From assembly GCA_030525985.1 (NCBI GenBank), contig JAUNDR010000009.1:1-49445 (forward strand): a stretch of DNA of 49,445 nt, given 5' to 3'. The notes beneath the pieces were generated by a model. It was not told the DNA's origin and did no database searches. It was given only the letters and a program-made list of their open reading frames with translations. Position numbers and translations under genes: made by a program. Positions 1 to 49,445 of the stretch are shown here, in pieces. Source of the DNA: Slackia sp. (GTDB lineage: Bacteria; Actinomycetota; Coriobacteriia; Coriobacteriales; Eggerthellaceae). How positions within the stretch are numbered: the stretch's first letter is position 1; each line of letters begins with the position of its first letter.

Positions 1-486
1 ATCGCGCGTCTGGCCCGCCTGGACGTGATCGCATCGGTGCAGCCGCCGCACATCACGCTCGATCCAGGCGGCCCCGAACGCGACCTGGGGCCGATGCGCT
101 GCACATACATGTGGCCGTTCGCCACGCTGCTTTCTGACGGCGCCACCCTTGCCCTGGGAACCGATTCGCCCGTGGTGGACGTCGATTCTCGCGGCGTGCT
201 GTATACCGCCGTCACCAGGCAGGATGCGAAAACCCACGCCCCGCGCGGCGGATGGCTGCCTTCCGAGAAGATCTCGATGGCGGACGCTTTGCGCGCCTAC
301 ACCGCAGGCTCGGCCGCAGCCGCCAACGATTCTCAGATCGGCACGCTCGAAGCGGGCAAATGGGCGGATATCGCCGTATTCGACCTCGACCTGCTCGGCG
401 AGGATGCCGCGCGCGAACCCGAACGCATCCTGGAGATGACCACGCTTGCCACCTACGTGGCGGGCCGCGCAGTCTACGAAGCGTAA
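1..486 (+). CDS. Amidohydrolase family protein, C-terminal part (truncated by window edge)
   Basis: The reading frame is open from base 1 to a TAA at 484-486, giving the last 161 residues of a larger protein. The segment carries the usual end of a metal-dependent amidohydrolase of the YtcJ/AtzC type: a GTDSPVVDVD stretch, where the Asp is the expected last metal ligand of the barrel, then a helix (ADALRAYTAGSAAAANDS) and the composite beta-sandwich return IGTLEAGKWADIAVFD. Family members hydrolyse C-N bonds in amides or cyclic ureas in the cytoplasm; the substrate cannot be told from this fragment. A strong terminator follows 20 bases after the stop, so it is the last gene of its transcript and separate from hpf. 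Confidence 0.85.
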   Translation: MARLARLDVIASVQPPHITLDPGGPERDLGPMRCTYMWPFATLLSDGATLALGTDSPVVDVDSRGVLYTAVTRQDAKTHAPRGGWLPSEKISMADALRAYTAGSAAAANDSQIGTLEAGKWADIAVFDLDLLGEDAAREPERILEMTTLATYVAGRAVYEA

Positions 487-505
487 AAACGAACCGATCC
501 TCCGC

Positions 506-545
506 AACGCGGGCGGCCGTCGCACAAGACGCCGCCCGCGTTTTC
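506..545 (+). terminator. Intrinsic terminator after the amidohydrolase
   Basis: An 11-bp stem (ACGCGGGCGGC at 507-517 with its complement at 531-541) is followed by TTTT. Confidence 0.85.
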
Positions 546-792
546 ATGACCACATCCGCATACCGAAAGCGGCAGAAACGCCCGGACGAACGCCATGAAG
601 CGACGCGCCGGACGGCCTCGGCTCCTGCGCTGCGGGGTACGCCCGGCTGCGTTTGACGAGACGATTCGGCTATGCCCGGCTGCGTGGTACAAAGCACTTC
701 GACAAGATGGCAACGAGGGCGCTCCGCTCAACGCGAAGTGCGCTACCATGGGGTCAGAACATAGTTCATCCAGCTATGAAAGGATGGAAAGT
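546..792. other. Intergenic leader region of hpf
   Basis: GC-rich non-coding stretch between the terminator and hpf. It holds a 12-base direct repeat (GCCCGGCTGCGT at 641-652 and 674-685). I could not identify a convincing sigma-70 promoter. Structured RNAs (the raiA motif) are known upstream of such genes in some Gram-positives; I could not fit one here. Confidence 0.4.
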
Positions 793-1359
793 ATGGATAT
801 CAAAGTCATCGGCCGCAAAGTCACCGTCACCGAAGCGATGAGCGATTACGCGATTGAGAAAATCGGCAACGCGACCAAGGTCATGAACATCGAGATTCCC
901 GATGCCGAGGTTGTTTTGCGCGTCGAGAAAACCCGCGCCATCCCCTGCATCTGCGAAGTGACCCTGCGCCTGAAGGGTCACACCATCCATGTCGAAGAGC
1001 ACGAGGAAGACATGTATGCGGCCATCGACGTGGCAGCCGCCAAGGTGCTGCGCCAGCTGCGTAAATACAAGACCCGCGTCATCGATCACCGCATGCGCGA
1101 AACGCTGAAAGAGGCTGCCCCCCTCGAGACGACCGGGGCCGATTTCGACGAGCTCATGGCCGAGCTTTCCGCCGACGACGAAGTGGTGCGCGTGAAGGAA
1201 ATGGAATTCGCGCCCATGACCGAAGAGGAGGCCCTCATCCAGATCGATCTTCTGGGCCACGACTTCTTCGTCTACACCGATCGCGACACCAACGAAGTCA
1301 ACGTGATGTATCGTCGCACGGGCGGCGGCTACGGCTTGCTGAAGCCGAAGGCGGAATAG
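793..1359 (+). CDS. hpf: Ribosome hibernation-promoting factor, long form
   Basis: A 188-residue protein with the two domains of long HPF. The N-terminal RaiA/YfiA fold (about 1-100, starting MDIKVIGRKVTVTEAMSDYA) binds the 30S decoding region. The C-terminal dimerisation domain (about 130-188, including EALIQIDLLGHDFFVY and NVMYRRTGGGYGLLKP) joins 30S subunits into 100S dimers during stationary phase. The frame is open far upstream. The ATG at 793 was chosen because the protein then begins at the conserved MDIKV and AAAGGA at 779-784 is well spaced; an in-frame ATG at 784 would overlap that site. A terminator follows within 25 bases, so the gene is probably monocistronic. Confidence 0.95.
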   Translation: MDIKVIGRKVTVTEAMSDYAIEKIGNATKVMNIEIPDAEVVLRVEKTRAIPCICEVTLRLKGHTIHVEEHEEDMYAAIDVAAAKVLRQLRKYKTRVIDHRMRETLKEAAPLETTGADFDELMAELSADDEVVRVKEMEFAPMTEEEALIQIDLLGHDFFVYTDRDTNEVNVMYRRTGGGYGLLKPKAE

Positions 1360-1381
1360 GCGCGACATTTGCAAGCACAGC

Positions 1382-1406
1382 AGAGGGGGCTTCGGCCCCC
1401 TCTTTT
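1382..1406 (+). terminator. Intrinsic terminator of hpf
   Basis: AGAGGGGG and CCCCCTCT flank a TTCG-type tetraloop, then TTTT. Confidence 0.9.
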
Positions 1407-1509
1407 CGTATAGCGAACGTCGAGCTGCGCGACAGGCAAGGTTCTCCCGCTTATCGGCTCCATTGCTCAGCCGCCAAACGCATCACCACAGCAATCCGTT
1501 GCTGCATAC

Positions 1510-1541
1510 GAAAAGGCGCCGAACCGCAGGTTCGGCGCCTT
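1510..1541 (-). terminator. Intrinsic terminator of the FAD-dependent reductase gene
   Basis: Inverted repeat AAGGCGCCGAACC / GGTTCGGCGCCTT at 1513-1541. Read on the minus strand it is followed by TTTTCG, about 60 bases past the stop codon at 1601. Confidence 0.85.
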
Positions 1542-1600
1542 GGACCTACGTGCAATCCTACCTAAGCACTGTTGAAAGGGAGGGGATGGCTTAAAGGATA

Positions 1601-3331
1601 TTACGCAGTCTCAAGAAATTTCCCTACCGACTTTCCGCACTCGCGACCAAGGGTGATGGCCATACCGAGGCTGCATCCGGGAATCGGCGTGATGTATTCA
1701 TACCCGAAACGGCGACCGCAGTCGTTGCCGGAGACGTAGAGACCGGCAATGGGTTCGAAATTCTGATCGAGAGCATTCTGCTCGCCATCGGTGATAATGC
1801 CTCCGCACGTCACCATGGTCTCGCCGAGAACGGGATCGAACGCGCATGCATAAAACGGGGGCTCCTTCACCGGGAACAAAACCGCCGCATCACGGCCGAA
1901 TTCCATATCGGCGCCGGCTTCGCAATAGGCGTTGTAGTTGTTGATGGTCTCGACGAAAGCCGTCGCCGCATCGCCCTCGAATCCGAGCTGGACAGCAAGA
2001 CCCTCAAGCGTATCGTCGGCGATATACTCAACCTGAGTAACAGGCCCCATTCCTTGGGCGTTCTCCTCGGTCTCCGGCTCGACATACGTTCCCTTGAATT
2101 TCGCATATGCCGTATCGAGAGACTCCCGAAGCGATGCGATGTTCTCCTCATTCGCCGTGAAGCCTGCATGCTGCGGAATGGTGTACTGCCGATATTCGGG
2201 GAAATTCGAATCGAGCACGGCGAATTTCGTCTTGCGGCTGCGATACACCGTTGCAAGTCCACGCTGTTCAGACGTCGGATAGTATTCGTTGCAGAAACGC
2301 TTGCCGTTTTCGTCGACCCATACCGCCTGGGGCAAGCAATTCATTTTTCCGGGCAGAGAAAGACCCTTCATGTTCATGCCGGGAATGGGGCACGTCTCGA
2401 GATGGGCGCCCGCCCAATACGCCATCTGCACGCCGCGTCCATCGTTGGCGGACATGGAGGTCAACGCTTCGTCTCCCACCAAGGCGCCCGCCATATCGGG
2501 CATCAAATCGGACAGCATCTCGGGATTTCCGCCGAAACCGCCGCAGGCGATGACGACCGCTTTGCAGTTGAATTTGATATTGCCGCTCGCGTCGGAAGCA
2601 ACCAGGCCCGCAACCGCGCCGTTTTCCATAATCACGTACTGGGCCTCCGTTCCGAACAGGAATGTAGCCCCGTTCGACTGAGCGACCGCGCGATTGTACT
2701 CATGGATTTTCTTCTGATTGCACTCTCCGTAGAAGCTGCAAACCGAAGGCCAGAATTTCACGCCGCTCAGCTCGTCGAGCTGATGTTCGGTTTTCGGGAA
2801 GAACGCCGTCGTCATCGTGGCGAAGTCTTCTTCGGTCAACTCGGAAAGATACCAATCGGTATTCGCCGCGGAATTTTGGGCGAACTTCATGACCAGTTCC
2901 TGATTGGGATAATTGCCCGTAATAAGCATCCAGTTCTGATAGAACTCGACAGGATCCACCTCGGGCACGCCGCGTTCTTTCAAAATGGACGCATTCAGCG
3001 CCGCGAATTCGTTGCCGACGGGCGCGAAGGTATCTTCCGGCTGCTTCTCGATAAGATAGACCGACTTGCCTTCTTCCGCGAGCTCACGGCAAGCCGTCAA
3101 ACCTGCGAATCCATGACCGCACACGACGACATCGCAGTCGATCTCCTGCGCGAAATCCGTCACCTCCGCAGGAGGATTCTTCCAACTCGAATCCTGCTTT
3201 GCGGCAGCAGCCCCTTCAGCGGACTCGCTTTTCGAAGGCGCGCATGCGCTCAGAGCAGTTGCGGCTGCGGTCGTGGCTCCAACCACGCCCAGACCTTTCA
3301 GAAAATTACGACGGCTCAATTCTTTAGCCAT
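1601..3331 (-). CDS. Tat-exported FAD-dependent reductase (fumarate reductase / flavocytochrome c-like flavoprotein)
   Basis: A 576-residue protein with a twin-arginine signal peptide (SRRNFLKGLG) ending in a lipobox-like ALSAC, so probably anchored outside the membrane. The FAD-binding Rossmann start is DVVVCGHGFAGLTACRELAE (about 65-84), with the E of YLIEK binding the ribose. The FAD_binding_2 C-terminal signature GLYVSGNDCGRRFGYEYITP is present. In this family electrons pass from a donor to an organic acceptor such as fumarate, urocanate or another acrylate; the substrate is not deducible. Unlike the enzyme at 31806-33722 there is no FMN-binding domain and no haem motif (CxxCH), so the electron donor must be separate. 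GAGGGG precedes the ATG. It is divergent from the membrane LuxR gene at 3537, its likely regulator. Confidence 0.88.
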   Translation of the reverse strand: MAKELSRRNFLKGLGVVGATTAAATALSACAPSKSESAEGAAAAKQDSSWKNPPAEVTDFAQEIDCDVVVCGHGFAGLTACRELAEEGKSVYLIEKQPEDTFAPVGNEFAALNASILKERGVPEVDPVEFYQNWMLITGNYPNQELVMKFAQNSAANTDWYLSELTEEDFATMTTAFFPKTEHQLDELSGVKFWPSVCSFYGECNQKKIHEYNRAVAQSNGATFLFGTEAQYVIMENGAVAGLVASDASGNIKFNCKAVVIACGGFGGNPEMLSDLMPDMAGALVGDEALTSMSANDGRGVQMAYWAGAHLETCPIPGMNMKGLSLPGKMNCLPQAVWVDENGKRFCNEYYPTSEQRGLATVYRSRKTKFAVLDSNFPEYRQYTIPQHAGFTANEENIASLRESLDTAYAKFKGTYVEPETEENAQGMGPVTQVEYIADDTLEGLAVQLGFEGDAATAFVETINNYNAYCEAGADMEFGRDAAVLFPVKEPPFYACAFDPVLGETMVTCGGIITDGEQNALDQNFEPIAGLYVSGNDCGRRFGYEYITPIPGCSLGMAITLGRECGKSVGKFLETA

Positions 3332-3488
3332 AAGACCCCTCGTTTCCGTCCCCCATCGACGCTCATGCGAACGAGATGGATTTCGCCTTCCTCTGCTCGA
3401 TACCTCGTCGAGCTGCCGTAAAACCTAGAGAAAATTCTCCCCTGCCGCCATCGCAGTAATTAGGGAAAAGCATCGAGGAAATTAGGTA

Positions 3489-3518
3489 TTGCCCGTTTGC
3501 GCCCGGGAAATCTATAGT
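3489..3518 (+). promoter_or_regulatory. Putative promoter of the membrane LuxR gene
   Basis: TTGCCC (3489-3494) and TATAGT (3513-3518) with an 18-bp spacer lie 19 bases before the start codon. Two ATTAGG half-sites about 22 bp apart lie just upstream in the divergent region. Confidence 0.4.
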
Positions 3519-3536
3519 TTTCACCAGGGAGGACTT

Positions 3537-4970
3537 ATGAACAGAATTTCTTTCGGCGCAAAAGCGCTCACGCTTGCTGCGTTTTTCTCGACCATGCCGA
3601 TTTACTCGCCCAACATCGCGCTTCTGCAGCAGTATTTGAACGACGATGGCGCAATGGGGCTTTTCGTCATGCCTTTGCTCGCCTCTTCCGCGTTGGCATC
3701 GGCGGGGATATTCCTCTGTGCGGCGAAAAATACAGGCCGGCTGAAAAAGCCCTTTGCACTATGTTCGTCCATCGTCCCTTTCTTATATTCGGCATGCATG
3801 GCCGGATTCGTCCTTATCGCATGCCGCATGATTCTCGGACTTTCGCCGCTTATATTCATGTTCGGAGCAGCCATCGGATTCTGCTTCCCTTTTCTGACAA
3901 TACAATGGGGCAAGCAGCTTTCATCGCTCGATCTGCGACAAGCCCTGCTTCTCATATGCGCTACGTGCGGAACCGCAGCAGCGATAAACTGGGCTTTCGG
4001 GTTTTTGCGCTTCGAAGCGCTCGCAGCCGCTTTTATCGCCATGACCGTGATCGGTTCTTTCTCCCCCTCCGTCCTGCCGAAGCTTTCCATATTCCGACAT
4101 GATGAAAAAGACGAGGCAGCGGAATCGAAAGAAGCGATGGATTGCGAAAAAGACGAAAGGCGAGCCTCGCTTCTCATTCCGCGGTTCGCATCGGTTCTCG
4201 TTCCCGCTCTCGTGGGGCTGTCGGTGTTCGCATTCCATATGGGAGTAAGCCGCGCGCTGGTCCTTGATTCGATAAGCACTGAAACCATCGGGAACATCAT
4301 CGCGAGCCTCGCTCTTGCGCCCCTTTGTTTCGTCAAAAGCAAGCGGCCGGTGTCGGTCCTGCTGTTTTCGGGAGCCGCCCCCATCGTTGCCACCGCGCTT
4401 CTTGCCTGCATGGGCATAGCGAACGATATCAACCTTGGAGACGGCGTCGTTTCAACGGGAATCTACACGTTTTTCTGCATGATTGCGCAAATATCGCTCG
4501 CTTTAGGGATAGCTGGAACCCATGCGCGCGAATTCACGGCGTCAATGATATGGTCGGGCTTTCTCGCCCTTTTCTCAGCGTTCAGCATTCTGGGAATTTC
4601 GCTCGGAGGATTTTTGTCGAACGAACAGCCGTTCATGCCTCAGGCCATCACCGCCCTGTATTGCGCATACCTCGTCGTGCAGTCGGTGCGATCTCTCTGG
4701 AAAAACGATTCGACGAGTTGCTCGGATGGTTCTAAAACGAACGATGAGCGCGAAGGGTTCTCTTCTCGATGCGAAAAACTGGCGAGCGAGTTCTCGCTCT
4801 CTCCGCGCGAAACCGAGATAGTCGCATACCTCGGACGCGGCCACACATGCTCCTACATTGCAAAAACGCTGGTCATATCAGAAAGCACCGTCTATACCCA
4901 TGCAAGAAACATCTATCGCAAAATAGGAATCGGATCGAAAGAGGATCTCGTTCAGATTCTGACGAAATAA
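3537..4970 (+). CDS. Membrane-bound LuxR-family transcriptional regulator no. 1
   Basis: A 477-residue protein. About ten to twelve hydrophobic helices fill residues 10-400, interrupted near 190-220 by a charged loop rich in Glu and Lys. A soluble LuxR/FixJ HTH ends the protein (SLSPRETEIVAYLGRGHTCS, then IAKTLVISESTVYTHARNIY). The transmembrane part probably senses a ligand, the HTH binds DNA. Such proteins are abundant in Eggerthellaceae next to respiratory reductases; here the gene is divergent from the FAD reductase (205-bp gap), which it most likely controls. The ATG at 3537 was chosen over the upstream frame because GGAGGA stands at 3528-3533. GC content is lower than in the housekeeping part of the window, consistent with an accessory module. 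Confidence 0.85.
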   Translation: MNRISFGAKALTLAAFFSTMPIYSPNIALLQQYLNDDGAMGLFVMPLLASSALASAGIFLCAAKNTGRLKKPFALCSSIVPFLYSACMAGFVLIACRMILGLSPLIFMFGAAIGFCFPFLTIQWGKQLSSLDLRQALLLICATCGTAAAINWAFGFLRFEALAAAFIAMTVIGSFSPSVLPKLSIFRHDEKDEAAESKEAMDCEKDERRASLLIPRFASVLVPALVGLSVFAFHMGVSRALVLDSISTETIGNIIASLALAPLCFVKSKRPVSVLLFSGAAPIVATALLACMGIANDINLGDGVVSTGIYTFFCMIAQISLALGIAGTHAREFTASMIWSGFLALFSAFSILGISLGGFLSNEQPFMPQAITALYCAYLVVQSVRSLWKNDSTSCSDGSKTNDEREGFSSRCEKLASEFSLSPRETEIVAYLGRGHTCSYIAKTLVISESTVYTHARNIYRKIGIGSKEDLVQILTK

Positions 4971-5006
4971 CCTGCGCATCCCGAATCGAAACTGCCGCGC
5001 GCTTCC

Positions 5007-5279
5007 TCAGCGAATCGAGCGCATCGGCACGAGAGCGTAGATATAAACCGCATTCTCGCTTTTCTTGAACTCATACACCAAATCGAAGGGCTTGATGGCG
5101 ACCTTGCGCACGCTATCGTCGAACTCATCTTTCACTGACGCGGGAAGATTTTGCGAACCTATTTCGGGGAACTCCTCGATATTGGAAAGAGCGCGCACTA
5201 TGGCCGCCCGAAGCCTCCCCGACCATACGCACGAAGCATCTTCGATAAACCTCGCCGCATACACCATTTTATATGGCAT
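5007..5279 (-). CDS. Type II toxin, RelE/ParE superfamily
   Basis: A 90-residue basic protein beginning MPYKMVYAARFIEDA. The C-terminal strands VRKVAIKPFDLVYEFKKSEN and AVYIYALVPMRSIR match the ParE/RelE fold. RelE members cleave mRNA on the ribosome and ParE members poison gyrase; the sequence does not decide between them. The first ATG after the antitoxin overlap was taken, because an upstream extension would read through the antitoxin gene. Start and antitoxin stop overlap by 11 bases, the classic translational coupling of a toxin-antitoxin pair. Confidence 0.8.
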   Translation of the reverse strand: MPYKMVYAARFIEDASCVWSGRLRAAIVRALSNIEEFPEIGSQNLPASVKDEFDDSVRKVAIKPFDLVYEFKKSENAVYIYALVPMRSIR

Positions 5280-5562
5280 AGCGATTCGCCCTCTGCCATA
5301 TAGCGTCCAGGGCGGCTGCAGTTCCCTCGACACAACGGCCTTCTTCGATATCTTCGCGGCCTTGTCTGATGGCTGCCGCCATTCGCTCGGCATAGACGGC
5401 CTCTTCCGCCGCTTCGCGCAGCTTGCGATCGAAGACGTCTTCCGAACAAAACACGAATGCGCCGCGACCGTTTTCCGTCACATGCACGACACCCTCCAAA
5501 GCGGCGTCTTTCACCTCGCGCTGATTCGTCTTCAGTGCCGAAAACGGATAAATCGCCTCCAT
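5269..5562 (-). CDS. Type II antitoxin, Phd/YefM-like
   Basis: A 97-residue protein. Residues 1-60 resemble the Phd/YefM DNA-binding and dimerisation domain (PFSALKTNQREVKDAA, then VVHVTENGRGAFVFCS). The C-terminal half is charged and helical (EEAVYAERMAAAIRQGREDI) and should wrap the toxin at 5007-5279. It is the first gene of the pair and likely autorepresses through the palindrome at 5597-5620. Confidence 0.8.
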   Translation of the reverse strand: MEAIYPFSALKTNQREVKDAALEGVVHVTENGRGAFVFCSEDVFDRKLREAAEEAVYAERMAAAIRQGREDIEEGRCVEGTAAALDAIWQRANRYAI

Positions 5563-5596
5563 GTATCCACCATCCTTGGCTTAATAAAGTATTGCT

Positions 5597-5620
5597 ATAG
5601 GTACCTAATAAGGTATCTAT
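5597..5620 (-). promoter_or_regulatory. Operator palindrome of the toxin-antitoxin operon
   Basis: Near-perfect 24-bp inverted repeat: ATAGGTACCTAA, then TAAGGTATCTAT. On the minus strand a TAATAT-like -10 lies directly beside it, so antitoxin binding would block RNA polymerase. Confidence 0.6.
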
Positions 5621-5642
5621 ATTATCATCCGCCGCCATTGTA

Positions 5643-5848
5643 GGACGATTGCGATAAGCCATTATGGAGTCGATTGCATCGAATGTTTCGTTTTTTGCCG
5701 ATGAACGAACAGTCGAACGAACGAGCAAGGCGACAAGTCAGAATGCGGACGCGCATCTGCCGCAAGAGCCCACCCTTCCCGAAATTCTCGCAAGCATGAG
5801 TGCAGAAAGCGCCCGCTCGCCCCCAACCCGCAGACGGGCGCAAATGAA
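5643..5848. other. Intergenic region, nothing recognised
   Basis: Region between the toxin-antitoxin promoter and the ABC operon terminator. Overlapping reading frames here have no start signals or recognisable domains. Confidence 0.4.
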
Positions 5849-5895
5849 AACCCCGCCGCGTATTCGCTTCGAACGATGCGTATACGCGGCGGGGT
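5849..5895 (-). terminator. Terminator of the amino-acid ABC operon
   Basis: ACCCCGCCGCGTAT (5849-5862) pairs almost perfectly with 5881-5895; inner bases TCGC/GCG extend the stem. On the minus strand TTTT follows. Confidence 0.8.
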
Positions 5896-5918
5896 CTGTA
5901 CGGATTCGAAATCGCGCT

Positions 5919-6683
5919 TTAATAACGCGCCAAGAACTCTTTCGTGCGCTGATGCTGAGGATTGCTCACCACCTGATCGGCGGGACCCTCCTCCACGATC
6001 ACGCCGCCGTCCATGAACACGATGCGGTCGGCCACGTCGTGCGCGAACTGCATCTCGTGCGTCACGATCACCATGGTCATGTGCTCGGCGGCGAGCTGCT
6101 TGATCACCTTGAGCACTTCGACGGTCAGCTCCGGGTCGAGCGCGCTTGTGGGCTCGTCGAAAAACACCACGTCGGGGTTCATGCACAGGGCGCGGGCGAT
6201 GCTCACGCGCTGCTGCTGGCCGCCCGAAAGCTGGCAAGGAACCTTGTCCTCGTTGCCCTCGAGGCCCATTTTCGCGATGAGTTCGCGCGCCTGCTTCTCG
6301 ACCTCGGCCTTGTCGCGCTTTTGTACGCAAATCGGCGCGTCCATGATGTTTTTCAGCACCGTGTAGTGCGGAAACAGGTTGTAGTTCTGAAACACCAGAC
6401 CGAACTTCATCTTCGCACGGCGCAGCACGTCGCCCTTGGCGTATTCGGCCTTGCCGTTCGCGCCCGTGCGCGCCACCGTCATATCGTCGTAGTGCAGCTC
6501 GCCCGAATCGAACGTCTCAAGCAGCGTGGCGCAACGCAGAAGCGTCGATTTGCCGCCGCCCGACGGGCCGATTACCGCGATGACCTCGCCCGGCATGACG
6601 TCGAGCGAAATGTCTTTGAGCACCTCGTTTTTCCCGAAGCTTTTCTTGATGTGCGCCAGGCGCACCACAGGTTTCTGATCCAT
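5919..6683 (-). CDS. Polar amino-acid ABC transporter, ATP-binding protein
   Basis: A 254-residue cytoplasmic ATPase of the GlnQ/HisP class. Walker A is GPSGGGKST (about 37-45), the signature [15 protein letters not shown], Walker [13 protein letters not shown], and the switch His lies in VTHEMQFA. It drives uptake with the permease (7019-7672) and the lipoprotein receptor (7772-8602), all three in one minus-strand operon. AAGGAAG precedes the ATG. The 335-bp gap to the permease is unusual for such an operon and holds the structured element at 6873-6972. Confidence 0.93.
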
Positions 6684-6872
6684 AAGATGACTTCCTTATT
6701 CAACAAGCCCCGACCGTGCAAATCGGAAGCAGAGCCCAAAACTCACGAACGATAAAGGCGCCGAACCGACAAGGGCCCCTCCGCGCAGCGAAAATCCTCC
6801 AGGTAGCCGCGATACAACGAAAACATCCCGACATCTAGGTGCCACACTTCTCGGTCGCCGAAACGCAGGCGA
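6684..6872. other. Part of the 335-bp intra-operon gap
   Basis: No gene recognised. A minus-strand open frame (6743-7018) crosses this region but begins with TTG inside a hairpin, has no Shine-Dalgarno sequence, and looks like translated structured DNA. See the candidate RNA at 6873-6972. Confidence 0.4.
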
Positions 6873-6972
6873 GCGGGGATGCGGCGAGACGAATTGGCGT
6901 GAAAGCCCGAGGAAGCGTACGGCGAGTACGTGACGAGGGCTTGGAGCGCCAAGGCGGCCGCCCCATCCCCGC
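6873..6972 (+). ncRNA. Candidate structured RNA: four stacked stems with purine-rich internal loops
   Basis: Four nested complementary segments are visible. P0 pairs GCGGGGATG (6873-6881) with CATCCCCGC (6964-6972), continued by CGGC (6882-6885) with GCCG (6957-6960). P1 pairs TTGGCG (6894-6899) with CGCCAA (6947-6952). P2 pairs AAGCCC (6903-6908) with GGGCTT (6937-6942). P3 pairs GCGTAC (6915-6920) with GTACGT (6926-6931), closed by GGCGA. The intervening loops (GAGACGAA, GAGGAA, GACGA, GGAG) are purine-rich on the plus strand, where tandem G-A pairs could form, so I favour plus-strand transcription, antisense to the ABC operon. It might instead be a DNA-level repeat or a processing site in the operon mRNA. 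Confidence 0.4.
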
Positions 6973-6987
6973 GCAGCCGTCGACCCC

Positions 6988-7015
6988 GTTGCGCCGTTCG
7001 GCAGAACGGCGCAAC
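6988..7015. repeat. 12-bp-stem hairpin, copy 1 of a module also at 18696-18723
   Basis: GTTGCGCCGTTC and GAACGGCGCAAC around a GGCA loop, directly after the permease stop codon. The same arms occur at 18696-18723 beside the leuS stop, there with loop GTTA. A similar GTCGA-CC sequence precedes both copies. No T-tract follows on either strand here. Confidence 0.7.
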
Positions 7016-7018
7016 CAA

Positions 7019-7672
7019 TTAGTCATGGTAATAGTCCAGCTTCTTCTCGACGCGGTTGAGAACGACCTCGATCAAGAGGTTGAACACCCAGTAGAACAAC
7101 GCAGCGATCAGGAACGGCAGCATGGACACCTGCGAGGCGACGAGAGCCTTCGCGGCGCTGAACATCTCGGCGACGCCGATGGCGAAAGCAAGCGAGGTGT
7201 CCTTAGTCAAGGTGATGATTTCGTTGCCCATGGCGGGAAGGATGCGCTTGACCACCTGCGGAAGCACGATCTTCACGAACGTCTGCATGCGCGAATAGCC
7301 CAGCACCTGGGCCGCCTCGATCTGACCCTTCGGAATGGACTGGATGCCGCTGCGATAGATTTCAGCGAAATACGCCGCGTAATTGATGATGAAGGCGACG
7401 ATCGTGGCGCTGAATTTCGATTCGGTGCTCAGCTCGATGCCGAAAATATAATACGGCGCGAAATAGATGAAGAACATCTGCAGCATGAGCGGCGTGCCGC
7501 GCATGATGGAGATATAAAGCCTGACGAGCAGCGCAAGCGGCTTGAACTTGCACATGCGTCCCAAAGCCACCACGATGCCGAGCGGCAACGACCCCACAAG
7601 CGTCAGGAAGAAGATCTTCAAGGTGACGATGAATCCCTCTCCGAGGATTCCCAGCATTGTTCCCAGATCCAC
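7019..7672 (-). CDS. Polar amino-acid ABC transporter, permease
   Basis: A 217-residue membrane protein of the HisM/GlnP family with about five transmembrane helices. The cytoplasmic EAA loop, which docks the ATPase, is visible as GQIEAAQVLGYSRMQTFVKI VLP. The N-terminal segment includes the family's RGTPLMLQ motif. The start is a GTG preceded by AGAGG. A hairpin without a full T-tract (7697-7723) separates it from the receptor gene, which would let the receptor be made in excess. Confidence 0.92.
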   Translation of the reverse strand: MDLGTMLGILGEGFIVTLKIFFLTLVGSLPLGIVVALGRMCKFKPLALLVRLYISIMRGTPLMLQMFFIYFAPYYIFGIELSTESKFSATIVAFIINYAAYFAEIYRSGIQSIPKGQIEAAQVLGYSRMQTFVKIVLPQVVKRILPAMGNEIITLTKDTSLAFAIGVAEMFSAAKALVASQVSMLPFLIAALFYWVFNLLIEVVLNRVEKKLDYYHD

Positions 7673-7696
7673 GACTGTCCTCTCTCACAGCGCAAA

Positions 7697-7723
7697 TCGC
7701 GGACGAGCACTGCCCGTCCGCGA
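7697..7723 (-). terminator. Intra-operon hairpin between receptor and permease genes
   Basis: TCGCGGACG pairs with CGTCCGCGA across a 9-nt loop, and only TTT follows on the minus strand. Probably a leaky terminator or mRNA stabiliser. Confidence 0.5.
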
Positions 7724-7771
7724 CGTATCTCTCAAGATTTGAACCCTTCGGAAGTCTACCCGAAAACGACC

Positions 7772-8602
7772 TTACTTGATGAGCCAGTTCTCAAAAGACA
7801 GACCATACTCGGCATATTTGTTGCACAGCTCCTCGATGGTGCCGTCTTCATACATTTCCTTCAGGGTCTGGCTCACCTTCTCGGCGGTTTCGGTGTTGCC
7901 CTGTTTGAAGCCCACAGCGTAGTGTTCGGAGGAAAGCGTTTCGTCAAGCATGACATAGGCATCGGGCTTCGCGCTCATCTGGTACTGGGCGATCGACAGG
8001 TCGCACGCCACGGCATCGACCGCGCCGGATTCAAGCTGCATGAAGGCGGTGTTGTACTCGCCGATGGTCTCGAGTTTGCCGAAGGTGGCGGCCAGATCGG
8101 CCTTGTCGCCCTCGAGCACTTCGAGCGCGGCGGAATCGACCTGGGTGATCACGGTCTTGCCCGCAAGGTCGTCGAGCGAGGAGATGCCCTTGTCCTTTTT
8201 CACAACGACAACCTGGCCGTTGAGCATATAGGGCTCGGAGAAGGTGTATTTATCCTCGCGACCCTCCATGGTGAAGCCGTTCCATATGCAGGAGATGGCG
8301 CCGCTGTTGAGCAGCGTGTCTTTCGCATCCCAGTCGATGGCCTCGTATTTGACCGTCCAGCCGTTGCGCTCGCACACCTCGGCGGCAAGGTCGAGGTCGA
8401 ATCCGGTGAAGTTGCCGTCATCGCCCACGAAGCCGTACGGCGGATAGGACTGGTCGAAACCGACGACGAACTCCGTGCCCTCGGCGGGAGCGCCCTGGGG
8501 TTCGCTTTCGGTCGCGGCACCGCCGCCGCAGCCTGCCAGCATGACGGCCGAGAGAGCCATGGCCGCCACGAAGGCGATCATCGAAAACAGCTTCTTTTTC
8601 AT
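7772..8602 (-). CDS. Polar amino-acid ABC transporter, substrate-binding lipoprotein
   Basis: A 276-residue protein with a lipoprotein signal peptide (MKKKLFSMIAFVAAMALSA, then LAGC at the lipobox), so tethered to the outer face of the membrane. The mature part is a SBP_bac_3 fold: FVVGFDQSYPPYGFVGDDGN at the start, FTGFDLDLAAEVCERNGW next, and a hinge region around GKTVITQVDSAALEVLEGDK. These receptors capture polar amino acids; which one cannot be read from sequence. The ATG at 8602 was preferred to the TTG at 8623, which would add a hydrophilic extension before the signal peptide. Its own ribosome site is weak (AAGGTGA), but a 9-codon leader with a strong site ends five bases upstream, suggesting coupling. 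Confidence 0.9.
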   Translation of the reverse strand: MKKKLFSMIAFVAAMALSAVMLAGCGGGAATESEPQGAPAEGTEFVVGFDQSYPPYGFVGDDGNFTGFDLDLAAEVCERNGWTVKYEAIDWDAKDTLLNSGAISCIWNGFTMEGREDKYTFSEPYMLNGQVVVVKKDKGISSLDDLAGKTVITQVDSAALEVLEGDKADLAATFGKLETIGEYNTAFMQLESGAVDAVACDLSIAQYQMSAKPDAYVMLDETLSSEHYAVGFKQGNTETAEKVSQTLKEMYEDGTIEELCNKYAEYGLSFENWLIK

Positions 8603-8606
8603 TTCG

Positions 8607-8636
8607 TCACCTTGCTTCCTCAAACGTTTTCCTCAT
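8607..8636 (-). CDS. Nine-codon leader ORF of the amino-acid ABC operon
   Basis: The sequence encodes MRKTFEEAR. It has the strongest ribosome site in the leader (AGGAGG, then AAAAAT and ATG), better than that of the receptor gene it precedes. Its TGA lies four bases before the receptor ATG. Both arginine codons are AGG, rare in GC-rich genomes. It may couple translation, or sense arginine supply in an attenuation-like manner; it may also be fortuitous. Confidence 0.45.
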   Translation of the reverse strand: MRKTFEEAR

Positions 8637-8648
8637 ATTTTTCCTCCT

Positions 8649-8670
8649 GCACTTTAGTATGCTAAAGTGC
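8649..8670 (-). promoter_or_regulatory. Operator palindrome of the amino-acid ABC operon
   Basis: Perfect 9-bp inverted repeat GCACTTTAG / CTAAAGTGC around TATG, lying between the -10 box and the ribosome site of the leader ORF. A repressor bound here would block initiation. The cognate regulator is not recognisable in the window. Confidence 0.6.
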
Positions 8671-8679
8671 TTGGCCAAT

Positions 8680-8709
8680 AGTATAGCACAGCAGAGCGAT
8701 GAAGTGCAA
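8680..8709 (-). promoter_or_regulatory. Promoter of the amino-acid ABC operon
   Basis: Minus-strand TTGCAC (8704-8709) and TATACT (8680-8685) with an 18-bp spacer. The start should fall near 8673, just before the operator. Confidence 0.55.
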
Positions 8710-8835
8710 TTTTCAGAAGCTTCGAGTCCGTTTGAGGAAAAACGGGGCAAAAAGAACGGCAAATGGAATCGGGCGCGCAGGTCGCCGCCCGCATACCGCC
8801 GTTCGCCGGCGGCACCAAAGCGCGCACACGAACGA

Positions 8836-9690
8836 TCAGAATCCCGCCGACAGATACGACCCGTAAAACGGAACGCGCGCGAGCAGCACCGCGCACAACA
8901 CCAAGGCGCATCCAAGCCCGTCGAAGGCCGTCGCCTTCCACCCGGCGAAGCGGGCGGATGCGCGCTGCATGGCCCAGCCGGCCAGTGCCGCGATTGCGAA
9001 AACGCCGATGAACAAGCCATAGGAAGGCACCGCATCGGCGGCGCACGCCACGTTGTTCGTCACGCCGGCGAGAAACGCCGCATGGGAAGCAAGCGATGCC
9101 GCCGTCGCGACGATCGAGATCGGCAGCACGCGACGGACGGCGGCAAGCAGGGGCGCCGCATCGGGCGAAAACGCCCGTGCGAGCGCCATCGCCAAAGAGC
9201 ATCCGCCCACGAGCGCCGAAAGCGCCAGATTCGCAGGCGTATGCCAGCTGTTCCACGAAGGAACGGTCGCAACGGAATACGCGAGCGTCATGAGCGCCAC
9301 CATGCCGATGCACGATACGACGGACGCTGCGGCCAATGCCCCGGCGATACGGCGCGAGGGCGCTATCCTATACGAATACAGCCAATAGATGCCCGCGAAA
9401 AAGAGGAAGGAGACTACCGCGACCACCTCGTTCGACAAAGGCGAGCGGCCGACGCCCGCGACCGCATGCAAAGCGTTGGCGGGCGTTCCGAGATGCGTCG
9501 CCGAGGCGATGAATCCCGCCCATGTCACGCCGAGCGGCACGATCAAGGCATGGTTCATCGCGTCGCGCCGGTCGCGTGGCACAGCGCGACGAAACGACAC
9601 GAAGGCCGCCATCAAAGCGAACGCGACCGCGCCTGCGGGCGCAAGCGCCGTGAACACTGCAAGAGAGCCGCCGCTGAATCCCGCGCCCAT
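8836..9690 (-). CDS. dmsC: DMSO reductase-like membrane anchor subunit, locus 1
   Basis: A 284-residue protein of about eight transmembrane helices resembling DmsC, the quinol-oxidising anchor that passes electrons to DmsB. The opening FSGGSLAVFTALAPAGAVAF is shared, in pattern, with the other two anchors in the window (starts at 39704 and 38682). All three also keep the segment IASATHLGTPANALHAVAGV or a close variant, followed by GRSPLSNE or SSPLSNE. AGGAGG precedes the ATG, which lies just after the stop of the TorD-like gene, so it is the distal gene of the dms locus 1 operon. Confidence 0.88.
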   Translation of the reverse strand: MGAGFSGGSLAVFTALAPAGAVAFALMAAFVSFRRAVPRDRRDAMNHALIVPLGVTWAGFIASATHLGTPANALHAVAGVGRSPLSNEVVAVVSFLFFAGIYWLYSYRIAPSRRIAGALAAASVVSCIGMVALMTLAYSVATVPSWNSWHTPANLALSALVGGCSLAMALARAFSPDAAPLLAAVRRVLPISIVATAASLASHAAFLAGVTNNVACAADAVPSYGLFIGVFAIAALAGWAMQRASARFAGWKATAFDGLGCALVLCAVLLARVPFYGSYLSAGF

Positions 9691-9699
9691 GAAAACCTC

Positions 9700-10377
9700 C
9701 TATTTGTAGAGCCTGCGTCGAGCGGGCTCTATCGCCAAAAGATCGCGCACGTCGGAAAGCGTCGCTTCGCACAAAAGAGCCGCGCCGCGATAAGCATCGG
9801 TGCGCGCCGACGCCGAAAACGCCCGGAGAAAACGCTCCGACCAACACAGGATATGATCGCCCAGAAGCTCGCACAGCACGTCGGGACGCTCGTGCGCCAC
9901 CGCGCTCGCGAGCATGAGCAGCCTGCCGAACTGGTCTTCGGGGTCGTTTTCGGCATACCGCCCGTCGATCGCGTGCGCACGCATCCAATCGCGCAATGCC
10001 ACCCACGTGCGGCCGTACATCACCTTGTCGCGATCCATGTAAACCGAACCCCACGGCGGCGCGGGAGAAAAGCCCGCTCCGCGCAAAAGGCGCGAGAACT
10101 CCTCGGAAACCGCTTCGGGAAACTCGTTCTCACAACGTTTCAAGCATGCCGCCGCCTGCGCGCGCTGCGACGCGTCGCCGAAGGGCCAATCGTTTTCCAC
10201 ATCGATGTCGCGCAGGAGCGCGAAAGCCCGTGCCGCCTGCTCTTTCACGGGATGGAAGACGAAACACGCGCCCAAGATTTCCGCCGATGCGGAAAACGCC
10301 TGCAAAAACGCCTCGTCGGCAAGCATCTCCGCATTGCGGCGCTCGTCCACGATGCGATACGAAGTCTCTTGAATCAC
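9700..10377 (-). CDS. TorD/DmsD-like Tat-proofreading chaperone
   Basis: A 225-residue, all-helical, cytoplasmic protein. The segment AENDPEDQFGRLLMLASAVA corresponds to the conserved ExPED-x-x-GxLL region of TorD/DmsD chaperones, which hold the molybdoenzyme apoprotein until cofactor is loaded and it can be exported. The GTG start has AAAGGA upstream. It sits between the second dmsB and dmsC of locus 1. Locus 2 has no equivalent, so this chaperone may serve both DmsA proteins. Confidence 0.8.
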   Translation of the reverse strand: MIQETSYRIVDERRNAEMLADEAFLQAFSASAEILGACFVFHPVKEQAARAFALLRDIDVENDWPFGDASQRAQAAACLKRCENEFPEAVSEEFSRLLRGAGFSPAPPWGSVYMDRDKVMYGRTWVALRDWMRAHAIDGRYAENDPEDQFGRLLMLASAVAHERPDVLCELLGDHILCWSERFLRAFSASARTDAYRGAALLCEATLSDVRDLLAIEPARRRLYK

Positions 10378-10499
10378 GGAAATCCTTTCGTGTTTTCTTC
10401 CGGAAGCGCAACCCGCCGTCCCGCTCGCAAACCGAACGCAGGCCGCAGCCGCCCCGCACCGTCGATGCAGGACGCGCCCGCAAAACGCGCCGTTCGCCG

Positions 10500-11138
10500 T
10501 CAGACCGCGCGCGTCTGCCCTATTTCGAGAGGATTCGCGATGAAGCCCCTCCCATCAACCGCGTCGCGCGCGGCGGGCGACAGGCACATATAAAGGTTCG
10601 GACGCGTATACGACGAATCGGGAAGCGGCATGATGTCGCAAGAGGCATCCTCGCAAAGACCCTTCATCGCATCGGCATCGCCCGCAAACAGTGCGCGCAA
10701 CGGACACGCCTGCACGCAGATCGGCTGCTCGCCCTGCGCTACGCGGTCGGTGCAGCCGTCGCATTTCGAGCTTTGGCGCGTGAAGTCATCGATAGAAGGC
10801 GCGTGATACGGACATGCCACCGTGCAGTAACCGCAACCGATGCATTTCTCCGCATCCACGCATACGAAGCCGAGGTCGTTTTTATGCATGGCGCCCGTCG
10901 GGCACACATGCACGCACTCGGGATGTTCGCAGTGGTTGCATGCGAGCGAGATATGGTAGGCATACGCCGTAGAAAGGGCGCACCCGTCGGCGGCGGCCTC
11001 GCACGAACCGCCCTCGTAGTCGATGACGCGGCGATAGACATGGCCCTGCGGCAGATCGTGGTAGTCGGCGCACGCCATCATGCAGGTGCGGCATCCCGTG
11101 CACCGTTCGTTGTCGAAAAAGAACCCGCGCGCCACCAT
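10500..11138 (-). CDS. dmsB: DmsB-like four-cluster ferredoxin subunit, second copy in locus 1
   Basis: A 212-residue electron-transfer subunit. Four cysteine groups are visible: CTGCRTCMMACADYHDLP, CNHCEHPECVHVCPTGA, CIGCGYCTVACPYHAP and CDGCTDRVAQGEQPICVQAC. All four are complete, unlike the variant DmsB at 11408-12025. Alignment with the other two DmsB proteins in the window places the start at MVARGFFFDNERC (GAGG precedes it), although the frame is open nine codons further. It is separated from dmsB1 by 269 bases. It may be an alternative partner for DmsA1 or a second step in the wire. Confidence 0.88.
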   Translation of the reverse strand: MVARGFFFDNERCTGCRTCMMACADYHDLPQGHVYRRVIDYEGGSCEAAADGCALSTAYAYHISLACNHCEHPECVHVCPTGAMHKNDLGFVCVDAEKCIGCGYCTVACPYHAPSIDDFTRQSSKCDGCTDRVAQGEQPICVQACPLRALFAGDADAMKGLCEDASCDIMPLPDSSYTRPNLYMCLSPAARDAVDGRGFIANPLEIGQTRAV

Positions 11139-11407
11139 ATCCCCCTCAAGCACGAACATGCGCAAACGCGCCTATTGTACGAAAAACGCCCCGCGCTCGA
11201 AAGCGCAGGGCGAAATCGCAAAACGTGCGCGCTTTGCGGGCGACGGCCGAAACCCGTCCGATCCGACGGAATCAGGCCCGCCCTCCCCTTGCACGAAACC
11301 GCGGCCTCGCGCCGCGAACGCCGGGCGGCCCTGCGGAAAAACAGGACCGCCCGCTGTGCGGCTCATGCCGATTTCGGACGAGCCGCACAATCGAACCTCA
11401 AGGCCGA
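11139..11407. other. Gap between the two dmsB genes of locus 1, with hairpins
   Basis: No gene recognised. The strongest structure is a 10-bp stem, TGTGCGGCTC (11355-11364) with GAGCCGCACA (11380-11389), just past the dmsB1 stop on the minus strand. It lacks a T-tract and may stabilise the upstream dmsAB message. Confidence 0.5.
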
Positions 11408-12025
11408 TTAGATCTCCAGCTCGTTGGCGACGAAGCCGGTCGTATCGCCCGGCTCCTTGGCGGCGGGGCATGCCTTGATCAGCAGGCTCGGCACGGTCAA
11501 AGACGGGTCGGCGAGAGGCGCGATGCCTGCCACGGCATCGGGATGAGCGGCTTTGAGCTCATCGAGGTCGCCCCACTCGAGGGCGCGCAGCGGGCACGCC
11601 TCCACGCAGATGGGCTGCTTGCCCTGCGCCACGCGGTCGCGGCACATGTCGCACTTCTTGGCCTTGTTCTCCTCTTTCACCAGGATGGGCACGCCGTAGG
11701 GGCAGGCGTCCACGCAGGCGCCGTTGCCCGTGCAGGTGTCCTGGTTGATGAACACGATGCCGTCGTCGTCTTTCTCGATCGCACCCGTGGGGCACGCCGC
11801 GAAGCACTTGGGGTTCTCGCAGTGGTTGCACGCGTCGGAGACGTGATACGTGAACACGTCGGTCGTCACGGTGCCGTCGGCGCCAAGCGCGCATGCGCCG
11901 CCCTCGTAGTCGAACACCCTGCGGAAAGCCACGTCGGCAGGAAGGTCTTTGTAATCTTTGCACGCCATCTCGCACGTGCGGCAACCCGTGCAGCGGGTGC
12001 TGTCGAAATAGAATCCGTAAGCCAT
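11408..12025 (-). CDS. dmsB: DmsB-like ferredoxin subunit with Asn replacing a cluster-III cysteine
   Basis: A 205-residue subunit directly downstream of dmsA1 (13-bp gap). Cysteine group I is CTGCRTCEMACKD, group II CNHCENPKCFAACP and group IV CDMCRDRVAQGKQPICVEAC. Group III reads CTGNGACVDACPYGVP: Asn101 stands where the other two DmsB proteins of the window have the second Cys (CIGC). In E. coli DmsB, replacing this cysteine gives a [3Fe-4S] cluster, and NarH naturally has Trp there with a [3Fe-4S] centre. A [3Fe-4S] or unusual cluster is therefore expected here. The codon is AAC, read directly from the sequence. Confidence 0.9.
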   Translation of the reverse strand: MAYGFYFDSTRCTGCRTCEMACKDYKDLPADVAFRRVFDYEGGACALGADGTVTTDVFTYHVSDACNHCENPKCFAACPTGAIEKDDDGIVFINQDTCTGNGACVDACPYGVPILVKEENKAKKCDMCRDRVAQGKQPICVEACPLRALEWGDLDELKAAHPDAVAGIAPLADPSLTVPSLLIKACPAAKEPGDTTGFVANELEI

Positions 12026-12038
12026 TGCGTTTCCCCCT

Positions 12039-14528
12039 TTATGCCTTGGCGACCTGGACGATCATGGTATGGGCGTTGCCGTTGCCCTTTCCAAGCGGCG
12101 AAGGCCTGTACGTGGTAAGCGTGTTCACGCACGCGCCCTCGTCCACCTTGTCGCCGAACATGTCGGCCTTATGCCACGCGCCCTGCGGAATGCCCACGGT
12201 GCCGGGAACGATGCGCGGCGTGACCTTCGCCTCGATGCGGATCTCGCCTGCGGGGCTTTTCACCGAGCAGATGTCGCCCGACACGATGCCGCGGCTCTCG
12301 GCGTCGGCGGGATTGATCCACAGCTGCTGACGCGCGACGGCCTCGAGCTCGGGGATGAAGCCGAACGACGAATGCGTGCGGCTCTTGTGATGGAAGCCGG
12401 CGCAATACAGCGGGTACTCCTCGTTGACCGAGCCGTAGCCCTGGAAGCCCGGGGTGAACACGGGGATGGGATTGATGACGTCGCCCTCTTCGAGCTCCCA
12501 CGTGCCGGCGATTTCGGCCAAGGCCTCGGAGTAGATCTCGATCTTTCCGGAAGGCGTGGCGAGCGGATTGGCATCGGGATCGGTGCGGAAGTCCTCCAGG
12601 CCGATCACAGGTTCGAGAGCGCGCTTGTAGACGCCCTGCTTGAGGATTTCGTCCCAGCTCGGCATCTCGGAATCTTCCGCGGCGCCTTCCTCGTAGATCT
12701 CGCGAATCCAGTCTTCCTGGGTCTTGCCCTCGGTGAACTGGTCTTTCATGCCGAACTTATCGGCGATGTCGGCCATGACGTCATAGCTCGTGCGGCACTC
12801 GCCCGGCGCGGCCTGCGCAGGACCGCCCACGCAAACGCCGGTGTACCACTCGGTGTAGCCCTGGGTCTGCAGGTTGAGCTGCTCGGAGCGCATGGCGTCG
12901 GGGAGCAGGATGTCGGCATATTTCGCAGAGTCGGTCATCACGGTGTCCCACACCAGGATGAACTCGCACTTGCTCTCGTCGGAGAGCACCTCGTGCACCT
13001 TGTTGATGTCGCCGTGCTGGTTGGTGATGCAGTTGCCGGCATAGTTCCACAGGAACTTGATGTCGTTGTTCAGCTTCTCGACGCCGGTGATGCCCGCGTT
13101 GGTGGCGGTCATCTCTTTGCCGTGATCGACGGCGTTGAGCCACTGGTAGCACGGAATCTTCGCCTTGACCGGGTTCTTGCCGCCCGGAAGGCCGCCCACC
13201 AGCGACACGGGAGGCTCGGCCTCGCGCTGGCCGGTGTTGGTGCCGGGCAGGCCGATCTTGCCGATGAGGATCGGCAGCATGCAGATGGCGCGGGTCGTGT
13301 CCTCGCCGTTGGTGTGGCGCTGCGGACCCCAGCCCTGAACGATGAACGGAGCCTCGGCGGCGGCGATTTCATCGGCGAGGGCGCGGATGACGTCGGCGGG
13401 AACCTGGGTGATCGGAGCGGCCCACTCGGGGGTCTTCTCGACCATGTCGTAGCCGGTGCCCATGATGTAGTCTTTGTAGGACTTGTTCTGGCCCTTGGCG
13501 CTCTCGGGCATGGTGTCCTCGTCATAGCCCACGCAGTACTTGTCGAGGAATTCCTTGTCGATCTTGTCGTTGGCGATCCACTCGTGCGCGATGGCGGATG
13601 CCAAGGCGGCATCGGTGCCGGGACGGATGGGCAGCCACTCCTCGGGATGGCCCGAAGCGCTCTCGTTCAAGCGGTAGTCGATGTTGACGATGCGGCCGCC
13701 GCGACCCTGGACGGCTTCGCGGACCTTCGCGAAGTCCCAGACGATGTTCGCGCCGCCCATGCGGGTTTCCGCCGGGCTGTTGCCGAACATCACCACGAGG
13801 TCGGAATGGACCTCGGCCTCGGTCATGGAGCTTGCATTGGTGGCGTCGTAGGGGCTGAATGCCGAAGCCGGCTTGCCCAGCGTGGCGTGATTGCCCTCTT
13901 CATCGAGGTTCGCGCCGCTGCCGTACATGAACGGCATGGAGGCGGAAACCATGTTGGTGGAGTAGTCGTAGCTGCGCCTGAGGTAGCCGCCCAGCAGATT
14001 GAGCAGACGCGAAGACGGATTGCCGGTGGCGGAATACATGCCCGTGGCGTAGTTCACGTAGATGGCATCGTTGCCATAGGTGTCGATGGTGTATTTCAGC
14101 TTGTCGGCGATGGTCTGGATAGCCTCGTCCCAGCTGATCTGCTCGAACTTGCCCTCGCCGCGCTTGCCCACGCGCTTCATGGGATACAGCAGACGGTCGG
14201 GGCTGTTCAGCCAACGGCGCATGGAACGGCCGCGCAGGCAGGCGCGCGCCTGCAGGTCGGTATCGCCCGTATTGTCGGATTCCATATACTGAATCTTGCC
14301 GTCTTTGACATGCCACTGGAACACGCAGTTGCCGCCGCAGTTGACGTTGCACTGGCTCCAAGCGATGGTCTCTTCGGCAGCCTCGGGAGCCGCAGCCTCC
14401 TCGCTTTTCGGCGCGCAGCCGAACATGGAAGCGCCGCCGAGCACGCCTGCGCCGGCAACCGCTCCCGCGAAGGTGCCCTTCACGAAATTGCGTCGCGAAA
14501 CGGGATGTCCTTCGATTTCTTTCACCAT
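12039..14528 (-). CDS. dmsA: DMSO reductase-like molybdopterin oxidoreductase, catalytic subunit, locus 1
   Basis: An 829-residue Tat substrate (SRRNFVKGTFAGAVAGAGVL in the signal peptide). The [4Fe-4S] ligands are in QCNVNCGGNC with a fourth Cys in ARACLRGRSMRRW. The DmsA-type segment DRLLYPMKRVGKRGEGKFEQ follows. GGYLRRSYDYSTNMVSAS supplies a Ser at the expected Mo-ligand position of DMSO-reductase-type enzymes. The C-terminal molybdopterin-binding domain has VGIPQGAWHKADMFGDKVDE. The acceptor could be DMSO, TMAO or another S/N-oxide or organic substrate. The start was set to MVKEIEGH, six codons inside the open frame, because GGGGAGAGGGGG precedes it. It heads a minus-strand operon and is divergent from the membrane LuxR gene at 14746. 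Confidence 0.92.
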   Translation of the reverse strand: MVKEIEGHPVSRRNFVKGTFAGAVAGAGVLGGASMFGCAPKSEEAAAPEAAEETIAWSQCNVNCGGNCVFQWHVKDGKIQYMESDNTGDTDLQARACLRGRSMRRWLNSPDRLLYPMKRVGKRGEGKFEQISWDEAIQTIADKLKYTIDTYGNDAIYVNYATGMYSATGNPSSRLLNLLGGYLRRSYDYSTNMVSASMPFMYGSGANLDEEGNHATLGKPASAFSPYDATNASSMTEAEVHSDLVVMFGNSPAETRMGGANIVWDFAKVREAVQGRGGRIVNIDYRLNESASGHPEEWLPIRPGTDAALASAIAHEWIANDKIDKEFLDKYCVGYDEDTMPESAKGQNKSYKDYIMGTGYDMVEKTPEWAAPITQVPADVIRALADEIAAAEAPFIVQGWGPQRHTNGEDTTRAICMLPILIGKIGLPGTNTGQREAEPPVSLVGGLPGGKNPVKAKIPCYQWLNAVDHGKEMTATNAGITGVEKLNNDIKFLWNYAGNCITNQHGDINKVHEVLSDESKCEFILVWDTVMTDSAKYADILLPDAMRSEQLNLQTQGYTEWYTGVCVGGPAQAAPGECRTSYDVMADIADKFGMKDQFTEGKTQEDWIREIYEEGAAEDSEMPSWDEILKQGVYKRALEPVIGLEDFRTDPDANPLATPSGKIEIYSEALAEIAGTWELEEGDVINPIPVFTPGFQGYGSVNEEYPLYCAGFHHKSRTHSSFGFIPELEAVARQQLWINPADAESRGIVSGDICSVKSPAGEIRIEAKVTPRIVPGTVGIPQGAWHKADMFGDKVDEGACVNTLTTYRPSPLGKGNGNAHTMIVQVAKA

Positions 14529-14575
14529 GATTCCCCCTCTCCCCAAGGATTGTTCCTTGAAACGGTGTGAGCCAG

Positions 14576-14620
14576 AATATAGAAGAAATACCAGGTGAAC
14601 GCATCACACCTCACAGGTGA
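14576..14620 (-). promoter_or_regulatory. dmsA locus 1 promoter with activator-like dyad
   Basis: Minus-strand -10 box TATATT (14576-14581), no good -35. A 17-bp dyad lies at 14604-14620: TCACC-N7-TGTGA on the minus strand, centred 33.5 bp from the -10 centre, where a class II activator would sit. The same arrangement occurs before dmsA of locus 2. ATACCAGGT (14588-14596) is also shared with the locus 2 region. Confidence 0.5.
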
Positions 14621-14745
14621 TTTCGCAGGGGATGCCCCTCGGCGAGCAGGAATTCGCCCTGCGTGCGCGCATCCGCGCTGCTTGCAAGCGCGGCGCACTT
14701 TCGGCACACTGGATGAAATCCCTCGCGAAAGAACAGGAAAATCCC

Positions 14746-16428
14746 GTGACCAGCAGACGACTCACGCCGCACGCATCGAGCATCGGCTACGCGCTTTTCA
14801 CCGTCATCAACGCCACGCAGATATGGGGCGGCGTGTTCCCGTTTTTGCCGAAGGACTTCCAAACCGATCAAGTCACGCTCACCTTCTATCTGGCGCAGAC
14901 GATCGCGTTTTGCGTCGCATTCGCGGCAAGCACGCTGGGCTCCTACTACTTTCCCGCCCAGGCGCGCAAAATGCTCGTCACGCTGAGCACGGGGATGGTG
15001 TTCGCCGGCTCGGCATGCGTCATCGCCGCGATGTACATACCCGTCTACACCTTCGCTTTCGTACTGGCGGGCGGCGTATCGACGGGCGTGGGCACGGCGG
15101 GGCTTTTCATGCTATGGCAGCGGTATTTCTCGTCCATCGAAGCACGCAGGGGCAACTACCGCCTCATCCTGGGAGCCGCGCTTGCTGGAATCTGCTATTT
15201 CGCGCTCTATCTCATCCCCATCGCGCTCACGGCGTTCCTCATTCCCGTGGTGGTGCTTCCCCTGTGCGCGCTGTGCCTTTCGCTTTCGGCGCGCGAGATG
15301 GATTTCGACCAGCCCATGTTCGAGGACGTGCCGCGCGAGCACCCGCAGGTCTATCTGCAGCTGATCAAAGATTCCCGTGCGGATGTGATATGCATCGCCG
15401 CCCTCGCCTTCGCAAGCGGCCTCGCGCGCGGCGTGGCGGTGATCGAACCGCAGATATCGGGCGTGGTGAACTTCGCCTCCATGGCGGGACTGCTGATCGC
15501 CGCCGTCATTTTGCTGGCGCTGTGGCTCACGTCGTCGGTGCGTTTCAGCCTGCGCACGGTGTTTCGCGCGCTGTATCCCATCGTGTTCACGGGGCTTGCG
15601 CTTTTCCCCTTCCTGCAAAACGAGGGCCTGAGCCTTTTCGCCGGGCTGACATACATGGCGTTTTCGCTCGTGACCCTCATCATGATGATGCGATGCGCAC
15701 AAACCTCGCGCGACCGCGGCACCAATCCCGTATTCGTCTACGGATTCTTCGGAAGCGTGGCGTATTCCGCGCAGGCCGTCGGATTTCTGCTGGGATGGTT
15801 CTCCAACGACATCGTCATTTTGAACGTCGGGCAGACCGCGCTGATGTCCATCGTGGCGGCCTACGTGCTCGGCATGGCGCTGTTCGCCTCGACGGGCGCG
15901 CTCGTGAAATCGCGTGCGGAAGACGCACCCCATCGCACCGACTGCATCGAATTCCTCATGCCCCCGCTCGAACTGCGCAAACGCGGAGAAACGAACGAGC
16001 CCGCGCATATGGATGGAGCCGAATCGCATCGAAACGAAACGAAACCTGCCCCGCAAGAAACGCGAACCGCGACACAGCCCGACCCGAGCGAGCCGGGCGC
16101 ATCCCGGCACGACGGCGGCAAAGAGGCATCGGGCGCTGCCGCGAAAGCGGCGCGCGGGCGCAAGACGGGCCGCTTCGAGGGCACGGGACATGTCATCACC
16201 GACAGGCTTTCCAAGCAATGCCTGGTCGTGCGCGAGCGAAGCGGGCTTTCGTCGCGCGAGACCGAGGTCATGGAGCTGATCGCGCGCGGAAAATCGATGG
16301 CGTCGATAGCCGAAGAGCTATTCATCTCGGAAAACACCGTGCGCACGCATTGCAAGCATATCTACAGCAAGCTCGATATCCACTCGCGCCAGGAGCTCAG
16401 CGACCTGGTGTCGCACGTCGAACTGTAG
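14746..16428 (+). CDS. Membrane-bound LuxR-family transcriptional regulator no. 2
   Basis: A 560-residue protein. Hydrophobic helices occupy roughly residues 12-400, starting SIGYALFTVINATQIWGGVF. A hydrophilic linker of about 110 residues follows, rich in Glu, Arg and Ala. The LuxR HTH closes the protein (SGLSSRETEVMELIARGKSM, then ENTVRTHCKHIYSKLD). A GTG start at 14746 was chosen because AGGAA stands seven bases upstream and because it makes the N-terminus the same length as regulator no. 3, with which it shares the opening helix and WGGVFP. It is divergent from dmsA1 and most likely activates it. It ends 36 bases from the convergent polyferredoxin gene. Confidence 0.87.
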   Translation: MTSRRLTPHASSIGYALFTVINATQIWGGVFPFLPKDFQTDQVTLTFYLAQTIAFCVAFAASTLGSYYFPAQARKMLVTLSTGMVFAGSACVIAAMYIPVYTFAFVLAGGVSTGVGTAGLFMLWQRYFSSIEARRGNYRLILGAALAGICYFALYLIPIALTAFLIPVVVLPLCALCLSLSAREMDFDQPMFEDVPREHPQVYLQLIKDSRADVICIAALAFASGLARGVAVIEPQISGVVNFASMAGLLIAAVILLALWLTSSVRFSLRTVFRALYPIVFTGLALFPFLQNEGLSLFAGLTYMAFSLVTLIMMMRCAQTSRDRGTNPVFVYGFFGSVAYSAQAVGFLLGWFSNDIVILNVGQTALMSIVAAYVLGMALFASTGALVKSRAEDAPHRTDCIEFLMPPLELRKRGETNEPAHMDGAESHRNETKPAPQETRTATQPDPSEPGASRHDGGKEASGAAAKAARGRKTGRFEGTGHVITDRLSKQCLVVRERSGLSSRETEVMELIARGKSMASIAEELFISENTVRTHCKHIYSKLDIHSRQELSDLVSHVEL

Positions 16429-16464
16429 CGGCGCATCGGCGCCTGCGATCGGGCGCGCGAAGCG

Positions 16465-17682
16465 TTATCGCGGGGCGAATCGGAAGCGCGAGCAGGCGGG
16501 ACAGCGCGTTTTGCCCGGCTCGGCCTTGAAAAGCCTGCCGCACTTCTCGCATCGCGCCACATCGATCGGATTGAAGCGCACGGCAGGCACGGCGCTCGTC
16601 GCGAGCTCGTCCCATCCGCCGAGGTTTTCCTGCGGGCAGCTCATGTAGCACAAGCCGCATTGCGTGCAGCGGCTCGCATCGTGCGCAAGATAGCGCGGAA
16701 TGCCCGATGATGCGGGAGGTTCCGGGGCGGGAGCCGCAACGGCGGAAGCACCTCGGTCCGATTCGTCCGCGCCGCCTTGCGCGCCCTCGGCCGGCACGGC
16801 GCGATCGCGCGCACCCCCTTCGCCTTCGACGTCTTGCGCGACGCAATGCGCATTGCGCTCCGCTTCGGTCGCAAGCGCAAGGGCTCCATGCGGGCACATG
16901 TTCACGCAGATGCCGCAGCCTTTGCAATTCCCGTCTTCGACAAGCGTCTGCCAACGGACCGCAGGGCGTTCGTTTGCGGGCATATTTTCCAACGCATCGA
17001 TCAGCATCGTGCGCGAACGCGACGCGCGCGGGGTCTCATCGGGATTCGCAAGATGCGTCGCGCCCTTTTTCACCGAACCGGCAACCGAGGCGAAAGCGCG
17101 GCGCCGTTCGACGCCCGCCGCGATGCCTTCGCTATGCTCCGCCTTCAGCGAATCAGGGATGCGCGGGAAAAAGCGACGGCCGAATTCTTCGGGCCCGAAA
17201 AACCCCTTCAATTGCTCCACGGTCTTCTTCAGCCGGGAAACGGCGCACGCATCAGGGCATCCTTTGCAAGGCGACGTCTTGAGCACCACGGGAATATCGA
17301 GCGCGATGGCGGCAAGCTCGTCCCAACAAAGCGCCGCCAGGCACGGCACAACCGCGTCGGCATGTCCTTCGAAGCGCGTGCAGGCAAGCACCACGCACCC
17401 GCGCGCCGATTCCGCCGCGTGCTCGACGGAATCGCAGCAGGCGGAAGACGCATTGATGGCCTGGGAGGGACACGCCGTCACGCAAAGGCCGCAATCGGTG
17501 CAGCCGTGCCAGTCGGGCGTTTTCGTATGGATCGACAAGCCGGCGGGACATGCCGCGCTGCATTCGTCGCACGGCGTTTTCTTCTGGATATCGTTGAGGC
17601 ACAGCCCCTCGATCCGCGCGGGGTGATTCTCGTGCATCCAATAACCCAGCGCATACAGCGCCGCCTCGTCGGCAATGCCCAT
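16465..17682 (-). CDS. Cytoplasmic polyferredoxin with a C-terminal zinc-ribbon-like motif
   Basis: A 405-residue protein without signal peptide. Cysteine clusters: CDECSAACPAG and CTDCGLCVTACPSQAI (about 38-75), a middle domain with SPCKGCPDACAVSRLKKTVE, then CKGCGICVNMCPHGALAL, an Ala/Glu/Pro-rich linker, CTQCGLCYMSCPQENLGG, and finally CEKCGRLFKAEPGKTRCPAC, a rubredoxin or zinc-ribbon-like pair of CxxC. This suggests four or five Fe-S clusters. I do not recognise a named family. Position next to dms locus 1 suggests an accessory electron carrier or sensor for that system. The ATG at 17682 has AAGGGGG upstream; the open frame extends 30 codons further without a ribosome site. Confidence 0.75.
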   Translation of the reverse strand: MGIADEAALYALGYWMHENHPARIEGLCLNDIQKKTPCDECSAACPAGLSIHTKTPDWHGCTDCGLCVTACPSQAINASSACCDSVEHAAESARGCVVLACTRFEGHADAVVPCLAALCWDELAAIALDIPVVLKTSPCKGCPDACAVSRLKKTVEQLKGFFGPEEFGRRFFPRIPDSLKAEHSEGIAAGVERRRAFASVAGSVKKGATHLANPDETPRASRSRTMLIDALENMPANERPAVRWQTLVEDGNCKGCGICVNMCPHGALALATEAERNAHCVAQDVEGEGGARDRAVPAEGAQGGADESDRGASAVAAPAPEPPASSGIPRYLAHDASRCTQCGLCYMSCPQENLGGWDELATSAVPAVRFNPIDVARCEKCGRLFKAEPGKTRCPACSRFRFAPR

Positions 17683-17731
17683 GAAACCCCCTTGCCGAAC
17701 GCAACGCCGCTCGAAACGATGCGCCCCTTGA

Positions 17732-18376
17732 TTACAGATTGATCGCAGCGCCCGGATTATCGGGGACCGCACCGATCAGGACCTGGCCGCAATCCTGCAT
17801 GCGGCCCGCCCATTCGCGCACATCGTACCAGAATTGGTTTTCGTAGGTTCCTTCGTCGCTCACCACGCCGGTGGCGTCCATGCCCACGCCGTGCGCATCG
17901 AAAACGGCGCGATAGAGATGGTATTCCTGGGTAACCACCATGCAGCTTTCCGCACCGAACACGTTCGAGACGCGCCACATGGTGTCGTAGGTGTGATATC
18001 CGCCCGGGTCGCAGTACACATCGTTCGCAGGCACGCCGCGCGACACGGCGTAGTCTTTCATCGCGCCCGGTTCGTCGTAGTTCGCCTCGCGTCCGTCGCC
18101 CGACATGATAATCGCGGGAGCAAGCCCTTTGTTGTACAGCTCGATGGCGGCGTCCACGCGATTCTCCAAAATGGGCGACAGCGAGCCGTCCGCATATACG
18201 CTCGCGCCCAGAACGACGATGCAATCCACTCCGCCGGGAAACGCATGCGTCGCCGTCTCGTCGAGCGTCCGGATATCGGCCTTCGAAGAAAGCACGATCC
18301 AAGCATTCACGCCCACAAGCACGACGGCGCACGCAAGCATCGCAGCGCCGATGCCCTTGAAGAACCCTCGAACCAA
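17732..18376 (-). CDS. SanA/YdcF-like DUF218 membrane protein
   Basis: A 214-residue protein with one N-terminal transmembrane helix (AAMLACAVVLVGVNAWIVL) and an extracytoplasmic DUF218 domain. The conserved start of the domain is CIVVLGASVYADGSLSPILE, then IIMSGDG and VTQEYHLYRAVFDAHG. SanA-type proteins affect envelope permeability and peptidoglycan precursor metabolism; the exact reaction is unknown. The likely start is TTG, with GGGAG four bases upstream. It lies 49 bases before the polyferredoxin gene on the same strand. Confidence 0.82.
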   Translation of the reverse strand: MVRGFFKGIGAAMLACAVVLVGVNAWIVLSSKADIRTLDETATHAFPGGVDCIVVLGASVYADGSLSPILENRVDAAIELYNKGLAPAIIMSGDGREANYDEPGAMKDYAVSRGVPANDVYCDPGGYHTYDTMWRVSNVFGAESCMVVTQEYHLYRAVFDAHGVGMDATGVVSDEGTYENQFWYDVREWAGRMQDCGQVLIGAVPDNPGAAINL

Positions 18377-18695
18377 ATCGCTCCCTTTCCTTCATGCCGC
18401 ACGAATCGAAGCGGCGGGCAACGCGCATAGCGCTTGCCATCGGCCGCTTGCAGACCACTATGATTTTCGTTCGGGAAAATATCCTACCCCACCCTGAAAA
18501 CCCTGCAGCAGAATCTGCGCACCTCCACGGGAAATCGCCTCCGTCTGCAAGAATGCCACACAAACGCCAAGCGCCGCCCCCGAAGGAGCGGCGCTTGAGC
18601 AAGTCGCGAACAGCGACGATACGGCAGGCGGAGCAAGCCCGATCGGATTGCAAGAAACAACGGCAAACCGAGCGGCGGCCTTGCGGCGTCGAGCC
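18377..18695. other. Intergenic region between leuS and the SanA-like gene
   Basis: No gene recognised. A hairpin at 18569-18596 (AAGCGCCGC / GCGGCGCTT) may be the leuS terminator, though its T-tract is weak on the minus strand. Smaller stems lie between it and the plus-strand terminator at 18696-18730. Confidence 0.5.
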
Positions 18696-18730
18696 GTTGC
18701 GCCGTTCGTTAGAACGGCGCAACTTTTTTT
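18696..18730 (+). terminator. Plus-strand terminator with no plus-strand gene before it (hairpin module copy 2)
   Basis: GTTGCGCCGTTC (18696-18707) and GAACGGCGCAAC (18712-18723) around GTTA are followed by seven T on the plus strand; the last T bases overlap the leuS stop codon. The nearest plus-strand gene ends at 16428. On the minus strand the hairpin has no T-tract. The stem is identical to that at 6988-7015. Confidence 0.65.
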
Positions 18731-21278
18731 ATTTCACGACGATATTGACCAGGCGGCCGGGAATGACGATCTTCTTCACGACCGTCTTGCCATCGACCGC
18801 TTTGGACGCGGCAGCAAGGGCGATTTCGACGATCGCATCCTCGGCGGCATCGGCGGCAACCGTGATGCGGGCCTTCACCTTGCCGTTGACCTGCACGGCA
18901 AGCTCGACTTCGTCGGCCTTCGCCATTTCGGGGTCGAACGTAGGCCACGCCTCGTTGTGTACGCTGCCCTCATGGCCGAGCACCGTGTGCCACAGCTCCT
19001 CGGAGAAATGAGCCGCCATCGGGGCGAGCAGCTTCACGATGGTCTCCGCCACATCGCGACCCAACGCGGCATCGCGCGCATCGAGCGCCGTCTTGCGCAG
19101 GTAATCGCCCGAAGCGTTCACCAGCTCCATGATAGCGGCGATGGCCGTGTTGAAATTGTTGCGCTCGAAGTCGTCGGTCACCTTGCCGGCAACGCGATGA
19201 CGCTCGCGCAGCAACGCCTTGGCGGACTGGGCCGCCTGCTCGGGAGTCGCGGCGCCCTCCTCGTAATACGTCTGGTCGTCGGCCTGACCCATGAGGTCGT
19301 AGACGATGCGCCACACGCGATTGAGGAAGCGATAGATACCGCCGAGACCCGCCTCGTTCCAGTCGAGGTCTTTATCGGGCGGCGCCATGAACAGGATATA
19401 CGTGCGCACCGCATCGGCACCGTATTCGTCCATCATATCCACGGGCGACACCACGTTGCCCTTGGACTTCGACATGGTTTCGCCGTGCTCGTCTTTCACC
19501 ATGCCCTGGCACAGCAAGTTGGTGAACGGCTCGTCGAAATCGACCATGCCGGCGTCGCGCAGCACCTTGGTGAAGAAGCGCGAATACAGCAGATGCAGAA
19601 TGGCATGCTCGATGCCGCCGATGTACTGATCGACCGGCATATAGCGGTTCGCCTTGTCGGCCGCGAAGGGCAGCTGTTCGTTGTGCGGGTCGCAGTAGCG
19701 CAGGTAATACCAGCTCGAGCAGGTGAACGTGTCCATGGTGTCGGTCTCGCGACGAGCGGGACGGCCGCACTTCGGGCAGACGCACTCGACGAATTCCTTA
19801 TGGTCGGCAAGCTGCTCGCCCTTGGTGATGTCGAGGTCGAGCGGCAGCTCCACCGGCAGGTCCTCTTCGGGAACGGGCACGATGCCGCATTCGTCGCAGT
19901 AAATCGCGGGAATGGGGTTGCCCCAGTAGCGCTGGCGGCTGATCAGCCAATCGCGCAGACGGAACTGCACCGACAGCTTGCCCTTGCCGGCAGCCTCGAG
20001 GTCGGCGATGATCGCGTCCACGGCGGGCGAATGCTTGCCGCCCTCCATGCCGGTGTATTTGCCCGATTGGACCAGATAGCCCGTGGCCTCGAAAGACTGC
20101 TCCCAATCGACGTTTTCGACCACCATGTCCTGCTGGTCTTTAAGCTGTTCGTAGAGCTCGTCTTCCTTGGGCAGGATGATCGGCGGCACGGGCAGGCCGT
20201 ATTTGCGCGCGAATTCGAAGTCGCGCTGGTCGCCGCACGGAACGGCCATGACGGCGCCGGTGCCGTAATCGGCCACGACGTAATCGGCAACCCACACGGG
20301 AACCTTCTTGCCGTTGATGGGGTTGACCACGTAGCGGCCCGTGAATGCGCCGTGCTTTTCCAGATCGCCCTGGGCGCGCTCGACCGCGGTGATCTTCTCG
20401 GCGCCTTCGACCACCTCGCGCACGGCGGCCTCGTACTCGGTGCCCTCGACAAGCTCCATCAGCCCGTCGTATTCGGGAGCGAGCAGGAAGAAGCTGCAGC
20501 CGAACAGCGTGTCGGGACGCGTGGTGAACACGGTGATGTCGTGGTCCTCCATGGGTTCGCCCTGCTCATCGCACAGCGTGAAATCGACCTCGGCGCCCTC
20601 GGAGCGGCCGATCCAGTTGGCCTGCATCTGCTTCACGCGCTCGGGCCAGCCTTCGAGCTTATCCAAATCGTCGAGCAGCTCCTGCGCGTAATCGGTGATC
20701 TTGAAGTACCACTGCTCGAGCTCGCGACGCTCGACGGCATTGCCGCAACGCCAGCATACGCCTTCGGTGACCTGCTCGTTCGCCAGAACGGTGTGGCACG
20801 ACTCGCACCAGTTCACCGGGTTGCTGCGACGCTCGACCAGGCCTTTCTCCCACATCTTGAGGAAGATCCACTGGCCCCAGCGGTAGTATTCCTTATCGCA
20901 CGTGCGCACCGTGCGGTCCCAGTCGTAGGAAAAGCCCATGCGCTTGAACACGTTGCGCTGGGTTTCGATGTTGTCGTACGTCCAGGTGGCAGGATGGCCG
21001 TTATGCTTGATGGCGGCGTTTTCGGCGGGAAGGCCGAAAGCGTCCCAGCCCATGGGATGCAGCACGTCGAAGCCGCGCATCTTGCTGTAGCGGGCGATCA
21101 CGTCGCCGATGGAATAGTTGCGCGCGTGACCCATGTGGGGATCGCCCGATGGATACGGGAACATCTCGAGCACGTATTTCTTCGGCTTCGAGGAATCTTC
21201 CGCCATCTTGTTCTGGTCGGTTTCCTCCCAGACGGCTTGCCAGCGCGGCTCTATTTCGTGGGGGTTGTACTCTTTCAT
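18729..21278 (-). CDS. leuS: Leucyl-tRNA synthetase
   Basis: An 849-residue class Ia synthetase that charges tRNA-Leu. The HIGH-equivalent motif is in [16 protein letters not shown] near residue 43 and KMSKS in ETMSKSKGN. The CP1 editing domain is present, including the threonine-rich pocket [11 protein letters not shown]. Zinc-binding-like CxxC pairs occur in the insertion regions (CESCH, CWRCG, CDECG, CPKCG). The start [14 protein letters not shown] has AGGAG six bases upstream; the frame is open 20 codons further. No T-box leader was seen in the 160 bases upstream. Confidence 0.97.
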
Positions 21279-21449
21279 CTGCAGCTCCTGAACATCTCGG
21301 AACATACGGCCCTGCGCGATGCGACCCGCAAGCATCACGGGAGGCGTCGCGGCATACGACCTCGGAACACGAATTCCGCCTATTATACGGCGGTCGGCAA
21401 GAATGGCGAAACCGACCGGAAAGAATTAACCGGGCTTTGATCGAATGAG

Positions 21450-21485
21450 GAAAAGAAAAGCCGCATGCGGCGAAGCATGCGGCTT
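21450..21485 (-). terminator. Terminator of the guaB/cell-wall protein operon
   Basis: AAGCCGCATGC (21458-21468) pairs with GCATGCGGCTT (21475-21485), followed on the minus strand by TTTTCTTTTCC. Confidence 0.88.
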
Positions 21486-21515
21486 GAAAATTCTTTCGAT
21501 GCGAAGGAAGGCAGC

Positions 21516-22679
21516 CTACAGGAAGCGGTAGCTCACCGTGCGAACGCCCCAATCGAGGCAGGAGCTGGCGCCGAAGGCCTTCCAGACGCCCGGCTGCAAA
21601 TCGAGCGAACGCGAGCCGCCGCCCATGCCGCCCAGGTCGTTCACCGTAGCGATCACGGTCGTGCCGCCGTGGTTGATTTCCACCTGGCGTCCCAAATACG
21701 AACGGGCATTCGGCCACGACAGAGGAATGGCCACGCCCATGGAGGTTTCGGTGACAAGAGCGCCCGACGCAGTCGGCTTGCCAAGCGTTCCATCGCTCGT
21801 CGAGCCGTAGGCGGAAGCAGACCCCGTCTTCCAACCCGTCTGTTCGCCGGTCGAGCCGCCGTTGGAGGTGTCGGAATCGGAGCCCGATCCCGCAGTGCCG
21901 GCATTGCCCGCACCGTTGCCGTTCAAGCTGCCCGAACCCTCTTGCGGAGGAGTTGTGGGAGCAGCCTGTTCGGCAGGAGGCTCCGCTGCGGCCTGTTTTT
22001 GCTGCTCGGCGGCCAATGCATCTGCCTGCGCCTTAAGCGCGGCGAGGCGCTCGGCCTCGGCTGCGGCGGCCGCCTCGTCTTTCGCCTTGGAGAGCTGGGC
22101 CTCGGCGCCCGCGACCACCTGGGCGGCCTCTTCGGCCTTGCGGTCGGCCTCGGCGAGCTTGTCCATCTGCTCGTCTTTCTTGGCGTTCAAATCGTCAAGG
22201 GCGGCATGGAACGTCTCTTCGCGCTGACGCTGCAGCTCGATTTCTTCGGCCTGCGCCTTCTGAACGGAATCGACGTAATGAAGATTGCTCAAAAGATCGG
22301 AGAGGTTTTCCGCCTCGAGAAAGACGTTCAGCATGCCCACGCCGCCGCTTTTGTACTCGTATGCCATCATTTCGCCCAAGCGAGCGCGGCCTTCCTGCAC
22401 CTCGGACTGCGCGTCGATGACGCCTTCGACGGCGTCGTCTATCTTGACTTGCAGCTCGTCGGCTTCATCCTGCAGCTTGTCGTGCTCGTCGACGATCTGC
22501 GCCAAACGCGCCTCCGCCGAATCGAGCGTTTCCTGAGCTTCGGATACGCTGTCGGCCCATGCCGCAGGAGCGGCCACGGGCATACAAAGGGCTGTTGCCA
22601 GCACGCAGGCCGGCAACAGCATGGATATGTTCTTCGAATACCTGATAAGCGCTACTTTCCTCGATGGACAGAAACGCAC
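21516..22679 (-). CDS. Secreted coiled-coil protein with RlpA/3D-like C-terminal domain
   Basis: A 387-residue exported protein. The signal peptide has MLLPACVLATALCMPVAAPA and a cut after AWA. Residues of about 45-240 form a long coiled coil like those of PcsB/CwlO (AEARLAQIVDEHDKLQDEAD). A Gly/Ser/Thr/Asn linker follows. The last 100 residues have the pattern of a double-psi beta-barrel: ASAYGSTSDG, SMGVAIPLSW, VEINHGGTTVIATVNDLGG and RSLDLQPGVWKAFG, where the Asp residues match the RlpA/3D catalytic type. It probably cleaves or remodels peptidoglycan. Start uncertain: the GTG two bases after the guaB stop gives a positively charged N-terminus; an ATG at 22622 is the alternative. Confidence 0.78.
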   Translation of the reverse strand: MRFCPSRKVALIRYSKNISMLLPACVLATALCMPVAAPAAWADSVSEAQETLDSAEARLAQIVDEHDKLQDEADELQVKIDDAVEGVIDAQSEVQEGRARLGEMMAYEYKSGGVGMLNVFLEAENLSDLLSNLHYVDSVQKAQAEEIELQRQREETFHAALDDLNAKKDEQMDKLAEADRKAEEAAQVVAGAEAQLSKAKDEAAAAAEAERLAALKAQADALAAEQQKQAAAEPPAEQAAPTTPPQEGSGSLNGNGAGNAGTAGSGSDSDTSNGGSTGEQTGWKTGSASAYGSTSDGTLGKPTASGALVTETSMGVAIPLSWPNARSYLGRQVEINHGGTTVIATVNDLGGMGGGSRSLDLQPGVWKAFGASSCLDWGVRTVSYRFL

Positions 22680-22681
22680 GT

Positions 22682-24199
22682 TTAGCGCGCGGTACCCACG
22701 TAGGGGGTCTTGTCCTTCAGCAGAACGTCGTGCGCGCCGCCCTCGACGATCGAGGTGGAGGACACCACGGTGAGCTTCGCCTTGTCGCGGAACTCGGGAA
22801 TGGTGAGCGCGCCGCAGTTGCACATGGTGGAGCGGATCTTAAGCAGCGTGACGGCGATGTTGTCTTTCAGGCTGCCGGCGTACGGAACGTAGGAATCGAC
22901 GCCCTCTTCGAAGGACAGCGACTTCTTGCCGCCCAAATCGTAGCGACCCCAGTTGCGGGCGCGGGCAGAACCTTCGCCCCAGTATTCCTTCATGTAGGTG
23001 CCGTTGACGACCACCTTGTTCGAGGGGCTCTCGTCGAAGCGGGCGAAATAACGGCCCAGCATGACGAAGTCGGCGCCCATGGCCAAGGCGAGCGAGATGT
23101 GATGGTCGTACACAATGCCGCCGTCGGAGCAGATCGGCACGTAGATGCCGGTTTCCTCATAGTACTCGTCGCGAGCCTTCGCCACTTCGATGGTAGCGGT
23201 GGCCTGACCGCGGCCGATGCCCTTGGTTTCGCGCGTGATGCAGATGGAGCCGCCGCCGATACCCACCTTGATGAAGTCGGCGCCCGCATCGGCGAGGAAG
23301 CGGAAGCCTTCGCGGTCGACCACGTTGCCGGCACCGATCTTGACATCGTTGCCATAGTGCTCGCGCACCCATTCGATGGTCATCTTCTGCCAGTCGGAGA
23401 AGCCTTCGGAAGAGTCGATGCACAGCACGTCGGCGCCCGCCTCGACCAGGGCGGGAACGCGCTCGGCGTAATCGCGGGAGTTGATGCCCGCGCCCACGAT
23501 GTAGCGCTTCTCGCTGTCGAGCATCTCGAGCGGGTTGTCTTTGTGGGAGTCGTAATCTTTACGGAAGGTCATGTAGACGAGACGGTCCTCGTCGTCGACC
23601 AGCGGCAAGCTGTTGAGCTTGTGATCCCAGATGATATCGTTGGCCTCTTTGAGCGAGGTTTCCGCCGGGGCCACGATCAGCTTCTCGCGCGGGGTCATGA
23701 AATCGGCGACCTTCGCATCGAGCGTCATGCGGGACAGGCGGTAATCGCGCTCGGTCACCACGCCGAGGAGCTTGCCGTTGGGCTGGCCGTCATCGGTGAC
23801 GGGCATGGTGGAATGACCCGTGGCCTCCTTCAGAACGAGCACCTGCTCAAGCGTCATGTCGGGAGACAGCGTGGCATCGCTGACCACGAAGCCCGCCTTG
23901 TGCTGCTTGACGCGAGACACCATGGCAGCCTGGTCTTCGATGGTCTGGTTGCCGTAGATGAACGACAGACCGCCCTCGGTGGCAAGCGCCACGGCCATGC
24001 GATCGTCGGAAACGGCCGCCATGATGGCGGAAACCATGGGGATGTTCAGCGAGAGGGGGCACTCCTCCTCGCCCTTGCGGTAGCGAACCAGCGGCGTTTT
24101 CAAGCTGACCTTGGTCGGAATGCAGCTGGCGGGCGTGTGTCCGGGAACCAGCAGATACTCGTTGAAGGTGCGCGAGGGCTCCTCGTAATAAAACGCCAT
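22682..24199 (-). CDS. guaB: Inosine-5'-monophosphate dehydrogenase
   Basis: A 505-residue enzyme that oxidises IMP to XMP with NAD, the committed step of GMP synthesis. The catalytic loop [19 protein letters not shown] holds the active Cys. Two CBS domains are inserted near residues 100-220 (including [20 protein letters not shown] and [18 protein letters not shown]). The IMP phosphate site is in [13 protein letters not shown]. The flap and C-terminus read [20 protein letters not shown] precedes the ATG. The cell-wall protein gene follows after two bases, presumably co-transcribed. Confidence 0.95.
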
Positions 24200-24246
24200 G
24201 TGGCTACTCCTTCGTCTTGGAATCGAGACTTTATATATGACCGGTT

Positions 24247-24274
24247 ATTATAGGCTTCAAGCCGGCTTTGACCA
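24247..24274 (-). promoter_or_regulatory. Putative guaB promoter
   Basis: Minus-strand TGGTCA (24269-24274) and perfect TATAAT (24247-24252), spacer 16 bp, about 47 bases before the start codon. The rest of the 349-bp divergent region (24200-24548) shows no gene or recognisable riboswitch. Confidence 0.55.
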
Positions 24275-24548
24275 TACCCCCCGATGCAAAAACGGCGTTT
24301 TCCGAGCATACCCCACACGAAAACAGCACCATTCGCTTCATGCGACGCAAGCGTTTCGGACGAAACGCCCCACGGCAACCCGGCGCGAAATGCGAAAGGC
24401 GATGCGCCTCGGAGGGCCGGCACGTCTGTGGCGAGAGGAATCGCGACGCCGGTTGAAACGCCATGGAAAAACGAGCGGCCGCGAAACGCGGGCGGCGCGG
24501 ATGGTACCATGCCGGGTATGAAAGCAACCCGATACGAAAGCAGGGATC

Positions 24549-25982
24549 ATGGAGCACAAAAACGCCTGGCTTTCCTACAGCGACGCCGACCTGGCGGCCG
24601 TAGAGGCCTTCGCAACCGATTACAAGAAGTTCATCAGCGAGAACAAGACCGAACGCGAGTGCGCGGCGACCGCCGTGTCGCTGGCGCGCGAAGCGGGCTA
24701 CATCTCCCTTGACGAGGCCCGCGCGGCCAAACGCACCCTTGTTCCGGGCGACAAGGTATACGCCGAATGCTTCGGCAAAACGGTCATTTTGGCGCAGATC
24801 GGACGACGCCCCCTGGAAGAGGGCCTCAATATCCTGGGCGCGCACATCGACAGCCCGCGCCTGGACATCAAGCAGAACCCGCTCTATGAAGCCGGCGGAT
24901 TCGCACTGCTCGACACGCATTATTACGGCGGCATCAAGAAATACCAGTGGGTCACGCTCCCTCTGGCGATCCATGGCGTGATCGCGAAAAAAGACGGCAG
25001 CGTGGTGGAGGTGAACGTGGGAGAAGACGAGGGCGACCCCGTATTCTGCGTGACCGACCTGCTGGTGCATCTGGCGCAAGACCAACTGCAGAAGAAGGCG
25101 TCCGAAGTCATCGAGGGCGAGAACCTCGATATCCTGGCAGGCGGCAAGCCGGCGAAATCCGCCGATGCGCGTGAGAAAGCGACGGGCGCACAGGTCGACG
25201 ATCTGGACGAGCTCGCCAAAAAAGAGCCCGTCAAAGCGCTGCTGCTTTCCATCCTGGCGGAGAAATACGACATGACGGAAGCCGACTTCCTTTCGAGCGA
25301 GCTTGAAGTGGTGCCCGCAGGCGGCGCGCGCGATTGCGGCTTCGACAAATCGATGGTGATCGGCTACGGCCACGACGACCGCGTGTGCGCCTACCCCAGC
25401 CTAATCGCGCAGCTCGAAGCAAGCGACCTGGAAAAAACGGGCGTGTGCATCCTGGTCGATAAAGAGGAGATCGGCAGCGTGGGCGCCACGGGCATGGCAT
25501 CGATGTTCTTCGAAAACACCATCGCCGAAATCATGGATTTGGCCGGCCAGGCGGGAGACTTGCCGCTGCGCCGCTGCCTGGCGAATTCGAGCATGCTCTC
25601 AAGCGACGTGTCCGCAGGCTTCGATCCGTCTTACGCGAGCGCATTCGAGACGAAAAACGCAGCGTATCTGGGACGCGGCGTGGTGTTCAACAAGTTCACC
25701 GGCAGCCGCGGCAAAAGCGGGTCCAACGACGCCAATGCCGAATACATGGCGAAGATCCGCGCCGTCATGGAGAAGGGCGAAGCGGCGTTCCAGACGGCCG
25801 AACTGGGCAAAGTCGACGTGGGCGGCGGCGGCACCATCGCCTACATCCTGGCCAAATACGGCATGAACGTGATCGACTGCGGCGTGGCGGTGCTCAACAT
25901 GCACGCGCCGTGGGAGGTTATCGACAAAGCCGATCTCTACGAGACGCTCAAGGCCTACCGCGCGTTTTTGAAATGGGCGTAA
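24549..25982 (+). CDS. M18 family aspartyl aminopeptidase
   Basis: A 477-residue cytoplasmic metallopeptidase that removes N-terminal, mainly acidic or hydrophobic, residues; members form dodecameric tetrahedra. Metal ligands are in LGAHIDSPRLD (His and Asp), LVDKEEIGSVGATG (catalytic and bridging acids), SSDVSAGFDP (Asp), and the final His in LNMHAPWE. YYGGIKKYQWVTLPLAIHG is the usual region after the first ligand. GCAGGGATC precedes the ATG. It is followed by a strong terminator. Confidence 0.95.
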   Translation: MEHKNAWLSYSDADLAAVEAFATDYKKFISENKTERECAATAVSLAREAGYISLDEARAAKRTLVPGDKVYAECFGKTVILAQIGRRPLEEGLNILGAHIDSPRLDIKQNPLYEAGGFALLDTHYYGGIKKYQWVTLPLAIHGVIAKKDGSVVEVNVGEDEGDPVFCVTDLLVHLAQDQLQKKASEVIEGENLDILAGGKPAKSADAREKATGAQVDDLDELAKKEPVKALLLSILAEKYDMTEADFLSSELEVVPAGGARDCGFDKSMVIGYGHDDRVCAYPSLIAQLEASDLEKTGVCILVDKEEIGSVGATGMASMFFENTIAEIMDLAGQAGDLPLRRCLANSSMLSSDVSAGFDPSYASAFETKNAAYLGRGVVFNKFTGSRGKSGSNDANAEYMAKIRAVMEKGEAAFQTAELGKVDVGGGGTIAYILAKYGMNVIDCGVAVLNMHAPWEVIDKADLYETLKAYRAFLKWA

Positions 25983-26035
25983 CGCCTGGCTGAACGCAAC
26001 GAACGCCCGGCACGCGAACAGGCCGGGCGAAGCCG

Positions 26036-26076
26036 AAGGGGATGGAATCCGCCGCAGGGCTTCCATCCCCTTTTTC
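26036..26076 (+). terminator. Intrinsic terminator of the aminopeptidase gene
   Basis: AGGGGATGGAA pairs with TTCCATCCCCT, followed by TTTTT. The following stretch up to 26243 shows no gene. Confidence 0.85.
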
Positions 26077-26243
26077 ATGCGGCAAGAGCATGAACGCGGG
26101 CGCGCGCAGCAAAACCGCCCGTCGCATATCGCAATCTCCAGACGAGAATGGCCCGAACATACCCCATGGCCGCCATCGAAAAAAGACACGGTGCCCATCC
26201 GCGAATGCGAAGATGGCGGCCGAACCCGATTCGGAACGAGCGC

Positions 26244-27599
26244 CTATCCTTCATCGCGCAGAAGCCACTTCCAAGCCGGGATTTGGTCAATCCGCATGCC
26301 ATTTTGCTCATACGTGGCAGAATCGCCGCGGCCGACGATGAGAACGGATCGATCGAGCCCGTGCTCCTCCATGGCCTCCCATAGCGCCCGTAGCTCGCGC
26401 TCGCGCGTGCGCTCGTCCTCCACCGATACGCTTACTTGATAAAGCTCGTACGCCTCGGACGAAATGGCATCGCCTCGAACAAAGTCGATTTCATAACCAT
26501 GGGTCCGTGTGCGCATCGACGATATTTCGTCGCGTCGAAAGCCGACCGAGCGTCTTCTCAGCTCCAGATACACCGCATTTTCCAACCGCTGTCCTTCGTC
26601 GTTGACGCTCGCCCTGCTGTTGGCAAGGGCAAGTCCCGGATCAATGGCGTAAACTTTCGGGGGAGCCGTGCTCGATTCCGAGAGGGAGCGCGATAATTCC
26701 CTTACTTGAAATACAAGATACGCCTGCTCGAAATACGAAAGCAGGTCTCCCAGCAGCTCCCGGCTGGTGGATAAACCCGCAGAGCGGAAATCGTTTTCGA
26801 TTTTACGCACCGAAACGGTTCGCGCATTGGATTCCAAAATGCGCCTTGATAGCGCTGAAACAACCCGCGCGCGCCGAACATCGTGACGCTCGATCACGTC
26901 GCGCGCCACCACGCGCTGAACGTACGACTGCAACAGCAGCACCGATTGCGGGAACGGCAGCGCTTGAACCGAAGGGAACCCTCCCCTTTCGAGATACGAA
27001 GCGAACGCCCGCTCGAGACGAACCGAATCCTCAAGCGAGAAAAAACCCGTCTCATCGGGTAATTCGCGATACTCCCCAAAACGCAGCGATTCCCGAAACG
27101 AACAGGGCAGCAGTTCGAAATCAATCGCCCTGCCGCGAAATTCCGTACTTATTTCCGAAGAAAGCATCTGGGAAGACGACCCGCTCACGTAAATCGTTGC
27201 TTTTTTCGTATCCACGATTCTGCGCAGCCATGCACCCCAAGCATCCATCTCCTGCAGCTCATCGAAGAAGAAATACGCCCCCTCCTCGATTGCCTCGGGA
27301 TGCATCGAATAAAAGGCATGCATCACCTCGTCGCCCGTTACAGACGTCACGGGATAGAGACGGTCGTCCTCGAAATTGAAATAGCATATGCGCGACCACG
27401 GAACACCTGATTTGTGAACCGCGTCCATCTCCTGGAACAATCGATAGCTTTTACCGCTACGACGCATGCCCACAATAACCTTGACCAAGTTGCCGGCCCG
27501 AGGAGACAAAACATCGCCCAAATCCAAATCACGCGCAATGATCGGACGGTAATCGTCGAGGGAAAAATCTCGTAATGTTTGGGCGATTATCTCGTTCAT
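26244..27599 (-). CDS. AAA ATPase with DUF4143 domain (copy 1)
   Basis: A 451-residue protein. Walker A is KVIVGMRRSGKSY (about 39-51), Walker B AYFFFDELQEMDAWGAWLRR. The arginine-finger region YVSGSSSQMLSSEISTEFRG and the family motif FELLPCSFRESL follow. The C-terminal DUF4143 part (about 260-451) resembles the winged-helix/nuclease-like end of the family (VYAIDPGLALANSR, then YEIDFVRGD). The biochemical role of this large family is unknown. AGGAG precedes the ATG. Two tandem palindromes (27617-27676) stand directly upstream. The related copy at 29735-30940 has only moderate identity, so this is not a recent duplication. Confidence 0.88.
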   Translation of the reverse strand: MNEIIAQTLRDFSLDDYRPIIARDLDLGDVLSPRAGNLVKVIVGMRRSGKSYRLFQEMDAVHKSGVPWSRICYFNFEDDRLYPVTSVTGDEVMHAFYSMHPEAIEEGAYFFFDELQEMDAWGAWLRRIVDTKKATIYVSGSSSQMLSSEISTEFRGRAIDFELLPCSFRESLRFGEYRELPDETGFFSLEDSVRLERAFASYLERGGFPSVQALPFPQSVLLLQSYVQRVVARDVIERHDVRRARVVSALSRRILESNARTVSVRKIENDFRSAGLSTSRELLGDLLSYFEQAYLVFQVRELSRSLSESSTAPPKVYAIDPGLALANSRASVNDEGQRLENAVYLELRRRSVGFRRDEISSMRTRTHGYEIDFVRGDAISSEAYELYQVSVSVEDERTRERELRALWEAMEEHGLDRSVLIVGRGDSATYEQNGMRIDQIPAWKWLLRDEG

Positions 27600-27616
27600 T
27601 TTTGACTCCTAGAGAA

Positions 27617-27676
27617 AACTGGCAGTTTTACTTTGCCAATTTTATCGTAACTGGCAGTTTCGCTTTGCCAGTTACG
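27617..27676. repeat. Tandem palindrome pair before DUF4143 ATPase copy 1
   Basis: Unit 1 has AACTGGCA (27617-27624) and TGCCAATT (27634-27641). Unit 2 has CGTAACTGGCA (27646-27656) and TGCCAGTTACG (27666-27676), 11-bp arms. Both have a 9-base centre (GTTTTACTT, GTTTCGCTT). Centres are 32 bp apart. The array lies between promoter and ribosome site of the ATPase gene. Confidence 0.85.
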
Positions 27677-27732
27677 AGATTGCAACGACGAAAAACACCG
27701 GGAACGCGCTCATCTCCGGTATCATTTGCGGA

Positions 27733-27875
27733 ACCACAACCGCTCCTAACAAGGGCATTCACAACAAAATATCCCCGTCGAACCAATGACCAGGAGGGCA
27801 TCTGCCTTCTTCTGGGTTGGTTCGTCGTACACGAATGCCTGAAGCGGTTGTGGTGACTGCGGCGGATGCCCTCCT
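27733..27875 (+). other. Nested and mutually exclusive inverted repeats before the lipoprotein cluster
   Basis: Outer stem: ACCACAACCGCT (27733-27744) with its exact complement at 27843-27854. Next: GGGCATTC (27753-27760) with GAATGCCT (27833-27840). Inner: CGAACCAA (27779-27786) with TTGGTTCG (27817-27824). An alternative 15-bp pairing (14 matches) joins 27792-27806 with 27861-27875, which cannot form together with the intact hairpin except as a pseudoknot. It could be a leader-RNA switch, a small RNA, or the remains of a mobile element. Confidence 0.5.
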
Positions 27876-27942
27876 TATCACCGACAACCAGCCAACGGGT
27901 CTCCTCTGCAGCCGTCACCGAATCGACGAGAGGAGAAAAACC

Positions 27943-28854
27943 ATGAGAAACAAGTTGATAGCCATAGCTTCGGGCGCGCTTTTGTCGGCATGCCTTGCGG
28001 GATGCACGCCAGCCGAGGTCAGAGAAACGCAAACCGCAATCGACGCAATAGGCGAAGTAACCCTCGATTCTCAAGACGCAATCACCGAAGCCAATGCAAA
28101 ATACGACGCCTTGAGCGAAGAGCTCAAGGAACAGGTAGAGAACCATCCCGCCCTAGAGGCCGCAAACGAGCGAATCGCGGAAATCCTGCATTCTGAAATA
28201 GAAGTGCAGATAGGAAAAGCCGACGAGCTGGGATTCGATTATTTTTCTCGATACTACGACATGAACAAAGTCGAATCTGCCAAGACCGCTGCGCAGGAGG
28301 CGATTGAATCCTCCAATGAGGACGAATACGCAAACGTCTACTACGCCTTGAAAAACGCGAATAGGGAATTTGCGGCATACATCGACGAAGAACGGGCCAA
28401 TTCCTACAGCGCTCCGACGAATGACGGAGATCACCCCTTCGCGGTGAATGCGGAGGAATTTCCCCAAAACGGGAGCCTTCGCCCGCTGACCAAGCTCGAT
28501 TCAAGCTATCCGCTCGAAGTGTCCCTCGCCGAGCCAAAAACGGCGGACGGGCTCCCTTACCTCGCATATATCATGTCGGACAGCAACGGGAATTTCAATC
28601 GCGTCTATTCCTACAATTACGAAATCAAAGAAATCGAAACCGTAGAAATCAATGTCCAAGACGGCAGCGGGGAAATCAAGCGCGCTTTCGTGAATTCCCA
28701 GCTTGTCCTAAGCCATTTCAACGGCGGAAGCCCCGATGAAACCCATGCAAAATTCCAAAACCAGTCCTATCTCCTCAAAACGGCAAGCGGAGAACTCGCC
28801 CTCGTCATCCCCGACCTCAAAGGGGGAGATTTCTACATCCCCTACGTTCTTTAA
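27943..28854 (+). CDS. Lipoprotein of unknown function
   Basis: A 303-residue protein with signal peptide and lipobox (MRNKLIAIASGALLSACLAG, Cys 22). Residues of about 30-75 (AIDAIGEVTLDSQDAITEAN, then YDALSEELKEQVENHPALEA) match a helical repeat often found in cell-wall-anchored and surface proteins of Firmicutes and Actinobacteria. The rest (Tyr, Asn and Asp rich, ending GDFYIPYVL) is not recognised. GAGGAG precedes the ATG at 27943. It heads a three-lipoprotein cluster and has lower GC than the housekeeping genes. Confidence 0.72.
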   Translation: MRNKLIAIASGALLSACLAGCTPAEVRETQTAIDAIGEVTLDSQDAITEANAKYDALSEELKEQVENHPALEAANERIAEILHSEIEVQIGKADELGFDYFSRYYDMNKVESAKTAAQEAIESSNEDEYANVYYALKNANREFAAYIDEERANSYSAPTNDGDHPFAVNAEEFPQNGSLRPLTKLDSSYPLEVSLAEPKTADGLPYLAYIMSDSNGNFNRVYSYNYEIKEIETVEINVQDGSGEIKRAFVNSQLVLSHFNGGSPDETHAKFQNQSYLLKTASGELALVIPDLKGGDFYIPYVL

Positions 28855-28914
28855 GGAATGTCACATCATCGGCAACAACCGACATTCATGATTTCAAAAC
28901 ACAAGGAGGTTCGC

Positions 28915-29346
28915 ATGAAAGCAAGAGCCCTTATTACGACAATCGCAGCCGTCGCACTTGGAGCGTCTCTGGTCGGATGCTCCAGCGGAACCATAAAGGC
29001 GGAAGACGACGATTCCTATTCGTCCAGCAGCTACAGCAGCACCGAGTCCAGCACATCCAGCTCCTCGGATTCCGACAAATCTTCTACGTCGAGCTCCAAA
29101 TCGAATTCCGATGACGACGATTATGAGACGTACAGCTACAGCTCGGGCGGAAAGAGCTATGAAACGACCAAATCGGACGACGGATCCTCGCTTACCCGCG
29201 GCTCCGACGGCTATACCCAGTACAAGCACAAGGACGGCACGAGCATGGCCACCGATGGAAAAGGCAACTTCATTTCCGATACCGACGGAAACGGGAGCCC
29301 CGATTCTTATTCCACCGACGGCGGATCCACATGGGACGAACTGTAG
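28915..29346 (+). CDS. Serine/aspartate-rich small lipoprotein
   Basis: A 143-residue protein. Signal peptide MKARALITTIAAVALGASL with lipobox VGC. The mature N-terminal half is a run of Ser, Asp, Tyr and Thr (SYSSSSYSSTESSTSSSSDS), likely a flexible stalk. The C-terminal half has YKHKDGTSMATDGKGNFISD and an acidic DTDGNGSPDS loop similar to calcium-binding motifs. No family recognised. AAGGAGG precedes the ATG; the frame is open 19 codons further. It is 60 bases downstream of the previous lipoprotein. Confidence 0.68.
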   Translation: MKARALITTIAAVALGASLVGCSSGTIKAEDDDSYSSSSYSSTESSTSSSSDSDKSSTSSSKSNSDDDDYETYSYSSGGKSYETTKSDDGSSLTRGSDGYTQYKHKDGTSMATDGKGNFISDTDGNGSPDSYSTDGGSTWDEL

Positions 29347-29359
29347 AAAGGACGGTCGC

Positions 29360-29527
29360 ATGAGCAAAACAATCGCAATCGCAATTTCCGTCATATTCTG
29401 CATCTGCATGCTATCCGCATGCTCGAGCAGCAGCGACGAAAGCAGCAGCCCCTCTCCGAAAACTGCCGAGGAGGCGGCAAGCCACTATTACTACGATTCC
29501 GACGGCCATATCCATAGGGATTACTGA
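29360..29527 (+). CDS. Very small lipoprotein
   Basis: A 55-residue protein: MSKTIAIAISVIFCICMLSA then Cys at the lipobox, a Ser-rich stretch, and the ending YYYDSDGHIHRDY. AAAGGA lies eight bases upstream of the ATG, 13 bases after the previous stop, and a terminator follows the stop codon. The same Tyr/Asp/Gly flavour as the previous gene suggests a related function. No family recognised. Confidence 0.62.
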   Translation: MSKTIAIAISVIFCICMLSACSSSSDESSSPSPKTAEEAASHYYYDSDGHIHRDY

Positions 29528-29535
29528 TTCCTCGC

Positions 29536-29566
29536 AAGCGCAACCCCTCGCGGTTGCGCTTTTTTA
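29536..29566 (+). terminator. Intrinsic terminator of the lipoprotein cluster
   Basis: AAGCGCAACC pairs with GGTTGCGCTT and is followed by TTTT. Confidence 0.9.
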
Positions 29567-29617
29567 TTCCGCCGCTTGCAATTGCGAAGCGGCATTGCGG
29601 GCATGATTCGACGTCTG

Positions 29618-29724
29618 AAAAGTTTCGACCGTAATCGAAACTTTTGCCATTTTCGTCCATAGTTTCGATTACAGTCGAAACTATTTGAGATACGGCCTAT
29701 AGTTTCGACTGTAATCGAAACTAT
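29618..29724. repeat. Three tandem palindromes at exact 40-bp pitch before DUF4143 ATPase copy 2
   Basis: Unit C (29618-29645), unit A (29659-29684) and unit B (29699-29724) all have arms AGTTTCGA and TCGAAACT around a 6-base centre. In A and B the arms extend to 10 bp (ATAGTTTCGA / TCGAAACTAT). The centre is TTACAG in A and CTGTAA in B, so A and B are exact reverse complements; C has CCGTAA. Dyad centres lie at 29631.5, 29671.5 and 29711.5. Unit B ends where the AGGAGG ribosome site of the ATPase gene begins. Confidence 0.92.
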
Positions 29725-29734
29725 AGGAGGCAGC

Positions 29735-30940
29735 ATGATAGACCGTCCTTCATATCTCAACAAAATACGTCCCTTCATGGGAAAAAACATCATCAAGGTG
29801 CTCGTGGGCGTGCGCCGCTGCGGAAAATCCACGTTGCTCTCACTCGTTCGGAACGAAATCATCGCTCATGGCGCAAGCGAAAGCGATGTGACCTATCTCA
29901 ACTTCGAATCGGCTCAAACGGCGAATATCCGCACTCAGGAAGAGCTCTTGGAATATATGGAAAAGCGCATCGACCGCTCGATGAAGCACTACGCGTTTTT
30001 TGACGAAATCCAGCAAGTAACCGGCTGGGAAAAAGCACTCGCCTCTCTTATGGTGGACTACGACATCGACCTATATGTCACGGGCTCGAACGCCCATATG
30101 CTTTCGAGCGACCTTGCCACCTATATAACAGGACGATACGTCCAAATACCCGTCTTCCCGTTTTCATTCACGGAGTTCTTCGACGCGTATTCCTCAACCC
30201 ATCCCGATGCGAACTCGAGAATCGCATTCGAACGCTATCTCATCCAAGGCGGATTCCCCTTCCAAACAGAATTGGATTTCGAAGAAGCACCGTCGCTGCA
30301 ATATCTCGAAGATGTCTATTCGACGATTCTGTTCAAAGACCTCGTAAAACGCAACGACATCCGAAACGCCGAACAACTTGAGCTGCTCGTTCGTTATGCG
30401 CTTCAAGAGATAGGGCATCCGTTTTCCGCCAAAAGCATCGCCGACTACTTGAAAAGCGAACGGCGTTCCGTCTCGGTCGACACCATCTACGGATACCTCA
30501 ATGCGGCGGAAAAGGCATGCCTGCTCCATCGCGTCTCCAGGGAAGACGCCGTTGGAAAACGCGCCCTGAAATTCAATGAGAAGTTTTATGCCGTCGATCA
30601 CGGACTACGCGAGGCAATCGGCTACAACAATTCTTCTTCCATCGACCAGGTGCTCGAAAACATCGTGTATATTGAGCTGCTTCGCTGCGGATACGATGTG
30701 AGAATCGGAAAGGTCGGCGACAAGGAAATCGATTTCATCGCCCGCAAACGCAACGATACGCAGTATTTCCAAGTTTGCTACCTACTCGCAAGCGAAAAGA
30801 CAATCGAACGTGAATTCTCGTCGCTCGAAGCGGTCAGCGACAACTATCCGAAGCACGTGCTTTCGCTTGACGAATTCCCTCGCGAAAGAAATGGTGTCAA
30901 AAGCATGAACCTGATCGATTGGCTTTTGGAAACGAAATAG
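29735..30940 (+). CDS. AAA ATPase with DUF4143 domain (copy 2)
   Basis: A 401-residue protein. Walker A is VLVGVRRCGKSTL (about 24-36), Walker B HYAFFDEIQQVTGWEKALAS. The region DLYVTGSNAHMLSSDLATYI and the family motif IPVFPFSFTEFFDAY follow. The DUF4143 part begins near 190 (LKDLVKRNDIRNAEQLELLV has the usual KDLVKRN) and ends with NIVYIELLRCGYDVRIGKVG, then KEIDFIARK and YFQVCYLL, resembling a restriction-endonuclease-like fold with E, D and K positions. Function of the family is unknown. AGGAGG precedes the ATG. Same architecture as 26244-27599 but a different upstream palindrome sequence. Confidence 0.9.
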   Translation: MIDRPSYLNKIRPFMGKNIIKVLVGVRRCGKSTLLSLVRNEIIAHGASESDVTYLNFESAQTANIRTQEELLEYMEKRIDRSMKHYAFFDEIQQVTGWEKALASLMVDYDIDLYVTGSNAHMLSSDLATYITGRYVQIPVFPFSFTEFFDAYSSTHPDANSRIAFERYLIQGGFPFQTELDFEEAPSLQYLEDVYSTILFKDLVKRNDIRNAEQLELLVRYALQEIGHPFSAKSIADYLKSERRSVSVDTIYGYLNAAEKACLLHRVSREDAVGKRALKFNEKFYAVDHGLREAIGYNNSSSIDQVLENIVYIELLRCGYDVRIGKVGDKEIDFIARKRNDTQYFQVCYLLASEKTIEREFSSLEAVSDNYPKHVLSLDEFPRERNGVKSMNLIDWLLETK

Positions 30941-31119
30941 CAAGCACGATGAAAGGCGATCGACCCCAATAAGCAAGCCGCCTTTCATTCAAACCGTCGA
31001 AAACACTCGATTCGCATTGATACCGACAACGATAATCCATGCCTGGCTCGTATTGCATTGCAGTACGAGCCAGGCGAACGTCTGCTTTTCGAAGCCGACC
31101 GAACTGTCGTATCAACGCC

Positions 31120-31449
31120 CTACACGTATGCCGCGATGGCCTCTTCCACGATAGCGTTTTGGCTCTTCCCCTCTCGCGCCGCCTTCAGCACGAGACGCCT
31201 GTGCAGATCGCTCGGAATGCGCGTATTGAACCGTCCGCTGCAGGGCCTCTGAGGTTCGCGACCCTCCGCCCTGCATGCCTCGATATGGAAATCGACCGCC
31301 TCTTGAAAAGCGACCACAATACCGCGACCGTCCGCATCATCGAAGGAAATACACGCATCGATATCCTCGATACGCCCGTAATTGCATCCATCTTCCGCAC
31401 TGTAGTGAATATGGGTGTAATAGCCTTTGTATTCAAGGAAATTGCTCAT
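31120..31449 (-). CDS. hicB: HicB-family antitoxin, apparently without functional toxin
   Basis: A 109-residue protein. The N-terminal HicB fold is YKGYYTHIHYSAEDGCNYGR, then FDDADGRGIVVAFQEAVDF. The C-terminal ribbon-helix-helix DNA-binding part is GRFNTRIPSDLHRRLVLKAA, then SQNAIVEEAIAAYV. HicB normally neutralises the mRNA interferase HicA and represses the operon. TTAGGAGGG precedes the ATG. Only an 18-codon hicA remnant lies upstream, so HicB may now act as an orphan regulator or as protection against related toxins. Confidence 0.82.
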   Translation of the reverse strand: MSNFLEYKGYYTHIHYSAEDGCNYGRIEDIDACISFDDADGRGIVVAFQEAVDFHIEACRAEGREPQRPCSGRFNTRIPSDLHRRLVLKAAREGKSQNAIVEEAIAAYV

Positions 31450-31461
31450 CAGCCGACCCTC

Positions 31462-31518
31462 CTAAGAAAATCGATTAACGGGAAGACGCCGCTCCAGCTT
31501 GTCCTTCCTTGCTATCAT
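31462..31518 (-). pseudogene. hicA remnant (18 codons)
   Basis: A strong ribosome site (GAGGAGG) and ATG start the peptide MIARKDKLERRLPVNRFS, then TAG. The first 11 residues resemble the start of one HicA type (RKDKL followed by leucine and arginine), but the double-stranded RNA-binding core with its catalytic His is missing, and hicB follows 12 bases later. The simplest reading is a large internal deletion of hicA that kept the expression signals. Confidence 0.55.
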
Positions 31519-31805
31519 CGAATCCTCCTCAATAGTACTATCGATTAGTATCAATTCAAAGAACCATTCAAGCGTAACCGCAAAACCTTGCCGACTTTCA
31601 GAAGAAGACCGGATCGGGCCTGGAGAAAGCGCGGACATTTCCCAAGCCATGGCAAACGAGAGCTGTCCGATTTCCCACATAAAATTCCCGCGAAAATAAA
31701 CGCGACGAACCGAAAATTCTCCTTGACCCTCAAGCGGCTTGGGGGTCCACCATGATGCCACCGGACCGCAGGGGATACGGCCCGAACGTCACAAGGAGGA
31801 ACGTC
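31519..31805. other. Divergent intergenic region between the hic remnant and the FAD/FMN reductase
   Basis: No gene recognised. A small dyad (TAGTACTA) just upstream of the hicA remnant may be the HicB operator. Confidence 0.4.
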
Positions 31806-33722
31806 ATGTACTCGACATCTCGCCGCACTTTCATCAAGGCTGGCGCACTCGCCGGAATCAGTGCGCTGGGCGCAACCACGCTCGCAAGCTGCGCGCCGAA
31901 AACCAGCGGGTCTTCGCAGTCGTCGTCGGTCCAGGACATCGCGTGGGACGGATGCTTCGACGTGGTAGTGGTAGGATTCGGAGCCGCAGGAGCGGCATCG
32001 GCCATCGCCGCAGCAGAGGCAGGCGCAAAAGTCCTGATCGTCGATAAAGCCCCCGAGGGACACGAGGGTGGAAATAGCCGTTATTGCGCCCAGCTTTTCG
32101 TCTCCATCAACGACTTCGATCAGGGCCTCGAACACTACAAAGCCCTTCGTGGACAGTTCTATACGCCCGACGATGTCTTGGAAGCCTACGTGCAGGGCAT
32201 GTGCGACATCCGTTCGACCCTCGTTTCATGGGGAGCCGACGAATCGGGCATGGTCGACCTCACCGACAAGAAAATCTCCAACCTCACCGTCGAATACCCC
32301 GAGCTTCCGGGATCGAGCGCCGTACGCACCAACCTTATCGACGGAACGATCAGCCAGGCGGGATTGTGGCGCTTCCTGAAAAAAGGCGTCGTGGAGCGCG
32401 CCGACAGCATCGATTGCTGGTACGAATCTCCCGCAACATCGCTCATCCAGGACCCCGTCACCAAGGCCATCGTGGGCGTCGAAATAGATCATGATGGGAA
32501 AAGCACCCGCATCGCTGCGCGCAATGGCGTGGTCATGGCGCTCGGCGGATTCGAGAACAACGCCGAATACATGCAGCAGGCAACGGGATACACCACGGTC
32601 TATCCTATCGGCACTCTCTACAACGAAGGTGACGGCATCCGCATGGCGCAGGAAATCGGCGCGAAGATGTGGCACATGGGAGCATGGGAAAGCAACGGCA
32701 TCGGTCTCACCCAGCAGGAAGACCGCGTGCGCAATCTCTCCACGCGGACGTTCTTCACTTCGGGATCGGTCGTGCTCGTAGGAACGGACGGCAGCCGCTA
32801 TATAGCGGAAGACCTCGAGCAGCGCCACGGACACCTGAAGATAGCAGGTTCGTGGATCATGCCGCAGCGACCGCTGCGTAACTTCTTCGTATTCGACGAG
32901 GCCCAGAAGGCCGACCTCGAAGCAGGCAAGGCGAAATACTACGCAACCTATAATTTCACCAACATCGACTCGAAGATCGAAAACGGCCTCATCTTCAAGG
33001 CCGACACGCTCGACGAGATAGCAACGCACTTCGATATGGACCCCGCAATCCTCAACCGCACCATCGAATTGTTCAATCAGGCGGTCCAAACGGGCGTCGA
33101 CGCATTCGGGCGCTCCGCCGAATCGATGCGTGCCTTCGGCGAAGGTCCTTACTACGCCCTTGAAGCATGGCCTTCCGTGCTCAACACCCAAGGCGGCCCC
33201 GAGCGCACGGCCCGCGGCGAAGTTTTGGCTGCCGACGGAACCCCCATCCCCCATCTGTACTCGGCCGGCGAATACGGCGGCGTGACGGCGAACGATTATC
33301 AAGGCGGAGGCAATATCGCCGAATGCGTCGTGTTCGGCAAGATATCGGGCGAGGCGGCGGCAGAGGAAAAAGAAGACGCCGTCGACATCGACGCTTCGAG
33401 CCTCGAATTCGTCCCTGGATGCGGAACGCAGTCGATCTACGAGCAAACTCCCGACGCCTCGAATCTTGGTTCGAATGAAAAAGTCGGCGTGGGCGAAGGT
33501 CTCGGCGGACCTATCTGGGTCAAAGTGACCACGGACGGATCTTCGATTTCGAATGTCGAAATCATCCATGCGACCGAAACCGAAGGCGTCGGCGACGCAG
33601 CGCTCGATAACCTTCCTGGAAAAATCGTCGAGGCGAACGGCATCGAAGTCGACGCCATCGCAGGCGCGACGGTCACCAGCAGCGGCATCATCAAAGCCGT
33701 CGCAAACGCACTCGAATCCTAA
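31806..33722 (+). CDS. Tat-exported FAD/FMN reductase (urocanate/fumarate reductase-like)
   Basis: A 638-residue protein. Twin-arginine signal SRRTFIKAGALAGISALGAT with a lipobox-like LASC. The FAD Rossmann motif is CFDVVVVGFGAAGAASAIAA (about 55-74), then VLIVDKAPEGHEGGNS. The C-terminal domain (about 560-638, GLGGPIWVKVTTDG onward) is an FMN_bind domain ending in DAIAGATVTSSG, the motif in which ApbE attaches FMN covalently to Thr. This two-flavin layout matches extracellular urocanate, fumarate and cinnamate reductases that take electrons through flavin-based transfer; the acceptor is not deducible. AAGGAGG precedes the ATG at 31806. A MerR gene follows 140 bases downstream on the same strand. 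Confidence 0.9.
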   Translation: MYSTSRRTFIKAGALAGISALGATTLASCAPKTSGSSQSSSVQDIAWDGCFDVVVVGFGAAGAASAIAAAEAGAKVLIVDKAPEGHEGGNSRYCAQLFVSINDFDQGLEHYKALRGQFYTPDDVLEAYVQGMCDIRSTLVSWGADESGMVDLTDKKISNLTVEYPELPGSSAVRTNLIDGTISQAGLWRFLKKGVVERADSIDCWYESPATSLIQDPVTKAIVGVEIDHDGKSTRIAARNGVVMALGGFENNAEYMQQATGYTTVYPIGTLYNEGDGIRMAQEIGAKMWHMGAWESNGIGLTQQEDRVRNLSTRTFFTSGSVVLVGTDGSRYIAEDLEQRHGHLKIAGSWIMPQRPLRNFFVFDEAQKADLEAGKAKYYATYNFTNIDSKIENGLIFKADTLDEIATHFDMDPAILNRTIELFNQAVQTGVDAFGRSAESMRAFGEGPYYALEAWPSVLNTQGGPERTARGEVLAADGTPIPHLYSAGEYGGVTANDYQGGGNIAECVVFGKISGEAAAEEKEDAVDIDASSLEFVPGCGTQSIYEQTPDASNLGSNEKVGVGEGLGGPIWVKVTTDGSSISNVEIIHATETEGVGDAALDNLPGKIVEANGIEVDAIAGATVTSSGIIKAVANALES

Positions 33723-33747
33723 ACGCCCCAAGCGGCCTTGCGCGATC

Positions 33748-33782
33748 GCGGACGTTTCGTTCCCCTCCATCGAAACGTCCGC
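33748..33782 (+). terminator. Hairpin after the FAD/FMN reductase gene
   Basis: 12-bp perfect stem GCGGACGTTTCG / CGAAACGTCCGC with an 11-nt loop, 26 bases past the stop. No T-tract, so termination may be partial. Confidence 0.55.
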
Positions 33783-33815
33783 TCGCCCCTATCATGCGCA
33801 TATGCAAGTAGAATC

Positions 33816-33844
33816 CATTCGTCGTCTCGACGCTTCGACGAATG
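33816..33844 (+). promoter_or_regulatory. Dyad upstream of the MerR gene
   Basis: CATTCGTCG (33816-33824) and CGACGAATG (33836-33844) form a 9-bp inverted repeat with an 11-bp centre, ending six bases before the ribosome site GGAGGG. Likely the autoregulatory operator. Confidence 0.5.
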
Positions 33845-33861
33845 CGCTCCGGAGGGAAACT

Positions 33862-34716
33862 ATGAAAACCAACCGCCCCGACCAATGCGACGGAAACGAT
33901 TCGACGATTCTTTCGACGGGAGGACTCGCACGTTTCCTCGGCATATCCTCCCAGGGACTTCACTGGTACGAACGGCAAGGAATCATCAAGCCGGCGAAAA
34001 CCTCGAACGGGTATCGGGAGTACACCTCGGATGACCTGTGCGTCCTCTCCCGCGTGCGCTTCTACCGTCAATGCGGCTTTTCGACCGAAACCATAGAAGA
34101 GCTTCTCGACTCGACACCTTGCAATGCGCGCGAGCTCGTACAAGACCGGATACGCGACATCGAACGCACGCTGGCAATCGAACACGCGAAACTCGACCAG
34201 CTGAAAAAGAACGAACGGCTGCTCGAAAAGGCGCAGCATATCCCTTCGGTAACGCTTTCCGTACTCGAGCCGTTCTGGCTGAAGAAAATATATGACACGG
34301 AAAACGGGCGACTCATCCCTCGTCGCACCTCGTCGAAACATTGGACGCAATGCCTTCCCATGGCCCACTATTACACCGCAAGAATCCCCGATGGCGAAAA
34401 CGGAATGCACGACCTTGTAGGCGTCGGTATTTCGGAAGCGAATCTCGCATATGCCGACAATCAGATGATCGAGGATATCGAGCACGGCGAAGCGATATTC
34501 GTGCCGCGCCGAAAAGCCCTCTATGCCGTCCTCGCCCCGAAAGAAACGCCGTTTCTTCCTGCCATTTTCGACGAAGTGCGCACACTCGACCCATCGATAG
34601 AAGAAGAACTCGACGGAAGCATCTATGCGCGGCCGATAACCTGCCATAGAAAAAGCGAGGGCATCCAAACCTACTGGGAAGCATGGTTCCCCCTTAAAAG
34701 TCCCGACGAGCAATGA
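33862..34716 (+). CDS. MerR-family transcriptional regulator with C-terminal effector domain
   Basis: A 284-residue protein. The N-terminal winged HTH is STGGLARFLGISSQGLHWYE (about 17-36), with NGYREYTSDDLCVLSRVRFY and a dimer helix (DIERTLAIEHAKLDQLKKNE). The C-terminal 150 residues are hydrophobic/aromatic with PMAHYYTARIPDGENGMHDL, possibly a GyrI-like small-molecule-binding fold, but I do not recognise it securely. No metal-binding cysteine pair is visible in the usual MerR position. GGAGGG precedes the ATG. It follows the FAD/FMN reductase gene, which it probably controls, in contrast to the membrane LuxR regulators of the other reductases. Confidence 0.82.
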   Translation: MKTNRPDQCDGNDSTILSTGGLARFLGISSQGLHWYERQGIIKPAKTSNGYREYTSDDLCVLSRVRFYRQCGFSTETIEELLDSTPCNARELVQDRIRDIERTLAIEHAKLDQLKKNERLLEKAQHIPSVTLSVLEPFWLKKIYDTENGRLIPRRTSSKHWTQCLPMAHYYTARIPDGENGMHDLVGVGISEANLAYADNQMIEDIEHGEAIFVPRRKALYAVLAPKETPFLPAIFDEVRTLDPSIEEELDGSIYARPITCHRKSEGIQTYWEAWFPLKSPDEQ

Positions 34717-34898
34717 GGCGGACGCCGGCCGAAATGAAAACCGAAACCGTCCGCTGCGGCGCTTCGGGGTTCGTTGCAGATTCCTTGCTCTCTTGCGCGC
34801 GTTGCTCGCCGAAATGCCGGGCGCGTACTACCATAGGGCGCGTTTTCTAAAAACCGCACAAGACGAAATCGCTTGCCTCGCACGGCGAAAGGATATCC

Positions 34899-36695
34899 AT
34901 GTCGAAAACGGCACCGCGCACGAACAGCAACGCATCCGGCATTTCGGGCACCCAGGTATTCAAGAAATTCATCGGCTATTACAGCAAATACAAGTTCCTC
35001 TTCTGGTTCGACTTGGCGTGCGCGACGCTTCTCGCCTGCATCGACCTGGCGTTCCCCCAGCTGCTCAACTTCTTCACGCGCGATTTCTTCTTGCAGCCCG
35101 CGCCTGTGGTGCTCGGTGCGCTGGGCCTGATCTGCGCCGGCATGATCGCCCTCTATCTGCTGCGCACGGGCTGCCAGTGGTTCATCGCCCGCTGGGGCCA
35201 TGTGATGGGCGCGCGCATGGAAGCCGACATGCGCCACGACCTGTTCGAGCAATACCAGCGCCTGAGCTTTTCCTATTACGATAAGAACAACACGGGCGAA
35301 ATGATGAGTCGCCTGGTCACCGACCTGTTCGACGTTTCCGAGCTGGCGCACCACGGCCCCGAGAACATCTTCATCTGCTCGCTGAAGATCGTCGGGTCGT
35401 TCGTGCTGCTGTTCTTCATCAACGTGCCGCTCACGCTGATCATGCTCGCCTGCACGATCGCCATGGCGGCCTACGCGGCATGGACCAACTACCGCAAACG
35501 CGTCATCTTCACCGAAAACCGCCGCACCATGGCGGGCGTGAACTCGCGCATCCAAGACGCCCTCGGCGGCATGCGCGTGGTGAAATCGTTCGGCAACGAG
35601 ATGCTCGAAGCCGAGAAATTCGCCCGCACCAACCGCCTATTCGTCGACACCAAAGAACGCTCCTATAAGTTCATGGGACGCTTCCATGCAGTGAATTCCC
35701 TGTTCACGGGGCTGCTGTATACCATCGTGGTGGTCGGCGGCGGCTACTTCATGGTGCAGGGGCAGATTCAGCCCACCGATTTGGCCATCTATGCCCTCTA
35801 TATCGGCATCTTCCTTTCGCCGATCGAGCAGCTCATCAACTTCGCCGAACAATTCCAAAAAGGTTATGCGGGATTCCGCCGCTTCGCCGAAATCATGGCG
35901 ATCGAGCCCGCCGTACAGGATAAGCCGGGCGCCGTCGACCTGGAAAAAGCAGCGCAAGCCCCCATTGGCGGCGACATCCGCTACGAAAACGTGGCGTTTT
36001 CCTACGACGGCGCAACCGACGTGCTGCGCGGATTCGACCTGCATGCGCCCGCCAGCAAAACCACGGCGCTCGTAGGTCCGAGCGGCGGCGGCAAAACCAC
36101 CACCTGCTCGCTGCTCCCCCGTTTCTACGACGTGCGCGAAGGGCGCGTGAGCATCGACGGCGCCGACGTGCGCGATGTCACGCTGGCATCGTTGCGCCGC
36201 ACCGTGGGCATCGTGCAGCAGGACGTATATCTGTTCGACGGAACCATCCGCGACAACATCCTGTACGGCAATCCTGCGGCAAGCGATGCCGAAGTGATCG
36301 AAGCCGCCAAGCGCGCGAACATCCACGACACCATCATGGAATTCGAAGACGGCTACGACACCTACGTGGGAGAACGCGGGGCGCGCCTGTCGGGCGGACA
36401 AAAGCAGCGCATCTCGATCGCGCGCGTGTTCTTGAAAAACCCGCCGATCTTGATTTTGGACGAAGCCACGAGCGCGCTCGACAACGAAAGCGAGCGCCAC
36501 GTGCAAGAATCGCTCGCCGAGCTTTCCAAGGGACGCACCACGCTGGTGATCGCGCATCGGCTTTCCACCATTCGCGGCGCTGACAAAATCGCCGTCGTCG
36601 ACGGCGGCCGCGTGGTGGAAGAAGGCACGCACGACGAGCTGATCGCCCTCGGCGGCACCTACGCCCGCTACTGCGCCATGCAGTTCGGGGTATAG
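34899..36695 (+). CDS. ABC exporter, fused membrane and ATPase domains
   Basis: A 598-residue half-transporter acting as a dimer. Six transmembrane helices lie in residues of about 30-320, with the coupling region RMEADMRHDLFEQYQRLSFS near residue 105. The nucleotide-binding domain has Walker A GPSGGGKTT (about 394-402), the Q-loop IVQQDVYLFDGT, signature LSGGQKQRISIARV, Walker B PPILILDEATSALD and the H-loop IAHRLSTI. The fold is the MsbA/multidrug type; lipid, peptide or drug substrate unknown. AAAGGA precedes the ATG. It is a single gene, convergent with the diacylglycerol-kinase-like gene. Confidence 0.92.
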   Translation: MSKTAPRTNSNASGISGTQVFKKFIGYYSKYKFLFWFDLACATLLACIDLAFPQLLNFFTRDFFLQPAPVVLGALGLICAGMIALYLLRTGCQWFIARWGHVMGARMEADMRHDLFEQYQRLSFSYYDKNNTGEMMSRLVTDLFDVSELAHHGPENIFICSLKIVGSFVLLFFINVPLTLIMLACTIAMAAYAAWTNYRKRVIFTENRRTMAGVNSRIQDALGGMRVVKSFGNEMLEAEKFARTNRLFVDTKERSYKFMGRFHAVNSLFTGLLYTIVVVGGGYFMVQGQIQPTDLAIYALYIGIFLSPIEQLINFAEQFQKGYAGFRRFAEIMAIEPAVQDKPGAVDLEKAAQAPIGGDIRYENVAFSYDGATDVLRGFDLHAPASKTTALVGPSGGGKTTTCSLLPRFYDVREGRVSIDGADVRDVTLASLRRTVGIVQQDVYLFDGTIRDNILYGNPAASDAEVIEAAKRANIHDTIMEFEDGYDTYVGERGARLSGGQKQRISIARVFLKNPPILILDEATSALDNESERHVQESLAELSKGRTTLVIAHRLSTIRGADKIAVVDGGRVVEEGTHDELIALGGTYARYCAMQFGV

Positions 36696-36740
36696 GACGC
36701 AAAAGAATCGCGTCGGGCCGATCGCCTGCGACGAAAAGCC

Positions 36741-37649
36741 CTACTCCCCATCCTTCAACGCGAACATGCGCAACGCGCCCGGGCGCACGGAAAGCCTGAC
36801 GGGCAGGCTCGGCCCTTCATCGCCGTCGACGCCGCAGGTCAAGACGCTATCGAGACACGACACCTCGATGGATTCGCCATGCAGGAACAGCACCTGGTCG
36901 TTCTCGTCGATAGAACGCGCGATCACGTTGGGAACAAGCGAAAGAAGCGATGCCACCGACGCGCTTTTCAGCGCGATCAGATGCATCTTGCCGCTGTCGA
37001 CGCGCGTATCGTGCGCCGTCGTGAAATCGTTGACCAGCGCATTCGCCGAAAACGCCACGAAGGAGCTGACGTCTTCCACCACCTCGCGCCCGTCCGCCAC
37101 GATACGCAGCGTGTGACGCTCGTCGCTTCCGACGCGCAAAAGCTCGCTTATCGCATACGCCAGAAAGCCGAAGCGCGTCTTCGCCTCGGAGGGCACGTCG
37201 CGAATGCCTTCGGGAAGCGTTCCGCCCGTCACCGTGTAGGCAAACGGCCGCTCGTTGACGAAGCCCACGTCGAAAGCGCGCGTGCGCGAGAAATCGTACG
37301 CGGCGACCGCACGCTGCGCATCGGAAGGTATGCCCAACGTGCGCGCGAGCCCGTTGCCCGTCCCGTTCGGGATGACGCAGAATGCCGGCATGGAATCGCT
37401 TGCGCACGCCCCTTCGAAGAGCCCTTGCAGACCGAGGCCCACCGTGCCGTCGCCGCCCATGACGAACAGTTCATCGACGTGCGATTCGCGCGCCTCACAC
37501 GCCCATGCCCTCACATCGTCGGCGCACGACGACAGACGGCATTCCACAACGCCGAACGTCTCTTCGAGCATCGATGCGATACGGCGGGCAAGCAGGCTTC
37601 CTTCCTGCTTTCCGGAATCGGGATTCACGATCAACAGCGCTTTTTCCAT
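36741..37649 (-). CDS. Diacylglycerol kinase catalytic-domain protein (lipid kinase)
   Basis: A 302-residue cytoplasmic or membrane-associated kinase of the DgkB/YegS family, which phosphorylates diacylglycerol or a related lipid. Motifs: LLIVNPDSGKQEG at the start, the nucleotide loop FVMGGDGTVGLGLQG, and CVIPNGTGNGLARTLGIPSD. The C-terminal beta-sandwich has a VDGDEGPSLPVRLSV strand with the expected DGE-like acid. GGGAGGA precedes the ATG at 37649; the frame is open 37 codons further without a ribosome site. Confidence 0.9.
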   Translation of the reverse strand: MEKALLIVNPDSGKQEGSLLARRIASMLEETFGVVECRLSSCADDVRAWACEARESHVDELFVMGGDGTVGLGLQGLFEGACASDSMPAFCVIPNGTGNGLARTLGIPSDAQRAVAAYDFSRTRAFDVGFVNERPFAYTVTGGTLPEGIRDVPSEAKTRFGFLAYAISELLRVGSDERHTLRIVADGREVVEDVSSFVAFSANALVNDFTTAHDTRVDSGKMHLIALKSASVASLLSLVPNVIARSIDENDQVLFLHGESIEVSCLDSVLTCGVDGDEGPSLPVRLSVRPGALRMFALKDGE

Positions 37650-37809
37650 CCGATTCCTCCCGCCTTTTACGAACAAGCCGCACGCCGGATTGCGCGCGGC
37701 ATTATGGACACGACTCGAACATATACGTTCGACGCGTTTTTGCCTAGGCGCAACGGGCACGAGACGATGAACGGATTCTTTTTCGTCATCGTTTCGACAC
37801 GCAGAAGAA

Positions 37810-38682
37810 TCAAACGCCCCACGTCATATACATGGCATAAAACGAGAAACGCACGGCGAAGCAGCCCGCCAGCACGCAGACGATGCCGAGCGCGCACCAT
37901 GCCGCCCTCACCCGGTGCTTGGCGAGCGCGGCGAAGCGGCGGTGGGTGGCCGACAGGAAACACAGCGTCATGCCGACGGTGCACAAGACGGCGAAAGCGG
38001 CGATGGCGAAAGGATGGAGCGGCACCAAATCGGTCGCGCGAGCGACCGTCGTGACGATTGCGCCGAGGCTTTGCCATTCGAGAGCAAGCAGCGCGACATT
38101 GGCGACAAGGGCGCATGCGCCCGCACCGCATGCGAAAAGCGCGAAACGACGAGGAGCCATGACGTCGGCGCATGCGTAGGCGAACAGCGCGACCGCAGGC
38201 CCGCTCGCAAAGGCATTCGCCCATAACGTCAAAGGAGCGATCGGCGAGTTCCACGTGGGTATGGTTTCGACCGAATACGCCCGCGCGACGAATCCGACGA
38301 ACGCCAGAGCCGTCAACGCCGCAAATCCCAGACCGAACGAGCTGAAAGCGTCGCGGCGGCGATGGCCGAACGAGAAGATCCACGCCGCGCCGCCGAATGC
38401 AAGAAATACCGCGGCGGCGACCACTTCGTTCGAAAGCGGGGAGCGTCCGATTCCCGTCAGAACATACAGGGCATTCGCAGGCGTCCCCAGGTGGGTGGCC
38501 GACGCGATCAATCCCGCAAGCGCCAGAAGCAGCGGAATCACCAGATACGCGCTCAAGCGCTTCGCCACGGCATCGTCGCGCGTCAGCAGGATGGCGGCCG
38601 CCAAAAACACGTAGCCGACGGCTCCTGCCGGCGCGATTGTCGTGAACACGACGAGCGTGATTTCGCTTATGGCCATATCCAC
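37810..38682 (-). CDS. dmsC: DmsC-like membrane anchor, extra copy of locus 2
   Basis: A 290-residue protein of about eight transmembrane helices, opening ISEITLVVFTTIAPAGAVGY. It keeps the anchor segment IASATHLGTPANALYVLTGI then GRSPLSNEVVAA, closer to the locus 1 anchor than to its neighbour at 38856-39704, which has GAFFHLASPLHAFGVFAG and GSSPLSNEIAAG. It starts with GTG, with AAGGGGG six bases upstream. A terminator (38776-38799) separates it from dmsABC, so it is either reached by read-through or has its own promoter. No A or B subunit follows; it may serve as an alternative quinol anchor. Confidence 0.82.
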   Translation of the reverse strand: MDMAISEITLVVFTTIAPAGAVGYVFLAAAILLTRDDAVAKRLSAYLVIPLLLALAGLIASATHLGTPANALYVLTGIGRSPLSNEVVAAAVFLAFGGAAWIFSFGHRRRDAFSSFGLGFAALTALAFVGFVARAYSVETIPTWNSPIAPLTLWANAFASGPAVALFAYACADVMAPRRFALFACGAGACALVANVALLALEWQSLGAIVTTVARATDLVPLHPFAIAAFAVLCTVGMTLCFLSATHRRFAALAKHRVRAAWCALGIVCVLAGCFAVRFSFYAMYMTWGV

Positions 38683-38775
38683 GGCAATCCCCCTTCATAC
38701 GTACATGCGGCCTGACGCGCATCGCACACCCATCGAAATCGATACGATGCGCCCGAAACGAAGCCATGATAGCGG

Positions 38776-38799
38776 AAAAGCGTCCCGAAGGACGCTTTT
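38776..38799 (-). terminator. Terminator of the dmsABC operon, locus 2
   Basis: AAAAGCGTCC and GGACGCTTTT around CGAA; on the minus strand the stem ends in TTTT. The A-T ends make it symmetrical. Confidence 0.8.
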
Positions 38800-38855
38800 C
38801 GATAGGGGGAAGACTACGAGAAAGGAAGGCGCGGGCAAGACCTCGCGGAACCTCT

Positions 38856-39704
38856 TTACAGGGCCACGCCCATGTACAAGCCGTAGAACGCGATGCGGGC
38901 CACGAACACGCCGATTGCCGCAAGGGCGAAGGCAGCGGCGGAAAGCGAGACCGAGAAATTCTTCCTGCCCGCTGCGAACACAAGCACGACCGTCGCAACT
39001 CCGCAGACGACAAACGCCGCGAACATACCCCAAAGCGCGGGCACCAAGTCGGCGGCGCTGCCCCAGATATTGAAGACGGAGCCGGCAAGCATTACCTGCA
39101 TGCCAAAGCCGATGGCGCCGATGACCAGGCCCGTAGCGCACAACGCCGCCGCAAGGCCGCGCAGCTGCGGCGTCGCTTCGACACGGGCGCATCCCAGAAC
39201 GAGCGCGCCGAGAGCGCCGCCGCCCATGATGCCGCAACCGAGCATCTGGATGACGGAAGCGGGCGTATCCCACGTGGGAATGGTGTTCATCATGTAAGCC
39301 AAGCCGCAAAACGCCATGAATGCCACGGCGACGACGGCGACCGCAGCGGCGAATCCCTTGCGGGCGCCGGCGGAAAGCTTGCCCATCGCGGCAAGGACGG
39401 CGTACACGATGGCAACTGCCATGAACAGCACGCCCGCCGCGATCTCGTTGGAAAGCGGCGAAGAACCGATGCCCGCGAACACGCCGAAAGCATGCAGGGG
39501 GCTCGCCAGATGGAAAAACGCCCCGATGAAGCCGACGATGGCGACCACGATGGGAATGAACGTCATCTTATCGATGCGCGCCAACGCGCCGTCGTCGATC
39601 TTCGACAAGAAGAATGCGCCTGCCAACAGCAGGAATGCTCCTGCGCCCATGGGAGCGAGGGTCGTAAAGACCGCTAGAGGAGCTTCAGCGAATCCGGTTC
39701 CCAC
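38856..39704 (-). CDS. dmsC: DmsC-like membrane anchor of locus 2
   Basis: A 282-residue anchor with about eight transmembrane helices, opening FAEAPLAVFTTLAPMGAGAF. It should oxidise menaquinol and feed DmsB. The GTG start lies one base after the dmsB stop, and its ribosome site GGAGGTG is inside the end of dmsB, so the two are translationally coupled. A terminator follows the gene. Confidence 0.88.
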   Translation of the reverse strand: MGTGFAEAPLAVFTTLAPMGAGAFLLLAGAFFLSKIDDGALARIDKMTFIPIVVAIVGFIGAFFHLASPLHAFGVFAGIGSSPLSNEIAAGVLFMAVAIVYAVLAAMGKLSAGARKGFAAAVAVVAVAFMAFCGLAYMMNTIPTWDTPASVIQMLGCGIMGGGALGALVLGCARVEATPQLRGLAAALCATGLVIGAIGFGMQVMLAGSVFNIWGSAADLVPALWGMFAAFVVCGVATVVLVFAAGRKNFSVSLSAAAFALAAIGVFVARIAFYGLYMGVAL

Positions 39705-39705
39705 G

Positions 39706-40323
39706 TTATTTCACCTCCGAAGCATTCGCGACGCGGCAGTCGGTCGAGCCGAACGGACGGGATGCCGCGCACGGGTTGATGTACAGATTCGGCGACGTCA
39801 ACGCCGGGTCGGGCAGCGGCGCCACATCGGCGCGCGATCCTTTGGCGGACACCTCGTCCACCGGGCCGAACTCGATGGCGCGCATGCTGCACGCCTCCAC
39901 GCAGACGGGCTTCTTACCGGCGGCGACGCGCTCGGCGCAACCGTCGCATTTGACGCTGCGGCCTTTGGAGCGATCGACCTCGGGAGCGTCGTACGGGCAG
40001 GCCATGGCGCAATAGCCGCAGCCGATGCAACGCTCGGCATCCACCGACACCAATCCGTTGCCGTCTTTATGCATGGCGCCCGTGGGGCACACGTGCATGC
40101 AAGCGGGATCGTCGCAATGCTGGCAGGAGAACGACGTGTAATACGTGAACGAATCGGTCACCCAGCAACCGGCGGCGTCTTTGCTCCACGCGCCGCCCTC
40201 AAGCTCGTAAACGTGGCGATACGTCGAATCGACGGGAAGATCGTGAGCATCGCGGCATGCCGCCTCGCACGTCTTGCAGCCGGTGCAACGCGTCGCGTCG
40301 AAATAAAAACCATACTGTGCCAT
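39706..40323 (-). CDS. dmsB: DmsB-like ferredoxin subunit, locus 2
   Basis: A 205-residue electron-transfer subunit with four complete cysteine groups: CTGCKTCEAACRDAHDLP, CQHCDDPACMHVCPTGA, CIGCGYCAMACPYDAPE and CDGCAERVAAGKKPVCVEAC. Group III is CIGCGYC, the canonical form, in contrast to the CTGNGAC of the locus 1 DmsB. The gene starts three bases after the dmsA2 stop and is coupled to dmsC downstream. No Tat signal; such subunits are exported in complex with DmsA. Confidence 0.92.
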   Translation of the reverse strand: MAQYGFYFDATRCTGCKTCEAACRDAHDLPVDSTYRHVYELEGGAWSKDAAGCWVTDSFTYYTSFSCQHCDDPACMHVCPTGAMHKDGNGLVSVDAERCIGCGYCAMACPYDAPEVDRSKGRSVKCDGCAERVAAGKKPVCVEACSMRAIEFGPVDEVSAKGSRADVAPLPDPALTSPNLYINPCAASRPFGSTDCRVANASEVK

Positions 40324-40326
40324 GGA

Positions 40327-42744
40327 TTATGCCTCGACTTTCTGCACCTGGACGATGCCGCTGTGCTGGCCCGTGCCCTTCGAAACCGGATTGACATGAC
40401 GGCTCGTGAGCGTGTTGATGCATCCGCCGTGATCGATGTGGTCGCCCGCCATATCGGCCTTATGCCATGCGCCCTGCGGAATGGCGACGACGCCCGGAAT
40501 GATGCGGTTGGTGACCTTCGCGGCAATGCGAATTTCGCCGCGAGCGGTGCTCACGCTCACCGTTTCGCCGTCGACGATGCCGCGCGCATCGGCATCGACC
40601 GGATTGATCCATGCCGCAAACGGAGCCACCGCGTGGATCCAATCGTTGTTCGCATAGCTGGAATGCGTGGTGGTCTTCGTATGGAAGCCAGTCATCAGCA
40701 GCGGATACTCGTCGGTCTGCGAACCTTGGCCCTCGAAACCGGGCGTATAGGCGGGAATCGGGCAGATCTCGTCGCCTTCGGGAAGTTCCCATTCGGCGGC
40801 GAACTCGGCAAGCTCGGGAGCATAGATCTGAATCTTGCCCGTTGCGGTCTTGAGCGGATTCGCCTCAGGGTCTTCGATGAAGTCTTCGGTCTTATCCTCT
40901 ACGGGCATGTCTTCTTTATAGATGCCCTGGGCGACGGCCTCGTCGTACGTCGGAATGTGGGGCTGCTCCTCGCGCAGCTCGTCCCACAGCTTACGGCACC
41001 AATCCTCGCGCGTCAGGCCGCCTTCGGAATACTCCTCGTACACACCCAGACGCTTCGCCAGCTCGCCGCATACTTCGTAAATCTCGCGACGCTCGTACTT
41101 GGGCTCATAGAGCGGCTGGCCCGGCCACAAGCCCATCGAGTCGTTGTTCTCGCCCGCGGCGGAAAGGCTGTAGGTTTCCTGCGGCGTGAGGTCGGGAAGG
41201 ATGATATCGGCATAGTTGCACGAATCGGTCATATTCACGTCGTATTGGATGATGAACTCGCACAGCGATTCGTCACGCAGGATGTCCGTAGTGAAATTGA
41301 TGTCGCCGTTCTGGTTGGCCATCATGTTGTTGCCGTAGTTCACCAGCATCTTGATGCTCGTGGACAGGCGGTCGGCGCCGCGGATGCCGTCTTTGACGGC
41401 GGTCAGGCTCGGGCCGTCCTTGATGGCTTCGGGCCACAGATACTGCGGAATCTGGGTTTTGACCGGGTTTTTGCCGGTCGGAAGCGTCGGCAGATCGAAC
41501 CCGCTGTTGCCTTCGCGGGCGCCCGAATTGGTGCCCGGCTTGCCCACCTGGCCGACCAGCTGAGGAAGCAGCATGATCGCGCGAGCGGCGGAATCGCCGT
41601 TGGTATGGCGCTGCGGGCCCCAGCCCTGAGCGATGAAACACGGATCGGCCTCGGCGATCTCGTGCGCCAGCTTGACGATGCGCTCCTCGGGGATGCCGGT
41701 GATCTCCGACGCCCATGCGGGGGTCTTTTCGACCTTGTCGTAGCCCGCACCCGTGATGTAGGCGACATACGACGAGTTCGCAGGCGCGCCCTCGGGCAGC
41801 GTCTCCTCGTCGTAGCCGACGCAATACGTATGCAGGAAATCAAGGTCGACCAGATTTTCGGAAATCAGCACATGGGCAAGGCCGGCGACGAGCGCCGCGT
41901 CGGTGCCCGGGATGATGGGGATCCATTCGACGTCCTGGTTGGTGGCGATTTCGCTACGGCGGCAATCGATGCAGATGATGCGCACGTTTTTCTTCTCGCG
42001 CGCCACGTTCAAATCGTAAGCCGCGCCGTCGCCGCCCATGCGCGTATCCGCGGGAGAGTTGCCGAACAAAACAACGAGCTGATTCTCTTTGAGAGTTTTA
42101 TACGAGCGCGTGGCCCAGCCCTTGTCGCCGTACGTATACGGCGCGGCGCCGAAGCTCAGCGCGGCATTGGAATAATTGCCGTAACGGGTGATCTCGCCGC
42201 CACACAGGTTGAACAGGCGGAAGAACGGATTGTTCATCATGATGTTCTGCTCGACGCCCGAGCACTCCTGGATGAACACCGCTTCGTTGCCGTACGTCTC
42301 GGTGATGCGCTTGAATTCGCTCGCAATGGTATCGAGTGCCTCGTCCCACGAAATGCGCTCGTACTGGCCGTCGCCGCGCTTGGTTCCCGCAACGCGCTTC
42401 ATGGGATAGTTCAAGCGATCGGGCCCGCCCAGCCAACGACGGATGGAACGGCCGCGCAGGCAGGCGCGCGCCTGATATCCGCCGAACGTGGAATCGCCGG
42501 TATTGTCGGATTCCACGCGGACCAATTCCCCGTTATTCACATGGCATTGCAGCACGCACGCGCCGCCGCAGTTGACATGGCAGTGAGTCCAGACGGTCTT
42601 CTCGTCGGCCGCTTCGTCGGCATGCGCCGCAGGCGTTCCTTCGCCGAACAACGGCGCGGATGCCGCGCCCGCAGCGGAAAGAAGCCCCAAGGCACCCGTC
42701 GTCTTGACGAAAGAACGACGGTCGATCGACGTATCGATGCTCAC
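40327..42744 (-). CDS. dmsA: DMSO reductase-like molybdopterin oxidoreductase, catalytic subunit, locus 2
   Basis: An 805-residue Tat substrate (DRRSFVKTTGALGLLSAAGA). The [4Fe-4S] ligands are in THCHVNCGGACVLQC with a fourth Cys in QARACLRGRSIRRW; an additional Cys in VLQC is present compared with locus 1. DRLNYPMKRVAGTKRGDGQY is DmsA-like. CGGEITRYGNYSNAALSFGA offers the Mo-ligand Ser. VVAIPQGAWHKADMAGDHID is the C-terminal pterin region. Similar to DmsA1 over its length but clearly diverged, so a different acceptor is likely. The GTG at 42744 was chosen (GGGGGAG just upstream, signal peptide then starts directly); the frame is open 38 codons further. Divergent from the membrane LuxR gene at 43157. 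Confidence 0.9.
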   Translation of the reverse strand: MSIDTSIDRRSFVKTTGALGLLSAAGAASAPLFGEGTPAAHADEAADEKTVWTHCHVNCGGACVLQCHVNNGELVRVESDNTGDSTFGGYQARACLRGRSIRRWLGGPDRLNYPMKRVAGTKRGDGQYERISWDEALDTIASEFKRITETYGNEAVFIQECSGVEQNIMMNNPFFRLFNLCGGEITRYGNYSNAALSFGAAPYTYGDKGWATRSYKTLKENQLVVLFGNSPADTRMGGDGAAYDLNVAREKKNVRIICIDCRRSEIATNQDVEWIPIIPGTDAALVAGLAHVLISENLVDLDFLHTYCVGYDEETLPEGAPANSSYVAYITGAGYDKVEKTPAWASEITGIPEERIVKLAHEIAEADPCFIAQGWGPQRHTNGDSAARAIMLLPQLVGQVGKPGTNSGAREGNSGFDLPTLPTGKNPVKTQIPQYLWPEAIKDGPSLTAVKDGIRGADRLSTSIKMLVNYGNNMMANQNGDINFTTDILRDESLCEFIIQYDVNMTDSCNYADIILPDLTPQETYSLSAAGENNDSMGLWPGQPLYEPKYERREIYEVCGELAKRLGVYEEYSEGGLTREDWCRKLWDELREEQPHIPTYDEAVAQGIYKEDMPVEDKTEDFIEDPEANPLKTATGKIQIYAPELAEFAAEWELPEGDEICPIPAYTPGFEGQGSQTDEYPLLMTGFHTKTTTHSSYANNDWIHAVAPFAAWINPVDADARGIVDGETVSVSTARGEIRIAAKVTNRIIPGVVAIPQGAWHKADMAGDHIDHGGCINTLTSRHVNPVSKGTGQHSGIVQVQKVEA

Positions 42745-43156
42745 TTTCTCCCCCTTCTTCCTCTTGCTTTTCGACGCCGTGCCGACGCGATGCCGGCATG
42801 CGTTTCTCAGCGTGGCCGAAACGGCATCGAAGCGACGATGCGGATCGATTCCGGCCATCCAACAAGGCGGAATATAGCGTCACCGGCGAAAAAGCGTCGT
42901 CACCAAAATGGGGTGAATTCAACGTTATACCAGGTCATGATATCACCATTTTCAAAAGGAGGTCGCAGACGGCATCGGATACGATCGGCAAGAAGGCAAA
43001 CGGCGAAAGCAAAGGCGCGCTTCGCCGAGCGGGTCTGATACGATAGCGCCACCGATGAGCGGACCTGCCGAACGAGGGTCCGCCGACGACGCTGCTCGCA
43101 TGCGAGGTCGAGCGTAGACGCACAAGAAAGCCGAACGACACGATAAGGAAAGGGCC
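42745..43156. other. Divergent control region of dms locus 2
   Basis: 412 bp without a gene. It holds the dmsA2 promoter elements (42871-42916), a further dyad-like stretch near 42930-42946 (GGTCATGATATCACC) and the leader of the membrane LuxR gene. The shared motif ATACCAGGT is at 42927-42935. Confidence 0.5.
42871..42916 (-). promoter_or_regulatory. dmsA locus 2 promoter with activator-like dyad
   Basis: Minus-strand -10 TATATT (42871-42876). The 17-bp dyad at 42900-42916 reads TCACC-N7-GGTGA and is centred 34.5 bp from the -10 centre, matching locus 1 (33.5 bp). The long leader (about 120 bases) before the GTG start of dmsA2 is unusual. Confidence 0.5.
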
Positions 43157-44695
43157 ATGAACTTCATTTCGCTCCTGAAGCCGAACGTCTTGAATTTCGG
43201 ATTCGCCGTTATCCTGTCCATCAATGCAGCATCGGTCTGGGGAGGAGTCTTTCCTTACTTCCCCCTCGAGGCTCAAACGAGCGTATCGACCGTTTCGTTC
43301 TATCTGGCGCAGCTCGCCGCCATGACGGGTGCCTATGTGGCGGGGCTTGCCATCGGATGGCGCAACCCCCATGCGATCGGACGGCTCGGGGTTCTGGCCC
43401 CGTCCATCCCGCTTTCCGCCGGATCGCTCATTCTGGTATCGGCCATGTATATCCCCTCGCACACCATGGCGCTGATCGTCGCGGCCGCCCTCTGCGTCGG
43501 TGCGGGGTCGGCGCTCTATATGACCGCATGGCAGCGGGCATTCGCCGCGCGCAAAAGCGAGGAATGCTCGTTGGCCTTGATCGGCGGCGCATTCTACTCC
43601 GCCGTCGTCTACTTCGGCATATGCCTTATTCCTGCCGCCTTGACTGCTTACCTCATACCCCTGGTCATGGTTCCCCTTGCGGGCCTTTGCCTCTGGATCG
43701 CCCTCGATACCGCCGATACCGACCAGCCCATGTTCGAGGACGTGCCCGCAGAGCATGCGGCGCTGTATCGCAACGTCTTACGGGAAAGCGCGCCGCCCGC
43801 CCTCTGCGCGGGCGCATTAGGATTTTCCATGGGAGCCATGCGCTTCGTGGCCATCACCCATCAAGAGCTGTTCAATATCGTCAACCTCATATCGATGGCG
43901 GCTCTTGCGGCGGGCGCGATCGCGTTTCTGCTGCTCTGGCGCAAGCGGGCCTTGAGTTTCGACCTCGTGGGAATCTATCGGATGCTTTTTCCACTCGTGG
44001 GCGTCGGCCTGCTCTTGCTCCCCTTCACCGGAGGCGTGTTCTCGACCATAGGCATCGCGATAACCTACGCATCCGCCATGCTCGTGAACATGCTGATCAT
44101 GATGCACTGCTGCCATATCGCGCGCACGAGCGGCATCAATCCCGTCGTGACCTTCTCTTTTTACGAAAGCATCGTCTACGCGCTTCAGATCGTCGGATAC
44201 GCCGTAGGATACGGATCGGGAATAGACCACGGATTCGACGTAAGCCAGCTCTCCTTCGTTTCGGTGTCGGCGCTTTTCGTGCTGCTCATCGCGTCGATCG
44301 CATGCGGCGGCGGAAAGAGGCTGCATGCGAACCGGCTGGAATTTTTGATGCTCAGCCCAAAGAAGGCAGGCGAAAACCTCGCAAAAGAACTCGAAGCCTC
44401 CCAGACCCTCGCGCGCAGGAGAACCGACGGGAAAGACGGCGTCGACGAGGGCGGCGAGATGAAAGACCAGATTTCGAAGCGTTGCCAGAAGGTGAAGGAG
44501 CGCTTCGCGCTTTCGGCGCGGGAAGTCGAAATCATGGAGCTCGTCGCACGGGGTCGGACGGCGGCATCCATCGCGGAATCGCTTTTCATCTCGGAAAACA
44601 CCGTGCGCACGCACCTGAAGCGCATCTATGCGAAACTCGACGTGCACCGCAAGCGGGAGATGCTCGCGATCATCGAAAACATCGAGGTGAACTGA
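43157..44695 (+). CDS. Membrane-bound LuxR-family transcriptional regulator no. 3
   Basis: A 512-residue protein with about ten to twelve transmembrane helices in residues 12-390, opening NFGFAVILSINAASVWGGVF, and a LuxR HTH at the end (FALSAREVEIMELVARGRTA, then SENTVRTHLKRIYAKLD). The linker is shorter than in regulator no. 2, and both share the WGGVFP opening and the segment DQPMFEDVP in the central loop, so they are paralogues. AAGGAAAGG precedes the ATG. Divergent from dmsA2, its likely target. A terminator follows. Confidence 0.88.
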   Translation: MNFISLLKPNVLNFGFAVILSINAASVWGGVFPYFPLEAQTSVSTVSFYLAQLAAMTGAYVAGLAIGWRNPHAIGRLGVLAPSIPLSAGSLILVSAMYIPSHTMALIVAAALCVGAGSALYMTAWQRAFAARKSEECSLALIGGAFYSAVVYFGICLIPAALTAYLIPLVMVPLAGLCLWIALDTADTDQPMFEDVPAEHAALYRNVLRESAPPALCAGALGFSMGAMRFVAITHQELFNIVNLISMAALAAGAIAFLLLWRKRALSFDLVGIYRMLFPLVGVGLLLLPFTGGVFSTIGIAITYASAMLVNMLIMMHCCHIARTSGINPVVTFSFYESIVYALQIVGYAVGYGSGIDHGFDVSQLSFVSVSALFVLLIASIACGGGKRLHANRLEFLMLSPKKAGENLAKELEASQTLARRRTDGKDGVDEGGEMKDQISKRCQKVKERFALSAREVEIMELVARGRTAASIAESLFISENTVRTHLKRIYAKLDVHRKREMLAIIENIEVN

Positions 44696-44697
44696 AA

Positions 44698-44732
44698 AAG
44701 CGCGGGCGACGGAATCGCCGTCGCCCGCGCTT
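44698..44732 (-). terminator. Terminator shared by the rhodanese gene and the LuxR gene
   Basis: 15-bp perfect stem (AAGCGCGGGCGACGG with its complement) around AATCG. On the minus strand TTTTT follows; on the plus strand only TT. Confidence 0.85.
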
Positions 44733-44749
44733 CGCGGCATCCTCTTCAG

Positions 44750-45229
44750 CTAGCAGCAGCACGAATCGCCGTGGTCGTGGTCGTGACCGCAGGCGCAGCC
44801 GGATGCCGCAGGGGCCGTTTCCTGAGCGACATTGGCAGACGCCGCAAGCGCCGCCGCCACCGCGCGCTCCTCATCGGTGGTCACCACATCGAACGGCCAG
44901 TCGATAAGGCCGCCCGCATCGTAGACGTTCACGTAGCCGAGCGCCTCCATGTGCTGCACGGCCTGAGCGCTCTTTTCGCCCGTCTCACAATACAGCACGA
45001 TGACCGAAGCATCGTCGGAAAGCTCCATGCCGCGCGCGTTCGCGATGGCGTCAAGTCCGCGCTCGGCAAGCGCCTCGTCGTACAGGCAGTCGCAGATGTC
45101 CTCGACGGGCATGCAACCCGCGCCGGCGATGTGGCCGGTATCGTATTCTTCTTGCGTGCGCACGTCGACCAGCAGCATATGCGGGTCGCCGGCAAGCATC
45201 TCCTGCACTTCGGCGGCATCGAGTTTCAT
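44750..45229 (-). CDS. Rhodanese-domain protein with a Cys/His metal-binding-like tail
   Basis: A 159-residue protein. The rhodanese fold covers residues 1-120: LLVDVRTQEEYDTGHIAGAG at the start and the active-site loop VLYCETGEKSAQAV with the sulphur-carrying Cys. The last 20 residues include GCACGHDHDHGDSCCC, with six cysteines and three histidines, which looks like a metal- or persulphide-binding tail. Rhodaneses transfer sulphane sulphur from thiosulphate or persulphides to thiols or cyanide. AGGAG precedes the ATG at 45229. It is a single gene between dms locus 2 and the phosphoesterase. Confidence 0.85.
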   Translation of the reverse strand: MKLDAAEVQEMLAGDPHMLLVDVRTQEEYDTGHIAGAGCMPVEDICDCLYDEALAERGLDAIANARGMELSDDASVIVLYCETGEKSAQAVQHMEALGYVNVYDAGGLIDWPFDVVTTDEERAVAAALAASANVAQETAPAASGCACGHDHDHGDSCCC

Positions 45230-45362
45230 GGGCAATCTCCTTCTATCCGTTCCGATAAAAATAATGCGATCAAGAAAACAAGGCGAAGGGCGGTCGGAAC
45301 TCAACATGGCCGGCAAAACCACGCCGTTGCGGCTTCTTCGGCCGCCGTTCGCCGGCATCATG

Positions 45363-45938
45363 CTAACGGCGCGTCAACTCCACAAGACGCACCGAGGAAA
45401 CGACGCCGTCTTTGATGACGAGTTTCGCCACGCTCGGCGACGAACCGCCGCGCGGACGCGTCACCGAGCCAGGGCACACGATATAACCCGCAGGCGTCGC
45501 CGCCCGACCCGACACGATGCGCGGCACGTGCGTATGGCCATGCACCGCCACCTGCGGCAACGGGTCGCCCGGCTGCAGCGCCGACGTTCCGCCGCGCAAT
45601 GCGCGCATCAGATCGTCGGGCGTATGCGTCACCAAAAACCGCGCGCCTCCGATGACGGGCGTGGCGAAGCGCCCGACCTTCGCGCCGTATTCCGGATAAT
45701 CGTTGTTGCCGAGCACCGCCGTCACAGGCGCCAGCGTTTCGAGCTCCGCCAGAATGGACGGATCGCAGATGTCGCCCGCATGCACGATATGGTCGCAATC
45801 CGCCAATTCGGCGAACGCAGCCTGCGGCAGCGCCCCGTGCGTATCCGACAAAATGCCCACGAGCATGGCACCCGTCGACGCGGCGGCATCGGGCGCGGAG
45901 ACCCCGGACTCCCTGGATTCCGAATCCGCATTCGTCAC
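45363..45938 (-). CDS. Calcineurin-like metallophosphoesterase (YfcE/MJ0936 type)
   Basis: A 191-residue phosphodiesterase. The five metal motifs are LVGILSDTHG, HIVHAGDICD, VLGNNDYPEYG, LVTHTPDD and VHGHTHVPRI. A hydrophilic extension of about 33 residues precedes the first motif. The GTG at 45938 has AGGAGG seven bases upstream and lies two bases after the LOTUS-DUF3825 stop, so the two genes are coupled. Members hydrolyse phosphodiesters such as bis-pNPP in vitro; the natural substrate is unknown, but a link to RNA is possible given the neighbour. Confidence 0.88.
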   Translation of the reverse strand: MTNADSESRESGVSAPDAAASTGAMLVGILSDTHGALPQAAFAELADCDHIVHAGDICDPSILAELETLAPVTAVLGNNDYPEYGAKVGRFATPVIGGARFLVTHTPDDLMRALRGGTSALQPGDPLPQVAVHGHTHVPRIVSGRAATPAGYIVCPGSVTRPRGGSSPSVAKLVIKDGVVSSVRLVELTRR

Positions 45939-45940
45939 GG

Positions 45941-48013
45941 CTATTCCTCCTCGTCTTTTTCCTCGGCGGCGTCGATGATCGACGCAGGCGAAAGCCAATC
46001 GATATACGGCCTGCACAAAAGGCGGGCGTCGCGATACGCCTGCGCCATGGTGACGATGGTCTGGCCTTGATAGTTGCCCGATTTCTGCAACTCCACCACC
46101 AACGCCACATCGGGAGTCGGAGAATCGGTCAGAATGAGCGGCAGCAGCAGATTCATGCTGTTCGTGCGCGGATAATACGCCGGCACCGCCGTCTTGTAAT
46201 TCCAACGCACCTGGCGCTTCGCAACGGCGATCGCCGCGTTGATGCTCGTGCTCAACCGGTTGAACAAACGGGTGTCGTTCTCGATCGCCGCACGCAACTT
46301 CTCGAAACGCTCGCCGCGCGCGCCATCGGAAAGCTCCTCCACGCCCGCCAGGATTCCCAGGCACTCCTGCGACGAAGCCAACTCGTCGCGCAGGAAATTC
46401 ACCGGCAGACGATGCACGTTGTCCACCACGATATGGTGCACGTCGCACACCACCTCGCGGTCGAGGTCGAAGAGCAGATCCTCCTTGCGTTCGAGATAGC
46501 TTGCGGGCTGGGGCAGCGGATTGAACTCGCGCACCAGCCGCTTGCCGAGCCGGCCCGTACCCGCCGTGCAAAAGCCCGAAAACGTCCAGGAATAGCGCGC
46601 GGCGTCGGGATCGTTGGGATCGGATGGCTCGAAACAGGCGTAGATATCCTCGTAATGCTTATCCACAAGACCCGTGTTCCATGCGGCGAAATCCTCGTCG
46701 GAAGAAAAGCCCACTTTGTCCTCGAGCGTCAAGCGATAGAAAGTGTAACGGATGTAGTTGTGCAGAATGTCGAAACGGCGCGTGCGCACGTCGAGGCCCG
46801 CGTCGTTGAAATCCCACGGCTCATCAAGCGCCAAGGACGCCAGCGTTTCAAGGAACTCCTGCCATGTGCCCAGGTATCCGAAGCGCTCGAGTTCTTTGCC
46901 GGGAATGACGCGGCGGCGCGGACGGCGTTCGGTCCTGTTCGCCGCCTGCTCTTTGGCGGGCGTTGCGGATTTCTGCTTGCGACGCAAGGAGGCATCGTCG
47001 GATGCGCCCTTCTTGCCCCGCTCCCCTGCTTCGACCCCTCCCGCCTTAGCGGCGTTGTCGCGCTCTTGCGCGGCGGATTTGGCTAAAACCGATGCGCCGG
47101 ATTTAGCGGAACGGCGCACCGACGATTTCGCCGCCTTGTCGTTTGCCGTCGCATCGTCTTTCCTGCCGCGCCCCGAAGATCGCGCGCTGTCGCCTTCCTT
47201 CGCAGACCGCGCTTCTTCGCATGCCTTGCTTTCAGCGGCATCGGGCGCCTTTGCGGAATCCGACGAAGAATCCGCAGGCTTCATCGAAGTTTTCGTCCGC
47301 GAAGAACGCCGCGAGGAAGATGTCTGTTCTCCCGCATCGGCAGTTTCGCCTCCGCGGTCGTCTTTGCATTCATCCTCGTTATCGACATTGGTATCTTTTT
47401 TATTGCTTTGCTCTTTTTTATTGTCTAGTTTCTTTTTTTCTTCTTGATGCTTTTTTGCATCATCTTTATTTTTGATATTTCGTTTCTTTTCTTCATCAGA
47501 AAGGGCGGCCGTCGCGGATCCATCGGGCACAATGCCGTTCGCTGCATCCGCCGCTTCTTCGGCAGAGACTGCTTCTTCGGTTTCTTTTTGTTCTATTGGT
47601 TTCTTTTTAGAACTATTATTCCTTTGAGAAACCTTATCTTTTTTAGAATCTTTCTCTTTTAAAGAAACCGAATCGCGTGAATCGACGGACGATTCGCGGT
47701 CGCGGTCGTCTTCCGTCGCTTCGTCCCCGTCGAGCAACGTCTCATACGGCTCGAATTCGCGCAATGAGAACATGGACTGCGACACGCCGCCGATTTCCTT
47801 GGTGGACATGCTCACGAAATCGGACATCTCCTCAAGCATCGGCTTGAGCTTCAAAAAGCCATAATCTTCACGGTCGATTCCTTCGCGCACGAAGCACCAC
47901 CCGAGACTTGCCAGGGGATATTCCTCGTCGAAGTCGAATTTCTTCTTCAGCGCGTTATAGATGAACCGACGGTCTTCATCGGTCATATGCGGCTGCGTTT
48001 GCTTGCGGGCCAT
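45941..48013 (-). CDS. LOTUS/OST-HTH and DUF3825 domain protein with long charged linker
   Basis: A 690-residue protein in three parts. Residues of about 12-75 (YPLASLGWCFVREGIDREDY, then GFLKLKPMLEEM) resemble the LOTUS/OST-HTH RNA-binding domain. Residues of about 85-370 are a disordered Lys/Glu/Asp/Ser/Ala linker. From about 375 to the end is a DUF3825-like domain (FGYLGTWQEFLETLASLALD, then TGLVDKHYEDIYACF, DVHHIVVDNVHRLPVNFL). LOTUS-DUF3825 fusions are known in bacteria and are thought to act on RNA. The linker DNA at about 47395-47660 is strikingly AT-rich (many A/T runs and AAA lysine codons), unlike the rest of the window. AGGAGG precedes the ATG. Co-transcribed with the phosphoesterase. 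Confidence 0.68.
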   Translation of the reverse strand: MARKQTQPHMTDEDRRFIYNALKKKFDFDEEYPLASLGWCFVREGIDREDYGFLKLKPMLEEMSDFVSMSTKEIGGVSQSMFSLREFEPYETLLDGDEATEDDRDRESSVDSRDSVSLKEKDSKKDKVSQRNNSSKKKPIEQKETEEAVSAEEAADAANGIVPDGSATAALSDEEKKRNIKNKDDAKKHQEEKKKLDNKKEQSNKKDTNVDNEDECKDDRGGETADAGEQTSSSRRSSRTKTSMKPADSSSDSAKAPDAAESKACEEARSAKEGDSARSSGRGRKDDATANDKAAKSSVRRSAKSGASVLAKSAAQERDNAAKAGGVEAGERGKKGASDDASLRRKQKSATPAKEQAANRTERRPRRRVIPGKELERFGYLGTWQEFLETLASLALDEPWDFNDAGLDVRTRRFDILHNYIRYTFYRLTLEDKVGFSSDEDFAAWNTGLVDKHYEDIYACFEPSDPNDPDAARYSWTFSGFCTAGTGRLGKRLVREFNPLPQPASYLERKEDLLFDLDREVVCDVHHIVVDNVHRLPVNFLRDELASSQECLGILAGVEELSDGARGERFEKLRAAIENDTRLFNRLSTSINAAIAVAKRQVRWNYKTAVPAYYPRTNSMNLLLPLILTDSPTPDVALVVELQKSGNYQGQTIVTMAQAYRDARLLCRPYIDWLSPASIIDAAEEKDEEE

Positions 48014-48167
48014 GCGGCCTCCTTATCGTGAATACGACGCCCGGTCGGCGTCATCGAGAATTCCTATCGGATACGCGGCATCATACGGAAAAGCGTCGCC
48101 TGTACCCGCCCCTGCGTCGAAAAAGCGGAGAAAGCCCCCGATCGAACAGCTCGCCCCGCAACGAAAC

Positions 48168-48190
48168 GGGCGTCGAAAGCATCGACGCCC
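48168..48190 (-). terminator. Terminator of rlmH
   Basis: GGGCGTCGA and TCGACGCCC around AAGCA, followed on the minus strand by GTTTCGTT. Confidence 0.65.
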
Positions 48191-48224
48191 GGTAAGCATT
48201 CCTGAAAATATGGAAGCGTTTCCG

Positions 48225-48695
48225 TTATTTGTGGTACGGCTCGCCACGACTGATCTTGAACGCTCGATAAATCTGCTCGAGCAAAACCACACGCGCAAGA
48301 TTATGCGGCAGCGTGATCTTGCCGAACGAAAGGCATTCGTCGGCGAAATCCTGCACGCTGCGGCTCACGCCGCCCGATCCGCCCACCACGAAGGTGATAT
48401 CGCTGACGCCGGAGAGCATGAGCGCATCCATACGAGCGGCGATGCCTTCGCTCGAAAGCTGCTTGCCGCCCACATCGAGCAGAATCACGTGGGAATGCTC
48501 GGGCAGCGCTTCAAGAATGCCCTTCCCCTCGATTTTGCGCGCACCCTCTTCGCCGCCGCATTTTCCGGGATCGCGATCGGGAATCTCCTCGATCGTCACT
48601 TTGGCATAGGCCTTCAGACGCTTCATGTACTCGGCGCATGCCTCGCCCCAGAACTTCTCTTTCAGCTTGCCGACGGCGATGATATGGATTTTCAC
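48225..48695 (-). CDS. rlmH: 23S rRNA (pseudouridine-1915-N3)-methyltransferase RlmH
   Basis: A 156-residue SPOUT methyltransferase, the usual length. Start VKIHIIAVGKLKEKFW matches the family. HVILLDVGGKQLSSEG is the central strand and DITFVVGGSGGVS the SAM-binding knot. The C-terminus has ITLPHNLARVVLLEQIYRAF. It modifies helix 69 of 23S rRNA in assembled 70S ribosomes. The GTG start has AAGGAG upstream. Confidence 0.96.
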   Translation of the reverse strand: MKIHIIAVGKLKEKFWGEACAEYMKRLKAYAKVTIEEIPDRDPGKCGGEEGARKIEGKGILEALPEHSHVILLDVGGKQLSSEGIAARMDALMLSGVSDITFVVGGSGGVSRSVQDFADECLSFGKITLPHNLARVVLLEQIYRAFKISRGEPYHK

Positions 48696-48773
48696 TGCTC
48701 GATATCTCCTTCCGTTTCCGTCGTGCCCGATTCTATCCGATGGCTCTATGCCCCACAATGCGAAGCGGATTTC

Positions 48774-49322
48774 CTACAGAGAATCGCGCAAAGCCGCCAA
48801 TTTGGCGCGCACCGACGGATCGAGCCGCTCGCTCACCGTGTTCTTCACGGCGACGCGCGGGCTTTCGTCGAGGTCGTACTCGTGATGGTTCACCTCGACC
48901 GCATGGCTGAAACCGTTTGCGCTCATGCGATCGACGCCGAAGCCGAACACGGTGTTCTGAATGGTGGCATCGCTGGTCACCACCATGGTTTCGATGCCGC
49001 GCTCGCGCGCATCGCGGCTGAGCTTCTCGATCACCTTGTCGGCGGAATCGCCCGCGCGCGAGAACATGATGCGCACGCCCGCGATGCGTTCGCACGAACC
49101 GTCGGAGAACTCGTTGCGCGCGCCGTCGAACACGATGACCGCCTCGAAATCGCGTCCCGCGTAGGCCACGACGTCGTTGATCAGCGCTTCGCGCGCACGG
49201 TTGAACGCATCGTCGGCATAATCGGGATTCGGCCCCGCATCGCGCAGATGGCGATAGCGCGATCCGCTGCGCAGCACGTTGTACCCATCGACGATAAGGA
49301 GTTTCTTTCTTTGCTTAGCCAT
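48774..49322 (-). CDS. NYN-domain ribonuclease, YacP/Rae1-like
   Basis: A 182-residue PIN-like nuclease. Acidic active-site residues sit in LLIVDGYNVLRS, AVIVFDGARNEF and METMVVTSDATIQN-type segments (GIETMVVTSDATIQNTVFGF), then SADKVIEKLSRDARER. In B. subtilis YacP (Rae1) cleaves mRNA in the ribosomal A site. It follows the end of rlmB on the minus strand, as in the cysS-mrnC-rlmB-yacP arrangement of many Firmicutes, which supports the assignment. No strong ribosome site is visible; the short upstream gap is AT-rich and holds a 13-bp dyad (49347-49359), possibly its own promoter. Confidence 0.88.
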   Translation of the reverse strand: MAKQRKKLLIVDGYNVLRSGSRYRHLRDAGPNPDYADDAFNRAREALINDVVAYAGRDFEAVIVFDGARNEFSDGSCERIAGVRIMFSRAGDSADKVIEKLSRDARERGIETMVVTSDATIQNTVFGFGVDRMSANGFSHAVEVNHHEYDLDESPRVAVKNTVSERLDPSVRAKLAALRDSL

Positions 49323-49361
49323 AATTAAAATACCTGGTTTCTTTATGATACCTAGTATCTA

Positions 49362-49445
49362 TTAAGACTGAGCCTTCACATGGCACTGGCGCATCCACTC
49401 GTACATGATGGCCGTTGCCGCCTGGGCCACATTGAGCGATCCGAC
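49362..49445 (-). CDS. rlmB: TrmH-family rRNA 2'-O-methyltransferase RlmB, C-terminal end (truncated by window edge)
   Basis: The last 27 codons read VGSLNVAQAATAIMYEWMRQ, then CHVKAQS and TAA. SLNVAQAATAIMYE is motif 3 of SpoU/TrmH methyltransferases (usually SLNVSVAAGI-YE), which closes the SAM-binding knot. Together with the YacP-like gene downstream, RlmB (2'-O-methylation of G2251 in 23S rRNA) is the most likely member. The rest of the gene lies beyond the window. Confidence 0.8.
   Translation of the reverse strand, partial: VGSLNVAQAATAIMYEWMRQCHVKAQS

Follow-up and report, generated by a model that had tools for sequence, protein, structure and literature searches.

AAA_14/DUF4143 proteins (COG1373) are listed by PADLOC as PDC-S01, a single-gene phage-defence candidate, and experimental validation is stated to be pending for most PDCs. 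PDC-S01 reportedly ranks fourth in frequency among the defence systems of prokaryotes (PMC12988326). The ATPase family, found in bacteria and archaea, is suspected to act against phages. The open literature searched, which takes in few subscription journals, yielded no description of palindrome arrays or of a regulatory element for DUF4143/PDC-S01, and no mechanism for PDC-S01 was found there, the passages on it giving abundance or annotation. An earlier sequence-only reading of the DNA analysed here had named no described role for DUF4143 ATPases; to this has to be added the listing of PDC-S01 as a phage-defence candidate. Self-regulation via promoter palindromes is an already known kind of control, whereas such arrays at DUF4143/PDC-S01 genes are apparently new.

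Methyltransferases of SsoII/EcoRII-type restriction-modification systems repress their own promoter with their own helix-turn-helix. They differ in fold and enzyme type from the ATPase of this study and feature single operators, not arrays of fixed pitch. The nearest relatives in logic are the initiator/origin-box pairs of Haloarcula and the repressor RptR. Each Haloarcula origin requires the cdc6 gene that is co-located with it, and the origin recognition boxes (ORB elements) differ between origins (PMC3936714). Orc1/Cdc6 proteins share with the ATPase of this study an AAA+ domain, a winged helix and, judged from a structural model, a similar fold. Unlike Orc1/Cdc6, however, the ATPase family has a DUF4143 nuclease-like domain and many copies per genome, and unlike the origin recognition boxes, the array described below consists of palindromes that overlap a predicted promoter, have a fixed pitch and give no sign of an origin. 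RptR represses a phage-defence island whose operon has a −10 box overlapped by the palindromes of three repeats (PMC12255303). It is a separate small regulator with 6-bp palindromes, whereas in the present case the effector ATPase seems to be the regulator, with operators of 22–26 bp and a private code.

The stretch analysed (the window) comprises 49,445 nucleotides of a Slackia sp. genome and features two genes whose products have the domain pair of PDC-S01 and match its models. One of them (29735–30940, plus strand) codes for an ATPase of 401 aa and is preceded by a palindrome array. By pattern search, exact palindromes of the form AGTTTCGA-N6-TCGAAACT were found at 29621–29642, 29661–29682 and 29701–29722. 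Their centres at 29631.5, 29671.5 and 29711.5 are separated by 40 and 40 bp, which confirms the exact pitch given in the sequence-only reading. Unit 2 (ATAGTTTCGATTACAGTCGAAACTAT, 29659–29684) and unit 3 (ATAGTTTCGACTGTAATCGAAACTAT, 29699–29724) are 100% reverse complements of each other over 26 bp, as claimed for the units called A and B in the sequence-only reading, while the most upstream unit 1 (AAAGTTTCGACCGTAATCGAAACTTT, 29619–29644) agrees less well outside its arms; no strand is assigned to the units. When up to three mismatches were allowed, four matches were obtained in the 49-kb window compared to a shuffle mean of 0.23, and none of the shuffles gave four. A search of the whole 1.93-Mb genome with the exact 14-base pattern returned the three array sites only.

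The extended palindrome of unit 3 (29696–29727) overlaps the start of the Shine-Dalgarno sequence AGGAGG, read from the sequence at 29725–29730 (plus strand). A candidate −10 hexamer, TGTAAT (29710–29715, plus strand), matches TATAAT in five of six positions and is located at the centre of unit 3. A consensus scan predicted an alternative promoter on the plus strand (TCGAAA at 29675–29680 and TATAGT at 29698–29703), whose elements likewise lie within units 2 and 3 or directly next to them. An intrinsic terminator of the preceding gene is predicted at 29536–29561 (plus strand), so that the array and the ATPase gene look like a separate transcription unit.

The same three-unit arrangement with 40-bp pitch is present at a same-genus ortholog (88% identical) in a Slackia MAG. 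The DNA block conserved between the two (80% identity) extends from the first palindrome at 29618 to 30931 and ends near the stop codon (30938–30940), and the adjoining flanks do not align. Relocation of array and gene in the MAG was considered and dropped, as synteny shows that the locus is unchanged apart from an indel of 3.6 kb on its upstream side. This 3.6-kb segment, missing from the MAG, includes two small genes for serine-rich, lipoprotein-like products without a Pfam match (28858–29527, plus strand), which precede the array. A HicB-like gene (31120–31449 in the window) then follows the ATPase region in both genomes, and a gene resembling the HepT/MntA type by eye is present downstream of the MAG ortholog (L005, 2050–2400, minus strand). 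In the same-genus genome G001, a lone perfect AAGTTTCGATTCAAATCGAAACTT palindrome was observed between two genes (L013, position 1501), with no adjacent array, and is possibly a remnant site or due to chance. The same two-unit array was absent from the 2.9 million viral contigs searched, i.e. no phage decoy with this exact sequence was present among them.

The AAA_14 domain of the 401-aa ATPase passes the cut-off of PF13173 (E 4.3e-33), and its C-terminal DUF4143 domain scores 51.7 bits against PF13635 (cut-off 28.1). The PADLOC model PDLC04787 (PDC-S01) matches the protein over its full length (E 1.9e-153). Comparison of homologues revealed R27, R28, G30 and K31 as well as D90 and E91 as invariant residues of the Walker motifs. 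In the DUF4143 domain, E308, E331-x-D333 and Q346 are invariant or near-invariant, and we take them to be a putative PD-(D/E)XK-type active site. An AlphaFold2 model calculated from 43 homologues (pLDDT 90.6, pTM 0.90) predicts a winged helix-turn-helix at about residues 208–287, with residues 248–260 as recognition helix and D249 as its second residue.

In fold, the AAA and winged-helix part of the model most resembles the archaeal STAND-like ATPases 2qen and 2fna, its best structural matches (VIA Z of about 18 over 265 residues), as well as NLR/CED-4 and Orc1/Cdc6 (2qby_B, Orc1: Foldseek E 4e-8, VIA Z 13.8 over residues 1–197). The similarity to 2qen/2fna concerns the AAA and winged-helix part, and the alignment spans only residues 1–297, thus leaving the DUF4143 domain uncovered. 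To our knowledge, no operator is known for these archaeal ATPases. The fold resembles 2qen, NLR and CED-4, and no repeat sensor was seen. At E <0.05, the PDB contained no sequence homologue of the ATPase.

For a survey of the family, homologues were collected from the taxonomic family of the window, from other genomes and phyla, from plasmid and phage records and from viral contigs. Filtering out proteins with 75% identity or more left 207 homologues with enough upstream DNA, which stem from archaea and several bacterial phyla. As controls, 144 intergenic promoters were taken from 20 stretches. The array score was built from two dyads together with the direct repeat they form, the pitch being free between 18 and 65 bp over 170 bp and the weights arbitrary. 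Such an inspection of DUF4143 upstream regions for tandem palindromes and their pitch had been proposed in the sequence-only reading, and it yielded a best pitch of 39–42 bp for 104 of the 207 homologues compared to 10 of the 144 controls (Fisher P 2e-19). Among arrays not reached by any of 50 dinucleotide shuffles, 72 of 92 had a pitch of 39–42 bp (controls: 2 of 12). A simpler direct-repeat scan of an earlier set of 128 homologues gave 72 positives, compared to 7 of 144 for the controls. The held-out set consisted of 78 further homologues, each less than 70% identical to the others and to any member of the first set. A pitch of 39–42 bp was seen for 39 of these, and 28 of the 31 significant arrays fell at 39–41 bp.

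Most arrays consist of two or three units. Separate subfamilies have a pitch of 32–33 bp and 23 bp, and the three classes (40, 32 and 23 bp) cluster on the protein tree, with 44 Fitch changes compared to a shuffled mean of 74. In about half of the sampled homologues no array was detectable. The sequence-only reading had regarded homologues lacking arrays as counter-evidence; indeed, no array was detectable in one well-supported clade (about 36 homologues) or in some neighbouring ones, but large subfamilies have one, and the claim is thus valid for these subfamilies and not for every DUF4143 gene. The idea of helical phasing holds only approximately, since 40 bp correspond to 3.8 turns of relaxed B-DNA (10.5 bp per turn) and not to four. 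Across the family the pitch is fixed at 39–41 bp and shows no preference for multiples of 10.5 bp, indicating that protein–protein geometry is a likelier constraint than helical phasing alone.

In the survey, up to 18 matches were found in one genome. Some homologues are plasmid-borne, and their neighbours differ among several named plasmids. A DUF4143 homologue, mostly of about 35% identity, was present in 173 Acinetobacter plasmid records, and the Acinetobacter plasmid examined, A. baumannii pAb-C102_1, has a 40-bp palindrome pair. On pACLO of Arcobacter cloacae, the homologue is located between cas3 and cas4, with no clear 40-bp array.

The palindromes themselves vary between homologues, e.g. 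TTTCTCGATTACAATCGAGAAA in L023 and AATCTCTATTGCAATAGAGATT in L074, and paralogues of one genome differ in their palindromes while the 40-bp pitch is kept. Similarity between sites was high only above about 60% protein identity, below which the sites are private. Stacking of 116 even-centred units revealed a shared skeleton of roughly TTT-N2-A-T-TATA-A-T-N2-AAA with T-rich/A-rich outer arms, a TATA core and variability at positions 5, 6 and 3. Hexamers resembling TATAAT are most frequent exactly at the centre of the gene-proximal unit (34 at one offset in 108 arrays), which is the place of TGTAAT in the window. A sense bias of the hexamer was observed for the gene-proximal unit only (36 vs 19, P=0.03), the upstream units giving 29 vs 32. 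In the family arrays, the centre of the gene-proximal unit lies at a median of 36 bp 5' of the start codon. These patterns fit an operator constructed over the −10 box.

In 66 arrays, all variable protein residues were scored for coupling with all half-site positions, and the two top residue–base couplings both involved residue 249, with the adjacent positions 5 and 6. In this training set, D249 often occurs with CG, K with CC, H/R with GC, N with GA and P with TA. The maximum z of 5.9 was below the permutation 95% point of 6.8 and failed family-wise correction, so that a held-out test was made, on which the significance rests. With a mapping fixed before testing (D/E–CG, N–GA, K–CC, H/R–GC, P–TA), the 18 predictable held-out arrays gave 7 exact hits compared to 3.1 expected (P=0.0005, permutation without phylogeny), in a second look at the held-out genes that contains the first, smaller round. 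That first round (28 homologues, <65% identity) had given 4 exact hits for 7 predictable significant even-centred arrays. With a majority rule learned on the training set, residue 249 ranked first of 401 on held-out data (10 hits vs 3.9 expected), a ranking in which the rule stems from training counts instead of the written mapping and the columns share one phylogeny.

For proteins with glutamate at position 249, CG was seen in no more than 5 of 19 arrays of the training set and 2 of 10 of the held-out set, and TG and other bases also occurred; other residues must therefore contribute, and the code is partial. In Mantel tests at the level of domains (winged helix −0.090, nuclease −0.086, AAA −0.048), correlation with the similarity of sites was weak and did not single out the winged helix as the seat of specificity. 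A scan with sliding windows had part of its peak outside the winged helix, at residues 16–35, and the informative signal was confined to per-residue coupling. Based on the predicted winged helix-turn-helix and the statistics for residue 249, the ATPase appears to carry a DNA-reading domain that specifies its operator, which suggests that it is the ATPase that binds the array.

Taken together, we consider it probable, at roughly three in four, that the array serves as operator of the ATPase gene, with the ATPase binding to it in cooperative autorepression. The suggestion of the sequence-only reading that an oligomer, possibly the ATPase, binds the array and has an autoregulatory function is favoured by the recurring arrays, the conserved pitch, the private sequences and the residue-249 prediction; for a DNA-marking function, also suggested, no evidence was found. 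In the proposed mechanism, a pair of protomers would read each 22–26 bp palindrome, with one winged helix per half-site, and dimers on adjacent palindromes would touch via their AAA+ domains at the fixed 40-bp pitch, with cooperative occupancy by two or three dimers. With the likely promoter covered by the units, binding would shut off the gene and keep a potentially dangerous ATPase-nuclease at a low, self-set level. A trigger, such as the ATP/ADP state, a phage product or damaged DNA, might then weaken the oligomer, ending repression and releasing the nuclease. We infer physical binding, the direction of regulation, cooperativity, trigger and role from sequence data, and the array-bound ATPase may have an activator role.

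A wider reading, which we put forward tentatively, is that much of the family is self-addressed, with private, evolving winged-helix/operator codes. On its own promoter, an AAA+ oligomer of set geometry may be an immune-type nuclease at rest and ready to sense, and the oligomer architecture of each subfamily may be reflected in its pitch (about 40, 32 or 23 bp). Private codes may also explain how many related nuclease-ATPases (up to 18 matches per genome) occur in a genome without regulatory crosstalk. The conserved array close to the gene and its partly readable code offer an experimental handle on PDC-S01, in that they predict a ligand (the DNA of the own array), specificity residues and an oligomer spacing.

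Rather doubtful, albeit still worth weighing, is a role of the array as an assembly and sensing platform more than as an operator. The ATPase-nuclease oligomer would be kept in store at the promoter of its own gene until an attacking phage disturbs this DNA and thereby frees or activates the oligomer, so that derepression and activation of the nuclease would be coupled. Such a role would be consistent with the modelled resemblance of the AAA and winged-helix part to STAND-like ATPases, NLR/CED-4 and Orc1/Cdc6, with the near-invariant Walker motifs and PD-(D/E)XK-like residues, with a pitch that is rigid at 39–41 bp and not helically periodic, and with the PADLOC listing of the family as a defence candidate. 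However, most arrays have just two or three units, and the same sequence facts are covered by simple autorepression.

Autorepression by the ATPase also has to be weighed against binding of an unlinked transcription factor for which the ATPase gene is merely the target. Promoter-overlapping palindromes are typical of any dimeric repressor, and binding by the ATPase is deduced from sequence. We nevertheless regard this explanation as improbable: the palindromes of paralogues differ while the 40-bp pitch is constant, so that a separate regulator would be needed for each paralogue. No further exact site exists in the 1.93-Mb genome, the operator bases track the recognition helix of the ATPase out of sample, and no regulator gene is constantly linked, the neighbours being different in several named plasmids.

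Very unlikely is a replication or partition element (iteron/ORB-like) of an integrated replicon whose initiator would be the ATPase. Orc1/Cdc6 proteins (AAA+ with winged helix-turn-helix) are among the top fold matches, the Haloarcula origins depend on co-located cdc6 genes while their ORB elements vary (PMC3936714), and some homologues are found on plasmids, but up to 18 matches per genome, the location of the operators over the promoter of their own gene and the fact that no replicon genes were recognised beside the array within the window argue against it. Equally remote is an RNA function of the palindromes as mRNA-leader hairpins (attenuator or leader structure), rejected as main explanation on Rfam, folding and ortholog orientation: the folding energy of the plus strand (−58.7 kcal/mol compared to −26 kcal/mol for shuffles, z −8.9) is expected of any palindrome array, whereas it is not obvious what a constant pitch of 40 bp would mean for an RNA, units 2 and 3 are no longer exact reverse complements in the 88%-identical ortholog (both centres TTACAG), the upstream units are located past the likely promoter and Rfam gives only sub-threshold eukaryotic miRNA and sRNA models.

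The second DUF4143 gene of the window (26244–27599, minus strand) codes for a divergent AAA_14/DUF4143 ATPase of 451 aa, which matches the PDC-S01 model with an E value of 4.1e-92 and belongs to the subfamily with a pitch of 32–33 bp. Its palindrome pair, given in minus-strand reading and without an assigned strand, is composed of a distal unit (AACTGGCAAAGCGAAACTGCCAGTT, 27649–27673) and a proximal unit (AATTGGCAAAGTAAAACTGCCAGTT, 27617–27641). The pitch is 32 bp and the sequence is unrelated to the 40-bp array. This locus (26244–27673, minus strand) has a pair of the AACTGGCA-N9-TGCCAGTT type, and the 32-bp subfamily takes in members from Bacteroidota and archaea. Shorter units, e.g. TTGTTCATTAGTAATGAA, with a pitch of 23 bp were observed in a Bacteroidota subfamily (L163, L164, L165 and L168).
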